Positions 1 through 64,000 of a stretch of 64,000 nucleotides of DNA are shown here, one piece after another. The position numbers and the translations under genes are program-made. Source of the DNA: Eubacteriales bacterium. GTDB taxonomy: Bacteria; Bacillota; Clostridia; Oscillospirales; Butyricicoccaceae. Each line of letters starts with the position of its first letter. Within the stretch, counting starts at the first letter, position 1. A model generated the notes under the pieces. The model did no database searches. It was given only the letters and a program-made list of their open reading frames with translations, and had not been told where the DNA came from. The stretch is from assembly GCA_030539335.1 (NCBI GenBank), contig JAUNSG010000007.1, positions 1 through 64,000 of the forward strand. The letters run 5' to 3'.

Positions 1-503
1 TTTCCTTCTACTGGAAGATCCATTTGGGATGCTTGAATAAATTTTTCTATATTTTCTAAATAACAATGTGTATGAGAAACAAATACGTCAAATTGATGCT
101 GTTTTACAAACTGCACTGCCCCGACTAATTCACTACAGTCATCTAATCCACAAATTAAATTCTGCTTTTTGAATTGCGAAATAATCTGGAATTGATGATT
201 ATCAACATGCTCTCCATACTTTGACATTCTCGGAACAGCGATAACCTTTTTTCCTTTTTTAATGGCTCCAATAATTGCGCCTGTGCCTCCATGTGTAATT
301 ATGATATCAGATTTATCTTCCATCCTAGCAAACTCTTCCCTGTCTAAGAACGGCTTATAGTTATAATGCCGAGGATTATAGTCGCTATATCCAGATTGTG
401 CAAATACCTGATCTTCAATCACATGATTTTCAATTAAATCATCAACTGCTTTTAGCAGACGATTAAATTGAAATTTTTGCGATCCCAAAGTTATAAAAAT
501 CAT
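1..503 (-). CDS. PssE/EpsE-like glycosyltransferase catalytic subunit (3' end outside window)
   Basis: The product starts MIFITLGSQKFQFNRLL and carries IIITHGGTGAIIGAIKKGKK, the GT28 C-terminal-domain signature of PssE/Alg13-type subunits that bind the nucleotide sugar. About 167 codons are visible; the family is about 160-170 residues, so nearly all of the gene is here and only the stop is missing. The ATG has a good ribosome site (AGAAGGAAG). It begins 12 bases after the PssD-like gene, and such pairs work together as one membrane-associated glycosyltransferase that extends a lipid-linked exopolysaccharide repeat. The sugar specificity cannot be read from the sequence. Confidence 0.8.
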   Translation of the reverse strand, partial: MIFITLGSQKFQFNRLLKAVDDLIENHVIEDQVFAQSGYSDYNPRHYNYKPFLDREEFARMEDKSDIIITHGGTGAIIGAIKKGKKVIAVPRMSKYGEHVDNHQFQIISQFKKQNLICGLDDCSELVGAVQFVKQHQFDVFVSHTHCYLENIEKFIQASQMDLPVEG

Positions 504-515
504 CTATCTTCCTTC

Positions 516-986
516 TCAATATATACTACCCAAATAAATAGCATCCGGATAAATTTCCAGCATCTGTTCCCACTGTACGTAGAATTGATCTGCAAAATGA
601 TATAGCAATTTCCCCGTCTGCGTTCCAGATGTAACTTTAGCGAATGACTCAATAAATATCAGTTTTTTCCTAGCAACTTTTGAAATCAAGCAAATCGGAA
701 TCATCGATAAAACCCCAGTGCAGATAACCACATCGGGCCTTTCTTTCATAAAAATCTGAAGTGAGCGAAATGTATTTACAATCATGCGAGGAATAAAACT
801 TTTCTCTTTTCGGTTGACTTGTTTCAAATAATACATCTTTTTATCGTTAATCTTTGTTTCATATAAAGTTTCTTCTGTTATAATAATGGACTCATATTTA
901 TCCATCAATGGCTTAAGCATGAGCAATTGCTCATAATGTCCCCCGGAAGATGCTGCGAAGCACAATTTTATATTTTTTTCTTTCAT
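516..986 (-). CDS. PssD/Alg14-like glycosyltransferase membrane-anchor subunit
   Basis: A 156-residue protein that opens with KLCFAASSGGHYEQLLML, the SSGGH motif of Alg14/PssD proteins. It continues with a hydrophobic helix around residues 86-102 (VVICTGVLSMIPICLI) and the family pattern FIESFAKV. Alg14-type subunits anchor the PssE/Alg13-type catalytic subunit to the membrane and help bind the lipid acceptor. It lies directly upstream of the PssE-like gene on the same strand, which supports a two-subunit transferase in exopolysaccharide assembly. The ribosome site is weak (GGGGATGAAG, distant). The acceptor and donor are unknown. Confidence 0.82.
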   Translation of the reverse strand: MKEKNIKLCFAASSGGHYEQLLMLKPLMDKYESIIITEETLYETKINDKKMYYLKQVNRKEKSFIPRMIVNTFRSLQIFMKERPDVVICTGVLSMIPICLISKVARKKLIFIESFAKVTSGTQTGKLLYHFADQFYVQWEQMLEIYPDAIYLGSIY

Positions 987-1007
987 AAAATCGACTTCAT
1001 CCCCTAA

Positions 1008-2250
1008 TCAATCCCTGCCAAAAAAATCTCTTGTGTAAACTTTCTCTCTCATCATCTAAGCAAGAATCATAACGATTTGCAATAATCGCATCACATCTTT
1101 TTTTTAATACTTCGAGACAATTTACAATTTCACTTCCAAAAAAAGTACTTCCATTTTCTAAAGTTGGTTCATATACAATCACAGAAGCTCCTTTAGCTTT
1201 AATACGTTTCATAACTCCCTGAATGGAACTTTGGCGAAAACTATCCGAATTGCTCTTCATAGTTAAACGGTATACTCCTATCGTACACATTTTCTCCTCA
1301 GAGGCACTATAGTCGCCGCGGTTATAGTAATCACAATAACCCGCTAACTTAAGCACGCGATCCGCAATGAAATCTTTTCGCGTACGATTGCTTTCAACAA
1401 TTGCCTGAATTAGATTTTCCGGCACATCCTGATAATTTGCCAGAAGTTTTTTTGTATCCTTTGGCAGACAATAGCCGCCGTAGCCAAAAGATGGATTATT
1501 ATAATGGCTGCCAATACGAGTATCCAAACAAACACTTCAATAATCTGGCGTGTATTTACTCCCTTCATTTCCGCATAAGTATCCAGCTCATTAAAACAGC
1601 TGACACGCAAAGCCAAATAAGTGTTTGCAAACAACTTAACAGCCTCAGCTTTCCGTAAAGCCCATAATCAATGTATCGACATTTTTCTGAGCCTCCTCTT
1701 GCAGCAACTCAACAAAAGTCTGAGCTGATTCAACAAGTCCTGAATCCTGTTGATCCACCCCACGATAATTCTACTCGGAAACAAATTATCATATAACGCT
1801 TTACTTTCTCGGAGAAATTCTGGACTGAACATAATATTGCGATTTCCAGTTCTAGCACGAATATACTCTGTATAATCAACCGAGACTGTTGATTTGATAA
1901 TCATAATAGCCTCTGGATTATACTGTATCACCTGTTGTATAACAGCCTCAACCGCTGAAGTATCAAAATGTTGTGTCGCTAGTTGGAGTAGCTATAATAA
2001 CAAAATCAACTTTGACATATGCAAAGTGTGTATCTGTTGTTGCAATAAGCTTCAAGTCCTTAGTCTCCAAATACTCTTTGAGCTCTTTATCTGCTCCTGC
2101 ATTGATAAGGTCAATCTTTTCTTGAATAATATCAGTTATATAAACCGTATGATGTTGAGAAAGCAATGTAGCTATACTCAGACCAACATAGCCTGCACCT
2201 GCACCGCTATAACAATATCATCTCGTCTTTTGTTCACGTTTCTTTTCTCC
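1008..2250 (-). pseudogene. ugd: UDP-glucose 6-dehydrogenase, decayed by several frameshifts
   Basis: Fragments of one Ugd protein follow in the right order but in different frames. Near 2200-1963 there is GYVGLSIATLLSQHHTV then DFVIIATPT; near 1931-1760 NIMFSPEFLRESKAL and SRIIVG; near 1634-1530 [20 protein letters not shown]; near 1527-1025 [20 protein letters not shown] and [14 protein letters not shown] count at least six frame breaks (near 2200, 1965, 1755, 1660, 1525 and 1025), plus small losses before FDTSAVE. Intact Ugd is about 390 residues and oxidises UDP-glucose to UDP-glucuronate, a precursor of acidic polysaccharides. The cluster may use another Ugd copy or no longer make glucuronate. 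Local assembly error is the alternative, but neighbouring genes are clean. Confidence 0.85.
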
Positions 2251-2331
2251 TTAACTTTTACATTCAAATGATCCTCTCATCTAAACACAGAAACATCAAA
2301 TAAATATTAATCCCTTCCTTTTGCGTTTGGG

Positions 2332-3750
2332 TCAATTTAAAGCAATCACGCCAATGACATCAATTCCTTGCAAGGAACAAACTTCTAGCGATCTCTCAAT
2401 ATCAGTATACATTGTTTTTTCTTTTTCTACTACAAAAATAATACCATCCATTGATTTCGCTTTCTCCAGCGCAGCAGTATCACGATCCACATATCGGGCT
2501 ATTGTAATGGAAGAACATATTGTCTCCAGTTTTCCAATCTCTCTAGCCGCTTCTGTGTTCAAATCCTCACAACAAAGCATAACCTGCTTTACACCAATTA
2601 GAGAAATTGTTTCTGCAATATAATCTATTGTTTCAAATCGAATATTTCCAGATTGGTATACGTTTTCAATAAAACCATCAATCCCTTTTCTCGCTTTCTT
2701 AACATGCAGAATCCCTAGGATTGGAAGTTGGTATCGTATTTTAACTTCATCAATGGTTTTAATATGCTTATCCAATACATAACTTGCAATTAGAACAATC
2801 CCCCACAAACAACATAATACAAGAACACCGATGATTAACCATTTCAGCTTACTTCCCGAAAAAGTTGCCATCTGGATAGCCGTTACTTCTTTATTCAAAT
2901 AAGTAATCTGATAATACTCCAGATCCTTATCAATAAAACCACTCTCTAAAGAATTAAAATTATTTGCATATGTCTGTAAATAATCAATATTGGTCTTTTG
3001 CTGTGATAAGTAAGACGAACTAACTGTTAAAACAACAGAACTTCCCAATTGATTGCAGGTAAATGCTCCATATTCTTTTTGCAGTGTATCATTCAGTACA
3101 TCTGCCTTTTGTTGAATTACATCAAGCATTTTCTGACATGCATCCTCATCAAAATAATTCACAGTATAAGTGACGACAACATTTTTAGTTGAGGGTGTGG
3201 TACCATCCTCTGCACTTGAAATATTCACAGAAGAATCATTATCCGAATTGACATCACATCCAATTAACTCCCGAATATATTGCGCATCACATTCTGCATC
3301 AGCTGCGTTTTTCAGTTCCTCAGTTAAATCCGGATCATTTAGAAGACTATTAAACTGCTCTCCAATCAGTCGAGTACTTGCCCCTGCCGCAACATAATAT
3401 TTGAGTTTTCCATTGTACACATGCTCTGCATCCATCTGCATAATCAACGAGTTCTCGTTATACGAAAGCTGCTTGTTATAGGCCTGTCGATTCTGCCAAG
3501 CAAGATCCATCTTCGATTTCATCTCAGTAGAAACCTCATAGGTTTCTACCCAATTACTCTGCTCTGTAGACGCAGCAGCACTTTTTTCGAAAGCGGTCTT
3601 TTTTACAACATAAATACCACCGCCAAGAAGCGCCCCCAGAACAATCATAATGAGCAACGATCTCCAATGACGGATCAAATAGAAAAATAAATCCTTTATA
3701 TCAATTTCCACTTCATCGTCATATATCTTTGTGTAATTCTCATTCATCAT
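2332..3750 (-). CDS. Wzz/YveK-like polysaccharide chain-length protein with a kinase-like but Walker-less tail
   Basis: 472 residues. The first 30 are cytoplasmic. A membrane helix follows at about 31-50 (LLIMIVLGALLGGGIYVV), then a long extracytoplasmic region with coiled-coil character, and a second helix at about 300-320 (WLIIGVLVLCCLWGIVLIAS). This is the CpsC/Wzz plan for controlling polymer length. The remaining roughly 145 cytoplasmic residues end in DGIIFVVEKEKT and GIDVIGVIALN, which resemble the end of bacterial tyrosine kinases (CpsD/YwqD), but no Walker A motif is present, so it is probably not an active kinase. The start has AGGAGAGAG just upstream. It follows the sugar transferase by 11 bases in one operon. 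Confidence 0.78.
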   Translation of the reverse strand: MMNENYTKIYDDEVEIDIKDLFFYLIRHWRSLLIMIVLGALLGGGIYVVKKTAFEKSAAASTEQSNWVETYEVSTEMKSKMDLAWQNRQAYNKQLSYNENSLIMQMDAEHVYNGKLKYYVAAGASTRLIGEQFNSLLNDPDLTEELKNAADAECDAQYIRELIGCDVNSDNDSSVNISSAEDGTTPSTKNVVVTYTVNYFDEDACQKMLDVIQQKADVLNDTLQKEYGAFTCNQLGSSVVLTVSSSYLSQQKTNIDYLQTYANNFNSLESGFIDKDLEYYQITYLNKEVTAIQMATFSGSKLKWLIIGVLVLCCLWGIVLIASYVLDKHIKTIDEVKIRYQLPILGILHVKKARKGIDGFIENVYQSGNIRFETIDYIAETISLIGVKQVMLCCEDLNTEAAREIGKLETICSSITIARYVDRDTAALEKAKSMDGIIFVVEKEKTMYTDIERSLEVCSLQGIDVIGVIALN

Positions 3751-3761
3751 TCTCTCTCCTA

Positions 3762-5231
3762 CTATCTCGCGCCGCTCCCTCGGAATACAACTGCAATTGT
3801 TTTAAAGATAATTTTAAAATCCTCCAAAATCGACCAGTTATCAATGTACTCCAGATCCAGCTTTACAATCTCATCAAAATCAGTAATATCACTGCGACCG
3901 CTGACCTGCCACAAGCCCGTTATGCCTGGACGGAAACTGATGCGTCGCTTCTGATAATAACTATATTGCTGATACTCATCCACCGTCGGCGGACGAGTAC
4001 CGACTAAGCTCATATCTCCCTTTAATACGTTCCAGAACTGCGGCAATTCATCAATGCTGGTCTTACGAATAAAGGCTCCTATCTTGGTAATACGCGGATC
4101 GTTCTCCATCTTAAACATTAAGCCCGACATTTCGTTTTGTGCCATCAGCTCTTTTTTTCGCTCTTCCGCATCAGCATACATGGACCGGAACTTATAGAAT
4201 TTAAAAATGCGTCCATTTACACCCACTCGGTTCTGACAGAAAACCAATGGCCCCGGTGATTCAATCAGCAAAAAGGGAGCTAGAATAATACCAATCATTA
4301 TGGTAAGTATTAACCCTACAATCGCACCAGCGATATCAATCAAACGCTTCAAAACTACCATGCGATAATCAAATAGTCGGCTGGAGAACGCAATAACCGA
4401 ATACTCCTCCAGTTTATAGACTTGCTTATCTCCGCGCTTATCCAGTTCAAATAGATCAAGGCTGAGATTAACAACCACGCCCATCTTTTCAAACTCTAAA
4501 ATCAGTGTTTTTAAATAGTTCTCACGCGTTTGAATTTCATCAACATGGATGAATACTTCATCAACAACATGGAGGGTTGCATATTCCAGACAGGCATCCG
4601 GTACATCCGGGATAACTGGAATGCCTCGAATGCTATTCTGCCGATCCGTTTCTCCAAGCAATAAGATTCCCGGGATATTCCAATGCACTTCTTTAGAATT
4701 TCCAAATCGATCCAATATTTCGTTAATCCGATCTGATGTTGTGACAATTAAAAGATTATTTTCTTTTCGAAGCTTTCGATTGACATACTTAACGGTCTGA
4801 TTAACAATCCACATAAAAATAGTATTCAATACAAAGAAGTATCCCATAACCAAACGGGAAGTAAACACTTCATTTTTCATACTGAATCCAAGGAAAACCG
4901 ACAAGATCACCAGAATAAAGTTAAACTTAACCGAAAATATGAACTCTGCTTTATAATTTCTCCGATAAAAATCATCGTACGATTTCAATACATAGAAAAC
5001 GGCAATATGTAGAATAATAACTACGCTAAATAGGCTCACCAAGTTTTCTCTGCGGGCTAGCCTTTCAAAACTCTCATATCGAATCAAGCCAGCAATCAAC
5101 AAACTACACAATACAGCAACCAGATCGAGCAGACAAACTGCCAATTCGATAATTTGCTTTTTTCTACGATACATACCTTCACCAACTATTTCTTCTCTTC
5201 TTAATACTCCAATAGTTTGAATTTTATACAA
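3762..5231 (-). CDS. Polyprenyl-phosphate sugar-1-phosphate transferase (WbaP/CpsE type), first step of exopolysaccharide synthesis
   Basis: 489 residues from a TTG start (preceded by AAGGA); an internal ATG at 5174 is an alternative start. The N-terminal half has four or five membrane helices and a CoA-binding-like domain. A further helix (GAIVGLILTIMIGIILAPFLL) leads into the bacterial sugar transferase domain, with FYKFRSMY, RITKIGAFIRKTSIDELPQF, LVGTRPP and RPGITGLWQVSGRS. This family transfers a sugar-1-phosphate to undecaprenyl phosphate and so begins the repeat unit. It is the first gene of the minus-strand cluster behind a good promoter at 5282-5309. The sugar is not predictable. Confidence 0.9.
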   Translation of the reverse strand: MYKIQTIGVLRREEIVGEGMYRRKKQIIELAVCLLDLVAVLCSLLIAGLIRYESFERLARRENLVSLFSVVIILHIAVFYVLKSYDDFYRRNYKAEFIFSVKFNFILVILSVFLGFSMKNEVFTSRLVMGYFFVLNTIFMWIVNQTVKYVNRKLRKENNLLIVTTSDRINEILDRFGNSKEVHWNIPGILLLGETDRQNSIRGIPVIPDVPDACLEYATLHVVDEVFIHVDEIQTRENYLKTLILEFEKMGVVVNLSLDLFELDKRGDKQVYKLEEYSVIAFSSRLFDYRMVVLKRLIDIAGAIVGLILTIMIGIILAPFLLIESPGPLVFCQNRVGVNGRIFKFYKFRSMYADAEERKKELMAQNEMSGLMFKMENDPRITKIGAFIRKTSIDELPQFWNVLKGDMSLVGTRPPTVDEYQQYSYYQKRRISFRPGITGLWQVSGRSDITDFDEIVKLDLEYIDNWSILEDFKIIFKTIAVVFRGSGAR

Positions 5232-5281
5232 ATTCGCACATCCTTGTTGTATAAAATCGACAAAAGGAGTTATCTCTCAAT

Positions 5282-5309
5282 ATTATACCATAAAATCCTT
5301 ATCTTGCAA
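5282..5309 (-). promoter_or_regulatory. Promoter of the exopolysaccharide operon
   Basis: On the minus strand TTGCAA (5304-5309) and a perfect TATAAT (5282-5287) are separated by 16 bases. They lie about 50 bases before the sugar transferase start, as expected for a housekeeping sigma factor. Confidence 0.65.
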
Positions 5310-5450
5310 CAGAAATTGACAATAAAATGCTGTGTTGCTCAAATCCGCTCTTCTTTTGCTTTATACATCGATAAACAAACAAAATAAGTTCTTAAAGATC
5401 AACTCATGCTGTAACCAACACAACTACATGTATAAAATCCAGTTGCGCAA

Positions 5451-5504
5451 GAAAAAGAACCCGATTATTTCGTGAGCATTCTCCGAATTTCAATCGAGTT
5501 CTTT
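5451..5504 (-). terminator. Terminator after the dehydratase-like gene
   Basis: A 13-base inverted repeat (5454-5466 with 5492-5504, one G-U pair) lies just past the stop of the 5514-6770 gene and is followed by a short T-rich tract on the minus strand. Confidence 0.55.
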
Positions 5505-5513
5505 TCTGCTGTC

Positions 5514-6770
5514 TTATTCCGCTGCTGATAACATCAATTTAATTCGGTTCTCCTGATTGATGCGTGATGCTCCCGGATCGTAATCGACACTGACGATATT
5601 CGCTTCGGGATATATTTCACGAATCTTACGAACCATGCCCTTTCCGGCAATGTGATTCGGCAGACAGCCAAATGGCTGTGTCAGAACTATATTTTTTACC
5701 CCTTCGTTGATTAACTCAACCATCTCACCTGGCAGCAGCCAACCTTCTCCCATCTTAACACCTGGGCTGATGACCTCCATTGCCAGTTTACGAACCTCTT
5801 CAAACGGCATCGGTGCCCGGAAATGTCCATCACGACGAATAATTGTGATCATATCCTTCTGCTTCGAACGCAGAAAAAAATAAAATCCACGCATAACCGA
5901 TGCAATTTTTGCCGAGCGTCCATAAAGTTTATTGTCATAAATATGGTTCAGAATCCAGTACATACAGAAATCAATCAATCCCGGCAGCACTGGCTCCGTC
6001 CCCTCACTGAGCAGGAATTTTTCCAGATTATTATTGCCAAGCGGCGAGAATTTGACATAAATCTCACCAACAATGCCAACCTTTGGTTTGGATCCAAAGT
6101 CCTTCAGCTCAATCTGAGCAAAACGCTTGACAATAAGTGCCATAAGCGTGCGAACCTTATGATATCGAAGGATCTTCTCTTTGGCAAAATCCGAAGAAAT
6201 CTTTTTTATCAGCTCGTCAGACGCACGCTCCGCATCGCCTTCGTGAACCACATACGGGCGGCACTGGTTATAAAGCTGCATAATCAAATCACCCAGCAAC
6301 GCACCATATCCGATTTGAATAATCATCGGAACCGTGATCTTAAAGCCTGGATTTTCGTTCTTTTCCAAGCCGGAAAAGTTCAGCGAAACCACCGGAACAT
6401 AGTCGTAGCCCAGCTTAATCAACGCTTTTCGCAGCAGATAGATATAGTTTGATGCACGGCAGCCGCCGCCAGTCTGCGGCAACATCAGGGCAACTTTATG
6501 CGTATCATATTTGCCGGACTCCAGCGCATCAATCAGCTGGCCGATAACGAGCAACGCTGGATAACAAGTATCATTGTGAACATTTTTTAGTCCAGTCTCC
6601 GCAATCTGTGGTCCTTCTGTCTCCAAAACCTCCATATGATAGCCAAAATTATCCATTATGGCAAGGATCAGCTTAATCTGGATCGGAAGCATGTTGGGCA
6701 CCAGAATGGTATACTCTTTTCTCATCTCCTCCGTGAAAGAAACACGTGGGAGCTCACGACTTTCTGACAT
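5514..6770 (-). CDS. 2-hydroxyacyl-CoA dehydratase-like protein (C-terminal part of the large activase family)
   Basis: 418 residues. Cysteines in NDTCYPALL, QTGGGCRASNY and TQPFGCLPNH are placed as in the D-component-like region at the end of the large 'acyl-CoA dehydratase activase' proteins of Clostridia. In those relatives this region is often fused behind two ASKHA domains and a DUF2229 domain. Here it is a separate reading frame overlapping the upstream activase gene by 17 bases, so the two are probably made together and may form one complex. The known family activates or carries out radical dehydration of 2-hydroxyacyl-CoA; the substrate of this large subgroup is not established. A terminator follows. 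Confidence 0.78.
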   Translation of the reverse strand: MSESRELPRVSFTEEMRKEYTILVPNMLPIQIKLILAIMDNFGYHMEVLETEGPQIAETGLKNVHNDTCYPALLVIGQLIDALESGKYDTHKVALMLPQTGGGCRASNYIYLLRKALIKLGYDYVPVVSLNFSGLEKNENPGFKITVPMIIQIGYGALLGDLIMQLYNQCRPYVVHEGDAERASDELIKKISSDFAKEKILRYHKVRTLMALIVKRFAQIELKDFGSKPKVGIVGEIYVKFSPLGNNNLEKFLLSEGTEPVLPGLIDFCMYWILNHIYDNKLYGRSAKIASVMRGFYFFLRSKQKDMITIIRRDGHFRAPMPFEEVRKLAMEVISPGVKMGEGWLLPGEMVELINEGVKNIVLTQPFGCLPNHIAGKGMVRKIREIYPEANIVSVDYDPGASRINQENRIKLMLSAAE

Positions 6771-9720
6771 GGTTTCGTCTCTCCTCTACGGCAGCAATCA
6801 TGCTGCGGATTCGAATCTTGGCCGCGCCAAGGTTATTAATTTCATCAATCTTAAGCTGCGTATAAATCTTGCCGCTTTCCTCGGTAATCGAACGCATCTC
6901 ATCGGTGGTAATGGCATCAATACCGCATCCGAAGGATACCAACTGTATCAGCTGTGCATTGTCCTTATGTGCGACATAGTTGGCAGCAGCATACATGCGG
7001 GAGTGGTAGGTCCATTGGTTAAATACATTTAACTCCGGCACCTCGCTCAGGGAGGCAACCGAGTCCTCTGACACGATCACCATACCATACGACTGGATGA
7101 GGCGATCGATGCCATGGTTGATCTCCGGGTCAACATGATACGGACGACCGGCAACGACAGCAATTTCCAGGCCATTTTCATCGGCGTATGCAATCGCCTG
7201 GCGTCCTGCCTCAGCAACTTCGGAATAATATCGCTCCAATTCTTCAAAGGCATGAAGAATGGCCTTCTTCACCATGCGCTTATTGATATGCTCATACTTC
7301 TTCGAGAAATAGTCTCCGGCGAGACGAATAAAGTCCTTCTTGCGATCCGGCTCAAAGTACGGCATCATAAAATCAACGTTGCGCAGATGCGGCATATTTG
7401 CATAGAGCAGTTCCGGATAGTACGCAACCACCGGACAATTATAACAGTTGGAGGCGCGATGCTCATCCAAATTGTAGGTCATACACGGATAGAAAATTGC
7501 GTCAACGCCCTTTTGCAGCAGATTCTCAATGTGTCCATGCATCAGCTTTGCCGGATAGCAAACCGTATCCGACGGGATCGAATTCTGTCCCAATGCATAC
7601 AGCGAACGGGTAGAAACATCCGACAGAACAACTTCAAATTCAAGGTCTGTGAGCAGGGTGTGCCAGAAAGGCAGCAGCTCAAACATATTTAACCCGAACG
7701 GAATGCCAATTCTGGCCTTGCCCGGACGGCTTCGATCCTGATAAGAAAGCAGCTTATTCAGCTTAAAGTCGTATAAGTTCGGCAGCTTCAGCTTATCACC
7801 GCCACCCAACGGACGTTCACAGCGGTTGCCGGAGATAAAGCGGCGTCCGCCCGGGAACTTGGAAACCGTCAACGAACAGTGGTTGGTACACATACCACAG
7901 CGAACCGAATTGGTCTCATGAGTAAATGTTTCCAGCTCTTCCAGACCGACCAGCTTGGTCTTCTCCGGACAATTTGCCATCGCATGCAGAGCCGCACCGT
8001 ATGCACCCATCAAGCCGGAAATCGCCGGACGGGTTACATTCCGGCCAACCTCCATTTCAAACGAACGCAGAATGGCATCGTTCAGGAAGGTACCTCCCTG
8101 TACTACGATGTGCTTGCCCAGATCATCCGGAGAATGGGCTCGGATAACCTTATACAGCGCGTTCTTAACTACACTGACCGACAATCCAGACGAAATAGCA
8201 TCAATTCCAGCGCCATCCTTCTGCGCCTGCTTGACCGACGAGTTCATAAATACCGTACAACGGGAGCCCAGATCAATTGGATGCTCCGCAAACAGTCCCA
8301 GACGGCAGAATTCCTGTACACTGTATCCCATCGAACGGGCAAACGTCTCAATAAACGAACCACAGCCGGACGAACATGCCTCATTCAGCGAAATATTATC
8401 AATACAATCGTTTGCAATCTTAAAACACTTAATATCCTGGCCGCCGATATCAATAATAAAATCGACATCCGGCTCAAAATGTTTTGCCGCTTTAAAGTGT
8501 GCCATGGTCTCAACCAGGCCAAAATCCACGCCAAACGCATTGTAAATCAGCGATTCCCCGTAGCCGGTAACCGCCGCCGCACGGATTTTTACGCGGTCAC
8601 CGCACAGTCTATACAGCTCCATGAGCTGTTCACGTACAACATCCACCGGGTTGCCTTTGTTCGGGCTATAATAGTTGAACAACAGCTGTTTATCGGCGCC
8701 GATTAACACCAGCTTTGTGGTTGTCGACCCGCAGTCAATGCCAAGATAGGCATCCCCCGAATAAACAGTGACGTTTTCGCGCATAATATCGGTAGAATTA
8801 TGACGACGGCGAAATTCCTGATATTCCTGCTCATTGCGGAACAGCGGATCGAGCGTCGCCGCTGCAACTTTGACGCCGGCAGCCTTCTGCAGCGTATCCA
8901 AAAGCTCCTCATAACGATATGTGGTCGTTGTATTTTCCTCCGCATAACACGCGGCGCCAGCCGCAATGGCATACGGTGCGAGATCCGGGAAATGCGCATG
9001 TTCATCGCTCAGTCCCAGCGTCTCCTGGAATCGCTTCTGCAAACCTTTGAAGAAGAACAGCGGGCCGCCCAAAAACAGGACATCGCCCTCAATCTCACGG
9101 CCCTGAGCCAATCCGGTCAGGGTCTGGTTGACAACCGCCTGGAAAATCGATGCCGCAACATCCTCTTTGCGCGCACCTTCATTCAGCAGCGGCTGAATAT
9201 CACTCTTGGCAAAGACGCCACAACGGGAAGCGATGGTGTACAAGCGCTCCGAGTGCTGTGCCAGTCGATCCAGATCCGCAGACGTGACATCCAGTAAAAC
9301 AGCCATCTGATCGATAAACGCACCCGTGCCTCCGGCGCAGGTACCGTTCATACGTTCCTCCAGCTGGCCGGTCAGAAAGACAATTTTGGCGTCCTCGCCG
9401 CCCAGCTCGATTACAACATCCGCAGCCGGTACAAAACGGCCAACACATTTTCTCGTTGCAAATACTTCCTGCACAAAATCTATGCCGCTTGCCTTCGCGA
9501 CACCGAGACCTGCCGAACCGGTAATTGCCACGCGGAGGACAGCATCGCCAATAATCTTCTTGGCATCCATCAGCATCTCGCAGGCTTTCTCACGTACTTT
9601 TGAGAAATGGCGCTCGTATTTCTTGTACAGTATTTCTGAACGATCTGTCGCTTTGTTCTTGCCAACTGCAACCAGTTTGACAGTGGTCGATCCGATATCA
9701 ATTCCTAAATACACATTCAT
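6754..9720 (-). CDS. Acyl-CoA dehydratase activase-like protein: two ASKHA ATPase domains plus DUF2229-like region
   Basis: 988 residues. The first BcrAD/BadFG ATPase domain (about 1-260) has YLGIDIGSTTVKLV and GTCAGGTGAFIDQM, whose cysteine is the usual iron-sulfur ligand. The second (about 322-590) has LGIDCGSTTTKLV and NEACSSGCGSFIE. A cysteine cluster (CGMCTNHC, then NRCERP) follows near residue 620, and then a DUF2229-type region with PSDTVCYPAKLMHGH and FYPCMTYN. Archerases of this family use ATP to push an electron to a dehydratase. The gene has its own promoter and is coupled to the dehydratase-like gene by a 17-base overlap. The physiological substrate is unknown. Confidence 0.85.
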   Translation of the reverse strand: MNVYLGIDIGSTTVKLVAVGKNKATDRSEILYKKYERHFSKVREKACEMLMDAKKIIGDAVLRVAITGSAGLGVAKASGIDFVQEVFATRKCVGRFVPAADVVIELGGEDAKIVFLTGQLEERMNGTCAGGTGAFIDQMAVLLDVTSADLDRLAQHSERLYTIASRCGVFAKSDIQPLLNEGARKEDVAASIFQAVVNQTLTGLAQGREIEGDVLFLGGPLFFFKGLQKRFQETLGLSDEHAHFPDLAPYAIAAGAACYAEENTTTTYRYEELLDTLQKAAGVKVAAATLDPLFRNEQEYQEFRRRHNSTDIMRENVTVYSGDAYLGIDCGSTTTKLVLIGADKQLLFNYYSPNKGNPVDVVREQLMELYRLCGDRVKIRAAAVTGYGESLIYNAFGVDFGLVETMAHFKAAKHFEPDVDFIIDIGGQDIKCFKIANDCIDNISLNEACSSGCGSFIETFARSMGYSVQEFCRLGLFAEHPIDLGSRCTVFMNSSVKQAQKDGAGIDAISSGLSVSVVKNALYKVIRAHSPDDLGKHIVVQGGTFLNDAILRSFEMEVGRNVTRPAISGLMGAYGAALHAMANCPEKTKLVGLEELETFTHETNSVRCGMCTNHCSLTVSKFPGGRRFISGNRCERPLGGGDKLKLPNLYDFKLNKLLSYQDRSRPGKARIGIPFGLNMFELLPFWHTLLTDLEFEVVLSDVSTRSLYALGQNSIPSDTVCYPAKLMHGHIENLLQKGVDAIFYPCMTYNLDEHRASNCYNCPVVAYYPELLYANMPHLRNVDFMMPYFEPDRKKDFIRLAGDYFSKKYEHINKRMVKKAILHAFEELERYYSEVAEAGRQAIAYADENGLEIAVVAGRPYHVDPEINHGIDRLIQSYGMVIVSEDSVASLSEVPELNVFNQWTYHSRMYAAANYVAHKDNAQLIQLVSFGCGIDAITTDEMRSITEESGKIYTQLKIDEINNLGAAKIRIRSMIAAVEERRNHVRKS

Positions 9721-9779
9721 ACAGTTAATTCCTCTTAACTATCTTCGTGCGCATCCGCACATGATTTTTGTCCTAATCT

Positions 9780-9808
9780 ATCTTAATCAGAAACTCGGAT
9801 TTCGTCAA
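9780..9808 (-). promoter_or_regulatory. Promoter of the activase operon
   Basis: TTGACG (9803-9808) and TAAGAT (9780-9785) on the minus strand are spaced 17 bases and lie about 60 bases upstream of the 9720 start. The rest of the 260-base gap between 9721 and 9980 holds only this promoter and the next terminator. Confidence 0.65.
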
Positions 9809-9932
9809 CTATGAAACTTCGGTTTTTCTACCAAATTTCGTTTTATTTTGCAGTTTTCTCAAATATCCGTCAAAACCTGAGCAGGTTTTTAACACCATTT
9901 GCCTATGATTCTGTAAAATTTTTCTTCTTAAA

Positions 9933-9977
9933 AAGACGATATGCGCTGCACAATCCCTCGCAGACACATATCGTCTT
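9933..9977 (-). terminator. Terminator of the CrtI-like gene
   Basis: An 11-base perfect stem, AAGACGATATG with CATATCGTCTT, sits directly after the stop and is followed by a run of five T on the minus strand. Confidence 0.75.
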
Positions 9978-9980
9978 CTT

Positions 9981-11471
9981 TTATTGATTTATTTTCCGGT
10001 TTTCCTTCTTTAAAATACGCTGAACCGCAAATTTCCCCTCGATCGCCGCGCCTGGCAGTCCGCCTGGCGGGCTGAGCCACTGCCCTGCCAGAACAACATT
10101 GCCGACACCGGAAAGATACGGTGAAGGACTGCTGTTGCCGCTTCCCTTCGTCGGCACAAATGCCTGATTGTATCCTTTATAGGCGTTGCAGTATCGTTCA
10201 TACGTGACCGATGTCCAGCAATCCAGGAGGCGCAGACGCTTTTCATACATCGGAAACCGACGCTCGATCTTTCCCATCAAACGAACGGCAATCGCAATCT
10301 TTGTCTCGCGATATACCTCCGGCTTCTGATATAATGTCTTCCAAAATTCATAACCAGCCTCCTGCATCGGCAGAAGCACCTGAATAATCTGCTTACCTTC
10401 CGGCGCAAACGATGGCTCATACGCATAAGTTTTGACCGTCATACGATCGCCCATCCACGGATAATCCTCCAGATACGGTGTTTCCATCATCGTTTCAGTA
10501 TCCACGGCATTCGCCTCCATTTCCACGGCAAAGGCAGCCTGGAACATGCCATAAATCGGATAGGCCTCCCGGTTTTCATGAAATTCCCGAATGACCGGAT
10601 CGCTGTAGTTTCCATCCAGAAGATGTTCGTAGGTAAAGTTCAGGTCACAAGCCGGAATAATATAGTCCGCCGGAATCATCCTGCCGTCCTCCAGCTCTAT
10701 GCCCTGCGCGCGTCCTTCCTCGATCACAATCCGTCTGGCTGGACGGCTGCAATACAATTTGCCGCCCAGATCGGTAAAGGTCTGCGCGACGCGCAGCGCC
10801 ATCGCACGGGAACCGCCCCGCGGCAGTCCCCCATCGCCCGCTGCAAAATTGCCATATGCCATCGGGAACGAATACGCCATGGATTCCTTTGTGCAGAAAT
10901 CCGACAGCATACAACGAATCAACGGGTGTTTGAATTTCGCCATCAGATCGCCGGTATCCATCTTCGCATAGTGCTGAAACAGCTTGATGGCCGGACGGGA
11001 AGAAAACGCCAGCTTGGTCAAATCCAGAGGCTTCATCAGTTCGGAGGGCTTGTCCGCCGGAATGGTAACCTTCTTCGCCAAACTGCAATGATCCATCAGG
11101 TCGTTGATCTCATCGGTATCCTCCGGAGACAGCTTGAGAAGTTCCTTCCGGGTGCGTTCGATGTCCTTCCATAACGTGATCTGCTCTCCCGCCAGTTCGG
11201 AACGATACATGCTTTTGAGCGGTACGAGGCCAACCGAATCGTCAATCGCGCCAATCGTCCGCCAAATGCGGTTTAACGCCGTCTTTCCCGTACAGCCCAC
11301 CATCCAGTGGATGCAGTTGTCAATGTGATACCCTTTCCGGTCCCATCCGGTACACTCTCCGCCTGGAATGGCATTCTTTTCATAAATCTCGACATCAAAT
11401 CCACACTTTTTCGCATAAATCCCCGCCGTCATGCCGGAGATCCCCGCACCGACAATTACAATTTTCTTCAA
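9981..11471 (-). CDS. Phytoene desaturase-like (CrtI family) FAD-dependent oxidoreductase
   Basis: 496 residues from a TTG start that has an excellent AGGAGGTGA five bases before it. An in-frame ATG 45 bases upstream falls inside a hairpin and is unlikely to be used. The N-terminus KKIVIVGAGISGMTAGIYA is the dinucleotide-binding fold, followed by VEIYEKNAIPGGECTGW. The C-terminus LAGQWLSPPGGLPGAAIEG is the CrtI-type FAD-binding end. Such proteins in gut Clostridia are annotated as phytoene desaturase-like or all-trans-retinol saturase-like, but no carotenoid genes lie nearby, so the substrate is open. It lies downstream of the adenylation enzyme on the same strand, with a hairpin between. Confidence 0.82.
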   Translation of the reverse strand: MKKIVIVGAGISGMTAGIYAKKCGFDVEIYEKNAIPGGECTGWDRKGYHIDNCIHWMVGCTGKTALNRIWRTIGAIDDSVGLVPLKSMYRSELAGEQITLWKDIERTRKELLKLSPEDTDEINDLMDHCSLAKKVTIPADKPSELMKPLDLTKLAFSSRPAIKLFQHYAKMDTGDLMAKFKHPLIRCMLSDFCTKESMAYSFPMAYGNFAAGDGGLPRGGSRAMALRVAQTFTDLGGKLYCSRPARRIVIEEGRAQGIELEDGRMIPADYIIPACDLNFTYEHLLDGNYSDPVIREFHENREAYPIYGMFQAAFAVEMEANAVDTETMMETPYLEDYPWMGDRMTVKTYAYEPSFAPEGKQIIQVLLPMQEAGYEFWKTLYQKPEVYRETKIAIAVRLMGKIERRFPMYEKRLRLLDCWTSVTYERYCNAYKGYNQAFVPTKGSGNSSPSPYLSGVGNVVLAGQWLSPPGGLPGAAIEGKFAVQRILKKENRKINQ

Positions 11472-11503
11472 GCCGTCACCTCCTGACTTTCTCCCCACAA
11501 AGA

Positions 11504-11540
11504 GTGTAGTTCCCATCCCCTATTGGGACGGAAACTACAC
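11504..11540 (-). terminator. Hairpin between the adenylation and CrtI-like genes
   Basis: A long imperfect stem, GTGTAGTTTCCGTCCC with GGGATGGGAACTACAC (G-U pairs), occupies the 11472-11567 gap. The T-tract is poor on both strands, so it may be a weak terminator or a processing site rather than a full stop. Confidence 0.4.
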
Positions 11541-11567
11541 GACTTCTTTTCGTATAAACCGGTGCAA

Positions 11568-13013
11568 TCAGAGCTGCGCCAGACGAACACGATCCAGTTT
11601 TCCCTTGTCATTCATCGGCATGGAGTCCAAAATCCGGACAATCCCCGGGATCATATACTGCGGCAGGAACTGACGGGCCGCCATGCGAATCTGTCCCGGT
11701 GTCATCTGCTTCTCCTTATCCAGCGTGACATAGGCAACCAGATGGCCGTATTGTACAATTACGCCGCAGGCAATGACGCCGTCAATGCGGCAGATATTGA
11801 TTTCAACATCACTGGATTCCAGACGATAGCCGCCAACCTTTACCTGGGAGTCCTTACGGGCAATCCAGTACAGCTTTCCTTCCCGGACAACGCCGATGTC
11901 TCCGGTCCGGTACGCACGTTTGCCGTCAATCTCACAAAATCCTCCAGTCGAACCATCCGTATATCCGGCCGTAACGCTCGGGCCAATCAGAACGATTTCG
12001 CCCTCCGCGCCATCTTCCAGGATGATGTCCTCGTTCTGATCCATCACCGCGATCTGTGTTGCTCCCTGATTCATATCACCAATCGGGATCGGAGCCTCGC
12101 ACATCTCCTTCGTAATTACGCAGGAGCAGACATTACAGGTCGCCTCGGTCGGGCCATATGCATTGATGATAGTGACATCCGGAAAACGCTCGTACAAAGA
12201 ATGCGGCGTCGTGCGATGCAGCGCCTCGCCCATCAAATAGATGACTTCCAGAGCCGGCATCAGTGCCTTGTTAAAGTTCTTTCGTTCCAGACAGAACTCG
12301 GCAACCGACGGGGTCGTAACAATAACATGCGGATTTACCGTCTGGAAATGGCGGAACAGCGTCGTATGATCTTCCTTCAGCTCCTGCTCGGTCATAATCA
12401 ATGTATGACCGTGCGTCAGAGCATAATAAATATCAACCATCGAGTGGTCAATCGAAAGCATCGACATATTCAGCACACGGCCTGGTGTTTCGGACAGCGT
12501 GAAGGCCGTATCTACCCAGTGGATAAAGTTGTTCAGGTTATCACGAGTCGCCTCAATACCACGTGGGATACCGGACGCGCCGGATGTAAAAATTACATAC
12601 GCCAGTGAGCTTCCGTCAATCTCCTCCGGAAGAAGAACCTTGGTTTCCGGCGGATTCTGTGACAGCTTCTTAATGTTCTCTTTCGGGATTTTGTTGGAGC
12701 CGGAGAAACCGCGCCCTATAGCACATAGAACCAAATCCGCGTGCGATGCCTCTGCGATATCAACCAGACGGTCGTGCGGCAGTCCGGTACTGCATGGAAT
12801 ATAGGTTGCTCCCGCACGCAGGCAGGCGAGAAACGCAACCAGCATCATACATTCCTTGTGCCCATAGACCAACACGCGTTTGGTTCCCCGGTGAACGAGT
12901 TCCTTCGCCAGATTCTCACTTCGGCTGTAAAGCTCCCCATACGTCATGGTTTCCCGCAGGGAGCGACATGCAATCTGCGATTCCGGATGGGTAAAGATCG
13001 AAGAAATATCCAT
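11568..13013 (-). CDS. Stand-alone AMP-forming adenylation enzyme (DltA/NRPS A-domain-like)
   Basis: 481 residues with the adenylation core motifs in order: A3-like YVIFTSGASGIPRG at 139-152, A5-like NAYGPTEATC, A7 YRTGD, A8-like KVGGYRLESSDVE and the C-terminal NDKGKLDR lysine. Length and motifs fit DltA-type D-alanine ligases or free NRPS A domains, which load an amino acid onto a carrier protein. No carrier protein, DltB or DltD is encoded in this window, so the partner must lie elsewhere or the enzyme makes a free acyl adenylate or thioester. It has its own promoter (13083-13111), divergent from the SAM riboswitch, and may be co-transcribed with the CrtI-like gene. Confidence 0.8.
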   Translation of the reverse strand: MDISSIFTHPESQIACRSLRETMTYGELYSRSENLAKELVHRGTKRVLVYGHKECMMLVAFLACLRAGATYIPCSTGLPHDRLVDIAEASHADLVLCAIGRGFSGSNKIPKENIKKLSQNPPETKVLLPEEIDGSSLAYVIFTSGASGIPRGIEATRDNLNNFIHWVDTAFTLSETPGRVLNMSMLSIDHSMVDIYYALTHGHTLIMTEQELKEDHTTLFRHFQTVNPHVIVTTPSVAEFCLERKNFNKALMPALEVIYLMGEALHRTTPHSLYERFPDVTIINAYGPTEATCNVCSCVITKEMCEAPIPIGDMNQGATQIAVMDQNEDIILEDGAEGEIVLIGPSVTAGYTDGSTGGFCEIDGKRAYRTGDIGVVREGKLYWIARKDSQVKVGGYRLESSDVEINICRIDGVIACGVIVQYGHLVAYVTLDKEKQMTPGQIRMAARQFLPQYMIPGIVRILDSMPMNDKGKLDRVRLAQL

Positions 13014-13082
13014 AATTCCTGTTCCTCCTCATGTTGTTGTATATCATCACATTTCCAACAGAATTTGCTGCTTTATTTTTAA

Positions 13083-13111
13083 AATATACCATAAAATGCA
13101 TCTTAAATCAA
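13083..13111 (-). promoter_or_regulatory. Promoter of the adenylation gene
   Basis: TTGATT (13106-13111) and TATATT (13083-13088) on the minus strand are spaced 17 bases. It is divergent from the metK promoter about 50 bases away. Confidence 0.6.
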
Positions 13112-13159
13112 TGGATTTTTGTACAATATTGAAACCTTTTCAAAAGTTCGACATTTTTG

Positions 13160-13188
13160 TTGACAGTAACTTGAAAAAGTATTATGAT
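13160..13188 (+). promoter_or_regulatory. Promoter of the SAM riboswitch-metK transcript
   Basis: A perfect TTGACA (13160-13165), a 17-base spacer and TATGAT (13183-13188) lie about 20 bases before the riboswitch. Confidence 0.8.
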
Positions 13189-13205
13189 GAATGCATAAAT
13201 TTAAT

Positions 13206-13346
13206 ACCCTTATCAAGAGAGGTGGAGGGAGCGGCCCTATGAAACCCGGCAACCTGCAAATGCAAGGTGCCAATTCCGACGGTGTACAGATCGAGAGATG
13301 AGGAAACCAGATCACGCTCTGTCCATCGGACAGGCGTTTTTTATTT
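13206..13346 (+). ncRNA. SAM-I (S-box) riboswitch with terminator
   Basis: The leader has the S-box core: TATCAAGAGAGGTGGAGGGA, then GGCCCTATGAAACCCGGCAA, then GGTGCCAATTCC and AGAGATGAGG. An intrinsic terminator follows (stem 13315-13336, then six T). SAM binding should favour the terminator and lower metK expression, the classical feedback loop. The 3' part of the aptamer overlaps the likely antiterminator strand. Confidence 0.95.
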
Positions 13347-13396
13347 CCTACGTGTCTGTCCCCCTGCTCTTGTATCGCTAAAAGGAGGAACAAGCA

Positions 13397-14578
13397 ATGG
13401 CAAAATACTTATTCACTTCAGAATCCGTTACGGAAGGCCATCCGGATAAAATCTGCGACCAGATTTCGGATGCCATCCTTGATAAAATCCTTTCTCAGGA
13501 CCCCACAGCACGTGTTGCGTGCGAGACGACGGTTACGACCGGTGTTATCTCTATCATGGGAGAAATCACGACCAGCGCCGTCATTGATATTCCGGATATC
13601 GCCCGCGGTGTTGTCCGTGACATCGGCTATGACCGTGCAAAATACGGCTTTGACTGCGATACCTGTGCGGTAATGACCACTCTGGACAAGCAGTCCCCGG
13701 ATATCGCGATGGGCGTCAACTGCGCCCTGGAAACCCGCAATGGCGGACAGAGCGATCTGGACGTCGGTGCCGGCGATCAGGGCATGATGTTCGGTTATGC
13801 CTGCGATGAAACCCCGGAACTCATGCCGCTCCCGATTTCTCTGGCACAAAAGATGGCAAAGAAACTGACTGAGGTACGCAAGAACGGGATGTACCCTTAC
13901 CTTCGTCCGGACGGCAAGACACAGGTAACCGTAGAATACGATTCCAATGACAAGCCGATTCACATTGACACCGTTGTGCTTTCCACGCAGCATGATCCGG
14001 CGGTTACTCTGGAACAGATCCGCAAGGATATGATCGCCAATGTCATCACTCCAACTCTTCCGGACAGCCTGTTCGATGAGAACACCCGCATTTTTGTCAA
14101 TCCGACCGGCCGCTTCGTCGTCGGTGGCCCGCAGGGCGATTCCGGATTGACCGGACGCAAGATCATCGTTGATACTTACGGGGGTTCCGCTCCGCACGGC
14201 GGCGGTGCATTCTCCGGTAAGGACCCGACCAAGGTAGACCGTTCCGCTGCCTATGCCGCACGCTACGTTGCCAAGAATATCGTTGCGGCCAAGCTGGCCT
14301 CCAAGTGCCAGATCCAGCTCGCCTATGCCATCGGCGTAGCACAGCCGGTTTCCATCCGTGTTGACACCTTCGGCACCGGTACGGTAGCCGACGACGTTCT
14401 GGCCGATGCCGTTTCCAAGGTATTCGACCTTCGTCCAAGCGCAATCATCCGTGATCTGGATCTGCGCAAGCCGATCTACCGTCAGCTCGCCGCTTACGGT
14501 CATATGGGACGCACTGATCTGGACGTTTCCTGGGAGAAAACCGATCGTATTGACGCTATTCTGGCTGCTGTAAAGTAA
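13397..14578 (+). CDS. metK: S-adenosylmethionine synthetase
   Basis: 393 residues, the normal length. It makes SAM from methionine and ATP. Signatures include [20 protein letters not shown] at the start, [16 protein letters not shown] (ATP-binding hexapeptide GAGDQG), [20 protein letters not shown] and [20 protein letters not shown] strong AGGAGGAACAAGCA ribosome site precedes the ATG. Expression is controlled by the SAM-I riboswitch just upstream and the gene is monocistronic, ending at the 14620 terminator. SAM made here also links to the MTA/5'-deoxyadenosine salvage genes at 48-50 kb. Confidence 0.98.
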
Positions 14579-14619
14579 CCTTTCTTTACAGTAATCAACC
14601 AAATATTTTATCCGAAACA

Positions 14620-14655
14620 CCGGAAGGCAGGGAATTCATCCCCTCTGCTTTCCGG
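14620..14655 (+). terminator. Terminator of metK
   Basis: A stem of CCGGAAGGCAG with CTGCTTTCCGG (one G-U pair) is followed by a T-rich stretch, about 40 bases past the stop. Confidence 0.65.
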
Positions 14656-14764
14656 CGTCTTCGTTTTCCGACCGTTTTCACGCACGGACTTTCCAAAGAA
14701 TTCCCTCCGCCCCATTCCGAAACTATCCAAAGTGTTATTTTTTTGTTTTTTCTCTGGATTTTGA

Positions 14765-14793
14765 TTGACGATACACGAGAAAATAGTTATACT
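14765..14793 (+). promoter_or_regulatory. Promoter of the DEAD-box helicase gene
   Basis: TTGACG (14765-14770), a 17-base spacer and TATACT (14788-14793). The predicted start, about 14800, is at the foot of the first leader hairpin. Confidence 0.75.
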
Positions 14794-14800
14794 ACTATAG

Positions 14801-14865
14801 ACGGGCGATCTCGATCCCGTCTTTTTTCATGAATGATCGTACCAGCAAAAAGAGCTGGCTTTTTT
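14801..14865 (+). promoter_or_regulatory. Tandem terminator-like hairpins in the helicase leader
   Basis: Two hairpins, each followed by six T, lie between the promoter and the gene. The first is ACGGG/CCCGT (14801-14820) with T at 14822-14827; the second is CCAGC/GCTGG (14842-14858) with T at 14860-14865. Both are short stems. The position suggests transcription attenuation of the helicase gene, possibly relieved or reinforced by RNA remodelling. Function is inferred from structure only. Confidence 0.55.
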
Positions 14866-14890
14866 CTATCATAATCAGGAGGATATTTCT

Positions 14891-16786
14891 TTGTCAGAAA
14901 ATACAACCCCGGTCCGCTTTGACCAGTTATCCCTTTCCGACGGCGTTCTGCGCGCACTGCATGAAGCCGGTTTCACCGCGCCGACAGAAATCCAGGCACA
15001 GGCGATTCCCGTTATCCTGCGTGGTCAAGACATCATCGGCCGTTCCCACACAGGCACCGGCAAAACCATGGCCTTTGGCATTCCCGCCGTGGAAGCCTGT
15101 CTGCGAAATCCGAACCGCAAAAAGACACAGGTACTGGTCCTGTGTCCCACACGGGAGCTTGCCATGCAGGTTTGTGACGAAATCCGTCGACTGACCCGCT
15201 ACACCGAGGGCATTCGTGCTGTCTGTGTCTACGGCGGACAGCCCATTCAGAACCAGATTCCGCGGCTTCGTCACGGTGCCGAAATTGTCATCGGTACTCC
15301 TGGTCGTGTGATGGATCACATTCACCGTCATACGCTCCGGCTGGACGATGTCTCTATGGTCGTGCTGGACGAAGCCGATGAGATGCTCGATATGGGTTTC
15401 CGCGAGGATATTGAAAGCATTCTTGCTTTTGTTCCAGGCGGGCATCAGACGCTGTTGTTTTCCGCCACCATGCCGCAGGCTATCCTGGATATCACTCAGC
15501 AGTTCCAGACGGACCCGGTGATGGTGGAAACTTCGTCGGGCGATGTGCGCACAATTGACACCGTGCGGCAGTATTATTATGATGTCCCGCTCGGCAAAAA
15601 GAGCGATGCCCTTGGGCTGCTCCTGCATACGCATGAGCCAAAGCTTGCTCTCATCTTCTGCAACACAAAAAAAATGGTCGAAGAACTGGGCTGCTATCTG
15701 TCGGAGCACGGTTTCCACTGTTCCTGTCTGCACGGCGACCTCAAACAGGAAGCGCGCACCGCTGTTATGAATGCCTTCAAATCCGGACGCACGCCGCTCC
15801 TGATCGCGACAGATGTCGCCGCACGCGGCATTGATGTCGATGATGTCGACGCGGTTTATAACTATGACATCCCACAGGACTATGAATTCTATATCCATCG
15901 CATCGGCCGAACTGGTCGCGCCGGCAAGGACGGTGTCTCATACACCCTGGCGGCCGGACGTCGGCAGGTCGGACAGCTCCGCGATATTTCCCGATTTACC
16001 GGCGCGAAGATCGAACGCCTTCCCCTGCCAAACATGCAGGAAATCGCACAGAAAAAACGCGATGCACTGTTGGAAGAAATCCGTGCCCAGCTAGGAAAGA
16101 AAGACTCGGTGGAAAATAACGAGTTAATCGCCCGTCTGATGCAGGAGGGCTGCAGCGCCGAGCATCTGGCAAGCGCTCTGCTCGAGCTGCTGATTCACCG
16201 GGAAATGGACGATGTCCCCGAGCTGTATCTGCCCAAATCCAACGGAAAACAGCAGGGATCTCCCCTTCCGCCGGTCCCAAGCGGATATGTCCGTCTGCGC
16301 TTCAGTGTCGGCCGCTACCAGCGTGTTGCGCCCAATCATATTATTGCCGCGATTGCCGACACCACCCGGATTCCCGGAAAAATGATCCAGAAAATCTATT
16401 GCTATGGGGAATACAGCCTTGTCGAGGTTCCGAGCAAATTTAAAAATCTTGTCATTAAAAAGGTGAACGGTACGACGATCGGCGGCCACAAGACCGACGT
16501 CCGCGTCTATGAACCATCTGAGCCACAGACAGCGGCAGTTTCCGCAGAGGGCAAGGCTCCTGCAAAGAAGAAGCCGAAGACCAACGAGAAGCGTTCTGCA
16601 TCCCGTCCGGCGGCAAAGACAGGGAAAACTGCCCGCTCTGCCGCGCGCAGCACCGAGAAAAAGCCCGCTTCCCGTCCTGCAGCAGAAAAGAAAGCGCGTA
16701 CCGCCACTTCCAACCGTCGGAAGAATCCCGCTCAAAACCGTCTCAAACGGAACGGAAAGCGCACATCCCGTCCAACCTCGCGCTAA
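14891..16786 (+). CDS. DEAD-box ATP-dependent RNA helicase with DbpA-type RNA-binding domain
   Basis: 631 residues from a TTG start preceded by AGGAGG. The core has the Q motif (residues 9-34, FDQLSLSDGVLRAL...PTEIQ), Walker A SHTGTGKT, PTRELAMQ, VLDEADEMLDMGF, LFSATMP, ATDVAARGIDVDDV and HRIGRTGRAGKDG. After a linker comes a DbpA/CsdA-like RNA-binding domain (YVRLRFSVGRYQRVAP to TDVRVYEP) and a lysine-, arginine- and proline-rich tail of about 85 residues. Such helicases unwind short RNA duplexes in ribosome assembly, decay and cold adaptation. The leader carries two terminator-like hairpins, which suggests autoregulation. The gene is monocistronic. Confidence 0.95.
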   Translation: MSENTTPVRFDQLSLSDGVLRALHEAGFTAPTEIQAQAIPVILRGQDIIGRSHTGTGKTMAFGIPAVEACLRNPNRKKTQVLVLCPTRELAMQVCDEIRRLTRYTEGIRAVCVYGGQPIQNQIPRLRHGAEIVIGTPGRVMDHIHRHTLRLDDVSMVVLDEADEMLDMGFREDIESILAFVPGGHQTLLFSATMPQAILDITQQFQTDPVMVETSSGDVRTIDTVRQYYYDVPLGKKSDALGLLLHTHEPKLALIFCNTKKMVEELGCYLSEHGFHCSCLHGDLKQEARTAVMNAFKSGRTPLLIATDVAARGIDVDDVDAVYNYDIPQDYEFYIHRIGRTGRAGKDGVSYTLAAGRRQVGQLRDISRFTGAKIERLPLPNMQEIAQKKRDALLEEIRAQLGKKDSVENNELIARLMQEGCSAEHLASALLELLIHREMDDVPELYLPKSNGKQQGSPLPPVPSGYVRLRFSVGRYQRVAPNHIIAAIADTTRIPGKMIQKIYCYGEYSLVEVPSKFKNLVIKKVNGTTIGGHKTDVRVYEPSEPQTAAVSAEGKAPAKKKPKTNEKRSASRPAAKTGKTARSAARSTEKKPASRPAAEKKARTATSNRRKNPAQNRLKRNGKRTSRPTSR

Positions 16787-16801
16787 AGTGATATCCACCC
16801 C

Positions 16802-16843
16802 TGCCGATCTCATTTCCACAAAGGAAACGGGATCGGCATTTTT
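16802..16843 (+). terminator. Terminator of the helicase gene
   Basis: TGCCGATC (16802-16809) pairs with GATCGGCA (16831-16838), with an inner TTTCC/GGAAA stem, followed by five T. Confidence 0.85.
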
Positions 16844-16857
16844 CTTTCATGTTTTTC

Positions 16858-16886
16858 TTGTTATTTCAGAAAAAATCCATTATACT
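16858..16886 (+). promoter_or_regulatory. Promoter of the Ser-Gly-Ser-Tyr repeat operon
   Basis: TTGTTA (16858-16863), a 17-base spacer and TATACT (16881-16886), 34 bases before the ATG at 16921. Confidence 0.65.
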
Positions 16887-16920
16887 GAAAACAGTATATT
16901 TCAGCAAGGAGTGCTGCCCC

Positions 16921-17460
16921 ATGGCGGAAAAAAAGAAAGCCATCCAACCAATTTGCAAGGTATATCCGGGAACACGCATGCTCAACGGCTGCGCTATGGA
17001 TGCTGCCAGTTACGAACGCCATATGAAGGCACAGGAGGCCATGTCGGCACCGGCACCGGTTATTCAACCGACAAAACCGCAGCCATACGATCCGTTTGCA
17101 CAACAACAGGATTTCCGCGCTATTGCTGCAAAAGCCTTCGAGGATGATCGCGCAGCACTGCAGCCAAAGACAACGGCTGCCCCTGCTGTCCAGTATCGTC
17201 CGGGAACGACACAGTACGTCACACAGGAACAGAAAACCGTTCTTCTGCCACAGGAGACGGTTGTCGGGGAGCAGATGGTTCTGACCGGTTCGGGATCCTA
17301 TCTGACCTCGGGATCTTATGTGCTGACTTCTGGTTCCTACTTATTCTCTTCCGGATCTTACCTCACTTCGTCCGGTTCCTATTGGATGGGGTCCGGCTCC
17401 TATACTACGTATGGCTCGGACATGCATTTGCTGGGCGGATACGGTTTGGATTTGATTTGA
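16921..17460 (+). CDS. Protein with tandem Ser-Gly-Ser-Tyr repeats; unknown function, possible modification substrate
   Basis: 179 residues from the ATG with AAGGAG ten bases upstream; a longer frame exists but covers the promoter. I do not recognise the family. There is no signal peptide or membrane helix. The N-terminal 40 residues (IQPICKVYPGTRMLNGCAM) hold the only two cysteines, C12 and C24. A Pro/Gln/Ala-rich middle follows, then six SGSY units at 124-127, 130-133, 137-140, 144-147, 151-154 and 158-161, mostly every seven residues with hydrophobic residues between. The stop overlaps the next start (TGATG), so both proteins are coupled. The layout suggests a leader or scaffold plus a repeat core acted on by the glycosyltransferase-like partner; that is inference. 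Confidence 0.75.
   Translation: MAEKKKAIQPICKVYPGTRMLNGCAMDAASYERHMKAQEAMSAPAPVIQPTKPQPYDPFAQQQDFRAIAAKAFEDDRAALQPKTTAAPAVQYRPGTTQYVTQEQKTVLLPQETVVGEQMVLTGSGSYLTSGSYVLTSGSYLFSSGSYLTSSGSYWMGSGSYTTYGSDMHLLGGYGLDLI
17287..17412 (+). repeat. 21-base imperfect tandem repeats encoding SGSY-x-x-x
   Basis: Codons for residues 123-164 of the repeat protein. Six units vary at the DNA level (for example TCGGGATCCTAT, TCCGGATCTTAC, TCCGGTTCCTAT) while SGSY is kept, which suggests selection on the protein. Codon use varies among copies, so it is not a very recent expansion. Confidence 0.75.
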
Positions 17461-18314
17461 TGCGCGCGTTCCATACGTTTTGGTCGCGCCCGTTTTCCAT
17501 GGCCCATCCGGGACAACCCCTGTCTTTAACCGATTACGATTTGTTCGGTACCATCCTGTCGGCTCTTCAGTGGCGCCGCAGGAATGGTTCCATTCGGCTG
17601 GTTACCGACCGTATGGGAGAACGTTATTTTTGTGCATATGGTCTGGATTTTTTGTGGGATGACGGGATGGAGGTCATATTGGATCACATTCCCTATTCGG
17701 TTGACCCCTCTACGTTCTGGGCGGCCGGGAAGCTCTATGCCCTCCGTGCGATGCATGCTCCCTGTGTGATGCTGGATACCGACTTTATCCTCTGGGAGGA
17801 TCTTTCCGCGCCCCTTTCTTCCTCTGACCTCGCAGTGATTCACCGGGAGGAATTAAATCCGGATATCTATCCTGACCCGCGGCACTTTCTCTGTGCAGAA
17901 GGCTACCATTTTCCGGATGGCTGGGATTTCACGCAACCGGCTTGCAATACGGCTTTTTGCTACTTTGGTTCCGAGACACTGCGTCAGGAATATGTACAGC
18001 AGTCACTGGATTTTGTGGAGGCCTCACGCGGACGCCATCCGCTGTATTATATGGTATTCGCAGAACAGCGACTGCTTGCCATGTGTGCCGTACAAAATGG
18101 ATACACCATCGACAGCTTGGCCGCACTCCCCGCGTTGTTTTCCGGACAAACGTACTTTACCCACCTTTGGGGCTATAAACAGCTCCTGCAAAAGGACCCC
18201 GAGGAACGGAGACGGTTTTGCCTTCGCTGTGCCCGGCGCATCACTGCAGATTTTCCGGATGCCGTGGCCCGCTGTGCGATTCATCCCTTGCTTCGCCCCT
18301 ACTTCATTTCTTAA
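17460..18314 (+). CDS. GT-A-type glycosyltransferase-like protein (resembles DUF6734), partner of the repeat protein
   Basis: 284 residues; the ATG overlaps the stop of the repeat gene by one base. It starts MRAFHTFWSRPF, has SIRLVTDRMG near 44-53, and FWAAGKLYALR (86-96) ten residues before VMLDTDFILWEDL (103-115). The DTD at 106-108 looks like the metal- and nucleotide-sugar-binding DxD of GT-A glycosyltransferases (GT8/GT32-like), and THLWGYK near 234-240 could supply a further ligand. I recall this layout from the uncharacterised DUF6734 group, but this was not searched. There is no signal peptide, so it should act in the cytoplasm, most simply on the coupled repeat protein. Its activity is unproven. 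Confidence 0.65.
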   Translation: MRAFHTFWSRPFSMAHPGQPLSLTDYDLFGTILSALQWRRRNGSIRLVTDRMGERYFCAYGLDFLWDDGMEVILDHIPYSVDPSTFWAAGKLYALRAMHAPCVMLDTDFILWEDLSAPLSSSDLAVIHREELNPDIYPDPRHFLCAEGYHFPDGWDFTQPACNTAFCYFGSETLRQEYVQQSLDFVEASRGRHPLYYMVFAEQRLLAMCAVQNGYTIDSLAALPALFSGQTYFTHLWGYKQLLQKDPEERRRFCLRCARRITADFPDAVARCAIHPLLRPYFIS

Positions 18315-18321
18315 ATCTTTC

Positions 18322-18348
18322 AAGAACAGTCAACCGGCTGTTCTTTTT
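18322..18348 (+). terminator. Terminator of the repeat-protein operon
   Basis: AAGAACAG (18322-18329) pairs with CTGTTCTT (18338-18345) and is followed by T residues, closing a two-gene transcription unit. Confidence 0.8.
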
Positions 18349-18469
18349 CTGTTGCTTTCTGCTTACAATCTGTAATGACCGACTGTTTTACCTACGTTTT
18401 TTTGAAAATTATCTCATTCTTTGAGCTAATTGCACAAAAATTATTGACTGATTTTGGCGTATGGGGCGA

Positions 18470-18508
18470 CGTATTTTGATTGACCATCTTGAAAAATACG
18501 CGTATACT
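18470..18508 (+). promoter_or_regulatory. fru operon promoter with inverted-repeat operator candidate
   Basis: TTGACC (18480-18485), a 17-base spacer and TATACT (18503-18508). An inverted repeat CGTATTTT (18470-18477) with AAAATACG (18493-18500) straddles the -35 element. It is a natural site for autorepression by the DeoR-type regulator encoded just downstream. The promoter is well supported; the operator is inferred. Confidence 0.6.
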
Positions 18509-18548
18509 AATAATAGAAACCAAATGATCGAGATAGGAGGGACTGCTT

Positions 18549-19304
18549 ATACTCACCGAAGAACGATTTCAAGCCATTCTGAGCCTTCTGAATGAAAAAC
18601 AGGCTGTAACCGTCACGGAGCTGACCCATCATCTCGGCGCTTCGGAATCGACCATCCGCCGTGATCTGACCACCCTGCACCGTCAGGGGCGGCTGCTCAA
18701 GGTACACGGTGGTGCAACGGCGCTCTCCAGCTATCTCAGCCACGACAACGACATGCAGACCAAGCATGACCTCAACCTGGAGGAAAAGCGGGCGATTGCT
18801 GCCCATGCTGCCGGAATGATTGAAAACGGCGATGTTGTCTTTTTGGATGCCGGATCGACAACCGGGCTGATCGCCAACTATCTGACGGCTACCGATGTGA
18901 CCTTTGTCACCAATGGACTGGGACATGCCCGTGCACTGACGCGGATCGGCTGCCGCGTTGTCCAGTTGGGCGGAGAGGTCAAACCGATTACCGAAGCTGT
19001 GGTCGGCAACGTTGCCATCGACATGCTCCGTCATTTTAATTTTACCAAGGGGTTTTTCGGAGTCAACGGAATCAGCCTCAAAGCCGGGTATACAACACCG
19101 GAGATCAATGAGGCGGCTGTCAAGACAGAGGCTATGCACCGCTGTCGCAGCAGTTATATTCTTGCGGATTCCGCGAAATTTGACACGACTGCCACATTGA
19201 CCTTTGCGCCCCTGACGGACGCAGTGATTCTCACGACGGTCGGGCCACATACGTATTCCATTTATGCAAATGAAACAACAATCATTGAGGTGAAAAAACT
19301 GTGA
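18549..19304 (+). CDS. DeoR-family regulator of fructose metabolism (FruR-like), apparent AUA start
   Basis: 251 residues. The reading frame matches a full DeoR protein: LTEERFQAILSLLNEKQ, a winged helix-turn-helix with ASESTIRRDLTTL, GRLLKVHGGAT, and a sugar-phosphate-binding domain with DAGSTTGLIANYL and ILADSAKFD. No ATG, GTG or TTG lies in frame before 18753, which would remove the whole DNA-binding domain. The residue that aligns with the conserved first Met is ATA at 18549, eight bases after a perfect AGGAGG. It probably senses fructose-1-phosphate and represses its own operon. Its stop overlaps the fruK start. Confidence 0.85.
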   Translation: MLTEERFQAILSLLNEKQAVTVTELTHHLGASESTIRRDLTTLHRQGRLLKVHGGATALSSYLSHDNDMQTKHDLNLEEKRAIAAHAAGMIENGDVVFLDAGSTTGLIANYLTATDVTFVTNGLGHARALTRIGCRVVQLGGEVKPITEAVVGNVAIDMLRHFNFTKGFFGVNGISLKAGYTTPEINEAAVKTEAMHRCRSSYILADSAKFDTTATLTFAPLTDAVILTTVGPHTYSIYANETTIIEVKKL

Positions 19305-20203
19305 TTTATACTGTTACTTTTAATCCATCGCTGGATTACAGCATTCAAGTAGATCAGTTTCAGACTGGTCAGCTCAACCGTACCACCGCAGAAAGCATCC
19401 AGGTCGGCGGCAAAGGTATCAACGTTTCGGTCGTACTGACCCGTATGGGTGTGCCGAACATTGCTCTGGGCTTTATTGCGGGTTTTACTGGGGAGTACAT
19501 TCAAAATGGTATGAATGAACTCGGCTGTAATACCGACTTCATCCATCTGCCGTCCGGCTTTTCCCGCATCAACGTCAAAATGACAAGCGGGATTGAAACC
19601 GAGATCAACGGCAAGGGTCCGATCATTCAGGAAGAGGAATTCAAGCAGCTCATGATCCGCATTGCGAAGCTCAAGGCTGGCGATACGCTGGTTCTTGCCG
19701 GCAGTATTCCGACATCCCTCCCGCAGGACATCTATGAGCAGATTCTGGAGAAGGTCGATACGACCAAGATCCGTGTAGTTGTGGACGCAACCAGCTTCCT
19801 GCTGCGCCGCACGTTGGCTTACCGCCCCTATCTGATCAAACCGAACCTGCAGGAACTCAGTGAATTGTTTGCCCGTCCACTGTGTGAGTTTGACGATATC
19901 GTCTGCTGTGCCCGTCATCTCCAGGAGGAAGGGGCACGCAACGTCCTCGTTTCGATGGGTGCACAGGGCGCACTGCTTGTTACGGAAGAAGACCATGTGC
20001 TGGCCGCTCCCGCTCCGGCTGGTGATGTTGTGGATACCATCGGTGCCGGCGATTCGATGGTGGCCGGGTTTATTGCCGGATATATGGAACGCAACAGCTA
20101 CGTCGATGCCTTCCGCAAGGGCATTGCCGCCGGCAGTGCAACTGCATTTACTTCCGGCTTGGCTACCGCGGCACAGATCAACGACGTCGGCCGCCGCGTT
20201 TGA
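19301..20203 (+). CDS. fruK: 1-phosphofructokinase (PfkB family)
   Basis: 300 residues from a GTG that overlaps the regulator's stop (GTGA). It has the PfkB pattern: MIYTVTFNPSLDYSIQVD, VGGKGINVSVVL, LVLAGSIPTSLP, VVVDATSFLL, IKPNLQELSELF and the C-terminal catalytic signature DTIGAGDSMVAGFIAGY with the base Asp in GAGDS. The likely reaction is phosphorylation of fructose-1-phosphate to fructose-1,6-bisphosphate; tagatose-6-phosphate kinase is a less likely alternative. The usual fructose PTS gene (fruA) does not follow; the next gene is convergent. A hairpin lies just after the stop. Confidence 0.9.
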   Translation: MIYTVTFNPSLDYSIQVDQFQTGQLNRTTAESIQVGGKGINVSVVLTRMGVPNIALGFIAGFTGEYIQNGMNELGCNTDFIHLPSGFSRINVKMTSGIETEINGKGPIIQEEEFKQLMIRIAKLKAGDTLVLAGSIPTSLPQDIYEQILEKVDTTKIRVVVDATSFLLRRTLAYRPYLIKPNLQELSELFARPLCEFDDIVCCARHLQEEGARNVLVSMGAQGALLVTEEDHVLAAPAPAGDVVDTIGAGDSMVAGFIAGYMERNSYVDAFRKGIAAGSATAFTSGLATAAQINDVGRRV

Positions 20204-20223
20204 TTTTTCTCGAAAAAATGCGA

Positions 20224-20251
20224 AGAAGGACAGGATTTCTCCTGTCCTTCT
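20224..20251. terminator. Shared terminator between fruK and the convergent YaiI gene
   Basis: A perfect stem AGAAGGACAGGA with TCCTGTCCTTCT lies between the two convergent genes. T residues are few on either side, so strength is uncertain. Confidence 0.55.
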
Positions 20252-20252
20252 G

Positions 20253-20699
20253 TTATTTGCTCTGTTGTTCCACAAGACGCTCCAAAGATTCCGAATAGAT
20301 GCGATCGTCCTCCTTCGTCCGCTTGCGCGGCCCACGCAGATGGTTTTTCCCGGAGGCGTGGCGCGCTTTGCGCGAATTGTGACGCTGGAAGAGCATTCCA
20401 TCGATGTTCTCCTCTGTGTACCATTCCCCGTTCTGGTGAATCACCGCACTGCCGCGTGCCAGCGCCATCGCGGCAACGCCATAATCCTGCGTGACAACAA
20501 TATCTCCCTTTTGACATCGGTTGACCAACGCAAAATCCACCGCATCCATTCCGGCTCCAATCACAATAATTTCACTCGTCTCGGAATGCAATATATGATT
20601 GGTGTCGCAGAGCAATACCACCGGAACAGCATATCGCTGCGCAACCTGCTCTGTCTCCCGAATGACCGGACACCCATCGGCATCTACCCAGATTGTCAT
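20253..20699 (-). CDS. YaiI/UPF0178 (DUF188) family protein
   Basis: 148 residues. It has the family start MTIWVDADGCPVIRET, then MDAVDFALVNRCQKGDIVVTQDYGVAAMAL and the C-terminal RHASGKNHLRGPRKRT. Conserved aspartates (D6, D8, and DAVD, TQDYG) resemble a PIN-like nuclease fold, and the family is predicted but not shown to be a nuclease. It lies downstream of rplS on the same strand, behind the rplS terminator. The exact role is unknown. Confidence 0.88.
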   Translation of the reverse strand: MTIWVDADGCPVIRETEQVAQRYAVPVVLLCDTNHILHSETSEIIVIGAGMDAVDFALVNRCQKGDIVVTQDYGVAAMALARGSAVIHQNGEWYTEENIDGMLFQRHNSRKARHASGKNHLRGPRKRTKEDDRIYSESLERLVEQQSK

Positions 20700-20715
20700 A
20701 GCATCCTCTCCTCTG

Positions 20716-20749
20716 AAAAAAGAAAAAGGAGAGAACCGACGTTCTCCCC
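20716..20749 (-). terminator. Terminator of rplS
   Basis: GGGGAGAAC pairs with GTTCTCTCC (20728-20749), followed on the minus strand by TTTTTCTTTTTT. It is the strongest T-tract in this region. Confidence 0.8.
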
Positions 20750-20773
20750 TTCTGGTTCTGTATCGAACTCCGA

Positions 20774-21115
20774 TTAGAGCTTCTCCTGAACCTTTGCTGC
20801 CTTACCGACTCTATCACGCAGATAGTACAGCTTAGCACGACGTACCTTACCATGACGAACAACCTCAAACTTTGCAATGTTCGGGGAATGTACCGGGAAG
20901 GTCTTCTCAACGCCGACACCGTAAGAAATACGTCGAACGGTTACGGTCTTGTTGATGCCGCTATGCTTCATAGCGATAATGGTACCCTCGAAAATCTGAA
21001 TTCTTTCGCGGTTACCTTCCTTGATCTTTGCGTGTACCTTGACGGTATCGCCGATCTTGAGCTCCGGCAGATCGCTCTTGATCTGCTGGTCTGCGAGAAC
21101 CTTTACTAAGTCCAT
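20774..21115 (-). CDS. rplS: Ribosomal protein L19
   Basis: 113 residues, the normal size. It has [57 protein letters not shown] and [21 protein letters not shown]19 sits at the interface between the ribosomal subunits. It is alone here, without rimM or trmD, with its own promoter (21266-21294), a roughly 150-base structured leader and a terminator. The leader suggests feedback control at the RNA level, as for L19 leaders in other Firmicutes. Confidence 0.98.
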
Positions 21116-21165
21116 CGTATAATACTCCTCTCAATCTAGACAATCTTGCTTCTTTTAAAACACAC

Positions 21166-21215
21166 TCCGCTTCGCCGTTTTCAAAGATCTGCGATCTTCC
21201 GGCGAATGCGGCGGA
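21166..21215 (-). promoter_or_regulatory. Structured rplS leader, possible L19 autoregulatory element
   Basis: The minus-strand leader can fold a two-step hairpin: TCCGC with GCGGA and TTCGCCG with CGGCGAA, enclosing a second stem AAGATC-GCA-GATCTT. A structured element 50 bases before a ribosomal protein gene suggests an L19-binding leader. Whether it matches the described L19 leader family was not tested. Confidence 0.45.
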
Positions 21216-21265
21216 TACGCCCTGCGTAACACGGTGAGCAGAGGATTGGCCGTTTTCGATTAATT

Positions 21266-21294
21266 ATTTTATCAGGTTATGGTCCGGATTGCAA
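21266..21294 (-). promoter_or_regulatory. rplS promoter
   Basis: TTGCAA (21289-21294) and TAAAAT (21266-21271) on the minus strand, spaced 17 bases. Confidence 0.7.
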
Positions 21295-21369
21295 GTAAAT
21301 TTTGAAAAAATTATGAATTTTTTCTTTCAAAACCAACTCCCGTTTCCGTCACGCCAATTTCCTATTATT

Positions 21370-21398
21370 TTGACGGATTTGAGAAAAAATCTTATGTT
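21370..21398 (+). promoter_or_regulatory. Promoter of the NSS transporter gene
   Basis: TTGACG (21370-21375), a 17-base spacer and TATGTT (21393-21398). A second -10-like TATACT lies at about 21428 but lacks a good -35. Confidence 0.5.
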
Positions 21399-21459
21399 CC
21401 CGCCTTCCTATTCTTCGTCTGTTATGATATACTATTTTTGACACAGAGGAGGTTAAAAC

Positions 21460-22920
21460 ATGGAAAAAAGAGAGAATTTTGGTACACGGCTTGGTTTTAT
21501 CCTGGTATCAGCCGGCTGTGCCGTCGGCTTGGGAAACGTATGGAAGTTCCCTTATATCTGCGGCCAGAACGGCGGTGCCGCCTTCATTCTGCTGTATCTG
21601 GTATGTCTGGCTGCCCTGGGCTGGCCGATTCTGATCAGCGAGTTCGCAGTCGGACGCGGAAGTAAGCATAGCGTCGCCAAAGCATTTTATGATCTGGAAC
21701 CACAGGGCACAATCTGGCACCGTTTCCGCTGGTTTGGTATTGTCGGCAACTATCTGCTCATGATGTTCTATACCATGGTTGCCGGATGGATGATTCATTA
21801 TGCCCTTCGCAGTTTGTCCGGACAACTGGCCGGCAAAACGCCGGAACAGATCGGAGAGATATTCAGTCAGATGCTGCTCTCCCCGGGCACGATGACCGTC
21901 TTTATGGTTCTCTCCGTACTGATTTCCTTCGGTATCTGTTCGCTCGGTCTGCAAAATGGTGTCGAACGCATCACCAAAGCGATGATGCTGTGTTTGATTA
22001 TCCTGATGATTGTTTTGGCGGTACACTCACTGATGCTGCCGAACATGCAGGAAGGGCTGCGCTTTTATCTTGTGCCGGATGTCAGCAAATTTGCAGAAAT
22101 CGGCTTCGGCAATGTTTTATTTGCGGCAATGTCGCACGCGTTCTTTACTCTTAGCGTCGGTATCGGTGCTATGGAGATTTTCGGAAGCTATCTCACCAGA
22201 GAGCACCGTCTGACCGGTGAAGCGCTGAACATCCTTCTCCTGGATACCTTCGTTGCTCTGATGGCTGGTATTATTATCATTCCGGCCTGCTTTGCTTACG
22301 GTGTCCAGCCGGATTCCGGCCCGTCACTTCTGTTTATCACCCTGCCCAACGTGTTTAATCACATGGCAGGCGGACGCCTCTGGGGTTCTGCATTTTTTGT
22401 GTTTATGTCTTTTGCCGCCTTGTCCACGGTTATTGCGGTATTTGAAAATATTCTGTCCATGACGATGGAGGTATTCCACTGGGAACGCAAAAAGGCCGTG
22501 AAAATCAATATTGTCGCTGTTATCCTGCTCTCCCTTCCCGCCGTGCTGGGCTTCAATCTTCTTTCCAGCATTCAGCCGCTCGGCTCTGGCTCGAGCATCA
22601 TGGATCTCGAAGACTTTCTCGTATCCTATAACATCCTTCCCCTGGGCAGTATGCTGTTTGTACTGTTCTGTACCAAGAAAAACGGATGGGGCTGGGACAA
22701 TTTCCTCCGTGAGGTCGACTCCGGCACCGGTATGCGCTATCCGCGCTTTGTCCGACCCTATGTAAAGTATGGAGTTCCCGCCCTGATTATCATCATCTAT
22801 CTCAAAGGCTATTACGATATGTTCTCCCCCGCGGGGAAAACTTCTCTCATCGTGTGGATGTGCGTCGCTCTTGCACTCCTCGCACTGGTGTTCAGTTTTA
22901 CCCGCACCAAAAAGAAATAA
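21460..22920 (+). CDS. Neurotransmitter:sodium symporter (NSS/SNF family), probable amino-acid importer
   Basis: 486 residues, about 11-12 membrane helices. It has the family N-terminus LGFILVSAGCAVGLGNVWKF with the unwound TM1 sodium site, and NGGAAFILLYLVCLAALGWP of TM2. Bacterial relatives (TnaT, LeuT, MhsT) import amino acids such as tryptophan, leucine or aromatic residues with sodium. The substrate cannot be fixed from sequence. It has a strong ribosome site (AGAGGAGGT) and is a single-gene unit between promoter and terminator. Confidence 0.92.
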   Translation: MEKRENFGTRLGFILVSAGCAVGLGNVWKFPYICGQNGGAAFILLYLVCLAALGWPILISEFAVGRGSKHSVAKAFYDLEPQGTIWHRFRWFGIVGNYLLMMFYTMVAGWMIHYALRSLSGQLAGKTPEQIGEIFSQMLLSPGTMTVFMVLSVLISFGICSLGLQNGVERITKAMMLCLIILMIVLAVHSLMLPNMQEGLRFYLVPDVSKFAEIGFGNVLFAAMSHAFFTLSVGIGAMEIFGSYLTREHRLTGEALNILLLDTFVALMAGIIIIPACFAYGVQPDSGPSLLFITLPNVFNHMAGGRLWGSAFFVFMSFAALSTVIAVFENILSMTMEVFHWERKKAVKINIVAVILLSLPAVLGFNLLSSIQPLGSGSSIMDLEDFLVSYNILPLGSMLFVLFCTKKNGWGWDNFLREVDSGTGMRYPRFVRPYVKYGVPALIIIIYLKGYYDMFSPAGKTSLIVWMCVALALLALVFSFTRTKKK

Positions 22921-22931
22921 TTGGTTCGAAG

Positions 22932-22967
22932 CAGAAAGCGTCCGGTTATGGAACGCTTTCTGTTTTC
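22932..22967 (+). terminator. Terminator of the NSS transporter gene
   Basis: CAGAAAGCGTtcC with GgaACGCTTTCTG forms a 10-base stem followed by TTTT. Confidence 0.75.
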
Positions 22968-22981
22968 CATTTCTATGGAAT

Positions 22982-23010
22982 TTGTATATTCTTTCATTTT
23001 ATGATACAAT
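22982..23010 (+). promoter_or_regulatory. Promoter of the GH13 gene
   Basis: TTGTAT (22982-22987), a 17-base spacer and TACAAT (23005-23010), about 35 bases before the ATG. Confidence 0.65.
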
Positions 23011-23045
23011 ATTATCATACCCAAGCGAAAAGGAGGACCCCCATT

Positions 23046-24353
23046 ATGTGGGCATACGAAAGTGTATTTTATCAGATCTATCCAATCGGCTTCTGCGATG
23101 CACCGCGTCAGAACGATGGTGTCACAGTCAACCGCATCCAGAAGGTAGCGGATTGGGCCGATCATATTGTGGAGACCGGCTGCAATGCCATCTATTTCTC
23201 CCCTGTATTTGAATCGGATAATCATGGTTACGACACCCGTGACTTCCGCAAAATCGACTGCCGCCTCGGCACCAATGAAGATTTTGCAGAGGTGTGCAGT
23301 ACCCTGCACAGCAAGGGAATCCGCATTGTGCTCGACGGTGTCTTCAATCACGTCGGCCGTGGCTTCTGGGCATTTCAGGATGTTCAGGAGAAAAAATGGG
23401 ATTCCCCCTATAAGGACTGGTTCCACATCAATTTTGATGGAAACTCCAACTACAACGATGGCTTTTGGTATGAGGGATGGGAAGGCCATTACGAGTTGGT
23501 CAAGCTGAATCTGCACAACGACGAAGTCGTACAATATCTGTTCGACAGCATTCGCGGCTGGGTCGAGGAATTCGATATTGACGGTCTGCGTCTGGATGTC
23601 GCATATTCCCTGGATAAAGGTTTTATCCATCGTCTGCGTTCGTTCTGTGATACGCTCAAGCCGGAATTCTTCCTCGTCGGCGAGGTGATGAGCAGCGACT
23701 GCAATCCGTTCCTTGCGGACGGCATGCTGCATTCCTGCACCAACTATGACTGCTATAAGGGCCTGCACTCCTCCTTTAATTCCTTGAATCTGTTTGAGAT
23801 CACGCATTCGCTGCTCCGTCAATTCGGCCCGGAATATTGGACGATGTACAAGGGCAAGCATCTTTTGTCCTTCGTTGACAACCACGATGTCACGCGTATC
23901 GCCTCCCTTCTGAACGACAAGCACCATATCCCACTGATCTATGCGCTGATGGTCGGTATGCCGGGCATTCCGTGCATTTATTACGGCAGTGAATGGGGCG
24001 CAGAAGGCCTCAAACAGGATGGCGACGACGCCCTGCGTCCAAGCTTTGACGAGCCGGTTTCCAACGAGCTGACGGAATACATTGCCAAGCTCGCCAAGGC
24101 AAAAAAGGAGTCCAAGGCGCTGTGCTACGGTAGCTTCACCAGCCGTATGCTGACCAACAAGCAGGTCATCTTCGAGCGCGAGTTTGAGGGAGAACGCGTT
24201 ATGGTCGCCATCAATGCGGATTCGGAACCGTATATGGCACACTTTGACGCACAGGCCGGCCGTGCCATGGATCTCATCACCGGACAGACACACGACTTTG
24301 GTGGTGGTACGGAACTGCCGCCGTATTTCGCCGCCTATTGGAAGGTATATTAA
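23046..24353 (+). CDS. GH13 alpha-glucosidase/cyclomaltodextrinase-type enzyme (cytoplasmic)
   Basis: 435 residues from the ATG with AAGGAGGA upstream. It has the GH13 (beta/alpha)8 barrel regions: GVFNHVG, GLRLDVAYS with the nucleophile Asp, FLVGEVM with the acid/base Glu, and FVDNHDVTRI with the third catalytic Asp. There is no signal peptide and no N-terminal cyclomaltodextrinase domain, so it should act on imported maltodextrins in the cytoplasm. The chain is short, with a small C-terminal beta domain (VMVAINAD). The exact substrate, maltooligosaccharides or a related alpha-glucan, is not resolved. It is a single-gene unit with a strong terminator. Confidence 0.9.
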   Translation: MWAYESVFYQIYPIGFCDAPRQNDGVTVNRIQKVADWADHIVETGCNAIYFSPVFESDNHGYDTRDFRKIDCRLGTNEDFAEVCSTLHSKGIRIVLDGVFNHVGRGFWAFQDVQEKKWDSPYKDWFHINFDGNSNYNDGFWYEGWEGHYELVKLNLHNDEVVQYLFDSIRGWVEEFDIDGLRLDVAYSLDKGFIHRLRSFCDTLKPEFFLVGEVMSSDCNPFLADGMLHSCTNYDCYKGLHSSFNSLNLFEITHSLLRQFGPEYWTMYKGKHLLSFVDNHDVTRIASLLNDKHHIPLIYALMVGMPGIPCIYYGSEWGAEGLKQDGDDALRPSFDEPVSNELTEYIAKLAKAKKESKALCYGSFTSRMLTNKQVIFEREFEGERVMVAINADSEPYMAHFDAQAGRAMDLITGQTHDFGGGTELPPYFAAYWKVY

Positions 24354-24384
24354 CATGCGCTGATCCCCACCATCGTAAAAATAA

Positions 24385-24434
24385 CCGCTTTCCGCATCGG
24401 CATCTATGCTGCCTGTGCGGAGAGCGGCTTTTTT
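24385..24434 (+). terminator. Terminator of the GH13 gene
   Basis: CCGCTTTCCGCA (24385-24396) pairs with TGCGGAGAGCGG (24416-24427), followed by CTTTTTT. Confidence 0.88.
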
Positions 24435-24484
24435 ATTTCTATCCCAATTGTTCGCTCTGAACGCTACTCTCGCTCCCTCATCGG

Positions 24485-26254
24485 TCACGAAAACGACTCC
24501 ACAAGCTCTTGCAGCTCCAGCCAGCGCTCGGTCTTTGCTTCCAATTCGTCTTCGACCTTCTGCTTTTGTTCGGTCAGCTCCTGAAGACGTACAAAATCCG
24601 TTGCTGCCGTGGAAAACGCAGCCTCCAATGCAGCAGCCTTTTGTTCGAGCTGTTCAATCTCCTCTTCGATATGATCGTATTCGTACTGTTCCTTATAGCT
24701 GAGTTTTTTCTTGGGCGAAACAGACTTTTTGCGCTCCTGTTTTTCCTCCGGAGCAGCGGACGGCGCCGCATCCTCCTCCCGCTTTTCTTCATAATCCGCA
24801 TAGTTTCCCAGGTATTGACGGACCTTCCCGTCCTTGCGGAATTCAAAGATGCGGTTTGCAATCTTGTCAAGGAAATAACGGTCGTGGGAAACTGCAACCA
24901 CAGCCCCCTCAAACACCATCAAATAGTTTTCCAAAATATTCAAGGTTTCTATATCCAGATCATTGGTCGGCTCATCCAACAGCAGAATGTTCGGCGCATC
25001 GATGATCACACTCAGCAGATACAGCCGCCGCTTCTCTCCGCCGGACAGATCACCGATGCGTGTCCACTGCATCTCACCATTGAACAAAAACTTCTCCAGC
25101 ATCTGTGACGCCGAAACTTTCCCGTCCGGTGTGTCCACCGTTTCCGCGATATCACGGATAAATTCGATGACCTTCTGGTTGTCGTCCATATGGCTGCAGT
25201 CCTGCGAAAAATACCCGATCTTCACGGTTTCCCCGTATTCGATTGTCCCGCGATCCGGCTCGATCAATTGTGTCAGCAGCCGCAGGAAGGTGGACTTGCC
25301 GGTCCCGTTGCGTCCGACTATGCCAATCCGGTCATCCCGCGCAATCGTCATATCGAAATCCCGGATATACGGGATGCCATCCCAGCCTTTGCACAGTCCG
25401 ATGACATCAATCGTTTTCTTTCCCAGGCGGGTTGCAATCGAAGAAAGCTCCAGCTCGGGTGCCGCTATTGGTCCGGTCTGCGCCTGCAATGCTTCAAATC
25501 GTTCAATCCGGTCACGGCTCTTGGTTCCGCGCGCCCGTGCGCCCCGCTGGATCCATGCCAGCTCACGCCGCAACAGGGATTGCCGTTTGCGTTCCGCTGC
25601 GGCCGCACTCAATTCGCGTTCCGCCTTGCGCCGCAAATAACCGGAATAGTTTTCCTCGTAAAAATAGAGATTGCTGTGATCCAATTCACAGATCCGGTTT
25701 GCCACGCGGTCGAGGAAATACCGGTCGTGTGTAATCATGACGACCGCTCCACGGTAAGAACGCAGCTTTTTTTCCAGCCATGCCGCCGTTTCGTTGTCGA
25801 TATGGTTGGTCGGCTCGTCCAGAATCAAAATCTCACTCGGATTGATGAGCGCAGACACAATGGCTACACGCTTTTTCTGTCCGCCGGACAGCAGCCGAAC
25901 AGATTTCTCAAATTCAAAAATATCCAGCTGGGTCAGCATGGTTTTCGCCTCATAGGCCCGCTCCTGAGAGAACGCCTCATCCGCGCCGCGGAATACCTGT
26001 TCCAGTACCGTGATGTCCTCGGAAAAATCCGGCGCCTGCGGCAGATATCCAATCCGTGTACCGTTGGCATACGTTACCGTACCCTCATCCGGCTCTTCCT
26101 GTCCCGCCAGAATGCGCAGGAAGGTGGATTTCCCCGTGCCATTGACCCCAATGAAGCCCACCTTGTCGTGCTCCTCCAACGCAAACTGGACGTGATCAAA
26201 CATTTGGTATTCGCCCCAGTTTTTTGCAATATTTTCCGCATTCAGCAGTACCAT
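24485..26254 (-). CDS. ABC-F family ATPase (Uup/YdiF-like)
   Basis: 589 residues from the ATG with AAGGAGATTGGT upstream; an earlier in-frame start lies in the murD terminator. Two ABC domains are joined by a linker. The first has GVNGTGKSTFLRIL, LLSGGQKKR and LILDEPTNHID; the second has VGRNGTGKSTFLRLL, DLSGGEKRRLYLL and LLLDEPTNDLD. There are no membrane helices. An acidic and basic linker and a coiled-coil C-terminal domain follow (about 505-589), as in Uup/YdiF. ABC-F proteins act on the ribosome or on branched DNA rather than in transport. No resistance-specific feature is visible, so a housekeeping role is more likely. Confidence 0.93.
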   Translation of the reverse strand: MVLLNAENIAKNWGEYQMFDHVQFALEEHDKVGFIGVNGTGKSTFLRILAGQEEPDEGTVTYANGTRIGYLPQAPDFSEDITVLEQVFRGADEAFSQERAYEAKTMLTQLDIFEFEKSVRLLSGGQKKRVAIVSALINPSEILILDEPTNHIDNETAAWLEKKLRSYRGAVVMITHDRYFLDRVANRICELDHSNLYFYEENYSGYLRRKAERELSAAAAERKRQSLLRRELAWIQRGARARGTKSRDRIERFEALQAQTGPIAAPELELSSIATRLGKKTIDVIGLCKGWDGIPYIRDFDMTIARDDRIGIVGRNGTGKSTFLRLLTQLIEPDRGTIEYGETVKIGYFSQDCSHMDDNQKVIEFIRDIAETVDTPDGKVSASQMLEKFLFNGEMQWTRIGDLSGGEKRRLYLLSVIIDAPNILLLDEPTNDLDIETLNILENYLMVFEGAVVAVSHDRYFLDKIANRIFEFRKDGKVRQYLGNYADYEEKREEDAAPSAAPEEKQERKKSVSPKKKLSYKEQYEYDHIEEEIEQLEQKAAALEAAFSTAATDFVRLQELTEQKQKVEDELEAKTERWLELQELVESFS

Positions 26255-26276
26255 ACCAATCTCCTTTGTCTGATAG

Positions 26277-26308
26277 AAAACAAACCGCCAGAATCGTCCG
26301 GCGGTTTG
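26277..26308 (-). terminator. Terminator of murD
   Basis: CAAACCGCCGGA with TCTGGCGGTTTG is followed on the minus strand by TTTT. Confidence 0.75.
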
Positions 26309-26322
26309 CAACCCTTTTCTCT

Positions 26323-27705
26323 TTACAACGAATTGACAATATCTTTAAAGCGGTTGCCGCGCTCCATAAAATTCTTGAACAGATCAAACGAAGCGCTGGC
26401 CGGAGACATGATAACAATGTCGCCGGATTCTGCATGCGAAGCCGCGCCGCGGATTGCCGCCTCAAAATCGCTGTAGCGGATAATTTCCAGCTCATCCGCA
26501 TTGTAATTCTCTGCGGTGTAAACCGAAGCCTCAATCGCATCCGCCGTCGCACCGACCAGATGGAGCTGCTTGACATGCGCACAGATTTCCGGTCCCAACA
26601 CATCATATGGAATATGCTTGTCGTAGCCGCCGGCAATTAAAATCAGCTTCTGATCAAACGAACGCAAACCGGCAATGGTTCTCGTCGGGCTGGAGGCAAT
26701 CGAATCGTTGTAGAAACGGACGCCGTCCTTCGTGCGGACAAGCTCAATCCGATGCTCTACGCCCCCAAAGGTATGTGCGACTTCAACTACATTCTCAAAC
26801 GACACTAGGCCATGTGTCATACAGATTGCCGCCATATAGTTTGCCACATTGTGTGCGCCGGGGATTTTAATCTCACTTGTGCGCATAATCGGACGATGCT
26901 GTCCGTTCTCGGAATACCAGACAATGCCATCCTGCAGGAATACACCGTCGTCAACCGGGCCAAGCATGGAAAACTTCATCAACTCCACGCCGTCCTGCGG
27001 GACAAACGACTGCGATACCGCGTCATCGGCATTGAGCACCAGCTTGCTTCCCGGCTTCTGATGCTGAAAGATCTGGGTCTTGGCCTGCGTATATTCCGCC
27101 ATATCCTTGTGGATATCCAGATGGTTCGGCGTGACGTTTGTGACCAGTGCGGCCGCCGGGCTGCACGTCATGCCCATCAGCTGGAAGGAGGAAAGCTCAA
27201 CGACTGCATAATCCTCCGGCTTCATAAGCGGTACATCCGCAAGCAGCGGATGGCCGATATTGCCGCCCAAATGACAGGTATAGCCCGCCTCACGGAGAAT
27301 CTCACAGGTCAGGGTCGTCGTGGTCGTCTTGCCGTCCGAACCGGTAATCGCCAGGACCGGGCATGGGCAGACATTCAGAAAAACCTCCATCTCACTGGTA
27401 ATCACGCTTCCCTGATTTCTCGCCTTGACCAGAGCTGGATGATTTAAGTGCATCCCCGGCGTGCGGAAAATAATGTCTCCCCCAAGATTCTGCAAATATT
27501 CATTGCCAACATGGAAGGTAACGCCGAGAGCGGAAAGCCCGCCAAACATCTCCCCCAGCTCTTCCTCCGTCTTGCGGTCATGTACCGTGACATGGGCGCC
27601 TGCCTCCAACAACAGGGTGATAAGTGGTGTATTGCTCACCCCCATGCCGATAACCGATACATCTTTTCCGCTTACCTCATTCAAAAATGTTTCATATGCA
27701 CTCAT
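26323..27705 (-). CDS. murD: UDP-N-acetylmuramoyl-L-alanine:D-glutamate ligase
   Basis: 460 residues. The start is the ATG at 27705, seven bases after GGAGG; a TTG two codons earlier is too close to the ribosome site. It has VSVIGMGVSNTPL in the UDP-binding domain, AITGSDGKTTTTTL (ATP loop), VVELSSFQLM, VTNVTPNHLDIH, GVEHRIELV, YNDSIASSPTRTIAGL and ILIAGGYDKHIPY. It adds D-glutamate to the peptidoglycan precursor in the cytoplasm. It is separate from a dcw cluster here and lies downstream of rnpB. Confidence 0.97.
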   Translation of the reverse strand: MSAYETFLNEVSGKDVSVIGMGVSNTPLITLLLEAGAHVTVHDRKTEEELGEMFGGLSALGVTFHVGNEYLQNLGGDIIFRTPGMHLNHPALVKARNQGSVITSEMEVFLNVCPCPVLAITGSDGKTTTTTLTCEILREAGYTCHLGGNIGHPLLADVPLMKPEDYAVVELSSFQLMGMTCSPAAALVTNVTPNHLDIHKDMAEYTQAKTQIFQHQKPGSKLVLNADDAVSQSFVPQDGVELMKFSMLGPVDDGVFLQDGIVWYSENGQHRPIMRTSEIKIPGAHNVANYMAAICMTHGLVSFENVVEVAHTFGGVEHRIELVRTKDGVRFYNDSIASSPTRTIAGLRSFDQKLILIAGGYDKHIPYDVLGPEICAHVKQLHLVGATADAIEASVYTAENYNADELEIIRYSDFEAAIRGAASHAESGDIVIMSPASASFDLFKNFMERGNRFKDIVNSL

Positions 27706-27774
27706 ATTCAAGCCTCCGAATGGCAGAAAACAATTTCAAACGGACTCTGCCTTTTCAAGTCATAACCCGACAGC

Positions 27775-27799
27775 AAGAAAACCGCCATTCGGCGGTCTT
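27775..27799 (-). terminator. Terminator after rnpB
   Basis: A perfect ACCGCCGAATGGCGGT hairpin (27781-27796) followed by TTTC on the minus strand, about 40 bases past the RNase P RNA 3' end. Confidence 0.7.
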
Positions 27800-27837
27800 C
27801 CGAAGCAAATACGATATCTGCCTGCTGATCGGTTCGC

Positions 27838-28186
27838 ACGAGCAAAGAGTAAGCCGGGTTCTGTCTTTATGAACAGCCATCTATCTGGGACACACGTTAC
27901 CGTATGCCTCAAGCCACCTCCTCGGAACGAGCCGGGCAAGCCCTCTGTGTTCCTCCACGGTGTTGCTGCGGATAGAGTTTACAGAGTCCCTCAGTTACCT
28001 GAGCGACTGGTGAGCTCTTACCTCGCCTTTCCACCCTTACCATGTCAGACATGGCGGTATATCTCTGTTGCACTTTTCCTGGAGTCGCCTCCGGCGGACG
28101 TTATCCGTTATCCTGCCCTGCGCAGCCCGGACTTTCCTCATAAATCCCCTTTCGGTAAATTTACGCGGCTGTTTACTTTACTCGTT
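27838..28186 (-). ncRNA. rnpB: RNase P RNA (catalytic subunit)
   Basis: The minus strand carries the bacterial RNase P core: GAGGAAAGTCCGGGCT near the 5' end, GGTAAGGGTGGAAAGG, AGGGCTTGCCCGGC and the 3' ACAGAACCCGGCTTA. The terminal P1 helix is visible: ACGAGTAAAG (28176-28185) pairs with CTTTGCTCGT (27838-27847). The length is about 349 bases, normal for the class. A strong promoter lies directly upstream. The RNA processes tRNA 5' ends together with RnpA. Confidence 0.95.
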
Positions 28187-28192
28187 ATTTCG

Positions 28193-28221
28193 ATTATACC
28201 AACTTTCTGTACATCTGTAAA
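28193..28221 (-). promoter_or_regulatory. rnpB promoter
   Basis: TTTACA (28216-28221) and a perfect TATAAT (28193-28198) spaced 17 bases. It places the transcript start at the foot of helix P1. Confidence 0.85.
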
Positions 28222-28383
28222 TAGATTTTTCTTTTTTTGCCCTTTTTATCCCTCATTTTCGCACGGAAATCCCTCTTTTCCCCTGCGATGATCCACCCAC
28301 AAAAACAAGTCCGCCGCGATACGCATGAAAGCACTCCATCCAGCTAAAAATAAGGTATATCCGCTGCATGGAGGTCAGAAAAT

Positions 28384-29241
28384 ATGCATGGTTCCTTTTA
28401 TGGATGGTATCTGAAATGCCAATCCGATTCACAAACTCTGGCGGTTATCCCCGCCATCCATCGGACAGGCCGAAACCAGACCTGCTCTATCCAAATTATC
28501 ACCGATACCGGCACCTGGGCCATCCCTTTTTCGGCGGATGCATTCCACAGGGAGAAAAAGAATCTCATTCTTGCCGGGAATCGTTTTGGCGAAGACGGCA
28601 TCTCCTTGGCAATACACACGCCGGAGCTGGAGGCCCAAGGGAGATTGGATTTTGGGCCTCTTACCCCATTAAAGTACGATATTATGGGACCATTTTCCCT
28701 CGTTCCGTTCATGGAATGCCGTCACAGTGTATGGAGTATGCAGCATTCTGTCTGTGGAACGGTATCGATCAATGGGCAGGAATATTCCTTTTCCAACGGA
28801 CGTGGATACTGGGAAGGAGACCGCGGCCGATCGTTCCCCAAAAAATATCTATGGACACAATGCAGTTTTCCCGAGGGCTCCCTGATGCTGTCGGCGGCGG
28901 ACATCCCCATTGCAGGAATTCACTTTACCGGTATCATAGGAGCTATACTATGGGAAGGCAGAGAATACCGGATGGCTACCTATCTAGGGGCCAAAATTGT
29001 TGAACTTCAAAACCAAAAAATCCGTGTTGCACAGGGCGATCTGGAGATGGAAGCATGTCTTTTGGAAGCGTCAGATCATCCGCTCAAGGCTCCGACAGAA
29101 GGAGATATGGTGCGGACGATACACGAAAGTGCATCCTGCAGGGCTTTCTATCAATTCCGAAAAAGAGAACGCACGCTTTTCGCTTTTGAAACCGAACAGG
29201 CTTCCTTTGAATACGAATACCCATCGTGCCATCCTTCTTAG
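28384..29241 (+). CDS. Tocopherol cyclase-like family protein
   Basis: 285 residues with GGAGG nine bases before the ATG. The pattern FYGWYLKCQS, GRLDFGPLTPLKYDIMGPFS, GTVSINGQEYSFSNGRGYWEGDRGRSFPKKYLW and GIHFTGIIGAILWEGREYRMATYLGA matches the tocopherol cyclase family widely found in Firmicutes. These have a lipocalin- or beta-barrel-like fold and no known tocopherol pathway. No partner gene is adjacent, and the substrate is unknown. It lies between rnpB and a convergent transporter. Confidence 0.85.
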   Translation: MHGSFYGWYLKCQSDSQTLAVIPAIHRTGRNQTCSIQIITDTGTWAIPFSADAFHREKKNLILAGNRFGEDGISLAIHTPELEAQGRLDFGPLTPLKYDIMGPFSLVPFMECRHSVWSMQHSVCGTVSINGQEYSFSNGRGYWEGDRGRSFPKKYLWTQCSFPEGSLMLSAADIPIAGIHFTGIIGAILWEGREYRMATYLGAKIVELQNQKIRVAQGDLEMEACLLEASDHPLKAPTEGDMVRTIHESASCRAFYQFRKRERTLFAFETEQASFEYEYPSCHPS

Positions 29242-29280
29242 AAAAAACAGAAGCCTGCATCATACGACACAGGCTTCTGT
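29241..29280 (-). terminator. Terminator of the SSS symporter gene (bidirectional stem)
   Basis: ACAGAAGCCTG (29247-29257) pairs with CAGGCTTCTGT (29270-29280); TTTTTT follows on the minus strand. It also ends the tocopherol cyclase-like gene on the plus strand, with a weaker tract. Confidence 0.85.
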
Positions 29281-29314
29281 GAAAAGAAAGAAAGAAATAT
29301 AGAATATATCAGAT

Positions 29315-30970
29315 TTATGCGCCGATGCCTACCGGGGAGAAGAAAATGTATACCGCGATAACACAGCACAGTACAACGACTGCAACAACCTTGCTGTACT
29401 TCCACGGAGTCAGGTCAACCGCCTTGACGTCTTCCTGCTCCCAAGCCTTGAGGCTCGGATTCTTTTTCTTATTATTGCTGTTCATGATTGCCATCATGAT
29501 CAATTCGATCGGCCACAGAACAGCAACGGCATACAGGTAATGCATTGTGCCGCCGCCCGGATACTGCGGAGCGATAATCATAAACAGACCATAGACAACG
29601 ATATGGAATACCATGATGACCTTAGCTGCATACTTCGGCAGATACTTGAAGAAGAAGCCACCGAATACAGCGGACAGAACCGGAAGACCGATCAGCATGA
29701 CGAAAGAGTCAAGGAAGGTCTTCAGACCAGCCGGGAAGAAGTAAACCAGCGGGCCGACGATGGTGGTAGCAACGGCGAAGATGATACCAACATTCTTACC
29801 GACCTTTACAAGCTTATCTTCCGGAGCCTGCGGGTTGATAAATTCATGATAAATATCCATGGTAAACATGGTGTTAACCGAGTTCAATACCGAGTTGAAC
29901 GAGGACAGGATCGCACCGAACATAACTGCTGCAAAGAAGCCCATCAGCGGTGCCGGAATAACCTGCGTAACCAGATGCGGATAAGCATCGTCCATCATCG
30001 TAACCTGATTGCCCTGAAGCTCAAACAGTGCATACGCAATAACGCCCGGAAGAGCAAGGAACATAAAGCCCATAATCTTCAGGAATGCGCAGTACAGAGC
30101 GCCCTTCTGTGCTTCCTTCAGGTTTTCTGCAGCGAGTACGCGCTGAATGAAGGACTGGTGTGTACACCAGGACTGGAGCCCGAGGAATACCAGGCCGGTG
30201 AATACGGTCGGCCACGGAACTTCCGGTGCCTCTGCGTTGATTCGGCCAATGGAGTTCATCTGTTCCGGATAATTGGCAACGAGATACTTCCAGCCATCGA
30301 CAATGGCAAGGCCGCTGTCGCTGCCAGCCGCATGGCCCAGAACGTTCAGTGCAAAGAACGGGATCATCAGGCCGCCGATCAGAAGACCAACGCCATTTAC
30401 GGTATCCGAAACGGCAACTGCCTTCAGGCCGCCGAAGATCGCATAGATCGAACCGACGACGCTGATTGCAATACAGAGAATAACAATCGACTGGAACTTG
30501 GTAACGCCCAACAGACCGGACAAGCCAAAAATATTCTCAAAGACCAGAGAGCCGGAATACAAAATAACCGGAATCTGGACAACCAGATACAGAATGATGT
30601 ATGCGATACAGAACCACAGCTTGGTGGAACGGTCAAAGCGCAGACCGATCAGTTCCGGAATGGTTGTGATACCGCTCTTTAAGTAGCGCGGGGCTGCCCA
30701 CAGAGCCAGAACAATCAGTGCGGTTGCGGCAAGGACCTCAAATGCCATCGGGCTCATGCCGACCGCCCAGGTCTGGCCATTGGTACCGACTAGCTGTTCG
30801 GCTGACAGGTTGGTCAGCAGAAGCGAACCGGCAATAACGAAGCCCGGAAGGCCGCGTCCTGCCAGAAAATAACCATCGGCGGTTGTCTGGTCATCGCCCT
30901 TTGTCTTCACATAGGAGATGACCGCTACCAAAATGGTAAAGCCGATAAACGTAATCAATGTTAATGCCAT
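29315..30970 (-). CDS. Sodium:solute symporter (SSS/SLC5 family), probable sugar or polyol importer
   Basis: 551 residues with about 14 membrane helices. It has GYFLAGRGLPGFVIAGSLLL near the start, SAEQLVGTNG, GGLKAVAVSDTVNGVGLLIG and GAILSSFNSVLNSVNTMFTMD in the sodium and substrate region. This is the solute:sodium symporter subgroup (SglT- and inositol-symporter-like). It is last in a three-gene group with an inositol dehydrogenase and a hydroxypyruvate isomerase-like enzyme, so the cargo is probably inositol or a related polyol or sugar. A hairpin at 31009-31062 separates it from the upstream gene and may lower its expression. Confidence 0.88.
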   Translation of the reverse strand: MALTLITFIGFTILVAVISYVKTKGDDQTTADGYFLAGRGLPGFVIAGSLLLTNLSAEQLVGTNGQTWAVGMSPMAFEVLAATALIVLALWAAPRYLKSGITTIPELIGLRFDRSTKLWFCIAYIILYLVVQIPVILYSGSLVFENIFGLSGLLGVTKFQSIVILCIAISVVGSIYAIFGGLKAVAVSDTVNGVGLLIGGLMIPFFALNVLGHAAGSDSGLAIVDGWKYLVANYPEQMNSIGRINAEAPEVPWPTVFTGLVFLGLQSWCTHQSFIQRVLAAENLKEAQKGALYCAFLKIMGFMFLALPGVIAYALFELQGNQVTMMDDAYPHLVTQVIPAPLMGFFAAVMFGAILSSFNSVLNSVNTMFTMDIYHEFINPQAPEDKLVKVGKNVGIIFAVATTIVGPLVYFFPAGLKTFLDSFVMLIGLPVLSAVFGGFFFKYLPKYAAKVIMVFHIVVYGLFMIIAPQYPGGGTMHYLYAVAVLWPIELIMMAIMNSNNKKKNPSLKAWEQEDVKAVDLTPWKYSKVVAVVVLCCVIAVYIFFSPVGIGA

Positions 30971-31008
30971 ATCTATTTACCCTTTCAATTATTTGTAAAA
31001 GAAAGGAA

Positions 31009-31062
31009 AGGCAATGCTTAATTTCTCCAATTTTCTTTGCTCTCTCCAACCCAGCATTGCCT
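31009..31062 (-). terminator. Intercistronic hairpin before the symporter gene
   Basis: AGGCAATGCT and AGCATTGCCT form a perfect 10-base stem around a 34-base loop, followed on the minus strand by TTCCTTTCTTTT. It may act as a partial terminator or RNA-stability element inside the operon. Confidence 0.45.
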
Positions 31063-31082
31063 ATCCATTTCCAGCAAATTAT

Positions 31083-31871
31083 TTAGCAATGCTCCATAAT
31101 TGCTTTGACCGCCGTCTTTGTATCCGTTTCCGGGAACAGCTCATAGCCAACCCTTCCGGTATAGCCACACGCTTCCAGATGACGAATGACCTTGGTGTAA
31201 TTAATCTCACCCGTACCCGGCTCATGGCGTCCCGGTGCATCTGCTACATGGATATGACCAAACTGATCGCCATAGTTCGTAATGGTGTCACAGATACAGC
31301 CTTCGTTGATCTGCATATGATAGACATCATACAGCAGCTTGAGGCGCGGGGAATTGATCAAACGGCAGATTTCTGCACCCATCTGTGTGGTTGCAAGGAA
31401 GTTGCCGACATGATCGGTCGTAATATTCAGCGCTTCCAGATTCAGGTTGATTTCTTCTTTCTCAGCCAGCTTGGCGCACTCCAGAAGCATATCATACATG
31501 GAGCACAGCTTGACGGTATCCGACAGATGGTCATAATGATTGACAACAATACCGCCATCACCCAAGGCATTGGAATGAATCGTCACACTTGCCGCACCGA
31601 TCTTCTTCGCTGCCGCGATCGACTGCTTCAGATAATCCAGATACGGCTGCTTGTGATCCGGATCAACGAGAGAGTAGTCCGCATCGCCATTAAAGCCAGA
31701 AATTGCAATGCCTGCTTTTTCTGCCGCCTCACGGGTTGCATCCAGATCACGGATGCGCCAGTCCCAGAATTCTACGGCTTCAAATCCGTCATCCTTGGCA
31801 GCCTGAAAGCGCTCTTCCCATGGAAGTTCCGTATATAAGGTATCGATGCAAGCGCATTTTCTCAATGCCAT
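31083..31871 (-). CDS. Hydroxypyruvate isomerase-like TIM-barrel sugar isomerase
   Basis: 262 residues, xylose isomerase-like barrel. Metal-ligand positions of the Hyi/IolE/IolI group are visible: LNLEALN (Glu), LLYDVYHMQ (Asp, His), HIHVADAPGRHEPGTGEINY (His, Asp, Glu) and the final YELFPETD (Glu). Known relatives isomerise hydroxypyruvate to tartronate semialdehyde or 2-keto-myo-inositol. The product lies one base from iolG in the same operon, which supports a role on the keto-product of the dehydrogenase. The exact substrate is inferred. Confidence 0.85.
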   Translation of the reverse strand: MALRKCACIDTLYTELPWEERFQAAKDDGFEAVEFWDWRIRDLDATREAAEKAGIAISGFNGDADYSLVDPDHKQPYLDYLKQSIAAAKKIGAASVTIHSNALGDGGIVVNHYDHLSDTVKLCSMYDMLLECAKLAEKEEINLNLEALNITTDHVGNFLATTQMGAEICRLINSPRLKLLYDVYHMQINEGCICDTITNYGDQFGHIHVADAPGRHEPGTGEINYTKVIRHLEACGYTGRVGYELFPETDTKTAVKAIMEHC

Positions 31872-32879
31872 TTACTCTACCTCCGAAATCTTAACCGGAC
31901 GGCCTTCCTTCAGAGACTTGGTTGCAGCAGCAGCCATCAGAACCGGATACAGTCCATCCTCTCCGGTAACCGGGGTCTCCTTATCGTTAATAACAGCATC
32001 TGCGAATGCCTTCATCTCTGCAACAAACGCGCCGGTATAACGGTCCCACATTACCTTATACGCCGTACCATAGGTGGTTCCCTCTGCGGTGGACAGAACT
32101 GCCGTGGACGGAATATCATTCTCATCCTGCGCACAGCCCTCCGAGCCAAAGACCTCAACTCTCTGGTCATAGCCGTATACGGCCTTGCGGGAGTTGTCGA
32201 TAACGCCCAGTGCGCCGTTCTCAAACTTCAGGGTGACAATCGCCGTATCAACGTCGCCGGCCTCTCCGATGCCCGGATCTACCAGAACGGAACCGTATGC
32301 GTTGACTTCGGTAACCTCCGAGCCAGCAAGGAAGCGGACCATATCAAAGTCATGAATCATCATGTCATAGAAGATACCGCCGGAAACCTTAACATAGGAT
32401 ACCGGGGGCGGCTCCGGATCGCGGGAGGAAACCTTGACCAGATTTACCTTGCCAATCTTGCCTTCCTGAACCATGTCATAAACCGCACGATGGTTGTGGT
32501 CAAAACGGCGGCAGAAACCGATCTGGAGCTTTACTCCAGCATCCTTTGCTGCATTAATTGCCTCATGTACCTTGTTCAGATCATAATCGATCGGCTTCTC
32601 GCAGAAGATATTCTTCTTCGCCTTTGCAGCCTCAATAATAAACTTGGAATGCGTATCCGTTGAAGAACAGATCAGAACTGCTTCAATTTCCGGATCATTC
32701 AGAATATCTGCCGGGTCTGTGCTGACATTCGGGATGCGGCACTCTGCGGCAAATTCACGGGTTGCGTCATTTGCGAACGGATCCGCAATCGTCTTAATTT
32801 CCATCTCCGGAACGAACATGGAAATGTTCTTTGCGTGTACCTTGCCAATACGGCCAGCACCAATAATACCTACTTTCAT
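31872..32879 (-). CDS. iolG: Inositol 2-dehydrogenase-like oxidoreductase (Gfo/Idh/MocA family)
   Basis: 335 residues. The N-terminal NAD-binding fold is MKVGIIGAGRIGKVHAKNI, followed by the lysine of CEKPIDYD, GFCRRFD, and the active-site segment GGIFYDMMIHDFDM with Asp and His. These residues match the IolG subgroup, which oxidises myo-inositol to 2-keto-inositol. The lack of the rest of an iol operon leaves scyllo-inositol or another polyol possible. It is the first gene of the catabolic group and has AAAGGAGAG upstream. Regulation by the adjacent signalling genes is possible. Confidence 0.88.
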   Translation of the reverse strand: MKVGIIGAGRIGKVHAKNISMFVPEMEIKTIADPFANDATREFAAECRIPNVSTDPADILNDPEIEAVLICSSTDTHSKFIIEAAKAKKNIFCEKPIDYDLNKVHEAINAAKDAGVKLQIGFCRRFDHNHRAVYDMVQEGKIGKVNLVKVSSRDPEPPPVSYVKVSGGIFYDMMIHDFDMVRFLAGSEVTEVNAYGSVLVDPGIGEAGDVDTAIVTLKFENGALGVIDNSRKAVYGYDQRVEVFGSEGCAQDENDIPSTAVLSTAEGTTYGTAYKVMWDRYTGAFVAEMKAFADAVINDKETPVTGEDGLYPVLMAAAATKSLKEGRPVKISEVE

Positions 32880-33195
32880 GATGACTCTCCTTTTCTTCCA
32901 AATAAAATTTCCTAGCCCTCGGGATTCCTTTTTTCCCGTTTGCTGGTGCTATTGTATCCGGAAAATACTTGCAAAACCAGGCTTTTTCCTTTGGATTTGT
33001 GTGCGTTATTTTGGAGTTATCCCCTTTTTTCGATACGAATATTTCACAACAAAGCAGGATTCGCGCTTTTTCTTTTGCTCTCCCTCCTGCCTGGCAAAGC
33101 TTTGTGTGAAAAATCTTTGGAATGTGTCAGATCTTTAGGCATTCTTCCTCAACAGAAAAAACGGAGCAGAGTTTCCTCTGCTCCGAATAAACCAT
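32880..33195 (-). other. Intergenic region before iolG
   Basis: This 316-base gap has no credible gene. It holds the terminator of the response regulator gene at its far end and, near 32950-32990, a TACAAT -10 without a good -35 (TGGTTT at 17 bases). A weak -35 is typical of an activator-dependent promoter and would fit control by the AraC-type regulator, but no operator repeat was identified with confidence. Confidence 0.35.
33155..33185 (-). terminator. Terminator of the response regulator gene
   Basis: CGGAGCAGAG (33162-33171) pairs with CTCTGCTCCG (33176-33185), followed by TTTTTT on the minus strand. Confidence 0.85.
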
Positions 33196-34686
33196 TTAAT
33201 GAGACTGCTTTCGGTAATTCTGCGGTGTGACGCCGGTGACCCGTTTGAAGGTCTTACAAAAATTCCGGTAATCGCGAAAGCCGCTTCGTTCCGCGACATC
33301 CCGGATTTTATCCGAGGTATGGGACAGCAGCTCCTTCGCTGTATTGATCCGGCAGGAAAGCAGATATTCCGAAAAGGTAATCCCGGTTTCCTTGCTGAAA
33401 ATATGACTCAGGTACGCCGGATTGAGATGAACCTGATCGGCCACCGTCTGTAAGGACACATCCTGCCGGTGATGCTCCTGCAAATACCGTATGGTCTGGC
33501 TGACTGCACTGCTGTAGGTATCGGGCTCCGGCAGCATTTCCTCCCGAAACGTTACATAGGCAGATTCCAATCCGCGGAATTCCGCCAGGTTGTCCGGTAT
33601 GAACCGCTGCGGTATCCCAGCACGGCGATCGGTCTGCCGCAGCCATTCCTGCACCAGCCATTGCTGAGTGTGCCGGGAACGGAATTCCTCCAGGACCGTC
33701 TCCCACTGCCTGCGGATCGTCCCGCCATCCCGGCAGGCAATGTAGTCTGCAATTTCCTCACAGAACGCCGCGGCAAGCGGTGGTATCTCTTTTCCACACG
33801 CCTCCATCTGCCAGCCATAAAAGACCGCCTGCGAGACATAAAACCGTTCATTCAGTGCATCCCTTGCCTCCTGCCAGCACTGCTGTGCGCTCGACTGGAA
33901 GCTGTCCACACGGCTAGTTCCAATGCAGACTGGCACGGCAAGATACCGCTGCGCATACCGCACCGCGGCAGAAGCATACTGCTGTATTTTCTCCCTCCGC
34001 TCATAAATGCTGGGAACGCCGGCAAAATCCAGAAGGACAGCATACAGTCCCTGCTGCACATGAACGCATCGCACGGTCGGCACATTCTGACAGGCTTCCC
34101 GGCAAATCTGCGCAAAGGAAGAGTGGAACTTTTTCTGCTGCTCCATCGGCAGCATCGCCGTATGTATGTCGTAATTCAGGATACTGACCGCCATCGCCGC
34201 ATGGGTGAAAAAACGGTCCTCCGGCTTGGGTTCCCCTCCGCGGAGCAGCCGGAGATAATACTCCCGCTCCTCATCCGGAGCATTAAACTGCAGTCCGCCC
34301 TTGTTGGTAGAGACAATCGACTGCTTCATCCCATCCAGCAGCGTTAATAAGCTGTCCTCCGTCAGCAGGTTTTTCAATACATACTCATGAATCCCCAGCT
34401 TCATCGCTTCCTTGACATATTCAAAATCGTCATGGCAGCTGAGCGCCACAATATCCGCGGTATTGCCCTCCTGCTTTAGCCGTCGAATCAATTCAATGCC
34501 ATTCATGACCGGCATACTGATATCCGTAATGATGATATCCGGTTGGTATTCCCGAACCATCAGCAGAGCCTCTTCCCCGTCCTGCGCTGTCCCCACCAGG
34601 GTATAACCATGCTTTTCCCAATCGGTGATGCGAGACAAAAAAGTTCTGACAAGAAAATCATCATCCACCAGAAGGACTTTAATCAT
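33196..34686 (-). CDS. AraC-type response regulator (YesN-like)
   Basis: 496 residues. The receiver domain (1-120) has VLLVDDDFLVR, the phospho-acceptor D55 in IIITDISMPVMNG, and switch residues ALSCHDD and VLKN. A long middle region follows, and the last roughly 100 residues are two AraC helix-turn-helices (VADQVHLNPAYLSHIFSKET, and VAERSGFRDYRNFCKTFKRV). The protein would bind DNA on phosphorylation by the neighbouring YesM-like kinase. It overlaps the upstream binding-protein gene by 8 bases. A likely target is the adjacent iolG operon, though that is inference. Confidence 0.92.
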   Translation of the reverse strand: MIKVLLVDDDFLVRTFLSRITDWEKHGYTLVGTAQDGEEALLMVREYQPDIIITDISMPVMNGIELIRRLKQEGNTADIVALSCHDDFEYVKEAMKLGIHEYVLKNLLTEDSLLTLLDGMKQSIVSTNKGGLQFNAPDEEREYYLRLLRGGEPKPEDRFFTHAAMAVSILNYDIHTAMLPMEQQKKFHSSFAQICREACQNVPTVRCVHVQQGLYAVLLDFAGVPSIYERREKIQQYASAAVRYAQRYLAVPVCIGTSRVDSFQSSAQQCWQEARDALNERFYVSQAVFYGWQMEACGKEIPPLAAAFCEEIADYIACRDGGTIRRQWETVLEEFRSRHTQQWLVQEWLRQTDRRAGIPQRFIPDNLAEFRGLESAYVTFREEMLPEPDTYSSAVSQTIRYLQEHHRQDVSLQTVADQVHLNPAYLSHIFSKETGITFSEYLLSCRINTAKELLSHTSDKIRDVAERSGFRDYRNFCKTFKRVTGVTPQNYRKQSH

Positions 34687-35644
34687 TCCCTTCTCCTCTC
34701 TCCGTTAAATATTTTTCCAAATATTCCGCCACATTCTCCTGCGTGATCAGCGGAGTGTCCACATAGGTGTTTTGTTCGATTTCCCCGCCATCCAGCGACT
34801 GTACGATCGTCCGGATGGTCTGGTAACCGATCTCATAACCATTCTGGCCCACCAACGCCAGGATTTTTCCTTCCTCTACACTGGACATGGCATCGCTCTG
34901 CATGTCTACGCCGATCAACGCGATATCTTCCGTACCGGTGTCCTCCAACTGCTGCATAGCGCCCAAAACCATCAGCGCACTGGTACAAAAGATCCCCTGG
35001 GCATCCGGATTTTGCTGGCAAATGGCCTCCATACATTTCATACTTTCCAAATAGCTGCTGGTCTCTGACACTTCGGTTTCACAGATCTCGATATCCGTAT
35101 GCTGCTCTATATAATCCGTAAAGCCCTGCAAGCGTTCTGCATGGGTGCTCTGTTTGGGATTCCCCATAATGACAGCTACCTTCCCGCCATCCAGATACTC
35201 TTCAAACGCCATGGCAGCCACTTTTCCTATGTTGTAGTTGTCCGCGCCGATATACGGAAAATCAAATTGTTTTGCCTTTGTATCAATATAAAAGCATGGG
35301 ATGTCCGCCTGCTGTGCCTGATCCAGAATATCAACCTGTTCCGAATCACAGGGCGAGACCGCAATGGCATCCGGCTTCGACGCGATGACATCTTCCAAAA
35401 TGGTGTTTTGTGTGTCCACATCATTCTCATTCGCCGGCCACAGAATATTGACCGATACACCATAATCATTGGCCGCCTGCTTCAAGCCGTCTTCTACCGA
35501 CATCCAATGTACCGAATCCATCGCCTTTAAAACGACACAAATCGTCTGTTTTTCTGTTATCTCCTCTGTCTTCCCGCCACACCCCGTCACCAAAAGGCTG
35601 AGCAGGAGAAACACACCGATCCACTTGCCTGCATTCCGTTTCAA
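34679..35644 (-). CDS. Sugar-binding lipoprotein (type 1 periplasmic binding protein), probable sensor accessory
   Basis: 321 residues. A lipoprotein signal ends in LLSLLVTGC with C22 as the lipid site. The body is a RbsB-like fold: ICVVLKAMDSVHWMSVEDGLKQ, DAIAVSPCDSEQVDILDQA, IPCFYID, IGADNYNIGKVAA and a hinge near IALIGVDMQSDA. No ABC permease or ATPase is next to it; instead it overlaps the kinase gene (4 bases) and the regulator gene (8 bases). This is the organisation of a three-component sensing unit, in which the binding protein presents a sugar to the kinase. The ligand is unknown. Confidence 0.88.
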   Translation of the reverse strand: MKRNAGKWIGVFLLLSLLVTGCGGKTEEITEKQTICVVLKAMDSVHWMSVEDGLKQAANDYGVSVNILWPANENDVDTQNTILEDVIASKPDAIAVSPCDSEQVDILDQAQQADIPCFYIDTKAKQFDFPYIGADNYNIGKVAAMAFEEYLDGGKVAVIMGNPKQSTHAERLQGFTDYIEQHTDIEICETEVSETSSYLESMKCMEAICQQNPDAQGIFCTSALMVLGAMQQLEDTGTEDIALIGVDMQSDAMSSVEEGKILALVGQNGYEIGYQTIRTIVQSLDGGEIEQNTYVDTPLITQENVAEYLEKYLTERGEGND

Positions 35645-37335
35645 ATCGTATACTCCTCTGCGTCATGGGAAATCGGCAGTGTGATCACTGCACTGGCTCC
35701 CTTGCTTTCGCCAGAATAAAATTCCAGCTTTCCCTTTTCTCCATAATACAAATTCAGGCGTTCCCGCACATTGCGGACACCAATTCCACTGAACTTGCTG
35801 CGGCGTTCCCCGCTCATCAACAACGCCAAATCCTGCGCTGTGATACCGCGTCCGTTGTCCTCCACCTTGATCGCCAACCACCGATCATCCCGGAAAACAC
35901 GCACGGTGATATGTCCATCCGACCGTTTTAGGTCGATTCCATGCAGAATTGCATTTTCCACCAGCGGCTGAATCAGCAGCCCCGGAATATAACAGTCCTC
36001 CACCTCCGGGAGTACATCAAAGCTTACCGTAAAGCTGTTGGCATACCGGAACATCTGCAGCTTGACATAGTTCTGTACCATGCGGATTTCCTGCTGGACC
36101 GTGATAAATGCACCACGGTCACTGGCACTCATCTGCAGCAGCTCAATAAACGCCTCCAACTGATCGGCAATCTCAGAGGAATTTTGCAGAATCGCTGCGT
36201 ATTTAATCGAATTTAATGTATTATACATGAAATGCGGCGTGATCTGATATCGCAGGGCTTCAATTTCCGCCTCTTTTTTGAGCAGCTTTTCGGTAACCAA
36301 TTCATCGATCAAATCCTCGACCTGCTGGATCATATTATTGAAGCCCTGTGATAATCTGCTGATTTCGTCGTCCGAATACACCTCGGCGCGGACCGATAGA
36401 TCCCCCTGCCCGACCTGTGCCATGGTCTCGGTCAGATTTTTGATCGGACGCATCATACGCCGAACAAGAATCAAAATCGGAACAATGGCCAACAAGTTGA
36501 ATATCAATGCCAAAAAGAAAATTTTATTTCTCGTAGAGGCAATATCTCCCGTTATGACACTGCGGTCCGCGATGCTGGTCAATTGATACTCGCTCAGCGA
36601 TGCCGTTACCGACGTAATCAGGACATGCTCATCCGGCTCCGGAGCCGTTTGTCCCAATTGCTTCAAGTTCGTACCGGATGCAATCCTCCCGTCCGGTGTC
36701 GTAATATAGCTGCTGCTATCACTAAAGTCACCGTAACCCTGTAGACAGTCAAAGAAAATATCCCGCTCGTCGACATTCACGACAATATAGGCAGCCGCTT
36801 CATCACTGTCTGCATTAAAAATCGGCTTGGTATAAAGAAAACTCTGTTTCTTCAGTAATTCCGTCTCATCCGTACCGTATTTCGGGCACAGAGGGTTTTC
36901 CTGTTCCGCTGTGACCTGTTCCAGCCATGCCAAATCCTCTTCACTGCACGATTGGGCAACCAGCTCTGATTTGGTCGCTTTCAAAAGCAATTCTTTCTCC
37001 GCCAAATAACAATATATGGAGTTGATCTCACTCCCCCGATAGCTGTCTAATACGTCCAACAGTGCGCTTTCGCTGTCTTCATCATAGCTTTCTATCAGCC
37101 TCTGTACTCTTTCGTCCGAGGATACATTGACTGCGGTGTAATACGCCTCCTTCATGATATCATCGAACATACCTGCACATACTGTCAGTTTATCGGTAAC
37201 AGAGGACACATAGTTTTCCTCAATTACATTCACCGAATTCGTATAAAACACCACAGAAAGTATCACAGATACAACCATGGATACCAAAAGAATGCTGCAT
37301 ACGATCTTTTCCTGCAATCTAAGCTTCATCATCAA
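35641..37335 (-). CDS. Sensor histidine kinase (YesM-like, LytS-type ATPase)
   Basis: 564 residues. A TM helix is at about 12-30, an extracytoplasmic sensor region at 32-275, and a second helix near IFFLALIFNLLAIVPILILV (about 276-296). A HAMP domain follows (PIKNLTETMAQVGQGDLSV), then the His-kinase motif ALRYQITPHFMYNTLNSIKY with the phospho-His, and the ATPase boxes QPLVENAILHG, VEDNGRGI and SGIGVRNVRERL. It pairs with the AraC-type regulator downstream. The sugar-binding lipoprotein is encoded between them, so ligand-bound protein may be read by the sensor region. Confidence 0.92.
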   Translation of the reverse strand: MMMKLRLQEKIVCSILLVSMVVSVILSVVFYTNSVNVIEENYVSSVTDKLTVCAGMFDDIMKEAYYTAVNVSSDERVQRLIESYDEDSESALLDVLDSYRGSEINSIYCYLAEKELLLKATKSELVAQSCSEEDLAWLEQVTAEQENPLCPKYGTDETELLKKQSFLYTKPIFNADSDEAAAYIVVNVDERDIFFDCLQGYGDFSDSSSYITTPDGRIASGTNLKQLGQTAPEPDEHVLITSVTASLSEYQLTSIADRSVITGDIASTRNKIFFLALIFNLLAIVPILILVRRMMRPIKNLTETMAQVGQGDLSVRAEVYSDDEISRLSQGFNNMIQQVEDLIDELVTEKLLKKEAEIEALRYQITPHFMYNTLNSIKYAAILQNSSEIADQLEAFIELLQMSASDRGAFITVQQEIRMVQNYVKLQMFRYANSFTVSFDVLPEVEDCYIPGLLIQPLVENAILHGIDLKRSDGHITVRVFRDDRWLAIKVEDNGRGITAQDLALLMSGERRSKFSGIGVRNVRERLNLYYGEKGKLEFYSGESKGASAVITLPISHDAEEYTI

Positions 37336-37421
37336 TCCAACCTTCTGTGGTAATATCTTTGCAGTCCGTTTGATTATAACACATCATGGCCATTCCGGTA
37401 AACCTGGAAGCGATGTATCCC

Positions 37422-38900
37422 TCATTTACAGGAAAACGGATTGTTGTCAGCCATCTCTTCCTTATTGTCGATGCGCTGAACATACTCGAACATCTTCCGA
37501 TATCCTTCCTCCTCATCCGCGCCATACTGAACGTCGGTCGGAAAAGCTGCAACATATTTCTTCTCTTCGCTGAGACCCGCTATCGTATAATGCGGAAAAC
37601 TCTCATACCTGTTATTGCTCCAGTCATACGCCGAAATTGACACAAGCAATCCACCATTTCCCGACTCATACGACGGTTCATAATAAATATTGATGGAGGT
37701 ATTGTCCACAGTCTGATACATCCAGTCTCCATCCGCCGGAAGATACAGAGTAAAGTATTTGGATTCCAGACGCGCTTGTCCCTCACTGTTATAAACACCA
37801 ATATCCTCCGCGATATTGTATTCGTCCCCTGTCGATGTCGCCGCTTCTGCCTCTTCCAAATCATCTGCGGAAGCATTGGACACGGATGAATCCTCGCTGT
37901 CCAACGTGCGATCGCTTAAGGCTTCTCCGCGGTCAATCTGCATTGCTTCTCCACTGTCCAGATAGATCCAATACAGATTGGTAGAATATACATAATACAG
38001 CACATCATTTTCCATCTGTCCGCTATAATAATCCGGGAGATTGTACCGCGGATCGTCCTGAATCGGAGTCTCAGTCCCGGAGTCCAGTGCATACTGATAA
38101 ATTACATAATCCTCCGACTCATAATAAATGTATTCGTCGGTAACCCACACCGGGTGATATGGTGAAAGCGTATGGTCAAAAGAAATCTCTCCCAGCGAAT
38201 CCTTTTCCAGTTCATACACAAAGATACTGTCATCGTCATCACCTGTCGTAATATAGGCTGTATCATTTTGGATGAAGATTTCTCCTTCACTGTCCAACTC
38301 ACACAATGTCTTTCTCTCCGTTCCATCCAACGATACGCGAAGAAAATCACCATCGGAATTAAGGCAAAAAATGCCCTCTGTCGTAACCTGGAATGCCTCG
38401 ATGTCCGTTTCCAGCTTTTTCTCCTCGCCTCCCGCGGTCGGTACCCGAATCAGATAAGTTCCATATGTAAAATAGATATTTCCGTCATATATTTGAAAGG
38501 CTCGACCACTCAGCTTGTGTTCGTCAATTATTGATGTTTCATGCGCACTATCCTCGAGTGGCCGACTCACAACGCCCTCACCGGTTGCTATATACATCTG
38601 ATCTCCGTCTATTGCCAAGCTATAAACCTTAGTCGACAAACTCCCTTTGGATTGGAACTGATCAAGCTCCTGATTCTCATCCAACTGCGCACTGCAAAGC
38701 TGCCGGTCACTGCCCCAAAATACAACGCCATCATGAACAATCAACTCTGAGGCATCTATGACGCCAGCCTTATAATCCTTTGTCTCAACCGTTTGTGTTT
38801 CCGCCGCATCCGCTGCGCTTCCGATATCACCAGTTGATCCGCAAGCTGTAATACTCATGAATAGAACCGCACACATCAAGCTACATATCCATTTTCTCAT
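37422..38900 (-). CDS. Propeller-like lipoprotein (DUF5050-like)
   Basis: 492 residues from the ATG with GGAGGTGGATTGG upstream (a longer in-frame start is less likely). A lipoprotein signal ends in MSITAC with C20 lipidated. Repeats follow that look like beta-propeller blades: DGVVFWGSDRQL, DGDQMYIATGEGV, DGNIYFTYGTYL, IFCLNSDGDFLRVSLDG, DTAYITTGDDDD, DEYIYYESED and DVLYYVYSTNLYWI. The last 100 residues form another domain. The pattern resembles DUF5050 proteins that display internal state values, but function is unknown. It lies 86 bases upstream of the kinase and could share its transcript. Confidence 0.75.
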   Translation of the reverse strand: MRKWICSLMCAVLFMSITACGSTGDIGSAADAAETQTVETKDYKAGVIDASELIVHDGVVFWGSDRQLCSAQLDENQELDQFQSKGSLSTKVYSLAIDGDQMYIATGEGVVSRPLEDSAHETSIIDEHKLSGRAFQIYDGNIYFTYGTYLIRVPTAGGEEKKLETDIEAFQVTTEGIFCLNSDGDFLRVSLDGTERKTLCELDSEGEIFIQNDTAYITTGDDDDSIFVYELEKDSLGEISFDHTLSPYHPVWVTDEYIYYESEDYVIYQYALDSGTETPIQDDPRYNLPDYYSGQMENDVLYYVYSTNLYWIYLDSGEAMQIDRGEALSDRTLDSEDSSVSNASADDLEEAEAATSTGDEYNIAEDIGVYNSEGQARLESKYFTLYLPADGDWMYQTVDNTSINIYYEPSYESGNGGLLVSISAYDWSNNRYESFPHYTIAGLSEEKKYVAAFPTDVQYGADEEEGYRKMFEYVQRIDNKEEMADNNPFSCK

Positions 38901-39050
38901 TCCAATCCACCTCCGGCAAAACGTTCCTTTTGACAACTACTTATATTATACTTGGAACTCCGATACTTTACCAGATTATTTCACAAAATCTTTTCTGGAT
39001 CTATAACAGAAACTCTAGTCATTAACACGGTCTAAAAATATCAAAAAGCA

Positions 39051-39084
39051 GAAAAAACCCACCGATTTTATAAAAATCGGTGGG
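39051..39084 (-). terminator. Terminator of tRNA-Arg
   Basis: CCCACCGATTTT pairs with AAATCGGTGGG, then TTTTTT on the minus strand, immediately after the CCA end of the tRNA. Confidence 0.85.
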
Positions 39085-39090
39085 ATTTCC

Positions 39091-39167
39091 TGGTACGCCC
39101 GATGCGATTCGAACGCACGGCCTTCAGAGTCGGAGTCTGACGCTCTATCCAGCTGAGCTACGGGCGC
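39091..39167 (-). tRNA. tRNA-Arg (anticodon CCG)
   Basis: The minus strand folds as a full tRNA of 77 bases including an encoded CCA: acceptor GCGCCCG/CGGGCGT, D arm GTAGCTCAGCTGGATAGAGC, anticodon stem TCAGA/TCTGA with loop CTCCGAC (anticodon CCG, reading CGG), and T arm GTGCGTTCGAATCGCAT. A promoter and a terminator flank it, so it is expressed alone. Confidence 0.97.
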
Positions 39168-39180
39168 GTTTGCACTACTT

Positions 39181-39209
39181 ATTATAGCAAGTGCTTTGCA
39201 TTTTGTAAA
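39181..39209 (-). promoter_or_regulatory. tRNA-Arg promoter
   Basis: TTTACA (39204-39209) and TATAAT (39181-39186) on the minus strand, spaced 17 bases, 14 bases before the tRNA. Confidence 0.85.
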
Positions 39210-39244
39210 GTTTTTTCCGTTTGGAATAAAAATTTTTCTTCGAC

Positions 39245-40279
39245 TCAATCCGCAATCTCTCGATCCGGATACAGCACAATACGGCTCGCCTGACGGGTTT
39301 CCAGCAATTCCATCGCTTCCCTGATTTCAGAAAGCTTCATTCGTGCGCTCAAAAACCGTTCCAGTCCAAGGTCTGGATTTTGCAGTATCTCAATCGCCAT
39401 GGGAAATGTATTGTGTGCACAGAAAGATCCCAGTACCTGTATTTCCTTCCAAACAATGGCTGCTGGATGCAGGGACGAAATGACATTCTGATTTCCGCCA
39501 AACAGCAAGAGCTTTCCATGGAACTTTAATATGTCCACAGCGTCTTCCGGTACACTCGCGGTCCCTGCGGTATCAATTACGATATCTGCTGTGGTTCCCC
39601 ACGCCTGAAGCAGTGTCTCTTTGACATCTTGTTTCGTCGGATCAATCCCTATCGTCGCTCCGCACTCTAAGGCGAGCTGACGGCGTCCTTCTGACCGCTG
39701 GCATACCGCAATCTGTTGAACGCCATACAGCTCCAACAACCGAATAAACGTCAGACCAATTGGCCCCGCACCGTATACTACAACACGGTCAGCCGGTGTC
39801 GGATTTATCTTCCTCATACCGTTGAGCACACAGGCCAAAGGTTCCGCCTGTGCAGCCAGATACGGCGGGATGCTCCGCGGAATCGGATACAAAAGATGCG
39901 CCGGCATGACTACGTATTCAGCAAATCCACCGTCACCATTTTGTCCATAGCAAATGCGCTGCTCGCACAGATTGGAAAATCCCGCACGACATGGCTCACA
40001 TGTGCCACAAACCTCACTGGTATCAACCGCGACATAGTCTCCCAACTTGACGTTCGTTACCTCAGTGCCGATCGCCTCCACTTCCCCACAAAACTCATGC
40101 CCCATAATTGTACCGACTGGAATGACCTGTCCAGGCGGCACATGAAGCGCCTGTAAATCACTGCCGCAAATGCTTGCCGCCTTGACACGAAGCAAAACCT
40201 GGTTCGGTTTCCGGATTACCGGCTTTGGCATTTCTTTGACGTTCAAAACACCATTGCCTTCAAATACTGCTGCCTGCAT
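39245..40279 (-). CDS. Zinc-dependent alcohol/polyol dehydrogenase (MDR family)
   Basis: 344 residues from the ATG with GGAGG eight bases upstream. The catalytic zinc site is ASICGSDLQALH (Cys, then His in GHEFCGEVE), and the structural zinc cluster is VCGTCEPCRAGFSNLC with four cysteines. The NAD-binding fold is VVVYGAGPIGLTFIRLLE. The similarity is to sorbitol and galactitol-1-phosphate dehydrogenases and threonine dehydrogenase-like enzymes, and the substrate is uncertain. It is a lone gene between the tRNA and the first NlpC/P60 gene. Confidence 0.9.
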   Translation of the reverse strand: MQAAVFEGNGVLNVKEMPKPVIRKPNQVLLRVKAASICGSDLQALHVPPGQVIPVGTIMGHEFCGEVEAIGTEVTNVKLGDYVAVDTSEVCGTCEPCRAGFSNLCEQRICYGQNGDGGFAEYVVMPAHLLYPIPRSIPPYLAAQAEPLACVLNGMRKINPTPADRVVVYGAGPIGLTFIRLLELYGVQQIAVCQRSEGRRQLALECGATIGIDPTKQDVKETLLQAWGTTADIVIDTAGTASVPEDAVDILKFHGKLLLFGGNQNVISSLHPAAIVWKEIQVLGSFCAHNTFPMAIEILQNPDLGLERFLSARMKLSEIREAMELLETRQASRIVLYPDREIAD

Positions 40280-40321
40280 ACAAATTTCCTCCATTCTCTC
40301 CCGTTCAATCTACCAAAATAA

Positions 40322-40352
40322 GAAATAAGCGCGCTGCAAATTACAGCGCGCT
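40322..40352 (-). terminator. Terminator of the first NlpC/P60 gene
   Basis: AGCGCGCTG (40328-40336) and CAGCGCGCT (40344-40352) form a strong stem 17 bases past the stop; the following tract TTATTTC is moderate. Confidence 0.65.
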
Positions 40353-40368
40353 CTCCTATTTGAGTTTC

Positions 40369-41103
40369 TTAGAAATGTCCGCCACCTACATAATGTGTGG
40401 TGTAATATGTACTGTTTAAGCTGGAAGTAATCACTCCGACACTGGAATTCGCTGCATGAATCATATTGCCATCGCCAATGTAGATGCCAACATGTCCAAC
40501 CGATTTTCCTCCTGCCGTGCTGGAGAAGAAGACCAAATCACCCGCCTGAAGCTTTGACTTTGCAACCTTTGTACATGCTGCATACTGACTTGAAGAAGTA
40601 CGCGGAATTGTTTTTCCATTCTTACCATAGATGTACTGGCAGAAACCAGAGCAGTCAAAGCTATTCGGGCCAGTTGCACCGTATACATAACGGGAACCCA
40701 ACAGCTTCTTCGCCATGGAACAAACATTCGTACGGAATGTGCTGTCCGAGCTGCTTGCCGCTGTGTTATCGTCGGTCAGGCTGCCTGCATTCTGCTGAAG
40801 AGAATCAGAGCTCGAAGAACTCTTCTGCTTGGCCAAGGTAACGTATGTCTTGCGTACATAGCCCTTTTTCCCGTTTACCTTAACGCGATACCACTTGCCG
40901 TTTTTCGACGTCTTGAGAATCGTACGGGAAGTGCCCTTCTTCATGACGGTGACAACTTTACTCGATGTGCTTGCGGACTTGCGGAGGTTCACATTAACCT
41001 TTGCAGTTACTTTATTTGCTGCGAATGCAGATGTCGCAAAGATGACTGTCATGGCCACGGCCATAATCAATACTCTCCACTTTTTGCTTCGTAAGAAATG
41101 CAT
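40369..41103 (-). CDS. Secreted SH3b-NlpC/P60 peptidoglycan endopeptidase (copy 1)
   Basis: 244 residues. A Sec signal peptide (MHFLRSKKWRVLIMAVAMTV to AFA) precedes one SH3b domain (VNVNLRKSASTSSKVVTVMK, NGKKGYVRKTYV), a Ser-rich linker and the NlpC/P60 domain with catalytic Cys in NSFDCSGFC, His in SVGHVGIYIGDG and the third His in MIHAANS. Such enzymes cut the D-Glu/DAP-type stem peptide to allow wall growth. It is the most divergent of three tandem copies, with a promoter of shared design at 41170-41218. Confidence 0.93.
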   Translation of the reverse strand: MHFLRSKKWRVLIMAVAMTVIFATSAFAANKVTAKVNVNLRKSASTSSKVVTVMKKGTSRTILKTSKNGKWYRVKVNGKKGYVRKTYVTLAKQKSSSSSDSLQQNAGSLTDDNTAASSSDSTFRTNVCSMAKKLLGSRYVYGATGPNSFDCSGFCQYIYGKNGKTIPRTSSSQYAACTKVAKSKLQAGDLVFFSSTAGGKSVGHVGIYIGDGNMIHAANSSVGVITSSLNSTYYTTHYVGGGHF

Positions 41104-41169
41104 GTCAGGTGTTTCCTCCCATTTCCTTTTTCTCAGCCAAACGGCTGTGTAATTTCCTTGCATCTAATT

Positions 41170-41218
41170 TGTAATCAATTTGTAATTATATGATACACGC
41201 TTCTGTAACATTTGTCAA
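41170..41218 (-). promoter_or_regulatory. Promoter of NlpC/P60 copy 1 with WalR-like box
   Basis: TTGACA (41213-41218) and TATCAT (41190-41195), spacer 17. TGTAAT-CAATT-TGTAAT (41170-41186, plus strand) is an exact TGTWAH-N5-TGTWAH WalR box beginning at about the transcription start, which would suit repression. Confidence 0.65.
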
Positions 41219-41374
41219 GGAAATTTCATCAAAAAACCTTTTTCCTCCTTCTCCTTCTGTGTCAAACACCAATTTTCGCAAACATTTCTCCACAAAACAT
41301 CGTGTTTTTTCTCAATATTACCGCAGAATTATTCCTTTTGTTGAAATTCACATATTCAAAAATTTTATCCGTTT

Positions 41375-42214
41375 TTAATAATATCCGGCCCCGACATAGT
41401 GCGAAGCATAGTATGTGCTATTCAAATTCGAAGTGATAACACCGGACGAAGAATTCGCCGCATGAGCAATCTTATTGTCCCCGATATAAATCGCGACATG
41501 TCCCACGGAGCTTCCTCCTGCTGTGCTGGAGAAAAAGACCAAATATCCTGCTTTTAGATTAGATTTGGACACCTTTGTACAGGATGCATACTGCGACGAC
41601 GATGTTCTTGGGATCGTCTTCCCGCAGTTCTTATAGATGTACTGTGTATAACCGGAGCAGTCAAAGCTATTCGGGCCGGTTGCTCCATATACATATGACT
41701 TACCGAGCAATGAAATTGCCATCGCACATACATTACTGTAAAAGTTTGTCGTGGACGTTGCGACATTTCCAGTCGTCACATAATTCTTATGGACATATCC
41801 CGTCTTGCCGTTTACCTTGACCTTATACCACTTGCCATTGGTTGAGGTGTATAGTGCGGTGCGGACGGATCCCTTTGTCATAACCGTCAGCTTTGTGCTT
41901 GACGTCGTAGCCTTCTGTCGTACATTCACATTTGATGTCGCCGTGATCTTGGTTGGTGTTGTGGTCGCATAGCTTTTATTGACATATCCTGTCTTGCCAT
42001 TTACCGTGACCTTATACCAGTTACCAGAAGTCGCCCGTACGGTTCGGATCGTCCCCTTCGTCATAACCGTCAGCTTTGTGCTTGATGTCGTAGCCTTTTT
42101 TCGAACATTCACATTTGCCGTTGCCGTGATACGGGTGGCCATGGCGCTGGTTGCAAATACGCCAACAAGCAGCATCGTTACAACAACAAGTTTGAATCGT
42201 TTGCTGGATAACAT
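41375..42214 (-). CDS. Secreted NlpC/P60 endopeptidase with two SH3b domains (copy 2)
   Basis: 279 residues with AAGGAG upstream. After the signal peptide (MLSSKRFKLVVVTMLLVGVF to SAMA) come two nearly identical SH3b domains (VNVRKKATTSSTKLTVMTKG, and VNVRQKATTSSTKLTVMTKG), then NlpC/P60 with NSFDCSGYTQ, SVGHVAIYIGDN and AHAANSS. The tandem SH3b pair looks like an internal duplication of the single domain in copies 1 and 3. It binds and trims peptidoglycan outside the cell. The promoter at 42289-42335 has the shared WalR-like box. Confidence 0.94.
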   Translation of the reverse strand: MLSSKRFKLVVVTMLLVGVFATSAMATRITATANVNVRKKATTSSTKLTVMTKGTIRTVRATSGNWYKVTVNGKTGYVNKSYATTTPTKITATSNVNVRQKATTSSTKLTVMTKGSVRTALYTSTNGKWYKVKVNGKTGYVHKNYVTTGNVATSTTNFYSNVCAMAISLLGKSYVYGATGPNSFDCSGYTQYIYKNCGKTIPRTSSSQYASCTKVSKSNLKAGYLVFFSSTAGGSSVGHVAIYIGDNKIAHAANSSSGVITSNLNSTYYASHYVGAGYY

Positions 42215-42288
42215 TTCTGAAAACTCCTTTCCGCACAGTTTCCCCCGAATTTCTCCGCGGTCAATTTGAAATCATTTTGAAATCTTTT

Positions 42289-42335
42289 TGTTACCATTTT
42301 GTAATTATAATACAAGAGAACGCTCGCTTTGTCAA
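42289..42335 (-). promoter_or_regulatory. Promoter of NlpC/P60 copy 2 with WalR-like box
   Basis: TTGACA (42330-42335) and TATTAT (42307-42312), spacer 17. TGTTAC-CATTT-TGTAAT (42289-42305, plus strand) matches TGTWAH-N5-TGTWAH and abuts the -10 element on its downstream side. Confidence 0.65.
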
Positions 42336-42397
42336 CCGTCAACTGTGTATTATTCCCATTTTTCGTCCTATTTTCTCTTTTATCCGTTCCATTGCAT

Positions 42398-42430
42398 AAA
42401 GAAAACGAAGCCGATTCCGGCTTCGTTTTC
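42398..42430 (-). terminator. Terminator of NlpC/P60 copy 3
   Basis: AAAACGAAGCCG (42402-42413) pairs with CGGCTTCGTTTT (42418-42429), 30 bases past the stop. Confidence 0.75.
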
Positions 42431-42459
42431 CCGTTATACGCAAAGAAACAATCAAAACG

Positions 42460-43116
42460 TTAATAGTATCCGGCTCCGACATAGTGCGAGGAGTAATACG
42501 CACTGTTCAGATTTGAAGTAATAACACCGACCGAAGAATTTGCCGCATGTGCAATCTTGTTGTTGCCGATGTAGATTGCAACATGCCCTACAGAACTGCC
42601 CCCTGCTCTACTGGAAAAGAAGACCAAATATCCTTTTTTCAGCTTGGATTTGGACACCTTTTTACAGGATGCATACTGTGCAGATGATGTCCGTGGAATC
42701 GATTTGCCACAGTATTTATAAATATATTGCGTATAACCGGAACAATCAAAGCTATTCGGGCCAGTCGCTCCCCAGACATACCGTTTGCCGAGAAGGGAAT
42801 TTGCCTTGGTACATACATTGGTATAGAAGCTTGCGCTGGATGTTTCCGCGCTTCCCTTTGTCATGTAGTTCTTATTGACATATCCGGTCTTCCCGTTCAT
42901 CTTGACCTTATACCACTTGCCGTTTTTCGAGGTGGCAAGTACCGTGCGGGAAGTCCCCTTCTTCATAACCGTCAACACCTTACTGGATGTCGATGCCTTC
43001 TGCCGTACATTCACATTCGCTGTTGCAGTTACTTTGGCAGCCATAGCGCTGGTTGCAAATACAACAACCAATAAGGCCGCTGTAACTGCAAGCTTGAATC
43101 GTTTGCTATGCGTCAT
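42460..43116 (-). CDS. Secreted SH3b-NlpC/P60 endopeptidase (copy 3)
   Basis: 218 residues from the ATG with AAGGAG 12 bases upstream; the longer frame upstream runs through the promoter. A signal peptide (MTHSKRFKLAVTAALLVVVF to SAMA), one SH3b domain (VNVRQKASTSSKVLTVMKKG) and an NlpC/P60 domain (NSFDCSGYTQ, SVGHVAIYIGNN, AHAANSS) follow. It is closest to copy 2. The signal peptides and promoters are also alike, showing tandem duplication including the control region. A WalR-like box lies just after its -10 element. Confidence 0.94.
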   Translation of the reverse strand: MTHSKRFKLAVTAALLVVVFATSAMAAKVTATANVNVRQKASTSSKVLTVMKKGTSRTVLATSKNGKWYKVKMNGKTGYVNKNYMTKGSAETSSASFYTNVCTKANSLLGKRYVWGATGPNSFDCSGYTQYIYKYCGKSIPRTSSAQYASCKKVSKSKLKKGYLVFFSSRAGGSSVGHVAIYIGNNKIAHAANSSVGVITSNLNSAYYSSHYVGAGYY

Positions 43117-43179
43117 TTTTTCTGACAGCTCCTTCCTCTCCGTTGCTGTTACATTTTCGTCTCTATTTTGAAACTGTTT

Positions 43180-43226
43180 TGTAACCGTTCTGTAATTATA
43201 ATACGCAGAAAGCGCGCCGTTGTCAA
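43180..43226 (-). promoter_or_regulatory. Promoter of NlpC/P60 copy 3 with WalR-like box
   Basis: TTGACA (43221-43226) and TATTAT (43198-43203), spacer 17. TGTAAC-CGTTC-TGTAAT (43180-43196, plus strand) fits the WalR consensus, one base from the -10 element. Confidence 0.65.
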
Positions 43227-43384
43227 CCATCAAATGTCCATTATTTCCGTCTTTTCGGATCTTTTTCTTGTTTTTATTCCTCTTCTGCCTGCTTTTTATT
43301 CCTAATATACCTTTTTCATCCATTTTTTACTTTGATTTATAATTACCAAGTGATACACACCTTTGTAACCTTTTCCTCGAAGAC

Positions 43385-43420
43385 AAAAGAAAAGCGAAGC
43401 CAGCAACGACTTCGCTTTTC
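43385..43420 (-). terminator. Terminator of alaX
   Basis: GAAAAGCGAAG (43389-43399) pairs with CTTCGCTTTTC (43410-43420), followed by TTTTG on the minus strand. Confidence 0.7.
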
Positions 43421-43436
43421 CGTTTTACCATTCTGC

Positions 43437-44615
43437 TCACAGCTTCGCAAAAATTTCCCGAAGCTGCTCTTCGGTCGCCTGCAAAGACCCCTGTACCATA
43501 TCGCTGGAGCCGCCGCCGCGTGCAGCACAGCTCTCCTTCAGCTTCTGATTCAGCTCCCTGGCATCCGGGCCGGCTGAGCCGACTATATAGCGGTAGCCGC
43601 TCCCATCCGAACCGACAAATACGCCGCACAGGCCGGTACAGCGCGCCGTCAACTGATTGACCAGCTCACGCTGTGCCGTCTTATCCATATCCGTTTCGAA
43701 CAGGCAGACATTGGCCGTTCCCTCTGGAATCCGCTCTGCCTTTCCCACGGCAAGCTGCTTCTGGCATGCCGCCAGCTCCAGTTTGAGCTTTGTCATTTCC
43801 TCCTGCAACTTTGCCACAGCCGCTGCCGTCTTTTCCTGCTTCACGGACAGCGCCGCGCCAATCGCTTCTACCTGTTTCTGCTTCCTCTGTGCATCCGCCA
43901 GTCCGCGTGCACCACAGAGAATATGCAAACGAATGCCGGATTTGTATTTTGCCGCGCGGATAATTTTAATTTGGCCGATCTCGCCCGTCCGGGCAACCTG
44001 TGGGGCACAGCACGCACAGACATCTACACCCGGGAAGGTGACAATGCGCACTGGGCCGTCAATCTCGATCTTGCTGCGGTACTCCAGCGTCGCCAAAACC
44101 TCTGGCGCCGGATATTCGGCAATCACTTCGATATTTCGGTACACAACCTCATTGGCCCGGCGCTCAATGTCCTCGACCTGCTCGGGTGTCATCCAGCCAT
44201 CCAGATCGAGTGTGACCTCATTCGCACTTAAATGGAAGCCCACATTATTGTAACCAAAGGTCGAATGAATCAGGCCGGAAAGAATATGCTCTCCCGAATG
44301 CTGCTGCATATCCGAAAAACGTTTGTCCCAGTCAATCTTACCCTGTACCGTTGTGCCTTCCGGAATCGCGGTCCGGACCATGTGGCGGATGACGTTTTCT
44401 TTATCTACCTGTGCATCACGTACCGCAATGCGCTCTTCCCCGACGAACAGCATTCCGATGTCCGCTGTCTGTCCGCCCTCTTCCGGGAAAAAACAGGTTT
44501 GATCCAGAATGACCGAAAAGCCCTTTTTCTGCGGCTCACAGGCCAATACCGTCGCAGTAAACTCCGTACGGTAGGCATCCTCATCAAATAAACGCTTGGT
44601 TGCCTGCATGGTCAT
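43437..44615 (-). CDS. alaX: Alanyl-tRNA editing protein (AlaX-L, with DHHA1 domain)
   Basis: 392 residues. The AlaRS-like N-terminal part (PEEGGQTADIG) leads to the editing domain with the zinc motif QQHSGEHILSG. The second zinc motif reads VDVCACCAPQVARTGEIG, where Gln stands in the place I would expect the final His. A coiled-coil linker and a DHHA1-type domain follow (RGGGSSDMVQGS). Free AlaX proteins hydrolyse mischarged Ser- or Gly-tRNA-Ala. Its ATG overlaps the upstream nudC stop by four bases. The missing His may change zinc binding or activity. Confidence 0.92.
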   Translation of the reverse strand: MTMQATKRLFDEDAYRTEFTATVLACEPQKKGFSVILDQTCFFPEEGGQTADIGMLFVGEERIAVRDAQVDKENVIRHMVRTAIPEGTTVQGKIDWDKRFSDMQQHSGEHILSGLIHSTFGYNNVGFHLSANEVTLDLDGWMTPEQVEDIERRANEVVYRNIEVIAEYPAPEVLATLEYRSKIEIDGPVRIVTFPGVDVCACCAPQVARTGEIGQIKIIRAAKYKSGIRLHILCGARGLADAQRKQKQVEAIGAALSVKQEKTAAAVAKLQEEMTKLKLELAACQKQLAVGKAERIPEGTANVCLFETDMDKTAQRELVNQLTARCTGLCGVFVGSDGSGYRYIVGSAGPDARELNQKLKESCAARGGGSSDMVQGSLQATEEQLREIFAKL

Positions 44616-45442
44616 ACCTTCCCCTGCCGGAACATTTCCATCATATGATGGGTGATGTCGATGGGCGAATCATTGACCGGCATGGTATCACGTGTAAACC
44701 ACTTGGCTTCCTTCAACTCTTCCTCCTGAATATGTACGGTGTCATCCCCATCGAGATCGGCAAAAAAGCCAACCATCAGGGAGGAGGAAAAGCCCCAAGG
44801 CTGATCCACATACGGACGAATATTCTTGATCTTCAGGCCGACCTCTTCCATCGCCTCACGTGCCGCCGTTTGCTCCAACGTCTCACCGATCTCAGTAAAG
44901 CCTGCAACCAGCGAAAAAATCGCATTGCGGCGCACGGCCGAACGGGTCAGCAGGATGCGGTCCCCATCTGTAATGGCCACGATGATAGCCGGACAGATGA
45001 CCGGGAACGCCAGATGCCCACAGGCCTCACACTTCATTGCGCGCTCCTTGGTGTCCGGATGCATCGGCTTGCCGCAGACGCCACAGAAGCGGTGGGTGTT
45101 GTACCAGGTGCGCAAGTGCATCGCGGTCGAACAGGCGAGCTGCAGCTCCGGTTGGGTTTTGCCATACGAGCGGACGTTGATGCTCTGCGACTGTGCGATG
45201 AACTCCTCCGGAACTCGCGGAGCAAGGAAGCAGTGCCTGCCATCCACCGCAAATACATAGACAAAGCTGTCCTCCTTGGTAAAGGGCTGATCCTTTACCT
45301 CTGCATAGGTGTATGGCCTTCCGGTCTGCCGGCTGACCAGCAGTCCGTCTTTATCAAACGCCAGAACCAAATCCTCATCCTGCGGTACATATGAATGATA
45401 GGCATTGTCCAGTGTATGCGGAGCGATCTCCTGAATCATCAT
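44612..45442 (-). CDS. nudC: NAD+ diphosphatase / NADH pyrophosphatase
   Basis: 276 residues. A zinc ribbon (FCGVCGKPMHP, MKCEACGHLAFP) precedes the Nudix domain with box GFTEIGETLEQTAAREAMEEVG and the family-specific DQPWGFSSSLMVGF, which corresponds to the SQPWPFPxS motif of NADH-pyrophosphatases. It cleaves NAD(H) to NMN(H) and AMP, or removes NAD caps from RNA. It is the first gene of a two-gene unit with alaX, from the promoter at 45496-45524. Confidence 0.92.
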   Translation of the reverse strand: MMIQEIAPHTLDNAYHSYVPQDEDLVLAFDKDGLLVSRQTGRPYTYAEVKDQPFTKEDSFVYVFAVDGRHCFLAPRVPEEFIAQSQSINVRSYGKTQPELQLACSTAMHLRTWYNTHRFCGVCGKPMHPDTKERAMKCEACGHLAFPVICPAIIVAITDGDRILLTRSAVRRNAIFSLVAGFTEIGETLEQTAAREAMEEVGLKIKNIRPYVDQPWGFSSSLMVGFFADLDGDDTVHIQEEELKEAKWFTRDTMPVNDSPIDITHHMMEMFRQGKV

Positions 45443-45495
45443 AAATTGATTCCTTCTTTCTGTCGATATCCTGGATTTGCTGTCAAACCCACTTC

Positions 45496-45524
45496 ATTAT
45501 AATAAAACAGACGGGAAAATACAA
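45496..45524 (-). promoter_or_regulatory. Promoter of nudC-alaX
   Basis: TTGTAT (45519-45524) and a perfect TATAAT (45496-45501), spacer 17, minus strand. Confidence 0.75.
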
Positions 45525-45634
45525 GCGTCTTCTTGCACGATCAGACCATGTGTCATTCTGTCCGATTTTATCCTGTTGTTTTTTCGAAATCCGTATTATA
45601 ATAGGATAGACTTGATTTGACACGAGGTGACACT

Positions 45635-46231
45635 ATGAGCCGCAAAGATTCCCGCAATACGAAAGGACGTATTGTCAACGCCGCCTGGGAGCTGTTTTAC
45701 GAACAGGGATATGACGATACAACCATCGATGAAATCGTCGAGCGTTCGGAGACATCGAAGGGATCCTTTTATCATTATTTTGAGAGCAAAGATGCCTTGC
45801 TTTCCACACTTTCCGTCCTGTTCGACAACAAATATGACGAGCTGAAGGAAACGCTGGACCCCGCCATGAACTGTTTCGACAAGCTGATGTTCCTCAACCG
45901 GGAGCTGTTTAAAATGATTGAAAACAGTGTCCCGATCGAACTGCTCGCCCGCCTGTTCTCCTCCCAATTGATTACCGTCGGGGAACGCCATCTGCTTGAC
46001 CAGAGCCGCAGCTATTACCGCCTTCTGCGCCGCCTGATTATCGAAGGGCAGAACTGCGGCGAGATTCGCAGCGACTTCTCTGTCAACGAAATCGTCAAAG
46101 CCTATGCCCTCTGTGAACGCGGCATCCTATACGATTGGTGTATCTGCGGCGGGAACTACTCGCTGTACCAGTATTCGAGTACCCTTCTCCCACCTCTTTT
46201 CCGTTCATTTACCGTCCAGCAAAATTCCTAA
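45635..46231 (+). CDS. TetR-family transcriptional regulator
   Basis: 198 residues from the ATG with GAGGTGA upstream. The N-terminal helix-turn-helix is clear: IVNAAWELFYEQGYDDTTID, SETSKGSFYHYFESKDALL. The C-terminal ligand domain is not specific. It precedes putP by 180 bases on the same strand. An inverted repeat at 46312-46341 in that gap is a plausible operator, so it may control the proline symporter. The ligand is unknown. A -10-like TATAAT lies at 45596-45601. Confidence 0.9.
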   Translation: MSRKDSRNTKGRIVNAAWELFYEQGYDDTTIDEIVERSETSKGSFYHYFESKDALLSTLSVLFDNKYDELKETLDPAMNCFDKLMFLNRELFKMIENSVPIELLARLFSSQLITVGERHLLDQSRSYYRLLRRLIIEGQNCGEIRSDFSVNEIVKAYALCERGILYDWCICGGNYSLYQYSSTLLPPLFRSFTVQQNS

Positions 46232-46311
46232 CTATTTTTTGTTTTCTTTATTCCATTTCAAAAATTTTATGTTTCAATTCTCTTTTTCTGTGCAAGTTGG
46301 GGAAATTATAG

Positions 46312-46341
46312 TATGAACTTTATTCTAGTATTTAGTTCATA
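46312..46341 (+). promoter_or_regulatory. Inverted repeat before putP, operator candidate
   Basis: TATGAACT (46312-46319) and AGTTCATA (46334-46341) form an 8-base perfect inverted repeat with a 14-base spacer. A TACAAT -10-like element lies at 46365-46370. Confidence 0.45.
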
Positions 46342-46413
46342 TTCTCGTCCAACCCAAATAGGTGTACAATAACATTTGTTCATTGTGAATAAAATGTAAA
46401 GGAGATTTTTGAA

Positions 46414-47940
46414 ATGTCATCCCAAATCTGTATTCTTCTGACGATAATTGTTTATCTGATCGGAATGCTGTATGTCGGATTCCACTTCTCCCGCCGCAAC
46501 AAGACGACCGATGATTTCTATCTCGGCGGCCGCAAGCTCGGCCCGTTCGTCGTTGCGATGAGTGCAGAGGCATCCGATATGAGTTCCTGGCTGCTGATGG
46601 GTGTACCGGGCCTTGCCTATCTCTCCGGCGTCTGTGACGCCGGATGGACAGTAATTGGTCTTGCACTCGGTACTTATCTGAACTGGCTGTTTGTAGCGCG
46701 CAAGATTCGTCTGTATACGCATGCAACCCATTCCATCACACTGCCTTCGTTCTTTTCCAACCGATATGGCGACAACAAGAACATCTTGGCCGGTATCGCT
46801 GCCGTCATCATCATCATTTTCTTTATCCCGTACACGGCATCCGGCTTCGCTGCCTGCGGCAAGCTGTTTAACTCTATTTTCGGTGTGGATTATACCGTTG
46901 CGATGATTTTGTGCGCAATCGTTATCATTCTGTACTGCGCTATGGGCGGCTTTATGGCGGCCAGCACAACCGACCTCATTCAGAGTATTGTCATGTCGAT
47001 TGCGCTGATTTCCATCGTCTTCTATGGTGTTCATGCCGCTGGTGGTCTGGACAATGTCATGGAGAACGCAAAATCCCTTCCGGGTTATCTTTCTCTCAGC
47101 CAGACCTATTCGGTGGAGACCGGAACGGCACAGGCATACGGCCTTCTGACTACATTTTCTATGCTTGCCTGGGGTCTGGGCTACTTTGGCATGCCGCACA
47201 TCCTTCTCCGCTTTATGGCAATTGAGGACGAAAACAAGCTCAAGCTGTCCCGCCGCATCGCTACCATTTGGGTCGTCATCGCTATGGCAATTGCCATCTT
47301 CATCGGCATCATCGGAAACGCAATTTCGAAGGCTGGTATCCTCGATGTCCTGAACGGTTCGGATTCCGAGACGATCATCGTCCGCATTGCCGGTCTGATC
47401 AGCCAGCACGGTGTTCTGGCCGCGATCCTGGCCGGTATCATTCTCGCCGGTATTCTGGCCGCTACCATGTCCACCTCGGATTCCCAGCTTCTGACCGCCG
47501 CTTCCGGCGTATCCGAAAATATTTTCCACGACATTCTCCATGTTGAGCTGGACGAAAAGAAGAATCTTCTGGTCGCCCGCGCAACGCTGATCGTCATTGC
47601 CATCATTGGTGTCTTCCTCGCACGCGATCCGAACAGCTCGGTATTCCAGATCGTTTCGTTTGCCTGGGCAGGCTTCGGCGCCGCTTTCGGTCCAGTTGTT
47701 TTGCTGGCCCTGTTCTGGAAGCGCTCCAATATGTACGGCGCTCTGTGCGGCATGGTTGCCGGCGGCGCTATGATCTTCATCTGGAAGTATGGCATCGCGA
47801 CGCTCGGCGGCGTATTTGCCATCTATGAGCTTCTCCCGGCGTTCCTTGTCGCTCTGGTTGTCAACGTGGTTGTCAGCCTGGTGACTCCGGCTCCGTCCAA
47901 GGAAGTCATTGACACCTTTGATGCCGTCAAGAAGATGTAA
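46414..47940 (+). CDS. putP: Sodium/proline symporter (PutP-like)
   Basis: 508 residues with about 13 membrane helices and AAAGGAG upstream. The PutP signature DFYLGGRKLGPFVVAMSAEA continues with SDMSSWLLMGVPGLAYL, the TM2 sodium and proline site. Later come ILAATMSTSDSQLLTAASGVSEN and SFAWAGFGAAFGPVVLLALF. It imports proline with sodium, for nutrition or osmotic protection. It is downstream of a TetR regulator and ends at a strong terminator. Confidence 0.95.
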   Translation: MSSQICILLTIIVYLIGMLYVGFHFSRRNKTTDDFYLGGRKLGPFVVAMSAEASDMSSWLLMGVPGLAYLSGVCDAGWTVIGLALGTYLNWLFVARKIRLYTHATHSITLPSFFSNRYGDNKNILAGIAAVIIIIFFIPYTASGFAACGKLFNSIFGVDYTVAMILCAIVIILYCAMGGFMAASTTDLIQSIVMSIALISIVFYGVHAAGGLDNVMENAKSLPGYLSLSQTYSVETGTAQAYGLLTTFSMLAWGLGYFGMPHILLRFMAIEDENKLKLSRRIATIWVVIAMAIAIFIGIIGNAISKAGILDVLNGSDSETIIVRIAGLISQHGVLAAILAGIILAGILAATMSTSDSQLLTAASGVSENIFHDILHVELDEKKNLLVARATLIVIAIIGVFLARDPNSSVFQIVSFAWAGFGAAFGPVVLLALFWKRSNMYGALCGMVAGGAMIFIWKYGIATLGGVFAIYELLPAFLVALVVNVVVSLVTPAPSKEVIDTFDAVKKM

Positions 47941-47966
47941 CAATCCCTGTTTCGGACTTTAATTTC

Positions 47967-47999
47967 GAAAGGCTTCCCTCGTGGAGGCCTTTCTTTTTT
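47967..47999 (+). terminator. putP terminator
   Basis: GAAAGGCTTCC pairs with GGAGGCCTTTC, then TTTTTT. Confidence 0.88.
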
Positions 48000-48057
48000 A
48001 TCACTTCGTGTTATAATAGGTATATTATCACTCATTCTGATCAAAGAAGGATACATC

Positions 48058-49140
48058 ATGGAAACGATCCGACCAATTACAACTATTGACAACGTCCGGC
48101 TGTGTGACGATGGCACCGCCGTCATCATTCTCGACCAGACACAGCTTCCGAACCGCACAGTGTATCTGACCCTATCCACCGCAGAGGAGCTGTTTGACGC
48201 GATCCACACGCTGAAAGTGCGCGGTGCACCGGCCATCGGTATCTTTGCCGGGTATGCCTGCTATGTTCTGGCACAGCAAATTTCGGCCCGGCACAGGGAC
48301 GAGTTCCTGTCGCAGCTTGAAAAGCAGGCGGACTACCTCAACCGTTCGCGCCCAACGGCAGTCAATCTGAGCTGGGCACTGGACCGTATGATGCAGACGG
48401 CACGAAAGGCAGAGGACATCCCGCAGGCACTGGAACGGCTGCGAGAAGAGTGCCTTTCCATCCATCAGGAGGATATCGACATGTGCCGCCGTATCTCCGA
48501 ATACGGTCTGTCGCTCATCCGGGACGGCGACGGCATTCTGACGCACTGCAACGCGGGTCCGCTCGCCACCTCACGCTATGGCACCGGTCTCGGGCCGTTA
48601 TTTCTCGGCAGGGAACGCGGTATGAACTTCCATGTCTATTCCGATGAGACCCGCCCGTTGCTTCAGGGCGCACGCCTGACCTCCTATGAGCTGGCGAAGG
48701 CCGGGATCGATGTCACATTGATCTGCGACAACATGGCGAGTATCGTCATGAAAAACGGTTGGATCAACGCCTGCTTTGTCGGCTGTGACCGCGTGGCGGC
48801 CAATGGAGATACGGCAAACAAAATCGGCACCAGCGGCGTTGCGATTTTGGCCAAGCATTATGGGATTCCGTTTTATGTCCTCGGCCCGACCTCGACCATC
48901 GATCTCTCCTGTCCCACCGGTACGGATATCCCGATCGAGCTGCGCGACCCGGACGAAATCCGGGAAAAATTCTATCAGGAACCGATGGCTCTTCCGGAGG
49001 TCAAGTGCTATAATCCGGCGTTTGATGTCACCGACCACAGTCTGATCTCCGGGATCGTAACCGAATACGGCATCTGCCGTGCACCGTATACCGAAAGCCT
49101 TCGCGCCATTTTTGCGAAAAAGAAGGAGGAAAACCGATGA
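48058..49140 (+). CDS. mtnA: S-methyl-5-thioribose-1-phosphate isomerase (or 5-deoxyribose-1-phosphate isomerase)
   Basis: 360 residues. It has the MtnA motifs [67 protein letters not shown] with active-site Asp, and [19 protein letters not shown]. It converts the ring form of methylthioribose-1-phosphate to the ribulose form; relatives also act on 5-deoxyribose-1-phosphate from radical-SAM waste. Its TGA overlaps the start of the adjacent deaminase by four bases, linking both to salvage of SAM by-products. Confidence 0.94.
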
Positions 49141-50408
49141 ATACCCGTTTTTATAACGCCCGTATCCTTACGATGACCGGCGATCTCTCCCCTATCTGGG
49201 GCGAAGTCTGGATCGAAGGCAACACCATCACGTATGTCGGCGACAGCAAGCCCTCCGACATCCATTGGGATCGTGAAATCAATCTGAATGGCAATCTGCT
49301 CCTGCCGGGCTTTACCAATGCACACACGCATTCCGGTATGACCTTCCTGCGCTCTTTCGCCGATGATTTGCCACTGCAGGATTGGCTGACCACGCAGATC
49401 TTTCCTATGGAGGCCAAGCTGAAGCCGGAACACATCTATGTACTGTCCAAGCTGGCCATTCTGGAGTACCTGACCAGCGGCATCACCGCAAACTTTGACA
49501 TGTATCTGACACCGGATTCCATCGTGCAGGCCTCTGTGGATTGCGGCTATCGCACGGTGCTCACCGGTGCCGTCAATGATTTCAGCCAGTCGGTGGAGCT
49601 GGTGGACAAATGGTATCAGACATACAACGGCTATCACGAATTGATCTCCTTTGAGCTGGGCTTCCATGCAGAATATACCACTTCCCGCGACCGGTTAGAG
49701 GGGATTGCAGCTCTGGCAAAGAAATATCAGGCACCGGTCTATACCCACAATTCGGAGACCGTCCACGAGGTACAGCAGTGCATCGACCGGACCGGCATGA
49801 CGCCGACTGTCTATCTGGATTCCCTCGGTATGTTTGACTGTGGCGGCGGCGGATATCACTGCGTGCATATGTCCGACGAGGATCTGTCCATCTGCCGGGA
49901 AAAGAACATCTCGATCATTACCAATCCGGCATCGAATTTAAAGCTTGCCAGCGGCATTGCGCCAATTTCCGAGATCCTGTCCCGCGGCATCAATCTTGCC
50001 ATCGGAACCGACGGTCCGGCCAGCAACAATTGTCTGGATATGTTCCGCGAGATGTTCCTTGTCACCGGTCTGGCCAAGGTCCGGGAGAACGATGCCTCCG
50101 CCGTCAGCGCCTACGATGTTCTGAAAATGGCGACCATTGGCGGCGCCAAGGCCATGCGTCTGGATCGCTGCGGCACAATTGCAAAAGGCAAGCTGGCGGA
50201 CCTGATTGTACTGGATCTCAACCAGCCAAACATGCAGCCGCTCAGCAACATCGCCAAAAACATCGTCTACAGCGGCAGCAAGCAAAATGTTGTCCTGACG
50301 ATGGTCAACGGCCGCATTCTCTACGAGCATGGCCAGTTTGACATCGGCTGCGATCCGCAGGAAATTTATGCGTCGGCCCAAAGCATCCTTCGGGAATTTA
50401 CCATGTAA
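49137..50408 (+). CDS. mtaD: 5'-methylthioadenosine / 5'-deoxyadenosine / S-adenosylhomocysteine deaminase (amidohydrolase)
   Basis: 423 residues, amidohydrolase barrel. The metal site is [20 protein letters not shown], then the further ligands [19 protein letters not shown] and the Asp of [19 protein letters not shown]. This is the SAH/MTA deaminase group (MtaD/DadD), which turns the adenosyl base to inosyl. Coupling to mtnA suggests a route MTA or 5'-deoxyadenosine, deamination, phosphorolysis, isomerisation. The phosphorylase is not next to it. The alternative is a chlorohydrolase-like enzyme of other specificity. Confidence 0.85.
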
Positions 50409-50418
50409 ATACGCTTTC

Positions 50419-50452
50419 CCCTCTGCTTCCTTTCTGAGGCAGAGGGATTTTT
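50419..50452 (+). terminator. Terminator of mtnA-mtaD
   Basis: CCCTCTGC (50419-50426) pairs with GCAGAGGG (50439-50446), followed by ATTTTT. Confidence 0.8.
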
Positions 50453-50572
50453 ACGCCCTTCGCGTAGGGGATTGGGCGATAAACACTGCGTTTCCCCGTA
50501 TTTTTTCCTCCTTTTATCAAAATTTATACAGATTTTTTATTTATTTTGCCGATAGATATGGAGTTTTGAACA

Positions 50573-50602
50573 GTGACAACCCGGTCTGCGGAGGACTATA
50601 AT
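50573..50602 (+). promoter_or_regulatory. Promoter of the DUF1275 gene
   Basis: GTGACA (50573-50578), 18-base spacer and perfect TATAAT (50597-50602), about 40 bases before the ATG. Confidence 0.6.
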
Positions 50603-50640
50603 ACAAAGGAAAGAAAGCGAACTCAAAGGAGAGGATTCCA

Positions 50641-51342
50641 ATGAAAAACAGAGAACAGCTCCAATGCTGGATCCACCATGCCGCAGCGGTAACCGGTGGC
50701 TATCTTGGAATTTATGCCATCCTATGCCGTGGTGATTTTCTTGGAAATGCACAGACTGCCAATCTGATCTACCTGGTTCACAGCCTGCTCGGCCGTGATC
50801 TGGTGGATGTCGGCCTGCGTGTCATTGCCGTTCTTTTATATATGGCGGGCATTGCACTCACGGTGTATGTCTCCAAAAAGTGGCACGGAAATCTGCACAT
50901 TCTTTCCCTCTGCGTTACGATCGTCGCGATCTTTATTCTCGGCTTCTTCCCGGAAGAGATGAATGTTGTCGTCGGACTCTTCCCGATCTTCTTTGCGATG
51001 GCTGTACAGTGGAACTCTTTCCCCGGGGCGTATGGTTACGTTTCCTCTTCGATTTTCTCGACGAACAACGTCCGCCAGGTTGCCATTGCGCTGACGGAGT
51101 ATACCATTACGCACGACAAAAAAATGCTGCACAAAGCGAAATTTTTCGCCGGAACACTTCTTTGTTTCCACCTCGGTGTCGCCTTTTCCATCGTCATGCA
51201 TCACTTCTTCGGCGTACACAGCGTGTGGTTCTGCTACATTCCGCTGCTGCTCTCCGGCAGCCTGATTGTGTATGAAACCTGCACCGACCGCACCGCGGCA
51301 CGGGTCACACGGACACAAAAACACGCGGCATTGAGCAAGTAA
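50641..51342 (+). CDS. YoaK/DUF1275 family membrane protein
   Basis: 233 residues with six or so membrane helices. The family markers are the GGYLGIYAIL helix, GDFLGNAQTANLIYL, MAVQWNSFPGAYGYVSSSIF and STNNVRQVAIALTEY, matching the DUF1275/YoaK pattern of uncharacterised membrane proteins. AAGGAGAGG lies before the ATG. It has its own promoter and terminator. No function is established for the family. Confidence 0.85.
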   Translation: MKNREQLQCWIHHAAAVTGGYLGIYAILCRGDFLGNAQTANLIYLVHSLLGRDLVDVGLRVIAVLLYMAGIALTVYVSKKWHGNLHILSLCVTIVAIFILGFFPEEMNVVVGLFPIFFAMAVQWNSFPGAYGYVSSSIFSTNNVRQVAIALTEYTITHDKKMLHKAKFFAGTLLCFHLGVAFSIVMHHFFGVHSVWFCYIPLLLSGSLIVYETCTDRTAARVTRTQKHAALSK

Positions 51343-51349
51343 AAAATAT

Positions 51350-51378
51350 AAGCCACAGGGTTTTCCCTGTGGCTTTTT
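51350..51378. terminator. Bidirectional terminator between DUF1275 and plsC
   Basis: AAGCCACAGGG with CCCTGTGGCTT and TTTTT on the plus side and a T-rich tract on the minus side, between two convergent genes. Confidence 0.9.
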
Positions 51379-51379
51379 C

Positions 51380-52108
51380 TTATCCCACGTCCTCTTGCAG
51401 TGTAGTCAGCACAATGTCCCGCACCTTATCCGGCAGGGCATTCTGCTCCTCCCGTGTCATCCCAACCGTTGGGATGGGCGGATGAATCGTGACATATACT
51501 GTCCCCGGATGAATACGCATCCGCTGTTCAAACAGACGATACGAGCCGTCGATCGTAACCGGGACAATGGGCGCCCTTGCTTTGGTTGCGATCTTAAAGG
51601 CGCCGCCCTTAAATTCTCCTGCCGGACCGCCCTTGCTCCGTGTCCCTTCCGGGAAGATGGTAATCGACTTGCCACTCTTGACCATCTTGGCTCCGTCCAT
51701 CAGAGCACGGACACTCTGCTTGACGTCACTGCGGTCAAGGAAGATGCAATCGAGCAGTGTCATCCACAGATGAACCCCCGGCACCTTGGCCAGCTCTATT
51801 TTTGCCATCAGAGAGCGGGGCTTTCCAACATATCCGAGCATAATTGGAATATCAAAATCGCTCTGATGGTTGGCAATATAAACCGCCGGTTCCTCCGGAA
51901 TATTTTCCTCTCCCCGGAGAATCACCTTGCCGCCTGCGATTTTGATGATCCGAATCGCCCACCGGTGCACGACCCGTTCAATGATTTCTGCCGCCTGCTC
52001 TTCCCTTCCGCTTTTGCGCAAGTGTTTGCAGTACAATGCCGTTGGACACACTACAATCAAATAAAGGATCAAATACAACAGCCACAGGCCAGTTCGCAAT
52101 AAATTCAT
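51380..52108 (-). CDS. plsC: 1-acyl-sn-glycerol-3-phosphate acyltransferase
   Basis: 242 residues. An N-terminal membrane helix (LWLLYLILYLIVVCPTALY) is followed by the acyltransferase motifs YIANHQSDFDIP (HX4D), FLDRSDVKQSVRAL, ITIFPEGTRSKGG and APIVPVTIDGSY. It makes phosphatidic acid from lysophosphatidic acid at the membrane. It is last in a minus-strand group with the deoxyinosine glycosylase and ClC genes. Confidence 0.94.
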   Translation of the reverse strand: MNLLRTGLWLLYLILYLIVVCPTALYCKHLRKSGREEQAAEIIERVVHRWAIRIIKIAGGKVILRGEENIPEEPAVYIANHQSDFDIPIMLGYVGKPRSLMAKIELAKVPGVHLWMTLLDCIFLDRSDVKQSVRALMDGAKMVKSGKSITIFPEGTRSKGGPAGEFKGGAFKIATKARAPIVPVTIDGSYRLFEQRMRIHPGTVYVTIHPPIPTVGMTREEQNALPDKVRDIVLTTLQEDVG

Positions 52109-52110
52109 AT

Positions 52111-52629
52111 CTATTTTCCCTTCTCGATTTTTTCTTTTTCCGCCATCTGCCGAATCACGGCATAGCGCTCACATAGCTGCTCCAGTGACACCGCACAATT
52201 CGCCGGTGAGGTAGACGGCAGTGTCACAGCCTCCCGTCCACAGGCGGGAAGACAATACCGACGATACAGCGCCCCCGCCTTTGTGCCGGTAGTGAAAATC
52301 CCCTGAATCGGCGCACGGGTCAAAATGAAATTCATATCATTCGGCACAGGATTGCGGATGGACGCATCCGATGCGCCCTGAATGTCACAACTCTCCAACA
52401 CATCCCACAGTGCAATATGATGCTCGGTCAGGAACCGCTTCTGCGCCTCAATATCACCGACCAGCGAAGGCAATCCATACAGCGCCGGAAGCACCTTCCA
52501 AAAGCGATTCTGGCGGTGGGCGTAATAGAAGCCATCCTCCCGCGATTTCGGTGACGGCATGGTTCCCAGCACCAGCACGCGGGACTGTTCGTCAAACCAC
52601 GGACCAAAGGTATGTGTCACATGTGTCAT
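52111..52629 (-). CDS. DNA-deoxyinosine glycosylase (UDG superfamily, family 6-like)
   Basis: 172 residues. It has RVLVLGTMPSPKSREDGFYYAHRQNRFWKVLP near the start and ALWDVLESCDIQGASDASIRNPVPNDMNFI, the hypoxanthine-DNA glycosylase pattern in which Asn replaces the usual catalytic residue position. LPSTSPAN near the end is the DNA-loop motif. It would remove deaminated adenine (hypoxanthine) from DNA. It starts four bases inside the ClC gene's stop and lies two bases from plsC. Confidence 0.88.
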   Translation of the reverse strand: MTHVTHTFGPWFDEQSRVLVLGTMPSPKSREDGFYYAHRQNRFWKVLPALYGLPSLVGDIEAQKRFLTEHHIALWDVLESCDIQGASDASIRNPVPNDMNFILTRAPIQGIFTTGTKAGALYRRYCLPACGREAVTLPSTSPANCAVSLEQLCERYAVIRQMAEKEKIEKGK

Positions 52630-54230
52630 GACCGCTGTCCCTCCAAATGCTCCTCATCCAATTCCACCTTATGCCGCATCACCGATTCCATCGCCAGCAT
52701 GTCCTGCTCCTTGACAAGCGTCACAAGCGTGTCACCCGCACGCAAGCGCAAGTCGCCGCGCGGAATCAGGTCTTCTTCCCCACGGGTTACCGAGATCACC
52801 AGGCACCAGCGCGAGGGAAGACAGAGATTGCGGATTCGACATCCATCGGCTTCGCTTCCGGCCTCAACCACACAGGTCAATATGGTATTCTTTCCGCTTC
52901 TTCCCTTCTCCACCTTGACGTTTTTATTGAGCAATAAGCGTTCTGTCAGACTCTCATAGACCGGTTTGCTGCCCAGCAGATCCGCAACAATATAGGCAAC
53001 CAGCGAAGCGGTCGCCAGGGAGAGCAGATGGCTGAACGAGCCGGTCATTTCCGAAATCAACACCACACCGGTTACCGGCGCGCGGACAATCGACGAGAAC
53101 AGCGCTGCCATCGAAATAATAATCACATTAAACAGAAATTCATCCTGCAACATGCCATGACTGACCAGAATCACGCCGTATGCACTGCCGATATAAGCAC
53201 CCAGCACGAGCAGCGGAAAGAAAATACCACCCGGTGCTCCGGAGCCAAAGCTGACCATGGAATACAAAAACTTGACAATCAGCAGGGCAAGAATACCTCC
53301 CAGTACCAATTGTCCGTCATATAACTCTACGATCATCTCATGTCCGCCGCCCAATACCACCGGCATGGTAAAGCCGAGGACACCAGCGCAAAGAAATGGA
53401 ATCGTCAGCTTCCCCCAATCCGGAAGGAAGTTCAGTTTCTTATACGCGGTCTGGGAAGCCAGCAATACTTTATTATACAGTACCCCGAGTAAACCGCACA
53501 ACAAACCCAGCACAAGGATCACCGGATAATAGTGCAGTGGGATCATGCCCTCTACGGGAAACGAGAACACCGGTTCCATACCAAAAATGCCGTTGGCAAT
53601 ATAATCCGCGATCAGAGCCGCTGACATACAGGACAGCATAATCATCGCGGAAAAGTTCTTATGAACCTCCTCCAAAGCGAACATGACTCCCGCCATCGGC
53701 GCATTAAATGCCGCCGCCAAGCCGGCCGATGCACCGCAGGTAATCAAAAAATGTTCCTCCAGACGAAAGCGCTTCAGAAGCTTGGACACCCCCTTGCCGG
53801 CCATGCCGCCCAATTGGATCGAGGGGCCTTCGCGGCCAAGGGACAATCCGCCGACAATGCACAGAAACCCACCGACGACCTTCGCCGAAATGACCTTCCA
53901 CCAATTGGGACGGATGTATCCTACGATCTCTGCCTCCACCTGTGGGATGCCGGAGCCGGAAATCATCGGTTCCCAACGGTTCAGACGGGCAACCAGATAC
54001 GCCATCAGCACCAACAGGACAAACCAGCCGGCCATCCGCAGACCGTTTCCCTGACAGAAATGCAAAACAGCATTTCTCCATTCGTCCGCCTTCCCCAAGG
54101 CAAAACGATACAAAACAGAAACCAGGCCGGCTGCAATTCCAACCAAAATTCCTTCCACCAGCATAATGGTCCGCATGGAATCATAGCGGTCGACCATCTG
54201 TCGAATCCGCATATGAGACTGCTCTTTCAT
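52626..54230 (-). CDS. clcA: ClC-type chloride channel or chloride/proton antiporter with TrkA-C domain
   Basis: 534 residues with about 10-12 helices. The chloride-binding signatures are SGSGIPQVEA, LSLGREGPSIQLGGM and GSGAPGGIFFPLLVLGAY. The last about 85 residues (SEADGCRIRNLCLPSRWCLV, LRLRAGDTLVTLVKEQDML) form a TrkA-C ligand-binding domain. It probably exchanges chloride for protons. A promoter at 54296-54324 begins the unit with the glycosylase and plsC. Confidence 0.94.
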   Translation of the reverse strand: MKEQSHMRIRQMVDRYDSMRTIMLVEGILVGIAAGLVSVLYRFALGKADEWRNAVLHFCQGNGLRMAGWFVLLVLMAYLVARLNRWEPMISGSGIPQVEAEIVGYIRPNWWKVISAKVVGGFLCIVGGLSLGREGPSIQLGGMAGKGVSKLLKRFRLEEHFLITCGASAGLAAAFNAPMAGVMFALEEVHKNFSAMIMLSCMSAALIADYIANGIFGMEPVFSFPVEGMIPLHYYPVILVLGLLCGLLGVLYNKVLLASQTAYKKLNFLPDWGKLTIPFLCAGVLGFTMPVVLGGGHEMIVELYDGQLVLGGILALLIVKFLYSMVSFGSGAPGGIFFPLLVLGAYIGSAYGVILVSHGMLQDEFLFNVIIISMAALFSSIVRAPVTGVVLISEMTGSFSHLLSLATASLVAYIVADLLGSKPVYESLTERLLLNKNVKVEKGRSGKNTILTCVVEAGSEADGCRIRNLCLPSRWCLVISVTRGEEDLIPRGDLRLRAGDTLVTLVKEQDMLAMESVMRHKVELDEEHLEGQRS

Positions 54231-54295
54231 GATACTACTCCTTTTATCTGTGTGATCGATCGAATGAATCCGGATGTATGCTTTCCGATTCTATT

Positions 54296-54324
54296 ATTTT
54301 ACCGCTGAAATTTTTATTTGTACA
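54296..54324 (-). promoter_or_regulatory. Promoter of the ClC operon
   Basis: TGTACA (54319-54324) and TAAAAT (54296-54301), spacer 17, minus strand, 66 bases before the start. Confidence 0.5.
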
Positions 54325-54420
54325 TAGCTTTTTTACAAACTGTCTCTTTCTTTTTTGCAAAAAACAGGTATACTATAGTTATCGAATTTCACAATGTACC
54401 CTTTCTGGAGGTAACGATTT

Positions 54421-55125
54421 ATGAATACAAACGACTATCAACCCTATGGCGCATATTCCGGGGCAAGGACAACCCTCTCCGGCTACGCCGCAAAAACCTT
54501 TGGTTGGATGTTTCTTGGCCTTCTGACAACATTCTTTGTGTCTATGGCCACTCTGATGACCGGCGCAATTTACTACACTGCCACCGGTTATACACCGTTC
54601 GTTCTGGCGCTGGCGGAACTCGCGGTGGTCATCTGGCTCTCCGCCCGTATCCACACCCTGAGTATCGGCGCCGCACGCGGACTGTTCTTCGGCTACGCTG
54701 TTCTCAATGGACTCACGTTCAGTTCTCTGTTTGTCGTCTACTCCCTCGGGACACTCGTCTTCGTCTTCGGCATGACCGCGCTGTACTTTGGCATTATGGC
54801 TCTGTATGCATTCTTTACCAAGGCTGATCTGACCCGCATCCGTCCCGTCCTGATCGGTGGATTGATCACACTGCTGGTTCTGACACTGCTGTCCATGTTT
54901 ATCAATCTGTCCAGCCTCACAACCGGAATCTGTATCCTCGGTGTTGTCATCTTCGTTGCGTTTACCGCTTATGACACACAGAAGATCCGCCAGAATTATT
55001 TCTACTTCCAGAGGAATCCGGCTATGCTGGAAAAGGCTTCGATCATCAGCGCGCTGCAGCTCTATCTGGACTTTATCAATCTGTTCCTGTATCTGCTCCG
55101 CCTGTTCGGACGTCGCAGCAACTGA
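54421..55125 (+). CDS. Bax inhibitor-1/YccA-family membrane protein
   Basis: 234 residues with seven membrane helices. The family pattern is clear: KTFGWMFLGLLTTFFVSM, LGTLVFVFGMTALYFGIMALYAFF and FVAFTAYDTQKIRQNYF with the conserved Asp pair region, then LYLDFINLFLYLLRLFGRR. BI-1/YetJ proteins are pH-sensitive calcium leak channels or membrane-protein modulators. It has GGAGG upstream and is alone. A TATACT -10-like element is at about 54370, with a weak -35. Confidence 0.93.
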   Translation: MNTNDYQPYGAYSGARTTLSGYAAKTFGWMFLGLLTTFFVSMATLMTGAIYYTATGYTPFVLALAELAVVIWLSARIHTLSIGAARGLFFGYAVLNGLTFSSLFVVYSLGTLVFVFGMTALYFGIMALYAFFTKADLTRIRPVLIGGLITLLVLTLLSMFINLSSLTTGICILGVVIFVAFTAYDTQKIRQNYFYFQRNPAMLEKASIISALQLYLDFINLFLYLLRLFGRRSN

Positions 55126-55137
55126 AAATACAACGTT

Positions 55138-55163
55138 ACCGCCGCAGATTATTCTGCGGCGGT
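55138..55163 (+). terminator. Hairpin after the BI-1 gene
   Basis: A perfect stem ACCGCCGCAGA with TCTGCGGCGGT. The T-tract is weak (CTTCACTT), so termination may be partial. Confidence 0.5.
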
Positions 55164-55275
55164 CTTCACTTGGAAGCATCAAAGGACAAACCTGAGTTCA
55201 TACCCGCTTATCCTCACAAAGAGGACGTCAAAACACTTTACATAAAGCTGGATTTATAACTTGTATTTCCCTGAG

Positions 55276-55308
55276 AAAAAAGCAAGGTGTGTCATCACAC
55301 CCTGCTTT
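55276..55308 (-). terminator. Terminator of ruvB
   Basis: AGCAGGGTGTG pairs with CACACCTTGCT (55281-55306), flanked by T-runs; TTTTTT follows on the minus strand. Confidence 0.85.
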
Positions 55309-56349
55309 TTATTTCACCAAATCTTCCATCGACATCTGCGACCGGATATCCATATGGTCATACGCCAGCGCTGTCACACAGCGCCCGCGCGGGGTACGGT
55401 TTAGGAAGCCAATCTGCATCAGATATGGCTCATAGACATCCTCAATCGTAACGGCCTCTTCTCCAATGGTCGCCGCTAAGGTATCCAGCCCCACCGGGCC
55501 ACCATCAAAGTTCTGGATAATACTTCGCAGCAGACGATGGTCAATCGCATCCAGTCCTAACTCGTCGATCTCCTGCGCTTTGAGCGCCGCATCCGCTGCC
55601 TCACGGGTGATGACGCCGTCAAAACGCACCTGTGCAAAATCGCGCACACGGCGCAGCAGACGGTTCGCAATGCGCGGCGTTCCCCGGGAGCGCCGTGCGA
55701 TCTCATACGTTCCCTCCGGCACCGCCGGAACCTGGAGAATCCCCGCCGAACGGCTGACGATCTGCTGCAGCTCCTCCGGTGAATAGAGTTCCAACCGAAG
55801 CAGCACACCGAATCGGTCACGGAGCGGTGAGGTCATTTGCCCGGCGCGGGTTGTGGCGCCAATCAGCGTAAATTTCGGCAAATCCAACCGGATCGACCGC
55901 GCCGCCGGTCCTTTCCCGATGATAATATCCAACGCATAATCCTCCATCGCCGGATAGAGGATTTCCTCAACACTGCGGTTTAAACGATGAATTTCATCGA
56001 TAAACAGAATGTCATTTTCATTCAGATTGGTCAGCAGCGCCGCCAGATCGCCGGCCTTTTCAATCGCCGGTCCACTGGTCACACGGATGTTGACCCCCAT
56101 TTCATTGGCAATAATATTGGCCAGCGTCGTCTTGCCCAGTCCCGGCGGGCCGTACAGCAGGACATGATCCAACGGTTCCCCGCGCAACTTGGCCGCTTCA
56201 ATATAAATCGACAGGTTTTCCTTCGCCTTGCTCTGCCCGACGTATTCCCCCATGCTTTTCGGCCGGAGAGAAAACTCATTTTCATCCTCCGGCATTTGGG
56301 TGGTCGATACGATGCGGTCGGAAAAGTCGTCGTCAAATTCGATGCTCAT
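55309..56349 (-). CDS. ruvB: Holliday junction branch-migration ATPase RuvB
   Basis: 346 residues. The AAA+ motifs are [20 protein letters not shown] (Walker A), [12 protein letters not shown] (Walker B), LIGATTRAG and SPLRDRFGV, with the RuvB C-terminal winged-helix and the [12 protein letters not shown] signature. Hexamers drive branch migration with RuvA. It is the last gene of ruvC-ruvA-ruvB. Confidence 0.98.
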
Positions 56350-56367
56350 ACCGATGCTCCTTCCGGT

Positions 56368-56976
56368 TTACTGTGCCGCCAGCTTTTTCAGGCAGGCGCG
56401 AATGATCTCTTCGGCTGTCGCATTGTCGATCGCGAGGCCATCCATCGCGTTCATCGCCTCGCTCTGCGAATAACCGAGCACCATGAGGGCGGAAACTGCC
56501 TCGCTGACCGCTGCTGTACTGTCCGCCATGACCGGTACCACCGCCGGGATGCTCGCAAACGCCCCCTTGTCCTGCTCCTTTGCCAGCTTGTCCTTTAATT
56601 CCAGACAAATGCGCTGCGCAATCTTTTTCCCGACCCCGGGTGCCCGCGTGAGCAGCTTCGCATCTCCGGTTATGATGGAAAGTGCCACCTGGCTTGTGGG
56701 CGCTGTGCTCAAAATCGCCAGCGCCGCCTTCGGGCCAACCCCGGAAACACTCAGCAGCAGCTTAAAACAGTTCAGCTCTTCCTGATCGGCGAAGCCATAT
56801 AAATCAAAAATGCTCTCGCCGACATTGAGATAGGTGTACAACCTGGCTTTTTTCCCAACCGTCAGCGCTGCACAGGTCGTCTGGGAGGTATTACAGGCAT
56901 ACCCTACCCCGGCGCAGTCGATGACCGCAAGTCCCGGCTGCATAACGGCAACGGTTCCTTCAACATAGTAAAACAC
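56368..56976 (-). CDS. ruvA: Holliday junction DNA-binding subunit RuvA
   Basis: 202 residues from a GTG with AGGAGG seven bases upstream; this start gives FYYVEGTVAV, the family's normal N-terminus, whereas an upstream in-frame start runs into ruvC. It has VGYACNTS, LYGFADQEELNCFKLLLSVSG with the helix-hairpin-helix SGVGPKAALAIL and GVGKKIAQRICLELKDKL, and a C-terminal domain III that contacts RuvB. It follows ruvC by 20 bases. Confidence 0.96.
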   Translation of the reverse strand: MFYYVEGTVAVMQPGLAVIDCAGVGYACNTSQTTCAALTVGKKARLYTYLNVGESIFDLYGFADQEELNCFKLLLSVSGVGPKAALAILSTAPTSQVALSIITGDAKLLTRAPGVGKKIAQRICLELKDKLAKEQDKGAFASIPAVVPVMADSTAAVSEAVSALMVLGYSQSEAMNAMDGLAIDNATAEEIIRACLKKLAAQ

Positions 56977-56996
56977 AAAATTTCCTCCTGTGCGGA

Positions 56997-57479
56997 TTAA
57001 CGAAAATGTGAGGACGCGGTATGGGCATGACAAATTGCCAACGCCAATGCATCCGCCGCGTCATCCGGCCGCGGCATGCGCGGCAGCTTCAAAATCGAAC
57101 GGGTCATCTCCATGACCTGTTTTTTCTCCGCTTTTCCATAACCGACCACTGCCTGCTTGACCTGTGCCGGTGTGTATTCCTCCGGCGCGATCCCCCGCTC
57201 GGCACATGCAAGCAGAATCACACCGCGCGCATGACCGACCTGTATTCCGGTCGTAATGTTCGTATTGAAAAACAGCTCTTCCACCGCGACTGCATCGGGA
57301 TGGAAACTGTCCAGCAGGGTCAGCATATCCTCGTGAATTTCCTTGAGACGCAAATAGAGCGGTACCCCGGCGGGCGTCGTGATCGCACCGTGCCGGATAT
57401 GGGTAAAACGGGATTTTTCATACCGGACCACTCCATAACCAACCGTGGCATAGCCCGGATCAATTCCCAAAATAATCAT
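56997..57479 (-). CDS. ruvC: Crossover junction endonuclease RuvC
   Basis: 160 residues from the ATG at 57479 (MIILGIDPGYATVGYG). The four catalytic acidic residues are visible as Asp in GIDPG, Glu in VAVEELFF, and two Asp in RPDDAADALALA. It resolves Holliday junctions in the cytoplasm. It is the first gene of ruvC-ruvA-ruvB, with the promoter at 57520-57548. Confidence 0.97.
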   Translation of the reverse strand: MIILGIDPGYATVGYGVVRYEKSRFTHIRHGAITTPAGVPLYLRLKEIHEDMLTLLDSFHPDAVAVEELFFNTNITTGIQVGHARGVILLACAERGIAPEEYTPAQVKQAVVGYGKAEKKQVMEMTRSILKLPRMPRPDDAADALALAICHAHTASSHFR

Positions 57480-57519
57480 GTTCCGCCTCTCTTTTCTCAA
57501 GATTAATCAAACTAGACTT

Positions 57520-57548
57520 AGTATACCACGAAATTTTGTTCGACTCAA
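57520..57548 (-). promoter_or_regulatory. ruvCAB promoter
   Basis: TTGAGT (57543-57548) and TATACT (57520-57525), spacer 17. It overlaps the end of the upstream M50 gene. Confidence 0.65.
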
Positions 57549-58171
57549 GTGGCTTTCTCGTGCATCCGCTGGCGGCCGCAGTTTCCCACAAACAGAATAA
57601 TCCCAATCACCAACAGTGCAAGATTGGTTCCTGTCCGGCACCAGACGTAAAATCCCAGTGCAATCAATCCGGCGGATTCCGCCAGAGAAACCCAGCACAG
57701 AAAATCATAGCCGCGCAGTCCGGCCGGAGACAAACAGAGCAGGTAGGCCACAATACATCCGCCGTCCAGTGGAAGGACCGGAAGGCAGTTGAACAGGGAA
57801 AGGAGCAAATTGACTCCGGCAAAGGAAAGATTTCCCCATCCGGCAGAAACAATCGCCGCCGCAAAACCGGCAAGTGGTCCGGCGGCGGCAATGGCAATGT
57901 CGCACCAATACCCTCGCGGATGATGCACCTGCATACACGCACCCGCAGCGTATAGGACCAACTGATCGATCCGCCCTCCCGCCAGAAAAACAGCGGCAGC
58001 ATGACCCATCTCATGAATCCCTGCCGCCAATACAAACTGCCACAGATAACCGTCCGCATCCAACAGACAGGTGACGGTCCAGAATACAAAAAAAGACGGA
58101 TGAATGTGCAGCCACTCATTCCTCCGCATCGGATCGTTCCAATTCTGACGAAGAAGAAACCGAAACTGCAT
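57545..58171 (-). CDS. M50-family intramembrane metalloprotease (SpoIVFB-like)
   Basis: 208 residues from the ATG with AGGAGAGGAAG directly upstream. The zinc site HEMGH lies in AAGIHEMGHAAAVFL, and the second motif NCLPVLPLDGGCI supplies the Asp. Six or so helices, compact, without a PDZ or CBS domain, as in SpoIVFB-type site-2 proteases that release pro-sigma-K during sporulation. It overlaps the preceding small gene by 56 bases in another frame. A general regulated-proteolysis role is possible if the host does not sporulate. Confidence 0.85.
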   Translation of the reverse strand: MQFRFLLRQNWNDPMRRNEWLHIHPSFFVFWTVTCLLDADGYLWQFVLAAGIHEMGHAAAVFLAGGRIDQLVLYAAGACMQVHHPRGYWCDIAIAAAGPLAGFAAAIVSAGWGNLSFAGVNLLLSLFNCLPVLPLDGGCIVAYLLCLSPAGLRGYDFLCWVSLAESAGLIALGFYVWCRTGTNLALLVIGIILFVGNCGRQRMHEKAT

Positions 58172-58385
58172 CTTCCTCTCCTGTGGTCAGCAGTCCGGAA
58201 AACACCTCCGTGACCTCCGAAAATTCCCGCTGCTGCACACTCCATCCGGCTGCCTCCACCGCTGGCCCGACTGAAATCGCAGGCAAGCCCTGCCCCAGTG
58301 CGGTTCCCCGCACTGTCTGCACCACCGCAGAAATTCCAAAACAAATCGCAAATACCGCGGCAATCCGGCACAATTCCTTTTGCAT
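58116..58385 (-). CDS. Small single-span membrane protein before the M50 protease
   Basis: 89 residues from the ATG preceded by GGGGTGG; an earlier in-frame start lacks a ribosome site. One N-terminal membrane helix (CRIAAVFAICFGISAVVQTV) is followed by a soluble tail rich in Ser and Glu at its end. I do not recognise the family. Its place immediately before, and overlapping, a SpoIVFB-like protease recalls the spoIVFA-spoIVFB pairing, but no sequence match to SpoIVFA was seen. It may be a short partner or regulator. Confidence 0.6.
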   Translation of the reverse strand: MQKELCRIAAVFAICFGISAVVQTVRGTALGQGLPAISVGPAVEAAGWSVQQREFSEVTEVFSGLLTTGEEDAVSVSSSSELERSDAEE

Positions 58386-58431
58386 CCAATCCACCCCTCT
58401 GTCATGGTATGCAAAAGGAATGCGGTTATGC

Positions 58432-58458
58432 AAAAACTACCGGATCGTTTCGATCCGG
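58432..58458 (-). terminator. Terminator of nrdR
   Basis: CCGGATCG (58440-58447) pairs with CGATCCGG (58451-58458), followed by TTTTT after three bases on the minus strand. Confidence 0.7.
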
Positions 58459-58472
58459 CAGTGCAATGTCTT

Positions 58473-58922
58473 CTATTTTTGCAGCAGGGTCATCGCATTC
58501 AGGAAAGATTGAATGTCCGAAAACTCCTGATACACCGAGGCAAAGCGAATATACGCAACCTCATCCACGTCCTTGAGCTGATTCAGTACCATTTCCCCGA
58601 TGACGGAAGACGGAACCTCCTGCTCCATCTTGGAGGCCAGCGACAGTTCAATGGCCCGAATGACCCCCTCCATCTGCGCGCGGGTGACCGGACGCTTTTT
58701 ACAGGCATTCATCAGACCGCACAGCAGCTTTTCCCGGTCAAATGGCTGACGGGAGCCGTCCTTCTTGATGACCATCAGCGGTGCATACTCAATTGTTTCA
58801 TACGTGGTAAACCGTCGGCCACAGCTGACGCATTCCCGCCGGCGGCGAATGCTGGTTCCATCCGGTGTCGGTCTGGAATCAATGACTCTGCTTTCTGTAT
58901 GACGGCAGACTGGACATTTCAT
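58473..58922 (-). CDS. nrdR: Transcriptional repressor NrdR
   Basis: 149 residues, the normal length. The zinc ribbon is [20 protein letters not shown] with [13 protein letters not shown], and the ATP-cone follows ([20 protein letters not shown]). It represses ribonucleotide reductase genes in response to ATP/dATP. It lies between the M50-protease pair and a TIM-barrel gene, with a promoter at 58973-59001. Confidence 0.97.
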
Positions 58923-58972
58923 GTCATTTTCCCTCTTTTGCTGAAAAATACATTTTTATACTTTCTATTTCT

Positions 58973-59001
58973 AGTATAACACAAAAAATGCTATTTGAAA
59001 A
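58973..59001 (-). promoter_or_regulatory. nrdR promoter
   Basis: TTTTCA (58996-59001) and TATACT (58973-58978), spacer 17, minus strand. Confidence 0.5.
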
Positions 59002-59006
59002 CCGGT

Positions 59007-59792
59007 TCAGACGGATTCCAAATAGATTCGCGCCTCTTCCAGTTCCTGCGGCCTTGTGTAATCGGTTTGATAGACTTCCACAATCGCATGACCGGTATAG
59101 CCCCGTGATTGCACCGCCTCAAACAGAGCCGGGAAATCACAGCTCCCCTGTCCGGGCAGCAGACAATCGGTCTGTCCATTGTAATCACTCACATGAAGAT
59201 TGACGATGCGGTCGCCAATCGCCTCGACATAATCCTTCCACGTATAGCCGGCACGAATTGCCTGTTTGGTATCCAGTGTAAACGCCAGCTCCGGGACATT
59301 GTCATACAATCCGCGCAGGAACGCTGGATCCGCCGATTTGCACCAGGATACGTTTTCCTGCGTGAACTGAATACCAGATTCCCGTGCGATACGGCACAGT
59401 TCGGCATACGTGCCAAATCGAGCCGCTTCCGGGCTGCTTCGCGGCAGCCCGCGCGCCCGCAGCAGCTCGCCATGAAACGTAAAATACGTTGCACCAAGCA
59501 TCGCAGCAGCCTCAAAGTACCGGCGATATTGTTCCAATCCATCCCGTGTCCGGCGCGGGTAGTCCGAAAACAGCAGATGACCTTCCATCGCAGAGGTATA
59601 CGGATGCAGGGAAACAACCTGAATCCCCAAATCATCCAACTGCCGGCGGCGTTCCCGGCAAAATTCCGGTTCATATTCACTGTCTGCATTCACAAACAGT
59701 TCCACACGACGGTATCCCAGCTCCGCCGCAAGTGCAATTCCTTCCTCAAGCAGCATCGGATAAAACGATGCCGTTGAAATTCCTATCTTCAA
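59007..59792 (-). CDS. Sugar phosphate isomerase/epimerase-like TIM-barrel protein
   Basis: 261 residues. It fits the xylose isomerase-like barrel: KIGISTASFYPMLLEEGIAL, VELFVNADSEYEPEF, YFTFHGELLRARGLP, FTQENVSWCKS, LAFTLDTKQAIRAGYTWKDY, IVNLHVSDYNGQTDCLLPGQ with metal-binding His and Asp, and AIVEVYQTDY. The substrate is not clear. Its ATG overlaps the stop of tcdA by four bases, so the two are co-translated. Confidence 0.85.
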   Translation of the reverse strand: MKIGISTASFYPMLLEEGIALAAELGYRRVELFVNADSEYEPEFCRERRRQLDDLGIQVVSLHPYTSAMEGHLLFSDYPRRTRDGLEQYRRYFEAAAMLGATYFTFHGELLRARGLPRSSPEAARFGTYAELCRIARESGIQFTQENVSWCKSADPAFLRGLYDNVPELAFTLDTKQAIRAGYTWKDYVEAIGDRIVNLHVSDYNGQTDCLLPGQGSCDFPALFEAVQSRGYTGHAIVEVYQTDYTRPQELEEARIYLESV

Positions 59793-60532
59793 TCCGCTTC
59801 CGCCTCCTTTGCCAGATCACGCAGCACCTCACCCGCCAAAATCAGTCCCGCAACCGACGGAACAAAGGCCAAACTGCCGGGGGAACCCTTCTTTGCCGCA
59901 CCTGGACGCTGAGCCACACAGTCATTTGGAACTTCTGTTTTCGACGCAACCGGCTGTTCTGTGGAATAGACGACCTTCACACCACGGATCCCTTCCTTCT
60001 TGAGTTCCCGCCGCATGACACGTGCCAGCGGATCGACCGACGTCCTGGAAATATCGGCGACCTCAAACTTCGTCGGATCAACCTTGTTTCCCGCCCCCAT
60101 CGAACAGAGGATAGGCACCCCTGCCCGCTTCGCCCGGCGCACCAGCTCCAGCTTGGCAGAGACGGTATCGACAGCATCCACAATATAATCATATACCGAT
60201 AGATCAATGCTATCCGCATTCTCCGGCAAATAAAACAAATTATGTACGGTAACCTTCGCCGCCGGGTTGATATCCAAAACCCGTTCCCGCATGACCTCGG
60301 TCTTTTTCTTTCCCAGCGTTGAATGGAGGGCAATCAATTGACGATTCAAATTGGAGACAGCCACCGTATCGTCATCAAACAAGTCCAGCGCCCCGATGCC
60401 GCTGCGCGCGAGAGCCTCCACGGTGTAACTGCCCACACCACCGAGGCCAAACACAGCCACTCTCGCCCTGGAAAACCGCTGCATCGCCTGTGTTCCCAAA
60501 ACAGCCTCTGTCCGCACAAATTGATCCTGCAT
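59789..60532 (-). CDS. tcdA: tRNA threonylcarbamoyladenosine dehydratase (TcdA/CsdL)
   Basis: 247 residues from the ATG with GGGAG nine bases upstream; an earlier in-frame ATG has no ribosome site. E1-like adenylation fold: VAVFGLGGVGSYTVEALARS, LDLFDDDTVAVSNLNRQLIA, YDYIVDAVDTVSAKLELV, PILCSMGAGNKVDPTKFEVADI and LAFVPSVAGLILAGEVLRDL. It converts t6A37 of tRNA to cyclic t6A with ATP. It is first in the pair with the TIM-barrel gene. Confidence 0.93.
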   Translation of the reverse strand: MQDQFVRTEAVLGTQAMQRFSRARVAVFGLGGVGSYTVEALARSGIGALDLFDDDTVAVSNLNRQLIALHSTLGKKKTEVMRERVLDINPAAKVTVHNLFYLPENADSIDLSVYDYIVDAVDTVSAKLELVRRAKRAGVPILCSMGAGNKVDPTKFEVADISRTSVDPLARVMRRELKKEGIRGVKVVYSTEQPVASKTEVPNDCVAQRPGAAKKGSPGSLAFVPSVAGLILAGEVLRDLAKEAEAD

Positions 60533-60682
60533 CTGTATCTTCTCCCTGTTGTTTTTCATGCAGGCTTTTGGTACCCCTCAAAAGCCCTATCATTTTCTTT
60601 AACCATACCATCCGGAACAAAATTTTACAAGCGCATCCGATCGGGTTTCCGGAAAATCTTACTCAGACAATCCGTCCCACAC

Positions 60683-60714
60683 AAAAAACGGGAAACCCTT
60701 CGGCTTCCCGTTTT
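60683..60714 (-). terminator. Terminator of the CapA-type lipoprotein gene
   Basis: AAAACGGGAA pairs with TTCCCGTTTT, followed by TTTG on the minus strand, just past the stop. Confidence 0.75.
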
Positions 60715-60718
60715 GCGC

Positions 60719-63088
60719 TTATGATCCGGAATACTCCGAAATCTCCGTTCCCACCGCCGCAACGATGCGGTCATGAATTTCATCATAGTCGCTCAGCTCT
60801 TCGCCGCCATTGAGCGCTGGATCAAGCGGAATTGTGTAATAGTACTTCCCGTTGTACTTTGTCTTGGTAAAACACGAAATATAGGAGTTTTCCGCAAGGA
60901 CGACATTCCCCTGTTCATCACGCTGCAGTCGGATGCGCAGAATAACCGAATCGCGGTTGCCATCAATCTGATTCACGCTGGCCTGGAAATCTCCGAGGGA
61001 ATAGAAGCAGGGCACCTTACGTCCATCCTCCGCCGTCAGCTCGGTATACTGCTGCAGCAGATGACAATGCGAACCGACAATGTAATCCACACCGAGATTC
61101 GCCAGCTCCTGGGCATCTTCCTTCTGTGATTCGCGGATATCGCTCATATTCTTGACGCCCCAATGCATATAAACGACAACATATTCCGCGCCGGCCTGAC
61201 GAAGCTGTGCAATGTCCTGCTTTGCCTTTTCTTCGTCATAGTAATTCAGGACGGTATCCACATCCTCCGAAGCCCAATCCTCGTCTTTTCCGTTAAAGCC
61301 GGTTTCCTTAGACAAATAAGACAGATAGCCCACTTTAATGCCATCGACATCCATCAGCATATACCGCGGATCTTCGCTGTCCTTGAAGACGCCCGTCCGC
61401 GCCAGCTTGTAACGCTCCACCTGTTCGATGGTATCAAAGACACCTTCCTTGCCGGCATCACAGTTGTGATTGTTGGACATCACGACACCGTCAAATCCGG
61501 CATACCGCACCGCATCCAGATAGCGGCTCGGCGCATTGCAGTTCGCCATGTTCTCGATATAACCTTCCTCGTGCATGTAGGGCCAGGCAGAGGAGAGTAC
61601 GGTCTCCAAGTTTCCGATCGCCAGATCGGCGCTCTCAATAATGGATTTGACTCCATCAAAGCTCTCATTAAAATTGTAATTTCCGGTATCGTACCCCTGC
61701 TTGGCCTGCTGTGCGCCGGTACACATCATGTCACCGACCATCATGATCACGGCGTCATTGTCCTGCTTGGCCTTTGCATTGCTCCACACGCCGTTCTCAT
61801 CCTGGGCATAATCCGAAACAATCGCACTCAGGGCCTCCAGCGGCTGACGGTCCACCGTAACCGTACAGGTCTTGGTCTCATCGGTCAGCTTGCTGTAGCA
61901 GGAAATTTCACAGGTTCCGGCTGCGGCAGCATAAATCGTACCGCTGATGGAAATGGATGCAACCGAATCGTCGGAAGATGACCAGACCAGCGAGTCTGCC
62001 TCTCCCCATCCGATATAGGCATCCATTGTCCGCGTTGTCCCGGAACGCATATAAATCTTTTTCGGACGCAGAACCAGCTTCTCACTGTACGAGGCCTCCA
62101 CCGGGTCACTGTATTTACTATAAATTTTTTCTCCGTTTTCCGTCAGCCGATAGCTGCGGATCTTATAATACACACTCTTTTTCTTGTGATTAAAATCCTG
62201 ATCCACATAGGTATAAATCGCCCGCTCCGGAAGATCCTCCAGCAGAGTATATTCGCCGTCCTCCTCATAGGAGCGGAACACCTCATACCCTTCGGTATCC
62301 GACGGCTTCTTCCAGTAAAACTCAATGCCTTTGTCGGTGATGCTGGAAATTTTCGTTCCATAGGGCGTCGTCGGAAGTGTCAGCTCTGCACACGAAATCT
62401 TCTTACTGTTGTACTCGTCGGAATCCGCCAGAGAAACAATGGCATATACATTTTTCCGGTCGGTCTGCGTGTGCCTGTCAATATACGTTGTCGAGGTACA
62501 GACATCTTCACTCAGGCGGTCCCAGCCGCCCTCCTCGGTCTGTCGATAGACCAGGTAACCTCTGGCCCCCTCGACCGGCGTCCATGTCAGCTGTGCCGCT
62601 GCATCTTCTTCCGCCAGACAACTGACCTGGACATCACTTGGCCACGACAAACGAACGGTCAGATGAAGCTGCTCCACCAGCTCTGAGCCGTCTCCGGTCG
62701 TCACTGTGATATCCACCTCACCCAGACTGACACCAGTTACAATGCCATTCGCATCCACCGTTGCCACGGATGGATCGGATGAAGTAAAGGTAAACTGCGG
62801 ATCGGTTGCGTTCGCCGGCGAAACCTGCGGCGTAACAGTCACCTGATGTCCGATCGATACCTTATTCGTTGTTGATTCACAGGTCAGTTCCATTGACTCT
62901 GCTGCTACAAACGGTTCATTCTGCGTCTGTTCATCCTCCTGCGACGCTTCCACCGCACTGCCAATCGCTGCACTCCCTGTATTTTGTTCTACGGTAATAC
63001 CCTGCGACGCACAGCCGCAAAGAACGCTGGCCGATAATACCCAAATGCAGCCATTGCGCATAATGGTTTCCCAAAATTTGCGATCCAA
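60719..63088 (-). CDS. Large surface lipoprotein with bacterial Ig-like and fibronectin-like domains and a C-terminal CapA domain
   Basis: 789 residues from a TTG nine bases after GGAGG; upstream in-frame starts cover the promoter. A signal ends near SVLCGC with C26 as probable lipid site. A Big_2-like domain follows at about 60-145 (SVSIGHQVTVTPQVSP type pattern, ATVDANGIVTGVSLGEVDIT), then fibronectin-III-like repeats, then a second Ig-like region (SVASISISGTIYAAAAGTCE). The C-terminal roughly 340 residues are a CapA/PGA_cap metallophosphatase-like domain: MVGDMMC, GNLETVLS, VVMSNNHNCDAGKEG, VVYMHWG and GSHCHLLQ. CapA-type domains act in poly-gamma-glutamate or other wall functions; no capBC genes are near. 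Confidence 0.88.
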   Translation of the reverse strand: MDRKFWETIMRNGCIWVLSASVLCGCASQGITVEQNTGSAAIGSAVEASQEDEQTQNEPFVAAESMELTCESTTNKVSIGHQVTVTPQVSPANATDPQFTFTSSDPSVATVDANGIVTGVSLGEVDITVTTGDGSELVEQLHLTVRLSWPSDVQVSCLAEEDAAAQLTWTPVEGARGYLVYRQTEEGGWDRLSEDVCTSTTYIDRHTQTDRKNVYAIVSLADSDEYNSKKISCAELTLPTTPYGTKISSITDKGIEFYWKKPSDTEGYEVFRSYEEDGEYTLLEDLPERAIYTYVDQDFNHKKKSVYYKIRSYRLTENGEKIYSKYSDPVEASYSEKLVLRPKKIYMRSGTTRTMDAYIGWGEADSLVWSSSDDSVASISISGTIYAAAAGTCEISCYSKLTDETKTCTVTVDRQPLEALSAIVSDYAQDENGVWSNAKAKQDNDAVIMMVGDMMCTGAQQAKQGYDTGNYNFNESFDGVKSIIESADLAIGNLETVLSSAWPYMHEEGYIENMANCNAPSRYLDAVRYAGFDGVVMSNNHNCDAGKEGVFDTIEQVERYKLARTGVFKDSEDPRYMLMDVDGIKVGYLSYLSKETGFNGKDEDWASEDVDTVLNYYDEEKAKQDIAQLRQAGAEYVVVYMHWGVKNMSDIRESQKEDAQELANLGVDYIVGSHCHLLQQYTELTAEDGRKVPCFYSLGDFQASVNQIDGNRDSVILRIRLQRDEQGNVVLAENSYISCFTKTKYNGKYYYTIPLDPALNGGEELSDYDEIHDRIVAAVGTEISEYSGS

Positions 63089-63137
63089 ATCCTTTGACCT
63101 CCACCGCATATACTTGTGCGATGCACATACAAGATTT

Positions 63138-63166
63138 ATGATATCATATTCGACATTTTTCTGCAA
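63138..63166 (-). promoter_or_regulatory. Promoter of the CapA-type lipoprotein gene
   Basis: TTGCAG (63161-63166) and TATCAT (63138-63143), spacer 17, minus strand, 50 bases before the TTG. Confidence 0.7.
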
Positions 63167-63208
63167 GATATTCTTCCAATTTCTCAAAAAAATCTCTGTT
63201 TTTCAGAC

Positions 63209-63240
63209 AAAAAAGCAGTCTGCGAACAGACTGCTTTTTT
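63209..63240 (-). terminator. Terminator of the small membrane protein gene
   Basis: AAAAAAGCAGTCTG pairs with CAGACTGCTTTTTT, a perfect 14-base stem with T at the end. Confidence 0.85.
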
Positions 63241-63262
63241 CCAGTTTATCTCTCATTCTCCA

Positions 63263-63727
63263 TCATTCCCGACGCGGGCAAAAGCATACTGCCGTGATGC
63301 CCACATGCAAAACACCAAAAAGGATACAGGGAAGAACTACCAGAGAATTATTCAAGCACTGTGCCGCCGCAATCAAATACAGCGGCTTCATCAGAGCGAT
63401 TCCGAAAATCAGGGAAACAGGGCTTGCCTTCCCCTGAAAATACTGCATCCATGCCATGTAATAAAGAAGCAAAAACACGATCGCCACAATCAGCCAGCTG
63501 TTCATCTGGAGCATATCGCCTTTCTCACGATGCACAGCAAACAGCAGGATCACCGCTGTGACGATCTGAAATACCCGCCTTGCAATATTAACCCATTTGT
63601 TCTTCGCATAGTTGTATTTCCAGATGTCCTTCTGCGGCGGATTCGCCATCCGAACAACAGTTGGCAGCAATTGCAGCACCCAAACAATAAAAGCGGTCAC
63701 GGAAAACCGCAAAATATACTGGCTCAT
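63263..63727 (-). CDS. Small four-helix membrane protein, unknown
   Basis: 154 residues with about four membrane helices (FIVWVLQLLPTVV, VFQIVTAVILLFAV, WLIVAIVFLLLYYMAWMQYF, LVVLPCILFGVLHVGITAVC). I do not recognise the family with confidence; the layout resembles small hypothetical membrane proteins common in Clostridia. A TATAAT -10-like element lies upstream near 63780. It is alone between two minus-strand genes with its own terminator. Confidence 0.72.
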   Translation of the reverse strand: MSQYILRFSVTAFIVWVLQLLPTVVRMANPPQKDIWKYNYAKNKWVNIARRVFQIVTAVILLFAVHREKGDMLQMNSWLIVAIVFLLLYYMAWMQYFQGKASPVSLIFGIALMKPLYLIAAAQCLNNSLVVLPCILFGVLHVGITAVCFCPRRE

Positions 63728-63853
63728 TCTCTCGTCCCACCTTATACTTAATCCCCACGGCCGAAATCGACATTCTTATTATAGCATATGGTGAAAAAAA
63801 AGTATATGGATGTCCGAAGAAAATCCGACAAAAGCCGACACGGCTCCTTTGCC

Positions 63854-64000
63854 TCACGCTCCATCCGGGCGCGCAAAGTACGCACACAAGGCCTTTTGGC
63901 TGTTGACACAGGTTTTTGGGTCACTGCAGATCACACGCTCATAGGAGCCATCGTGTTTCATCCGCCACGACTGCTGGTTATCCGCCTCCAAGGTCTCCAA
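63854..64000 (-). CDS. ppk1: Polyphosphate kinase, C-terminal end (5' part outside window)
   Basis: Only the last 48 codons are visible. They read RMKHDGSYERV, then NSQKALCAYFARPDGA and the stop, which resembles the extreme C-terminus of Ppk1 proteins. Ppk1 makes polyphosphate from ATP. With so little sequence, the assignment is moderate; the rest lies beyond the right edge. Confidence 0.65.
   Translation of the reverse strand: METLEADNQQSWRMKHDGSYERVICSDPKTCVNSQKALCAYFARPDGA

Follow-up and report, generated by a model that had tools for sequence, protein, structure and literature searches.

The window analysed here is a stretch of 64,000 nucleotides from a member of the Butyricicoccaceae (contig JAUNSG010000007.1). 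It contains two joined genes: the first encodes a protein rich in Ser-Gly-Ser-Tyr repeats (protein A), the second an enzyme resembling glycosyltransferases (protein B). This arrangement raises the question of whether B places sugars on A and, if so, on which residues, by what means of recognition and for what purpose.

Organization of the locus

Both genes lie on the forward strand, with the stop codon of A and the start codon of B sharing one base in TGATG (Table 1). The reading frames confirm the protein lengths and the stop-start overlap given in the original prediction, which had also assigned the unit a promoter and a terminator of its own; both are present. The same 1-nt overlap, a coupling geometry, is found in 30 of 49 homologous loci. 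By promoter and terminator scan alone, such sites are no commoner than in shuffled sequences; across the 49 loci, a TTGC/TTGT-17-TATAAT promoter with 17-nt spacing recurs 5′ of A in nearly all cases. The A-B promoter is of the housekeeping (sigma-A) type with a conserved 17-nt spacing, and no sigma-E or sigma-K type sites were found upstream of A in these loci. A palindrome, TATACTGAAAACAGTATA, overlying the -10 box was considered as an operator and dropped, because the nearest relative (L062) lacks it. An Rfam search near the promoter gave no match.

The pair is flanked by genes that, by reading, encode a DEAD-box helicase upstream, and a DeoR-type regulator and a 1-phosphofructokinase downstream. 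Elsewhere in the window, a SAM riboswitch (13207-13304) lies directly 5′ of a metK-like gene at 13397, and the reverse strand at 9981-13013 encodes a phytoene-desaturase-type FAD oxidoreductase beside a free-standing adenylation-domain enzyme.

Table 1. Positions, within the window, of the features of the A-B locus and what each assignment is based on.
Feature	Position	Strand	Basis
Promoter TTGTTA-17-TATACT, vegetative sigma type	16858..16886	+	promoter scan; recurrence in homologous loci
Gene A, SGSY repeat protein, 179 aa, without signal peptide	16921..17460	+	ORF, homologue alignment
Conserved N-terminal motif of A, NGCAMDAASYERH; family form GVVFDLDSYxRH	16984..17022	+	homologue alignment
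Six SGSY units of A, probable acceptor region	17290..17403	+	shuffle test; homologues conserve SGSYxxS or TSYx
Tail GGYGLDLI of A, probable docking tag for the transferase	17434..17457	+	near-invariant in A proteins
Gene B, DUF6734 glycosyltransferase (predicted), 284 aa	17460..18314	+	Pfam PF20508, E 2.8e-12; modelled GT-A fold
K91 of B, catalytic-type Lys	17730..17732	+	conserved in homologue alignments
DTD motif of B (D106, D108), predicted metal and nucleotide-sugar binding	17775..17783	+	invariant aspartates
N163 of B	17946..17948	+	invariant in homologue alignments
E202-Q203 of B, in place of GT8 DQ	18063..18068	+	Q203 invariant or nearly so
H235-L-W-G-Y-K240 of B, counterpart of GT8 HxxGxxK	18162..18179	+	H235 nearly invariant
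Intrinsic terminator hairpin, 10 pairs, z -3.95	18322..18345	+	hairpin scan

Predicted fold and active site of protein B

B belongs to the Pfam family DUF6734 (47.1 bits against a cut-off of 27), whose function is unknown and of which our literature search found no mention. Searches of plasmid and phage records gave no match for B, and PHROGs and PADLOC gave none for either protein. At the level of sequence, Pfam GT8 did not match B, hhalign against three GT8 proteins returned no significant score, and profile searches of PDB sequences (profiles A1 and A2) yielded chance matches only, none of them a glycosyltransferase. The fold assignment therefore rests on a structural model. AlphaFold2 was run on an alignment that combined viral relatives with a single bacterial one (L002), and the model reached a pLDDT of 88 and a pTM of 0.87; a model from the single sequence (pLDDT 34) was discarded.

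In a Foldseek search with this model, glycogenins head the PDB matches (E from 4e-6, probability 1.00), and 101 PDB chains match at E ≤ 0.001, those listed being GT-A enzymes. With VIA-align, glycogenin scores a Z of 13.5 over 220 residues, the bacterial GT8 galactosyltransferase LgtC 12.6, and UGGT, WbbM, LARGE1 and others about 12, where differences of less than 1 count as ties. As glycogenin and LgtC are thus tied, the safe statement for B is a predicted GT-A fold of the GT8 type.

The active site agrees with this assignment. K91, D106/D108, N163, Q203 and H235 are conserved among homologues down to about 22% identity, and we take them to be the counterparts of the Lys/Arg, DxD, Asn, Gln and His found in glycogenin and LgtC. 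The GT8 residue set is thereby represented in B together with the modelled GT-A fold and invariant DxD aspartates, the last motif (HxxGxK) being one residue shorter than the HxxGxxK of GT8. The DTD motif had been placed correctly at residues 106-108 in the original prediction, and its reading of B as GT-A-like agrees with both predicted fold and active-site residues; an unrelated fold was not seen. We consider the reading of B as a GT-A glycosyltransferase, with a predicted fold of the GT8 type, to be well supported by the model and these residues.

The likeness to glycogenin thus covers the modelled fold, the DxD motif and the Lys, Gln and His residues, at a sequence identity of about 10%, and would extend to the glycosylation of a protein in the cytosol. 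It ends at the acceptor, which here would be a separate, many-site protein whose repeat tyrosines are not conserved. LgtC-type enzymes share with B the modelled fold and the active-site set. LgtC acts on lipooligosaccharide, whereas B is paired with a protein.

Repeats, pairing and C-terminal tail of protein A

The SGSY units of A start at residues 124, 130, 137, 144, 151 and 158, i.e. at spacings of 6, 7, 7, 7 and 7, in line with the six copies predicted at mostly seven-residue intervals. When the C-terminal 60 residues were shuffled 100,000 times, six copies never arose (mean 0.1, maximum 3). The six copies use different codons, and it is therefore the protein sequence that is kept. In the N-terminal motif, G23, D27 and S30 are invariant among homologues. 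The predicted lack of a signal peptide holds as well: A has no hydrophobic N-terminus and no transmembrane stretch (maximal 19-residue hydropathy 0.62), and it ends in its tail without the signal peptide and wall anchor of serine-rich repeat glycoproteins.

Homologues of A carry 3 to 18 repeat units (median 5), with a period of 6-7 (SGSYxxS) in the genus of the window and mostly of 4 (TSYx) elsewhere. In 85% of 408 cases the residue before the aromatic one is Ser, while the aromatic position itself is Tyr in 64%, Phe in 30% and Trp in 6%. Since the Ser is conserved but the Tyr is often replaced by Phe or Trp, Ser and Thr are the likelier acceptors; the conserved hydroxyl is the one on Ser, plus Thr in TSYx. 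Of the two acceptors originally proposed, conservation thus favours Ser and makes Tyr unlikely, with 36% of the aromatic positions being Phe or Trp.

B is found in 50 of the 87 genomes of the family to which the window belongs (6 of 15 genera). In 49 of these 50, A lies immediately upstream, overlapping or adjacent; in the fiftieth, a contig edge cuts A, and its tail GGYGLNLI is still visible. A search with the A profile returned the same genomes plus one contig-end case (G026) and otherwise a single negligible match. Apart from contig ends, A without B does not occur in this sample. Thus, the pair is conserved and the repeat number varies, the two points that the original prediction had named for checking, and the case that would have spoken against a partnership, namely repeat genes occurring mostly alone, was not encountered. 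We found no earlier report of such a gene pair in a literature search.

Beyond this family, in a second family of the order (f26), B is preceded by a repeat protein of the GSY/GSF kind that ends in the tail GYGIHLI and whose N-terminal domain is quite different (CLWINGxKV...GYYLGGSLxxWL). These A-type proteins (L136-L151) also have EYEYEYE stretches, and Pfam gave no match for their N-terminal domain. In one genus of f26 (g137) the repeat protein is not immediately beside B; for the B of L142, no neighbouring repeat protein was found. A gene for an FkbM-type methyltransferase (PF05050; L071:4176-5333 and equivalents) is a divergent neighbour of the pair in several genera, whereas in the genus of the window it lies elsewhere; it may act on the same glycan.

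The main new element, absent from the first reading of this DNA, is the GYGLxLI tail. In almost all A proteins the last residues follow G(Y/F)G(L/I)xL(I/V), and the DNA pattern for the tail plus stop codon occurs at a single place in the genome of the window, inside A. Similar ends are found on other proteins encoded directly before a B homologue. In a Succinivibrionaceae metagenome-assembled genome (L002), a Ser/Thr kinase (3736-5946; Pkinase match, E 1e-29) ending in GRGYGLDLIDDEGVG directly precedes a DUF6734 gene (5986-6842), and in a distant member of the phylum (L186, G812:C1:783000-796000) a 350-aa protein ending in SGSGFGGYGLELIDAR directly precedes a B homologue. The transferase reading frame is broken in both loci, which may reflect decay or assembly error and makes them weaker examples as working systems. 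Further on in the L186 locus there is a gene for a coiled-coil protein, and one for a large protein containing the Hsp70-like stretch FGTKSTVV.

Among viral relatives of B, four are preceded by proteins that are not clearly related to each other and end in SYLYNNLGIIGEI, SYQYGTLNMIGTL, SYGYGNRIVGEI and YYYNGSMKMIGTIGLF; as further cases of the tail, these are only suggestive. Some viral homologues have no tailed neighbour. In L176-L179, the viral proteins encoded before position 5001 share a Ser/Tyr/Gly-rich end, e.g. NGSYGYGNRIVGEI, and on one viral contig (L152:3189-6766) a tail-fibre-like gene (phrog_7389) is followed by a tandem pair of DUF6734-type genes. Because one short end is found on unrelated proteins just before the transferase, we read it as a docking or acceptor tag. 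The tail of A probably guides the transferase.

Candidate roles of the A-B pair

Taken together, the observations support the general reading of a glycosyltransferase acting on a repeat protein, and a modification of A by B is strongly suggested. We think it reasonably probable that the pair is a dedicated cytoplasmic protein-glycosylation unit. In such a unit, A and B would be made from one message with A just before B, and the strict pairing points to A as the substrate. The C-terminal GYGLxLI of A would dock on B, as suggested by the tail also ending unrelated proteins whose genes come before those of B homologues. B would then place a sugar on the Ser or Thr of the SGSY/TSYx units, the conserved aromatic residue serving as a recognition element. 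The outcome would be a soluble protein that is glycosylated at multiple sites and lacks an export signal, expressed from a housekeeping-type promoter, and its most likely role would be that of an intracellular scaffold or a primer for glucan building.

The priming role can be put more specifically: B would start glucan chains on A as their protein core, and the glycogen synthase GlgA would extend them. The modelled structure of B, which matches glycogenins best, and the cytosolic, multi-site nature of A are consistent with this, although LgtC is tied with glycogenin in Z and Phe or Trp occupies many of the repeat positions. Of the 50 B-positive genomes of the family, 49 carry GlgA; of the 37 B-negative ones, 30 lack it by a strong-match criterion. 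The sole B-positive exception (G031) is 80% complete, and 4 of the 7 B-negative genomes with GlgA are incomplete and belong to B-positive genera. In the order sample, all 45 B-positive genomes have GlgA, but so do 324 of 394 genomes (82%) overall. In addition, the co-occurrence within the family tracks clade boundaries at a deep split, the FkbM-type neighbour gene shows much the same distribution, and no glg gene is a conserved neighbour of the pair in 16 loci. Bacterial GlgA is also described as able to initiate chains unaided (Ugalde 2003, as cited in PMC8116748), with priming by GlgA in Agrobacterium as an example (PMC8116748). A Tyr residue of a protein can serve as the starting point of a glucan in bacteria (PMC10901819); the primer with Tyr694 is one large, self-modifying membrane enzyme, unlike the two-protein A-B pair. 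We therefore regard this form of priming as unlikely. Its extension, a two-protein counterpart of glycogenin in which B starts a storage glucan on the multi-site primer A and the tail is a general address acquired by other proteins including the kinase, appears distinctly unlikely. The genome of the window has two glycogen synthase genes (G000:C21:61146 and G000:C22:78770), the usual number in the genus.

Other roles differ in what becomes of A after modification. Repeats rich in Ser, Gly and aromatic residues might associate with themselves, the sugars added by B controlling assembly; S/G/Y/F repeats may resemble self-assembling low-complexity proteins. The low complexity of the repeats, their copy number of 3-18, and a weak beta-roll and one pentapeptide-type match among the homologues would fit, and we hold this role to be possible though doubtful. 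A glycoprotein of the cell surface or spore coat, which would be exported or assembled once glycosylated, has a precedent in the serine-rich repeat adhesins, which are O-glycosylated on Ser/Thr and, like A, are Ser-rich repeat proteins with their own glycosyltransferases, in that case GtfA/GtfB (PMC6973325). Unlike A, which has neither signal peptide nor anchor, the adhesins leave the cell through accessory Sec and are held at its surface by an anchor, and no accessory Sec genes were seen beside the pair in 16 loci. The conserved sigma-A type promoter, with no sigma-E or sigma-K site, led us to set the spore-coat idea aside. GtfA/GtfB are enzymes of a different type from B. A surface role is accordingly very improbable, and the surface-glycan scaffold of the original prediction, for a protein without signal peptide or transmembrane stretch, is unlikely with it. 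The prediction had also named a glycosylated peptide natural product, i.e. A as the precursor of a glycocin-like RiPP. The leader-like N-terminal part and conserved tail of A recall such precursors, whereas the lack of a conserved exporter or protease near the pair (16 loci), the absence of a cysteine-rich core, the very variable repeat number and the presence of the tail on a kinase leave this proposal with hardly any likelihood.

A dedicated cytoplasmic glycosylation unit would be of wider interest. In bacteria, a glycogenin-fold enzyme that glycosylates proteins in the cytosol and has a dedicated partner would be an unusual case; no glycogenin homologue has been detected in prokaryotes (PMC8116748). 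DUF6734, a family without a described function or substrate, would gain a function class and an obvious substrate. Finally, the tail points to a rule by which a short C-terminal sequence would mark the protein that is modified by the transferase of the next gene.
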